Assembly (NCBI GenBank): GCA_937883885.1
Contig: CAKZXL010000245.1
Span: 1 to 8,566 of the forward strand
Direction: 5' to 3'
Origin: an uncultured Aquincola sp.
GTDB taxonomy: Bacteria > Pseudomonadota > Gammaproteobacteria > Burkholderiales > Burkholderiaceae
Length of the DNA: 8,566 nt
A model generated the notes under the pieces. The model made no database searches. It was not told the origin of the DNA and worked only from the letters and a program-made list of their open reading frames with translations. A program made the translations under genes and the position numbers. This document shows, one piece after another, positions 1 to 8,566 of the stretch. Position 1 is the first letter of the stretch; every line of letters starts with the position of its first letter.

Positions 1-1121
1 CCGAAGAACAGGCTGAAGTTGGCTTCCACCTGGCTGTAGGCCTGCGACATCACGCCGCGGGCGCCGGTGTTGGGCTTGCCGTAGGGGCCGCGCTGAATGG
101 ACGACCAGTACCGCGGATGGAAGGCGCGCTGCACCAACGTCACATAGTCCACCTGCAGCGCAGGCAGCGGCGTGCCGGCACGCACGCTCTCCGACAGCGG
201 GCCCAGCACGCTGTCGGTGGCGCTGACGATCTGCGTCTCCAGCACTGGGCGGTACAGCAGCTTGCGGCCCAGGTCGGGCAGCGAACGGCCGCTGCAGCTC
301 ATCTCGGTGGCGTCCACGGGCGCCGTCATCGCCTGCGAAGCCAGGGCGGAATTGATCAAGGCCAGCCGCTCACGGCGCACGCTGCCATCGGCCTGCAGCA
401 CCCACACGCCCGCGTTCGGGTCGCGCGGGCCGCCGGCACTGCTGCCGTTGAAGACGTTGCTGGCACGGCCATCCCACAGCAGGCGGTGGTTGAACACCGC
501 GTTGATGACCGTGGGCGCATTGCGCGCCGACACGCGGCGCGCACCGATGCCGCCGATCTGGTGCACCGCATCGGGCGACCGCACGCAGCCGTCGGTGCTG
601 GTCATGGCGTAGCTGACCGACTGGAATTGGCCGCCGAAGGCGCCGCCCGAGCCGGCCACGTCGTCGGAGATGCGGGCCAGGCCGGCGACGTCGGCTTCGG
701 TCAGCGGATCGGCCGGCTGCGTGAACGGAAAGTCCGCCACCCGCAGCACCTGGTTGGGGCCACGGCGCAGCCCGTCCAGCCCCTGGTCGAAGCGCGGCGC
801 CACCTGATGCTTGCCGCCGGGCGCCAGCTGGTTGCGCACCCGGCGGTCGGCCCCCGCCTGGAAGTGGCAGGAGGCACAGGCCATGCCGTCGCTGCCCACG
901 TTGCTGTCCCAGAACAAGGCCTTGCCAAGCTGGATGGCCGCCTGGCGGTCGACGATGATGGGTTGGGGCCCGTCATACAAACCCGGCACCGGTGGCACCG
1001 GCACGCCCTTGAGCGACATCGGCATCGGGCCGAACTCGGCCCGGGCCACGGGCATGCCGGCCCAGCAGCCGGCCAGCGCCAGCAGGATTGCGGGCAGCGC
1101 CCGCGGTGCCATCAGCTTCAT
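1..1121 (-). CDS. Di-heme cytochrome c peroxidase-family protein, C-terminus outside the window
   Basis: This is an exported c-type haem protein of the bacterial di-haem peroxidase/MauG superfamily, which carries out peroxide-dependent redox chemistry in the envelope. About 373 codons are visible and the frame runs open through the window's left edge. The N-terminus reads MKLMAPRALPAILLALAGC, a signal peptide with a perfect lipobox (LAGC, Cys19); ARA at residues 26-28 is an alternative signal peptidase I site. The first haem site is CASCH at residues 82-86. Further on comes a stretch typical of these peroxidases, RNAPTVINAVFNHRLLWDGR (200-219), including the Trp (W216) that usually lies between the two haems. 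The second CxxCH is not seen and should lie beyond position 1. I chose the ATG at 1121 over the in-frame ATG at 1112 because it adds MKL to the signal peptide; neither has a clear ribosome binding site. It follows PEP-CTERM protein 2 by 46 nt and is probably the last or a late gene of the operon. It is clearly different from the MbnH enzyme upstream. Confidence 0.9.
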   Translation of the reverse strand, partial: MKLMAPRALPAILLALAGCWAGMPVARAEFGPMPMSLKGVPVPPVPGLYDGPQPIIVDRQAAIQLGKALFWDSNVGSDGMACASCHFQAGADRRVRNQLAPGGKHQVAPRFDQGLDGLRRGPNQVLRVADFPFTQPADPLTEADVAGLARISDDVAGSGGAFGGQFQSVSYAMTSTDGCVRSPDAVHQIGGIGARRVSARNAPTVINAVFNHRLLWDGRASNVFNGSSAGGPRDPNAGVWVLQADGSVRRERLALINSALASQAMTAPVDATEMSCSGRSLPDLGRKLLYRPVLETQIVSATDSVLGPLSESVRAGTPLPALQVDYVTLVQRAFHPRYWSSIQRGPYGKPNTGARGVMSQAYSQVEANFSLFF

Positions 1122-1124
1122 CAC

Positions 1125-1144
1125 GACAAGTTGTACAGACAAGT
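1125..1144. repeat. Short direct repeat in front of the second di-heme gene
   Basis: The plus strand reads GACAAGT, TGTACA, GACAAGT: two identical heptamers with a 13-bp period around a palindromic hexamer. It lies 4-23 nt upstream of the ATG at 1121, where a ribosome binding site would be expected but is not recognisable. It could be a protein-binding site or chance. No function is claimed. Confidence 0.3.
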
Positions 1145-1167
1145 GGACAGAGGGCGGAGGGGACCGA

Positions 1168-2004
1168 TCAGCGCGCCGGGCGACGGCGGCGCTGCAGGCC
1201 GGCCACCGCGGCCAGGCCACCGAACATCAGCGCCCAGGTGCCCGGCTCCGGCACGGCCGCGACCGCGCTGACGCCCAGGTTGTAGCTCGCCGACGTGGCC
1301 AGCGCGTTGTTGGCGCCGCCGATGAAGATGGTGTACCAGCCGGCCTTGACGCCGCTGACGGTCATGCTGATGCTGTTGCCGACAGCGGTGCCGCTGACGC
1401 CGGTGGCGAAGCTGTTGTCCTTGCGCACGTCGTTCACGCCCTGCACCAGGTTCTCGCCCCAGCCGGTGGTGGTGGATGCATGGCTGGGCCCGGTGAGCGC
1501 ATAGGCCAGGGTCTGCTGGATGTTGCCGTTGCTGCCGCTGAGCCAGGCGGTGCCGACGTCACCCACCTGCCCCGCCACGTTCAGCGAATGCGGGCTGCCC
1601 CAGCCGTTGACGGCGAACTCGTCGGATTCCGTGCCACCGTCGAAGGCACTGCTGCCCGAGGCCCAGAGCGTGAGGCCGGGCGCGAAGTTGGCCGAGGCCA
1701 GCGTGGGCGTCAGCGTGAGGGTGATGTCGGCCGTGGTGGCCACCTGGAAGTTGTACCAGGCGCCCACATGCGCCCAGCCGGAGTACATCAGGCTGGGGTT
1801 GTCGGCATAGCTGTTCTTGCCCAGCGTCTGCACGTCGCTGAGGCTGCCGCCCACGCTCAGCAGCGGTGCGTCGCTGTTGCCGGCGCCGCTCCAGGCCTGG
1901 AATTCGACCGAGCCGGCGGCCCAGCCGGCCGGCGCCAGCGCCAGCAGAGCGGCCGTGGCGGCCAGGCTGCGCAGCGCGGCAGCGGGTTGGAAGGTCTTGT
2001 TCAT
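1168..2004 (-). CDS. PEP-CTERM sorting domain-containing protein 2
   Basis: This is a secreted protein of 278 residues predicted to be processed by exosortase. The N-terminal signal peptide (residues 1 to about 29, ending GWA or GWAA) begins at an ATG with an AGGAG 8 nt upstream, the clearest ribosome binding site in the window. The C-terminus is a classic PEP-CTERM signal: VPEPG at 251-255, a hydrophobic segment of about 15 residues, then QRRRRPAR. The body is rich in Gly, Ser, Ala, Asn and Thr with alternating beta-type segments such as DITLTLTP (93-100) and GWYTIFIGGA (222-231), and has no cysteine. The segment from the IFIGGA motif to the PEP motif closely resembles PEP-CTERM protein 1 (LFVGGA to VPEPG), and both have a PGxxL segment near the middle, so the two are probably paralogues. 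Its position between the barrel gene and a second di-heme gene suggests it belongs to the same copper/redox system. Its biochemical role is unknown. Confidence 0.92.
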   Translation of the reverse strand: MNKTFQPAAALRSLAATAALLALAPAGWAAGSVEFQAWSGAGNSDAPLLSVGGSLSDVQTLGKNSYADNPSLMYSGWAHVGAWYNFQVATTADITLTLTPTLASANFAPGLTLWASGSSAFDGGTESDEFAVNGWGSPHSLNVAGQVGDVGTAWLSGSNGNIQQTLAYALTGPSHASTTTGWGENLVQGVNDVRKDNSFATGVSGTAVGNSISMTVSGVKAGWYTIFIGGANNALATSASYNLGVSAVAAVPEPGTWALMFGGLAAVAGLQRRRRPAR

Positions 2005-2012
2005 CGTGCTCT

Positions 2013-2017
2013 CTCCT
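2013..2017 (-). promoter_or_regulatory. Ribosome binding site of PEP-CTERM protein 2
   Basis: AGGAG on the minus strand, 8 nt before the ATG at 2004. It decides the start: the upstream in-frame extension has neither this signal nor a signal peptide at its N-terminus. Confidence 0.75.
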
Positions 2018-2026
2018 GAGGTGAAT

Positions 2027-2043
2027 GCGGGGCCGTGCCCCGC
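2027..2043 (-). other. Intergenic GC hairpin between the barrel and PEP-CTERM genes
   Basis: A perfect 7-bp inverted repeat, GCGGGGC and GCCCCGC, with a 3-nt loop in the 67-nt gap between the barrel stop codon and the next ribosome binding site. No T-run follows it in the direction of transcription, so it is not a convincing intrinsic terminator. It could be an mRNA stabiliser or attenuator that sets different expression for the downstream genes. Confidence 0.45.
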
Positions 2044-2071
2044 GGGGGTTGAATCGGTGATCGCAGGGCCG

Positions 2072-3343
2072 CTACCAGTCGCGGCGCCACAGCGCACCGG
2101 GCGTCCACACCAGGCGCAGCGCGGCGAAGGACTCGCGCTCGCTGCCGATGCGGTCGACGCCCGCTTCCACACTGGCGCGCAGGTCGTCGCGCAGCAGGTA
2201 GCCGGCGCTGGCGGCCAGCCGCTGCACACGCTGGTTGCCCAGCAGGCCGGCATCGGTGGCCACGGCCAGTGCGCCGCTGCCGCGCACACGCTGCACGCCG
2301 CGCACGCCTTCGCCGCGCAGCGCCAGCTGCCAGCGGTCGCTGGGCTGCCAGATCACATCGAGCCAGCCGCCGCCGGTGTTGCCGCGGTAATGCGCATCGC
2401 CGCTGGCCGACCACAGCGCACCGACATCGCGTCGCCACAGGCCCGCGGCCTGCAGCGTCCAGCCCGTCCAGGGGGTGTCCCAGCGCAGGCCCAGCGTCAG
2501 CACGTCGCTGCGGCCGTCGAAGCAGGTGATGCCGACCAGGCTGCGCTCGCAGTCGGGCCTGGCGTGGGTATGCCCCGACAACGCGTTCTGGATGTAGGCG
2601 CCGCGGCGGCTGGGCTGCAGGCGCATGGCCAGCAGCTGGGCCTGCCAGCCCCCGGCGCCCACACGCGCCTGCAGCGCCGGCGCCCAGGGCATGCCGGCAC
2701 CGCCCGGGTAGGCGCGGCCGCGCCACACACCCACACCCAGCGACTGCAGCCAGGGCCAGCGGTCGTCTTCCCCGCGCTGCCAGCGCAGGTCGAGGCCGTC
2801 GTCGATCCAGTCGCCGCCCAGCACCACCCGCTTGGCCAGCGGCATGGCGCCGAAACGGTCGAAATGCCCGCCGCCGGCCACCACGCGGCCGGTGGGCACG
2901 GCCTGCCGGCCACCGCGCAGCTGCAGCCGGCCCTCGCCCAGCGGGCGCTGCCATTGCAGCCAGGCGTCTTCCACGTGGGCGGGGTCGCTGTCGTGCCAGC
3001 CGTAGCCCAGCCGGGCCGACCACTGCGCATCGGCCCGCAGGCCCAGCGCCAGCGTGCCGTGTTCCAGCGCACCGCCGCGGCGGTCGGCCGGCGTGTCGCC
3101 ATTGCTGAAGAGGCCCGGCAGCCGGGCTGCCGGCCAGGGCTGGGAGGCGTGGGCGGCACTGAGCGCCAGCGCGCCTTCCAGCTGCACGCCCGGCGCGGTG
3201 TCGTCGGCCTCGTGGTCTTCCAGGCCGTGCGCGACGGCGCCACCAACCAGCGCCGCCAGCAGCAGCGCCGCGGCACCGCGTGGCCAGCGCTCAGCGCGCG
3301 GCGGCGAACGGGTCGGACAGGCGGGGGTTGGTGAGGAACTCAT
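2072..3343 (-). CDS. Predicted outer-membrane beta-barrel protein of the MbnP/MbnH locus
   Basis: I do not recognise a named family. The 423-residue product looks like a porin-type outer-membrane barrel. A charged leader of about 22 residues precedes a hydrophobic segment (23-38) ending AVA, so the mature chain would start HGLEDHEADD, with a possible N-terminal histidine and further acidic and His residues. The rest alternates short amphipathic, aromatic-rich strands (for example LGVGVWRGR and LTLGLRWDT) with Gly/Asp turns, and the last residue is Trp, as barrel proteins usually end in an aromatic. A GRxxxPTGR-type segment near 145-153 and an HFDRFGAMPLAKR segment (160-172) resemble constriction or loop regions of porins. 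C265 and C274 could form a disulphide-closed loop. The ATG at 3343 overlaps the MbnH 3' end by 53 nt; no later ATG, GTG or TTG precedes the signal sequence. A role in moving metal or substrate across the outer membrane for the MbnP/MbnH pair is inference. Confidence 0.75.
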   Translation of the reverse strand: MSSSPTPACPTRSPPRAERWPRGAAALLLAALVGGAVAHGLEDHEADDTAPGVQLEGALALSAAHASQPWPAARLPGLFSNGDTPADRRGGALEHGTLALGLRADAQWSARLGYGWHDSDPAHVEDAWLQWQRPLGEGRLQLRGGRQAVPTGRVVAGGGHFDRFGAMPLAKRVVLGGDWIDDGLDLRWQRGEDDRWPWLQSLGVGVWRGRAYPGGAGMPWAPALQARVGAGGWQAQLLAMRLQPSRRGAYIQNALSGHTHARPDCERSLVGITCFDGRSDVLTLGLRWDTPWTGWTLQAAGLWRRDVGALWSASGDAHYRGNTGGGWLDVIWQPSDRWQLALRGEGVRGVQRVRGSGALAVATDAGLLGNQRVQRLAASAGYLLRDDLRASVEAGVDRIGSERESFAALRLVWTPGALWRRDW

Positions 3344-4457
3344 GGTCGGTGAGGGTCTTGAGAAAGGCGACAAGGTCTTCGCGCTCCTGCGCATCCAGCG
3401 TGATGCGGCTGACGAGCGGGTCCTTGAACGGGTTGCTGCGGCCATCGCCGGCATGGGGGCCACTGCTGATCACACGGCCACCGGCGGCATAAAACGCCAG
3501 CACCTCGGCCAGGGTGGCGATGGTCCCGTCGTGCATGTAGGGCGCAGTGACCTCCACGTTGCGCAGGCTGGGCGCGCGGAACTTGCCCATGTCGGCGGCC
3601 AGCGCAGTGAGCTCGAAGAGGCCGCGATTGGGCTCAGGGAAGGCACCGGTGCCGCCGATGTTGTAGAGGCCGGTGTTGTGGAACGGCGTCTCGGTCAGGC
3701 GCGAGCTGGCATGCACGAACTGGTCGTTGAAGTTGATGCCGCCATGGCAGTGGAAGCACTCGGCCTTCTCGCCGAAGAAGAGGGTCAGGCCGCGCTGTTC
3801 GGCGTCGGTCAGCGTGGCCTGGCCGCGCAGATACTGGTCGTACTTGCTGTTGCCCGACACCAGCGTGCGCTGGAAGGCCGCGATGGCCTTGACCACGTTG
3901 CCCCAGCTGACCGGCGCCGCTTCGCCCGGGAAGGCCGCGCCGAACATCGCCGGATAGGCCGCATCGCCCTGCAGCCGCGCCAGCACCGCGGCGCGGTTGC
4001 CGTCGTTGATGCCCATCTCCACCGGTGCGGTGCCGAACAGGGGCACCAGCATCTGCGTTTCCAGATCGGTGAGCGCGTTGTTGGCCCAGGTCAGCGTCGG
4101 GTTGTAGGCCACGTTGCCCAGGTGCTGGGCATTGCGTGGATGGCCCTGGCCGGTGGAGCCCAGCGCGGTGATGCGGCCATCGGTGAAAGCCAGGCTTTGC
4201 ACGTGGCAGCTGGCGCAGGCCTGGGTGCCGTTGCCCGACAGCCGGCGGTCGTAGAACAGGAAGCGGCCCAGCGCCACCTTGTCGGCCGTCATCGGGTTGT
4301 CCGCGGGCACCCGCGGCACCGGAAATTGCGCCGGCAGGCTCCAGGCCCATCCGCTGCTGCTGCCACGGTCGACCTGCACCTCGGTGCTGCCGCCACCGCC
4401 GCAGCCGGCCAGCAGCAGGGCCAGCGTCGCCAGCCAGAGAACACACAGCCGCTTCAT
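3291..4457 (-). CDS. mbnH: MbnH-type di-heme enzyme (MXAN_0977 family)
   Basis: This is a di-haem enzyme of the cytochrome c peroxidase/MauG superfamily. Characterised family members use peroxide-derived high-valent haem to oxidise a Trp of the partner MbnP to kynurenine. The 388-residue product starts with a lipoprotein signal (LLAGC, Cys19) followed by a Gly linker, so it should be anchored in the envelope. Two haem sites are present: CASCH (81-85) and CFHCH (234-238). Other hallmarks are the TLTWANNAL segment (121-129) followed by VPLFGTAPVEMG (138-149), the FRAPSLRNVEVTAPYMHDG block (293-311), and a C-terminal DLVAFLKTLTDHEFLTNPR helix region (361-379). Length and motif order fit the family without gaps. 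Its ATG overlaps the stop codon of the MbnP-family gene (ATGA), so the two are translationally coupled and probably made in matched amounts. The barrel gene starts inside its 3' end. The symbol is used by family resemblance; no methanobactin genes are visible here. Confidence 0.94.
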   Translation of the reverse strand: MKRLCVLWLATLALLLAGCGGGGSTEVQVDRGSSSGWAWSLPAQFPVPRVPADNPMTADKVALGRFLFYDRRLSGNGTQACASCHVQSLAFTDGRITALGSTGQGHPRNAQHLGNVAYNPTLTWANNALTDLETQMLVPLFGTAPVEMGINDGNRAAVLARLQGDAAYPAMFGAAFPGEAAPVSWGNVVKAIAAFQRTLVSGNSKYDQYLRGQATLTDAEQRGLTLFFGEKAECFHCHGGINFNDQFVHASSRLTETPFHNTGLYNIGGTGAFPEPNRGLFELTALAADMGKFRAPSLRNVEVTAPYMHDGTIATLAEVLAFYAAGGRVISSGPHAGDGRSNPFKDPLVSRITLDAQEREDLVAFLKTLTDHEFLTNPRLSDPFAAAR

Positions 4458-6895
4458 TTGGCCACCGCCTTGAACACGGTCTGCGTGCGGCCGCCGTCGA
4501 TCGGCAGCCCGCTGCCGTTGCCATCGGCGCGCCAGTCGATGCCCAGCGCCCGGAACACGCCGTCGCAGTCGCGGTCGGTGCCGGCCGACATGCAGCCCTG
4601 CGCCCCGCCCTGGTTGATCGTGATGTTGGTGCCGGCCAGCAGTGCCTCCAGGTCCACCGCCACCTTCTGCGTGCGAGGGTCGAATGCTTCAAGCCGGATC
4701 AGGCCCCGGTTGAGCTTGCTGCACTGCACCGTGCCCAGGCCGGCGTTGCCGGTGCAGCCGGTGGCGCCCAGGTGCACGAAGAAGGTGTCTGACGACCAGG
4801 CCCCGGCGCTGGGCTGGGTGACTTCGATCTTGGCGAACTTGCGGCCGGCCTGCCAGCTCCAGCCCATCGCAAAGCTGTCCAGCGGCGGTGGTGCGGTGGC
4901 GGTGTCGGTGTGGTTCATCGAATGCGGCACGCCCAGCGTGACCAGCAGACCCACGTAGCGGCCGGCCGGCACGGTGCCCGCCAGCAGCGCATTGCCGCCG
5001 GTGGTGCCTTCGGCGGCGCACTCGGCGCTGCCGTCTTCCAGGTCGATCAGCGTCACCGCGTCGCCGTTGGCGGCCGTGGTCTGCCAGGCGCTGTCGGCCG
5101 CCAGCTTCACCGGCACTTCTGCCCCGTCGGCGCGCAACAGCCGCGCCGCCGACAGGTAGAAGCGGAAGTCCATCAGCCGGGCCGGGGTGGCGGTGCTGCC
5201 CAGCGGCCCCAGCGGCGTGCCGCAGCGCAGCGGCGTGCTGCCGGCCACGGCGGCGAACTGCACCGCCACGCTGCGGTCGGCGGTGATGCGGGCCGCCAGG
5301 TCGCTGCGGGCGGCCGCAGCCTCGGCCACCTCGGCCAGCGTCACGTCGTGGGTGTAGAGGATGCCGCTGAACGACTGCAGCGCCAGCGCCGTGGCATCGC
5401 CGTCGGCCACTGCACCCGACAGGGCGTCGCCCGTGGGCGCCGGCATGCCCAACGTGGCCAGTGAAGCCACCACGGCCTGGCGCGCCGCCGCCAGGCTGCT
5501 GCTGCCCAGTGCATCGGCGCCGCCGGCATAGCGGCTGAACACCTGGCTTGGTCGGGCACCCCACGCACGCCCGAGGATCAGATCCGACAAGGGCGTGACC
5601 TGCACCGTGCTGCCGCCCTGCGTCACCCAGCCGTGCAGGGTCTCGGTGTTGTCATTGCCGCCCGCACGCCCACCCCGCAGCTGCAGCACGCAGGGCGGGC
5701 TGGCCTGCTGCAGCCGCAGCGAGAAGCTGCCATCGCTGGCCGTGATGGCGCCGGTCTGCGGTGCACCGGCAGCGCAGCGCAGGTCGACGGTGGCACCCAC
5801 CAGGGCACCGCCCAGCGCACGTGCCGTGCCGCGCACGGTGTCGGCCTGGGCCGCGGCGGCCGCCTGCGCAGCGGCTTCGGCCTGCGCGCGGGCGGCCGCC
5901 TCAGCCTCCGCGGCTGCCCGTGCAGCCGCCTCGGCGCGGGCCAGCGCCGCCAGGCGCTCCGCCTCCGAGGCAGCGGCCGCCTGCGCGGCAGCGAGGGCGG
6001 CTGCTTCGGCGGCGCGCTGGGCGGCCACGCGGGCGGCCTCGGCCGCCGCGGCTTGTTCGGCCGCGCGCCGCTCGGCTTCGGCCTGGCGCGCCGCGGCATC
6101 GACGGCGGCCTGGGCCTCGGCCGCGGCACGCGCCTCGGCCGCCGCGCGGGTGGCCGCCAGCGTCGGCGCCCAGGCGGTGGCGGCGACCGCGGCACTGCGC
6201 AGGTCTGACAAGGTCGCGCCGTCGGCGGCCAGCCGGGCGGCCAGCGCATCCAGTTGGCGGTCGGTCTGGTCCCCCACGGCAAACGCACCGGCAAACAGGT
6301 CGCCAGCGGGCATGGACAAGCCGAGGGCGCCGGCCTGCGCACGCACCCAGTCGGCCGCGGAGGAGAGCGTGGTGGCACTGGGCAGGTCGTTCGCAGCCAC
6401 GAAAGCGTCGAACACAGCGGCAGGCTCACGCCCGTAGGCCTTGGCCAGCGCCAGTTCAGTGAGCGGATGCAGCGCGGCCTGGCCGGTGGCCTGGGCCAGC
6501 GAATGCAGCACGCCGGTGAAGGCCACACCGCCGGCCTGGCCGCCGCGCGCCTGCAGCAGGCACGGTGGCAGCACGTCGCGCAGTTCCACCGTGTAGGCGC
6601 CCAGCGCATCGGTGGGGGCCAGGGCCTGGGCATCGCCGTTCAGGCAGTGCGCGCGCACCTGGGCACCCACCACCGCAGCGCCCACGGCCACGGTGCCGCT
6701 GAGCGTGGTGGCGCTGGCCGTGGGCAACGGCAGCGGCGTGGTGGGGGTGGCCGGTGGCGTCGAGTCGCCGCCAATGACGGCCACCGAATCGCCTCCACCG
6801 CCCCCACAGGCGGCGACGAGCAAGGCCACCAGGCAGGCCGCAGGCACGGCGGCCCGATGGGCGCGAACGACAGGGAACAACAGCTTCGGTGGCAT
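4454..6895 (-). CDS. mbnP: MbnP-family copper-binding lipoprotein with long duplicated N-terminal extension
   Basis: An 813-residue lipoprotein (VAAC lipobox, Cys30, then a Gly-rich linker). Residues about 541-813 are an MbnP domain, also called the metallo-mystery pair four-Cys protein: DFRFYLSAARLL (576-587), a Cys after an LIDLEDG motif (C626), VPAGRYVGLLVTLGVPHSMN (642-661), GWSWQAGRKF (678-687), FFVHLGATGC (705-714), FDP, and a final CMSAGTDRDCDGVFRALGI (768-786). Cysteines in this domain are C558, C626, C714, C725, C768 and C777. W604, W679, W681, W700 and W788 are candidates for the Trp that MbnH converts to kynurenine; H658, H662 and H708 are possible copper ligands. Family members are usually about 250-300 residues. 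Here about 510 extra residues lie between lipid anchor and domain: two copies of a carboxypeptidase-regulatory-like module (62-240 and 353-540) separated by an Ala/Glu/Arg coiled coil (247-352). It sits 32 nt after PEP-CTERM protein 1 and is coupled to mbnH by an ATGA overlap. Confidence 0.93.
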   Translation of the reverse strand: MPPKLLFPVVRAHRAAVPAACLVALLVAACGGGGGDSVAVIGGDSTPPATPTTPLPLPTASATTLSGTVAVGAAVVGAQVRAHCLNGDAQALAPTDALGAYTVELRDVLPPCLLQARGGQAGGVAFTGVLHSLAQATGQAALHPLTELALAKAYGREPAAVFDAFVAANDLPSATTLSSAADWVRAQAGALGLSMPAGDLFAGAFAVGDQTDRQLDALAARLAADGATLSDLRSAAVAATAWAPTLAATRAAAEARAAAEAQAAVDAAARQAEAERRAAEQAAAAEAARVAAQRAAEAAALAAAQAAAASEAERLAALARAEAAARAAAEAEAAARAQAEAAAQAAAAAQADTVRGTARALGGALVGATVDLRCAAGAPQTGAITASDGSFSLRLQQASPPCVLQLRGGRAGGNDNTETLHGWVTQGGSTVQVTPLSDLILGRAWGARPSQVFSRYAGGADALGSSSLAAARQAVVASLATLGMPAPTGDALSGAVADGDATALALQSFSGILYTHDVTLAEVAEAAAARSDLAARITADRSVAVQFAAVAGSTPLRCGTPLGPLGSTATPARLMDFRFYLSAARLLRADGAEVPVKLAADSAWQTTAANGDAVTLIDLEDGSAECAAEGTTGGNALLAGTVPAGRYVGLLVTLGVPHSMNHTDTATAPPPLDSFAMGWSWQAGRKFAKIEVTQPSAGAWSSDTFFVHLGATGCTGNAGLGTVQCSKLNRGLIRLEAFDPRTQKVAVDLEALLAGTNITINQGGAQGCMSAGTDRDCDGVFRALGIDWRADGNGSGLPIDGGRTQTVFKAVAK
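5276..5839 (-). repeat. Module B of the duplicated extension in the MbnP-family protein
   Basis: Residues 353-540. It repeats the order of module A: an RGTA start, GALVGATV, a Cys (C374), a turn with DGSFSLRL, PPCVLQLRGGRAGG (C402), LH, TPLSDLILGRAWG, a helical LGMPAPTGDALSGAVADGD segment. The Cys pair is 28 residues apart, as in module A, so a conserved disulphide is plausible. It leads directly into the MbnP domain. Confidence 0.8.
5840..6157 (-). repeat. Ala/Glu/Arg-rich coiled-coil segment of the MbnP-family protein
   Basis: Residues 247-352 consist almost only of Ala, Glu, Arg and Gln in AAAEA-, RAAAEAEAAA- and AQAEAAAQAA-type runs with no proline or glycine. That predicts one long helix or coiled coil of roughly 105 residues, in effect a rigid spacer between modules A and B. 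The DNA here is repetitive GCC/GCG/GCA codons, which also creates long shadow frames in all other phases. Confidence 0.8.
6176..6712 (-). repeat. Module A of the duplicated extension in the MbnP-family protein
   Basis: Residues 62-240. It begins LSGTVAVGAAVVGAQV, followed by C84, DALGAYTVEL, PPCLLQARGGQAGG (C112), LH, HPLTELALAKAYG, and a helical LGLSMPAGDLFAGAFAVGD segment. This pattern is familiar from lipoproteins of Burkholderiales, where a carboxypeptidase-regulatory-like fold precedes a helical part. It aligns with module B over nearly its full length, so it is an internal duplication. Confidence 0.8.
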
Positions 6896-6927
6896 GGGTC
6901 GGCAAGGTGGAGGCGGTGGACGACGGA

Positions 6928-7707
6928 TCAGGCGGGGCGTGCGCGGCGGCGGGCCAGGCCGCCGACCAGGCCCAGCCCGGCCAGCAGCAGCGCCGTGGTG
7001 CCGGGCTCGGGCACCGCGGCCACGGTCACGGCCAGGCCGTAGCTGGGCAGCGCGGCGCTGGCCTGCGCGGCGTAGTCCGCGCCCCCGACGAACAGCGAGT
7101 AATCGCCCGGCCCGAGCGTGAAGCGGGCCGTCACCGTGCCGTCGGCCAGGCCGTCACCCACCAGGCCGGCCGCGCTGCCGAAGTTGCCGGCATCACCGTC
7201 CACCGCGTAGCCGACGAAGCGGAAGCTGGACAAGGCCGCGGGCTGGGCGGCGTTGCCGTCGTTGCCGATGCGCCAGTCGCCCGTGGCCACCCAGGCCCCT
7301 TCCTTGGCGACGCCAGGCAGGCTGGCCAGGTAGTCCAGCGTGATGGCCGCGCCGTCATGGTCGGCCGAGGCCGGCGACACATGGGCCAGGCCTTCGTACA
7401 GAGAAAAGCCGGGCAGCAGGCCGCCGATGGAGGTGGCCGTGGCACCGGCGTTGGCGGCAGCGGTGATCTCCAGCGTCAAGGTGCTGTCGAGGTGGAAGCG
7501 GAAGGCGCGCGAGCGGTGGCTGTCGCCGAAGTCGGCGTCGGTGGCGTCGGCCCAACCGTAGTTGCCGCTCACGGCCTGGTTGCTGATGGTGGTGAAGCTG
7601 TCGGCTTGCAAGCTGCCGAAGTCGCGGCCGCCATAACCAATGTGGGCAGCGGCGGGCACGGAAGCGGCCGCAGCAGCGGCGAGAAAGAACAGGCGAACGG
7701 AAGTCAT
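6928..7707 (-). CDS. PEP-CTERM sorting domain-containing protein 1
   Basis: This is a secreted protein of 259 residues, predicted to be handled by exosortase. The start at the ATG at 7707 gives a compact signal peptide, MTSVRLFFLAAAAAASVPAAA; a GTG 39 nt upstream would add a polar leader and is less likely. Cleavage after AAA would expose histidine as residue 1 of the mature protein (HIGYGGRDFG). Other histidines are H64, H72, H109 and H117, and there is no cysteine. The C-terminus is VPEPG (232-236), a hydrophobic stretch, then ARRRARPA. Beta-type segments such as STLTLEITA (75-83) and GDYSLFVGGA (201-210) resemble those in PEP-CTERM protein 2. Only 32 nt separate its stop from the MbnP-family gene, so the two are probably co-transcribed. 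A role as an extracellular copper-binding or matrix protein is a hypothesis; no enzyme motif is recognisable. Confidence 0.92.
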   Translation of the reverse strand: MTSVRLFFLAAAAAASVPAAAHIGYGGRDFGSLQADSFTTISNQAVSGNYGWADATDADFGDSHRSRAFRFHLDSTLTLEITAAANAGATATSIGGLLPGFSLYEGLAHVSPASADHDGAAITLDYLASLPGVAKEGAWVATGDWRIGNDGNAAQPAALSSFRFVGYAVDGDAGNFGSAAGLVGDGLADGTVTARFTLGPGDYSLFVGGADYAAQASAALPSYGLAVTVAAVPEPGTTALLLAGLGLVGGLARRRARPA

Positions 7708-7851
7708 GTCGATCGGCGATGACAAAAAAGACAAGCGCAGGCGCACACCCGTCCGCTGCCTGGCCTCAGCGGCAGGCCGTGCGGAATAGGGGCGATGACG
7801 GGGGGAGACCGGGGCGACGCGAGCCGGCCGCGCCGGGCTTCAGGCCTTCAG

Positions 7852-7881
7852 CGTCGGGGATGGCATCGGGGATGGCGTCGG
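7852..7881. repeat. Short tandem repeat, 12-bp unit, about 2.5 copies
   Basis: CGTCGGGGATGG, CATCGGGGATGG, then CGTCGG in the non-coding gap. The second unit differs from the first at one base. Probably slippage in neutral DNA. Confidence 0.6.
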
Positions 7882-7949
7882 TGGAACACGCACAGGCAGC
7901 GGCACGCTCGACTGCTCAGCAGCGAACGGACAGATGCAGCGGATGGACC

Positions 7950-7966
7950 AGACCGGCGGACGGTCT
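7950..7966 (-). other. Small hairpin downstream of the DUF2946 gene
   Basis: AGACCG and CGGTCT form a perfect 6-bp stem with a 5-nt loop about 22 nt after the DUF2946 stop codon. There is no T-run after it, so it is at most a weak or factor-assisted terminator, or an mRNA 3' end structure. Confidence 0.3.
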
Positions 7967-7988
7967 CAGGGGCAGCGAAGAAGGCTGC

Positions 7989-8351
7989 TCAGGCGCGCGC
8001 GGGCGGACCGCGAGGCGGCAGCGGCGCGGCAGTGGCCGCTGCCAGGCGTGCGGCCGGGATGGCCTGCATCACATACGCCAGCGGCGACAGCGGCAAGACC
8101 TGGGGCACCACTGCAGCCGGCGGTGGTGCGCTGCCCAGGGTGCACAGCGGGCACTCGGTGCCATGGCCCTGGGCAGGCGATGCGTCGTCCTGACCATCGG
8201 CCAGCACGAGCTTGACGACACCGGAGGCGCTGCACACCAGGTTCATGGACTGCGGATGCAGCAGCGGCATCAAGGCCATGTTGAACACGGCCACGATGAA
8301 CGCAGCCAGCAACAGCCGGCAGGTCCAGGGGGCGTGGCGCAAGGCATTCAT
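7989..8351 (-). CDS. DUF2946-family small membrane protein with CPLC motif
   Basis: A 120-residue protein resembling the DUF2946 family, whose members commonly sit next to copper-uptake or copper-resistance genes. A hydrophobic segment at residues 12-31 (RLLLAAFIVAVFNMALMPLL) is a membrane anchor or uncleaved signal. It is followed by C40 and then the family's hallmark region HGTECPLC (63-70), where H63, C67 and C70 could bind metal. A second moderately hydrophobic stretch (about 79-110) precedes a Pro/Arg-rich tail. The ATG at 8351 gives a start matching the family's usual length; no strong ribosome binding site is seen. It is the first gene on the minus strand here, separated from the packed operon by 281 nt, so it may be transcribed with it or alone. 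A copper-related role is inferred from the family and from the MbnP/MbnH genes next door. Confidence 0.8.
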   Translation of the reverse strand: MNALRHAPWTCRLLLAAFIVAVFNMALMPLLHPQSMNLVCSASGVVKLVLADGQDDASPAQGHGTECPLCTLGSAPPPAAVVPQVLPLSPLAYVMQAIPAARLAAATAAPLPPRGPPARA

Positions 8352-8566
8352 GGCGCACCGATTATGTGCTGCGTGTACGTCGTTCGTGAAGTACTTCCTG
8401 AGAATAAGGATCCTCTTGCAGTTGTCTATGCAACTTCGTGCAGACGAGCCTGCGCGCGGGTGCCCGACGGGTTTTCACCAGTGCACGCCGGGAGCTTCTC
8501 CGTGGTGTGTGCAGCCACGGGCTGAGTAAGGTCGGCCTCACACACAGAGGCGGCCGTCAGCGGTCG
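8352..8566 (-). promoter_or_regulatory. Upstream region with probable promoter/operator of the DUF2946 gene
   Basis: No gene is seen in this stretch. The part nearest the gene (about 8385-8440) is noticeably more AT-rich than the rest of the window and holds three short dyads: GAAGTACTTC (8388-8397), AGGATCCT (8407-8414), and TTGCA with TGCAA (8416-8420 and 8429-8433), the last overlapping AGTTG with CAACT (8420-8424 and 8431-8435). On the minus strand TTGCAT (8433-8428) could serve as a -35 box and a TTATTC-like hexamer farther on as a weak -10, but the spacing is not ideal. Farther upstream lie a CCGTGG/CCACGG hairpin (8500-8520) and a GCCTC/GAGGC hairpin (8535-8551). The gene upstream is beyond the window. 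Confidence 0.4.

Follow-up and report, generated by a model that had tools for sequence, protein, structure and literature searches.

The stretch of 8,566 nucleotides analysed here (the window) probably carries, with a likelihood that we put at roughly two in three, an operon for copper acquisition in a Burkholderiales bacterium, which would be controlled by a leader peptide of the CruR type and would contain two kynurenine-type copper-capture pairs. This reading draws on the family assignments and fold matches of the proteins, their ligand residues and tree position, the spacing of motifs and the conserved gene order, all obtained from sequences and structure models; from these we infer copper binding, kynurenine formation, surface location, the direction of transport and regulation in the operon. 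Its expression is probably induced by copper scarcity.

Gene Content of the Window

Seven genes were found in the window, every one on the minus strand (Table 1). The ORF listing confirmed the same-strand packing described in the first-pass annotation, with gaps of 32, -4, -53, 67 and 46 nt from PEP1 to the second di-heme gene, and the assignment of the products to MbnP, MbnH, two PEP-CTERM proteins, DUF2946 and a second di-heme protein held in the profile searches. Judging from the look of their N-termini, the products would be exported. The ORF of the second di-heme protein is open at the window edge, and its first 373 aa are visible.

Table 1. Features of the window, with positions in nucleotides and the evidence for each.
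Feature	Position	Strand	Evidence
Two promoter-like sites	8428-8361	-	Directly before the DUF2946 ORF; consensus match only
DUF2946/CruR-like ORF, 120 aa	8351-7989	-	PF11162, 29.6 bits (cut-off 23.7)
Leader, 281 nt, between the CruR-like ORF and PEP1	7708..7988	-	C-rich
PEP1 (PEP-CTERM 1)	7707-6928	-	NF038126, 55.7 bits (cut-off 50)
MbnP, 813 aa	6895-4454	-	TIGR04052, 252.8 bits (cut-off 140)
MbnH di-heme enzyme	4457-3291	-	TIGR04039, 513.5 bits (cut-off 362.85)
Barrel, predicted porin fold, outer membrane	3343-2072	-	No family match; structure model and Foldseek
PEP2 (PEP-CTERM 2), CorA/MopE-like	2004-1168	-	PF18252 Cu_bind_CorA, 28.5 bits (cut-off 27)
Codons W77-A78-H79 of PEP2	1768..1776	-	Predicted kynurenine precursor and first His ligand; counted from the ORF start
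Codon H139 of PEP2	1588..1590	-	Predicted second His ligand; position from the ORF start
Second di-heme protein, SACCP/CorB-like	1121-3	-	PF03150, 53.8 bits (cut-off 25.6); tree

The MbnP/MbnH Pair

The MbnP/MbnH pair, known from methanobactin operons and elsewhere, is genuine, as both families score over their cut-offs. The MbnP-type copper core lies at aa 541-794 (PF20243, 105.9 bits; PDB 7l6g, E 2.9e-49, with which a W-x-W stretch and several Cys align) and, unlike in known MbnP, is carried on an N-terminal arm of about 540 residues. This arm has a lipobox-like start, CarboxypepD_reg-like stretches (PF13620, 24.6 bits, below the Pfam cut-off) and an Ala-rich TolA-like stretch (TIGR02794, 23.5 bits, below the cut-off). 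Among the 23 barrel loci described below, long MbnP ORFs occur in combined loci only (871 aa in L001 and 843 aa in L003) and the longest in the remaining loci has 464 aa, a comparison limited by the truncation of L002 at its contig start and by the apparently broken L014 and L015.

The MbnH gene follows directly, with a 4-nt overlap. Its product has a lipobox-like start and two CxxCH motifs, at aa 81 and 234, and matches PDB 6e1c with an E value of 3.7e-142; MbnH is said to make the kynurenine copper site in MbnP. Profile searches with the seven genes in the 8.6 kb visible gave no match to an MbnB or MbnC family, consistent with the earlier view that the pair lies outside a visible methanobactin cluster.

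The Porin-Fold Barrel

For the barrel, neither the Pfam and NCBIfam searches nor a search of PDB sequences with its profile gave a match. Its structure model (pLDDT 88.0) has a porin fold, and Foldseek retrieved porins (best E 1.4e-10; 186 chains at E ≤ 0.001), in support of the outer-membrane barrel proposed before. The barrel is accordingly predicted to lie in the outer membrane with a porin fold, and its family, which has no name, has conserved histidines. His258, His260, Cys265 and Cys274 are conserved in 29 of 29 rows of the alignment. Where a residue is present, His117 and His123 are found in 28/28 rows, and His44 and His95 in 27/27, the column of His44 being a MAFFT placement, as in the window the signal-like AVA is directly followed by His39, which lies five residues before His44. 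A His after a signal-site-like pattern occurs in 24 of 27 rows. The fold is common to general and specific porins (OmpT of Vibrio, OprP, chitoporin), from which the window barrel differs in the conserved histidines and the His-x-His...Cys...Cys stretch.

The scan of the genome contigs with the single barrel sequence gave no match, and alignment A2 as the query found 23 loci. Alignments A1 and A2 were built leaving out P0001 and P0022, which are identical to the window, as well as P0020 and P0021, which cover 15% and 19% of the query.

PEP2, PEP1 and the Second Di-Heme Protein

The match of PEP2 to PF18252, absent from the first-pass annotation, changes the picture. PEP2 is predicted to be a CorA/MopE-like copper protein with a PEP-CTERM sorting signal. 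CorA and MopE were the sole PDB entries found for it by Foldseek at E ≤ 1e-3 (top 4bz4/2vov), and W77, H79 and H139, the W-x-H...H ligand set, are invariant in 19/19 aligned proteins and align with the ligand residues of two CorA proteins. The sequence kinship of the PEP2 family to CorA is remote (hhalign 81.6%); the PF18252 match at E ≤ 0.01 is seen in only 4 of the 19 family sequences, PDB sequence searches with PEP2 or PEP1 alone gave weak unrelated matches only, and NF038126 scores 44.3 bits in PEP2, under the cut-off of 50. The PEP-CTERM domain TIGR02595 scores 22.7 and 22.5 bits in the two PEP-CTERM proteins (cut-off 16), and an exosortase is present in seven of the eight genomes with PEP2. 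CorA also has a calcium site (PMC3912023).

The tree places the second di-heme protein in one group with CorB/SACCP, separate from MbnH and the classical peroxidases (100/100 for 13 rows), with the window row partial (49% of columns) and long branches noted. One CxxCH lies within its visible part; full-length relatives of 731-782 aa have two, and CorB/SACCP proteins are marked by two hemes and some 730-780 aa. Relatives of this protein adjoin CorA/MopE in 3/3 loci. PEP2 and the second di-heme protein thus appear to resemble a second kynurenine-type copper pair, that of CorA/MopE with CorB/SACCP of methanotrophs, and a likely role can therefore be suggested for both, which had been listed among the products with no assigned role. 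The shared features with CorA/CorB of Methylomicrobium album and MopE/SACCP of Methylococcus capsulatus are the ligand set, the fold and the adjoining di-heme protein of one group; PEP2 differs in its sorting signal and remote sequence. The MopE/SACCP pair has been called somewhat similar to MbnP/MbnH (PMC3621798).

PEP1 is an FxDxF-type PEP-CTERM protein related to PEP2 (hhalign 98.9% against the PEP2 family), without the W of W-x-H (alignment A4). It was considered as another copper protein and rejected: the Trp is missing, the likeness to PEP2 is largely C-terminal, as is most of the HMMER score, and the His after an AxA signal-site pattern, noted by eye, is merely suggestive.

The CruR-Like ORF and the Leader

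CruR is a copper-responsive leader peptide with CXXC and a C-terminal RAPP at conserved spacing, encoded by the first ORF and followed by a long leader, and MbnPH-like genes are already listed in cruR operons (PMC9426467). Control by CruR involves copper-dependent stalling and Rho termination. The DUF2946 ORF of the window resembles this bp2923-type leader ORF in being first, in CXXC (aa 67-70) and a C-terminal R-x-P-P (aa 114-117), and in the long leader before the next gene. Between the motifs there are 43 residues, compared with 45 in Bp2923, and three follow. The differences are RGPP instead of RAPP and a predicted control of a two-pair operon instead of a TonB receptor. Both motifs occur in 28 of 29 DUF2946-matching ORFs, a part of the 28 with R-G-P-P, when L023 (a 324-aa frame without the motifs) is scored as the one miss. 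In view of these motifs, the ORF is probably a regulator of the CruR leader-peptide type, and its earlier placement as an inner-membrane component was given up.

The promoter-like sites before this ORF are the only two in the whole window (shuffle mean 0.1); the same scan found none in the corresponding stretches of L003 and L001. The leader has a C/G ratio of 1.38 and 23.8 YC per 100 nt, the highest among the nine segments compared. The strongest 80-nt windows of C over G fall in other genes and junctions of the window, and the C-richness of the leader therefore does not prove a Rho site. A hairpin with a T-run at 7754-7729 within the leader was weighed as an attenuator; its stability is not unusual (z 0.30), and scans of L003 and L001 showed no such element in the leader before PEP1 or MbnP. 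There was no Rfam match.

Distribution of the Two Modules

The neighbourhoods show two modules: MbnP-MbnH-porin in 23/23 porin loci, and PEP2 with its di-heme gene in 8/8 PEP2 genomes. Five of these eight genomes have no MbnH over the cut-off, and monooxygenase subunit B is present in three of those five. Both modules are combined in the window and three relatives. Unlike CorA/MopE, the PEP2 of the combined form occurs in genomes in which no monooxygenase subunit B was found (G001-G003). The order MbnP-MbnH-barrel-PEP2-di-heme is more than chance, because it is kept in three genomes whose proteins are 50-76% identical.

Among 399 genomes of the order, 20 were MbnH-positive. The neighbourhood comparison called for by the first-pass annotation gave a mixed result. 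The barrel lies beside MbnH in at least 7 of these 20 genomes (5/18 without G003 and G004, both already found by the barrel search); this is a lower bound, since the MbnH loci were seen for about 1.5 kb on either side of the match, with L063, L067, L069 and L072 shortened by contig ends. PEP2, with at most six candidates scored per genome in the genome searches, was found in only one of the 20 genomes, the centre genome G003 (whole-genome search, apparently on the same draw of 399), and in 3 of the 23 barrel loci, although in L016 a PEP2 gene would be out of view because the locus stops shortly after the barrel. PEP1 is present in L003 and absent in L001; the contig of L002 starts inside MbnP, and PEP1 is not visible there. 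PEP2 and its partner are therefore an added module and not a constant companion, and the full combination is rare (1/20 MbnH-positive genomes).

Proposed Mechanism and Alternative Explanations

When copper is scarce, the ribosome would stall at the RGPP terminus of the CruR-like peptide, with read-through of the operon; with copper on the CXXC, reading would stop in the leader. PEP2 would be exported and sorted to the surface, and the SACCP/CorB-like protein may oxidise its Trp77 to kynurenine, the Cu(I) site being completed with His79 and His139. The porin would pass copper through the outer membrane, and MbnP on its long arm, matured likewise by MbnH, would take it in the periplasm. More tentatively, and with the doubts outweighing the support, the system may be an envelope-spanning copper relay assembled from two kynurenine systems that are known independently, with a CorA-like surface trap sorted by exosortase, a histidine-lined porin dedicated to copper, and a periplasmic MbnP mounted on its arm, all under one CruR leader, the surface pair also serving as a stand-alone copper-capture pair of ammonia-oxidising bacteria.

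The copper system proposed in the first-pass annotation is supported, and its extent and direction can be read in other ways. It is unlikely that only MbnP, MbnH and the porin handle copper, with PEP2 and the second di-heme protein acting in the exopolysaccharide matrix or in peroxide reduction and PEP2 sharing with CorA no more than the beta-sandwich. The remote kinship of PEP2 to CorA and the 20 of 23 barrel loci in which the PEP2/di-heme pair was not seen would fit such a division, but a shared fold can hardly account for the invariant W-x-H and H, for CorA and MopE ranking first among the fold matches, or for a di-heme partner that falls with CorB/SACCP and always adjoins PEP2.

Protection against copper excess, with copper sequestered from the cell by the surface and periplasmic proteins, is quite unlikely. 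Copper binding as such gives no direction, and CusAB-type efflux genes lie near 2/23 barrel loci, and G024 has CusB/outer-membrane-efflux-like genes downstream of its stand-alone PEP2 locus. However, PCuAC and TonB receptors are commoner neighbours of the barrel (L003 has two PCuAC genes, one under the Pfam cut-off, 24.2 vs 29.4), the leader ORF carries the marks of CruR, whose studied operon is lowered by copper (PMC9426467), and CorA and MopE are repressed by copper (PMC3912023). That the genes are chance neighbours with no common function is highly improbable: the rarity of the full combination would suit this explanation, but the genes overlap or are tightly spaced and keep their order in the three relatives.

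Significance

In the acquisition reading, a histidine-rich pore of the outer membrane would be combined with two kinds of copper-trapping protein, which are known separately and are each accompanied by a heme enzyme that probably activates them. Copper sites with kynurenine are known in two separate protein pairs, and how these relate to one another has been unclear. An operon holding both makes it possible to study whether the pairs work one after the other and whether each di-heme enzyme is restricted to its own partner. The porin family is a candidate route for copper across the outer membrane. Moreover, the PEP2/di-heme pair that stands alone in three genomes with monooxygenase subunit B offers a candidate for copper capture by ammonia oxidisers that can be tested. 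If true, this stand-alone role of the surface pair would link the copper supply of ammonia and methane oxidisers.

Two gene units and their combination

Comparison with public genomes resolved the locus into two units. One, MbnP-MbnH-porin, is conserved and frequently includes DUF2946 and PCuAC; the other, an added unit, consists of the second PEP-CTERM protein (PEP2) and its di-heme protein, sometimes with the first PEP-CTERM protein (PEP1). The two units occur together, in identical order and at 50-76% identity, in the window and in three public genomes, from Roseateles, Rubrivivax and Burkholderiales bacterium PBB2. Two of the three combined loci, L001 and L003, also carry PCuAC genes, a second DUF2946 and a TonB-receptor-like gene in the same stretch, and L003 additionally carries YcnI (DUF1775).

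The seven genes and the gaps described in the first-pass annotation were borne out by the ORF coordinates of the window, and its naming of MbnP and MbnH proved firm in profile and PDB searches (MbnP: TIGR04052, 252.8 bits, and 7l6g, E 2.9e-49; MbnH: TIGR04039, 513.5 bits, and 6e1c, E 3.7e-142). The second di-heme gene crosses the window edge, so only 373 residues are visible. Scanning of the whole window placed promoter-like sites solely directly upstream of the DUF2946 ORF; the identical scan found none in L003 or L001.

MbnP, in which 2021 work reportedly found kynurenine, has a long arm in the window, L001 (MbnP of 871 aa) and L003 (MbnP of 843 aa), the L002 copy being cut; the longest MbnP in barrel loci outside the combined ones is 464 aa. 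The arm stretches could form a rigid spacer.

Coordinates of individual features in the window and in public loci
Feature	Location	Observation
PEP1	window 7707-6928	His directly after AxA signal-site-like pattern
Barrel	window 3343-2072	His directly after AxA signal-site-like pattern
MbnP arm	window 6895-5273	CarboxypepD_reg-like stretches, scores below cut-off; Ala-rich stretch, weak TolA match
G024 locus	L034:167-11438	PEP1-PEP2, then two tandem CorB/SACCP-like genes
Short repeat downstream of mopE	L056:8076-16470	many copies, FLSCLCGSE-like coding in one frame
MbnP-MbnH, then PF05114	L071:2784-3587	MbnB/TglH/ChrH-family RiPP enzyme, 74.5 bits (cut-off 25)
MbnP-MbnH, then PF05114	L074:385-1200	MbnB/TglH/ChrH-family RiPP enzyme, 78 bits (cut-off 25)

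Neighbourhoods of the barrel and MbnH

The proposed co-occurrence of these families gave a mixed result: all 23 barrel loci in public genomes carry MbnP and MbnH, but the barrel adjoins MbnH in at least 7 of 20 MbnH-positive genomes, two of the seven being known already from the barrel search and two matching weakly (E 2e-23, 2e-18), and PEP2 is rare (5/399, 2/399 and 2/398 genomes searched). Of the 399 genomes searched in the order, 20 have an MbnH that scores above the cut-off. MbnH directly precedes the barrel in 22/23 loci, L014 being ordered differently. Neighbours counted by similarity search, some in L001, L003, L005 and L008 checked with Pfam or NCBIfam, were DUF2946 (18), PCuAC (15), TonB receptor (7), YcnI (3) and CusA/CusB (2).

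In L012 and in L022 the MbnP-MbnH pair occurs twice within a few kb, and the barrel accompanies just one of the two. At L071 and L074 no barrel adjoins MbnP-MbnH, and these are possibly peptide-modifying copper clusters.

The barrel model (pLDDT 88.0) has a porin fold according to the fold search. In the alignment of 29 barrel sequences His258, His260, Cys265 and Cys274 are kept in every row, and, among rows with a residue there, His44 and His95 in 27/27 and His117 and His123 in 28/28. Of the 27 full-length rows, 24 have a His after a signal-site-like pattern, compared with 25/518 in a crude background drawn from the loci studied, and in PEP1 a His after AxA is kept in 3/3 aligned rows. Mature PEP1 and barrel may therefore begin with His. 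In copper proteins with a histidine brace, His is the mature N-terminus.

A CruR-like leader

Roy et al. 2022 (PMC9426467) identify Bp2923, a DUF2946 protein, as a leader peptide in which CXXC is the copper sensor and RAPP, near the C-terminus at a spacing of 45, stalls the ribosome; copper turns the operon down via Rho-dependent termination. In the DUF2946 ORF of the window, CXXC occupies residues 67-70 and RGPP residues 114-117, with 43 residues between and 3 after, and both motifs occur in 28 of 29 DUF2946-hit ORFs of barrel loci (spacing 42-48). The 281-nt leader is the YC-richest of nine segments compared, with some single 80-nt stretches elsewhere exceeding it in C over G. By its motifs the ORF is CruR-like. 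MbnPH-like genes in cruR operons were already noted in PMC9426467, so the CruR-MbnPH part is known in kind.

The PEP2 and di-heme unit

The gene for this di-heme protein lies downstream of PEP2 on the same strand in 8/8 genomes, three of them reached via the barrel search; the two genes are 669 nt apart in G024, and in three others they are separated by 139-210 nt. MbnH exceeds the cut-off in three of the eight, and PF04744 (ammonia/methane monooxygenase subunit B) occurs in three of the other five; a profile search did not find PF04744 in the three genomes with the combined form. Exosortase is present in seven of the eight and was not found in G791. PEP1 accompanies the unit in the window, L003 and G024. 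Genome G024 carries three PF04744 copies, and further downstream at its locus lie a CusB/HlyD-like gene and an outer-membrane-efflux gene.

When 360 genomes from the class were searched with PF18252, three gave a match: two have a CorA-like gene and one a gene with the MopE motif PF11617. The gene beside each of these matches the second di-heme protein of the window at E 9e-83 to 8e-82 and MbnH at 1e-19 to 6e-17. In a tree of 29 proteins, whose long-branch warning concerns the finer branching order, ten PEP2-linked di-heme proteins, including that of the window, and three CorB/SACCP proteins form one group (100/100), and the MbnH proteins a separate one (100/99). The second di-heme protein is thus judged CorB/SACCP-like from sequence comparison. 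Three ORFs at L056 contain the short repeat, with copy numbers of 7, 19 and 9.

Relation to known systems

PMC3912023 reports co-transcription for corA and corB, and likewise for mopE and the SACCP gene, and suggests that CorB/SACCP oxidise the Trp; PMC3621798 describes MopE/SACCP as resembling MbnP/MbnH to some degree. In PMC6189053, methane and ammonia oxidisers were screened for mopE/corA with BLAST; its text passages give no count for ammonia oxidisers, and its figure may show some. Our literature search, mostly of papers outside subscription, found none joining PEP-CTERM with MopE and none describing both pairs in one operon; one candidate, PMC9239080, has passages that bear on neither point. 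On the evidence of sequence, fold and neighbourhood, from which we infer copper binding, modification, location and regulation, the locus is best read as an operon for copper acquisition under CruR control, in which two pairs of the kynurenine type are joined to a His-rich porin.
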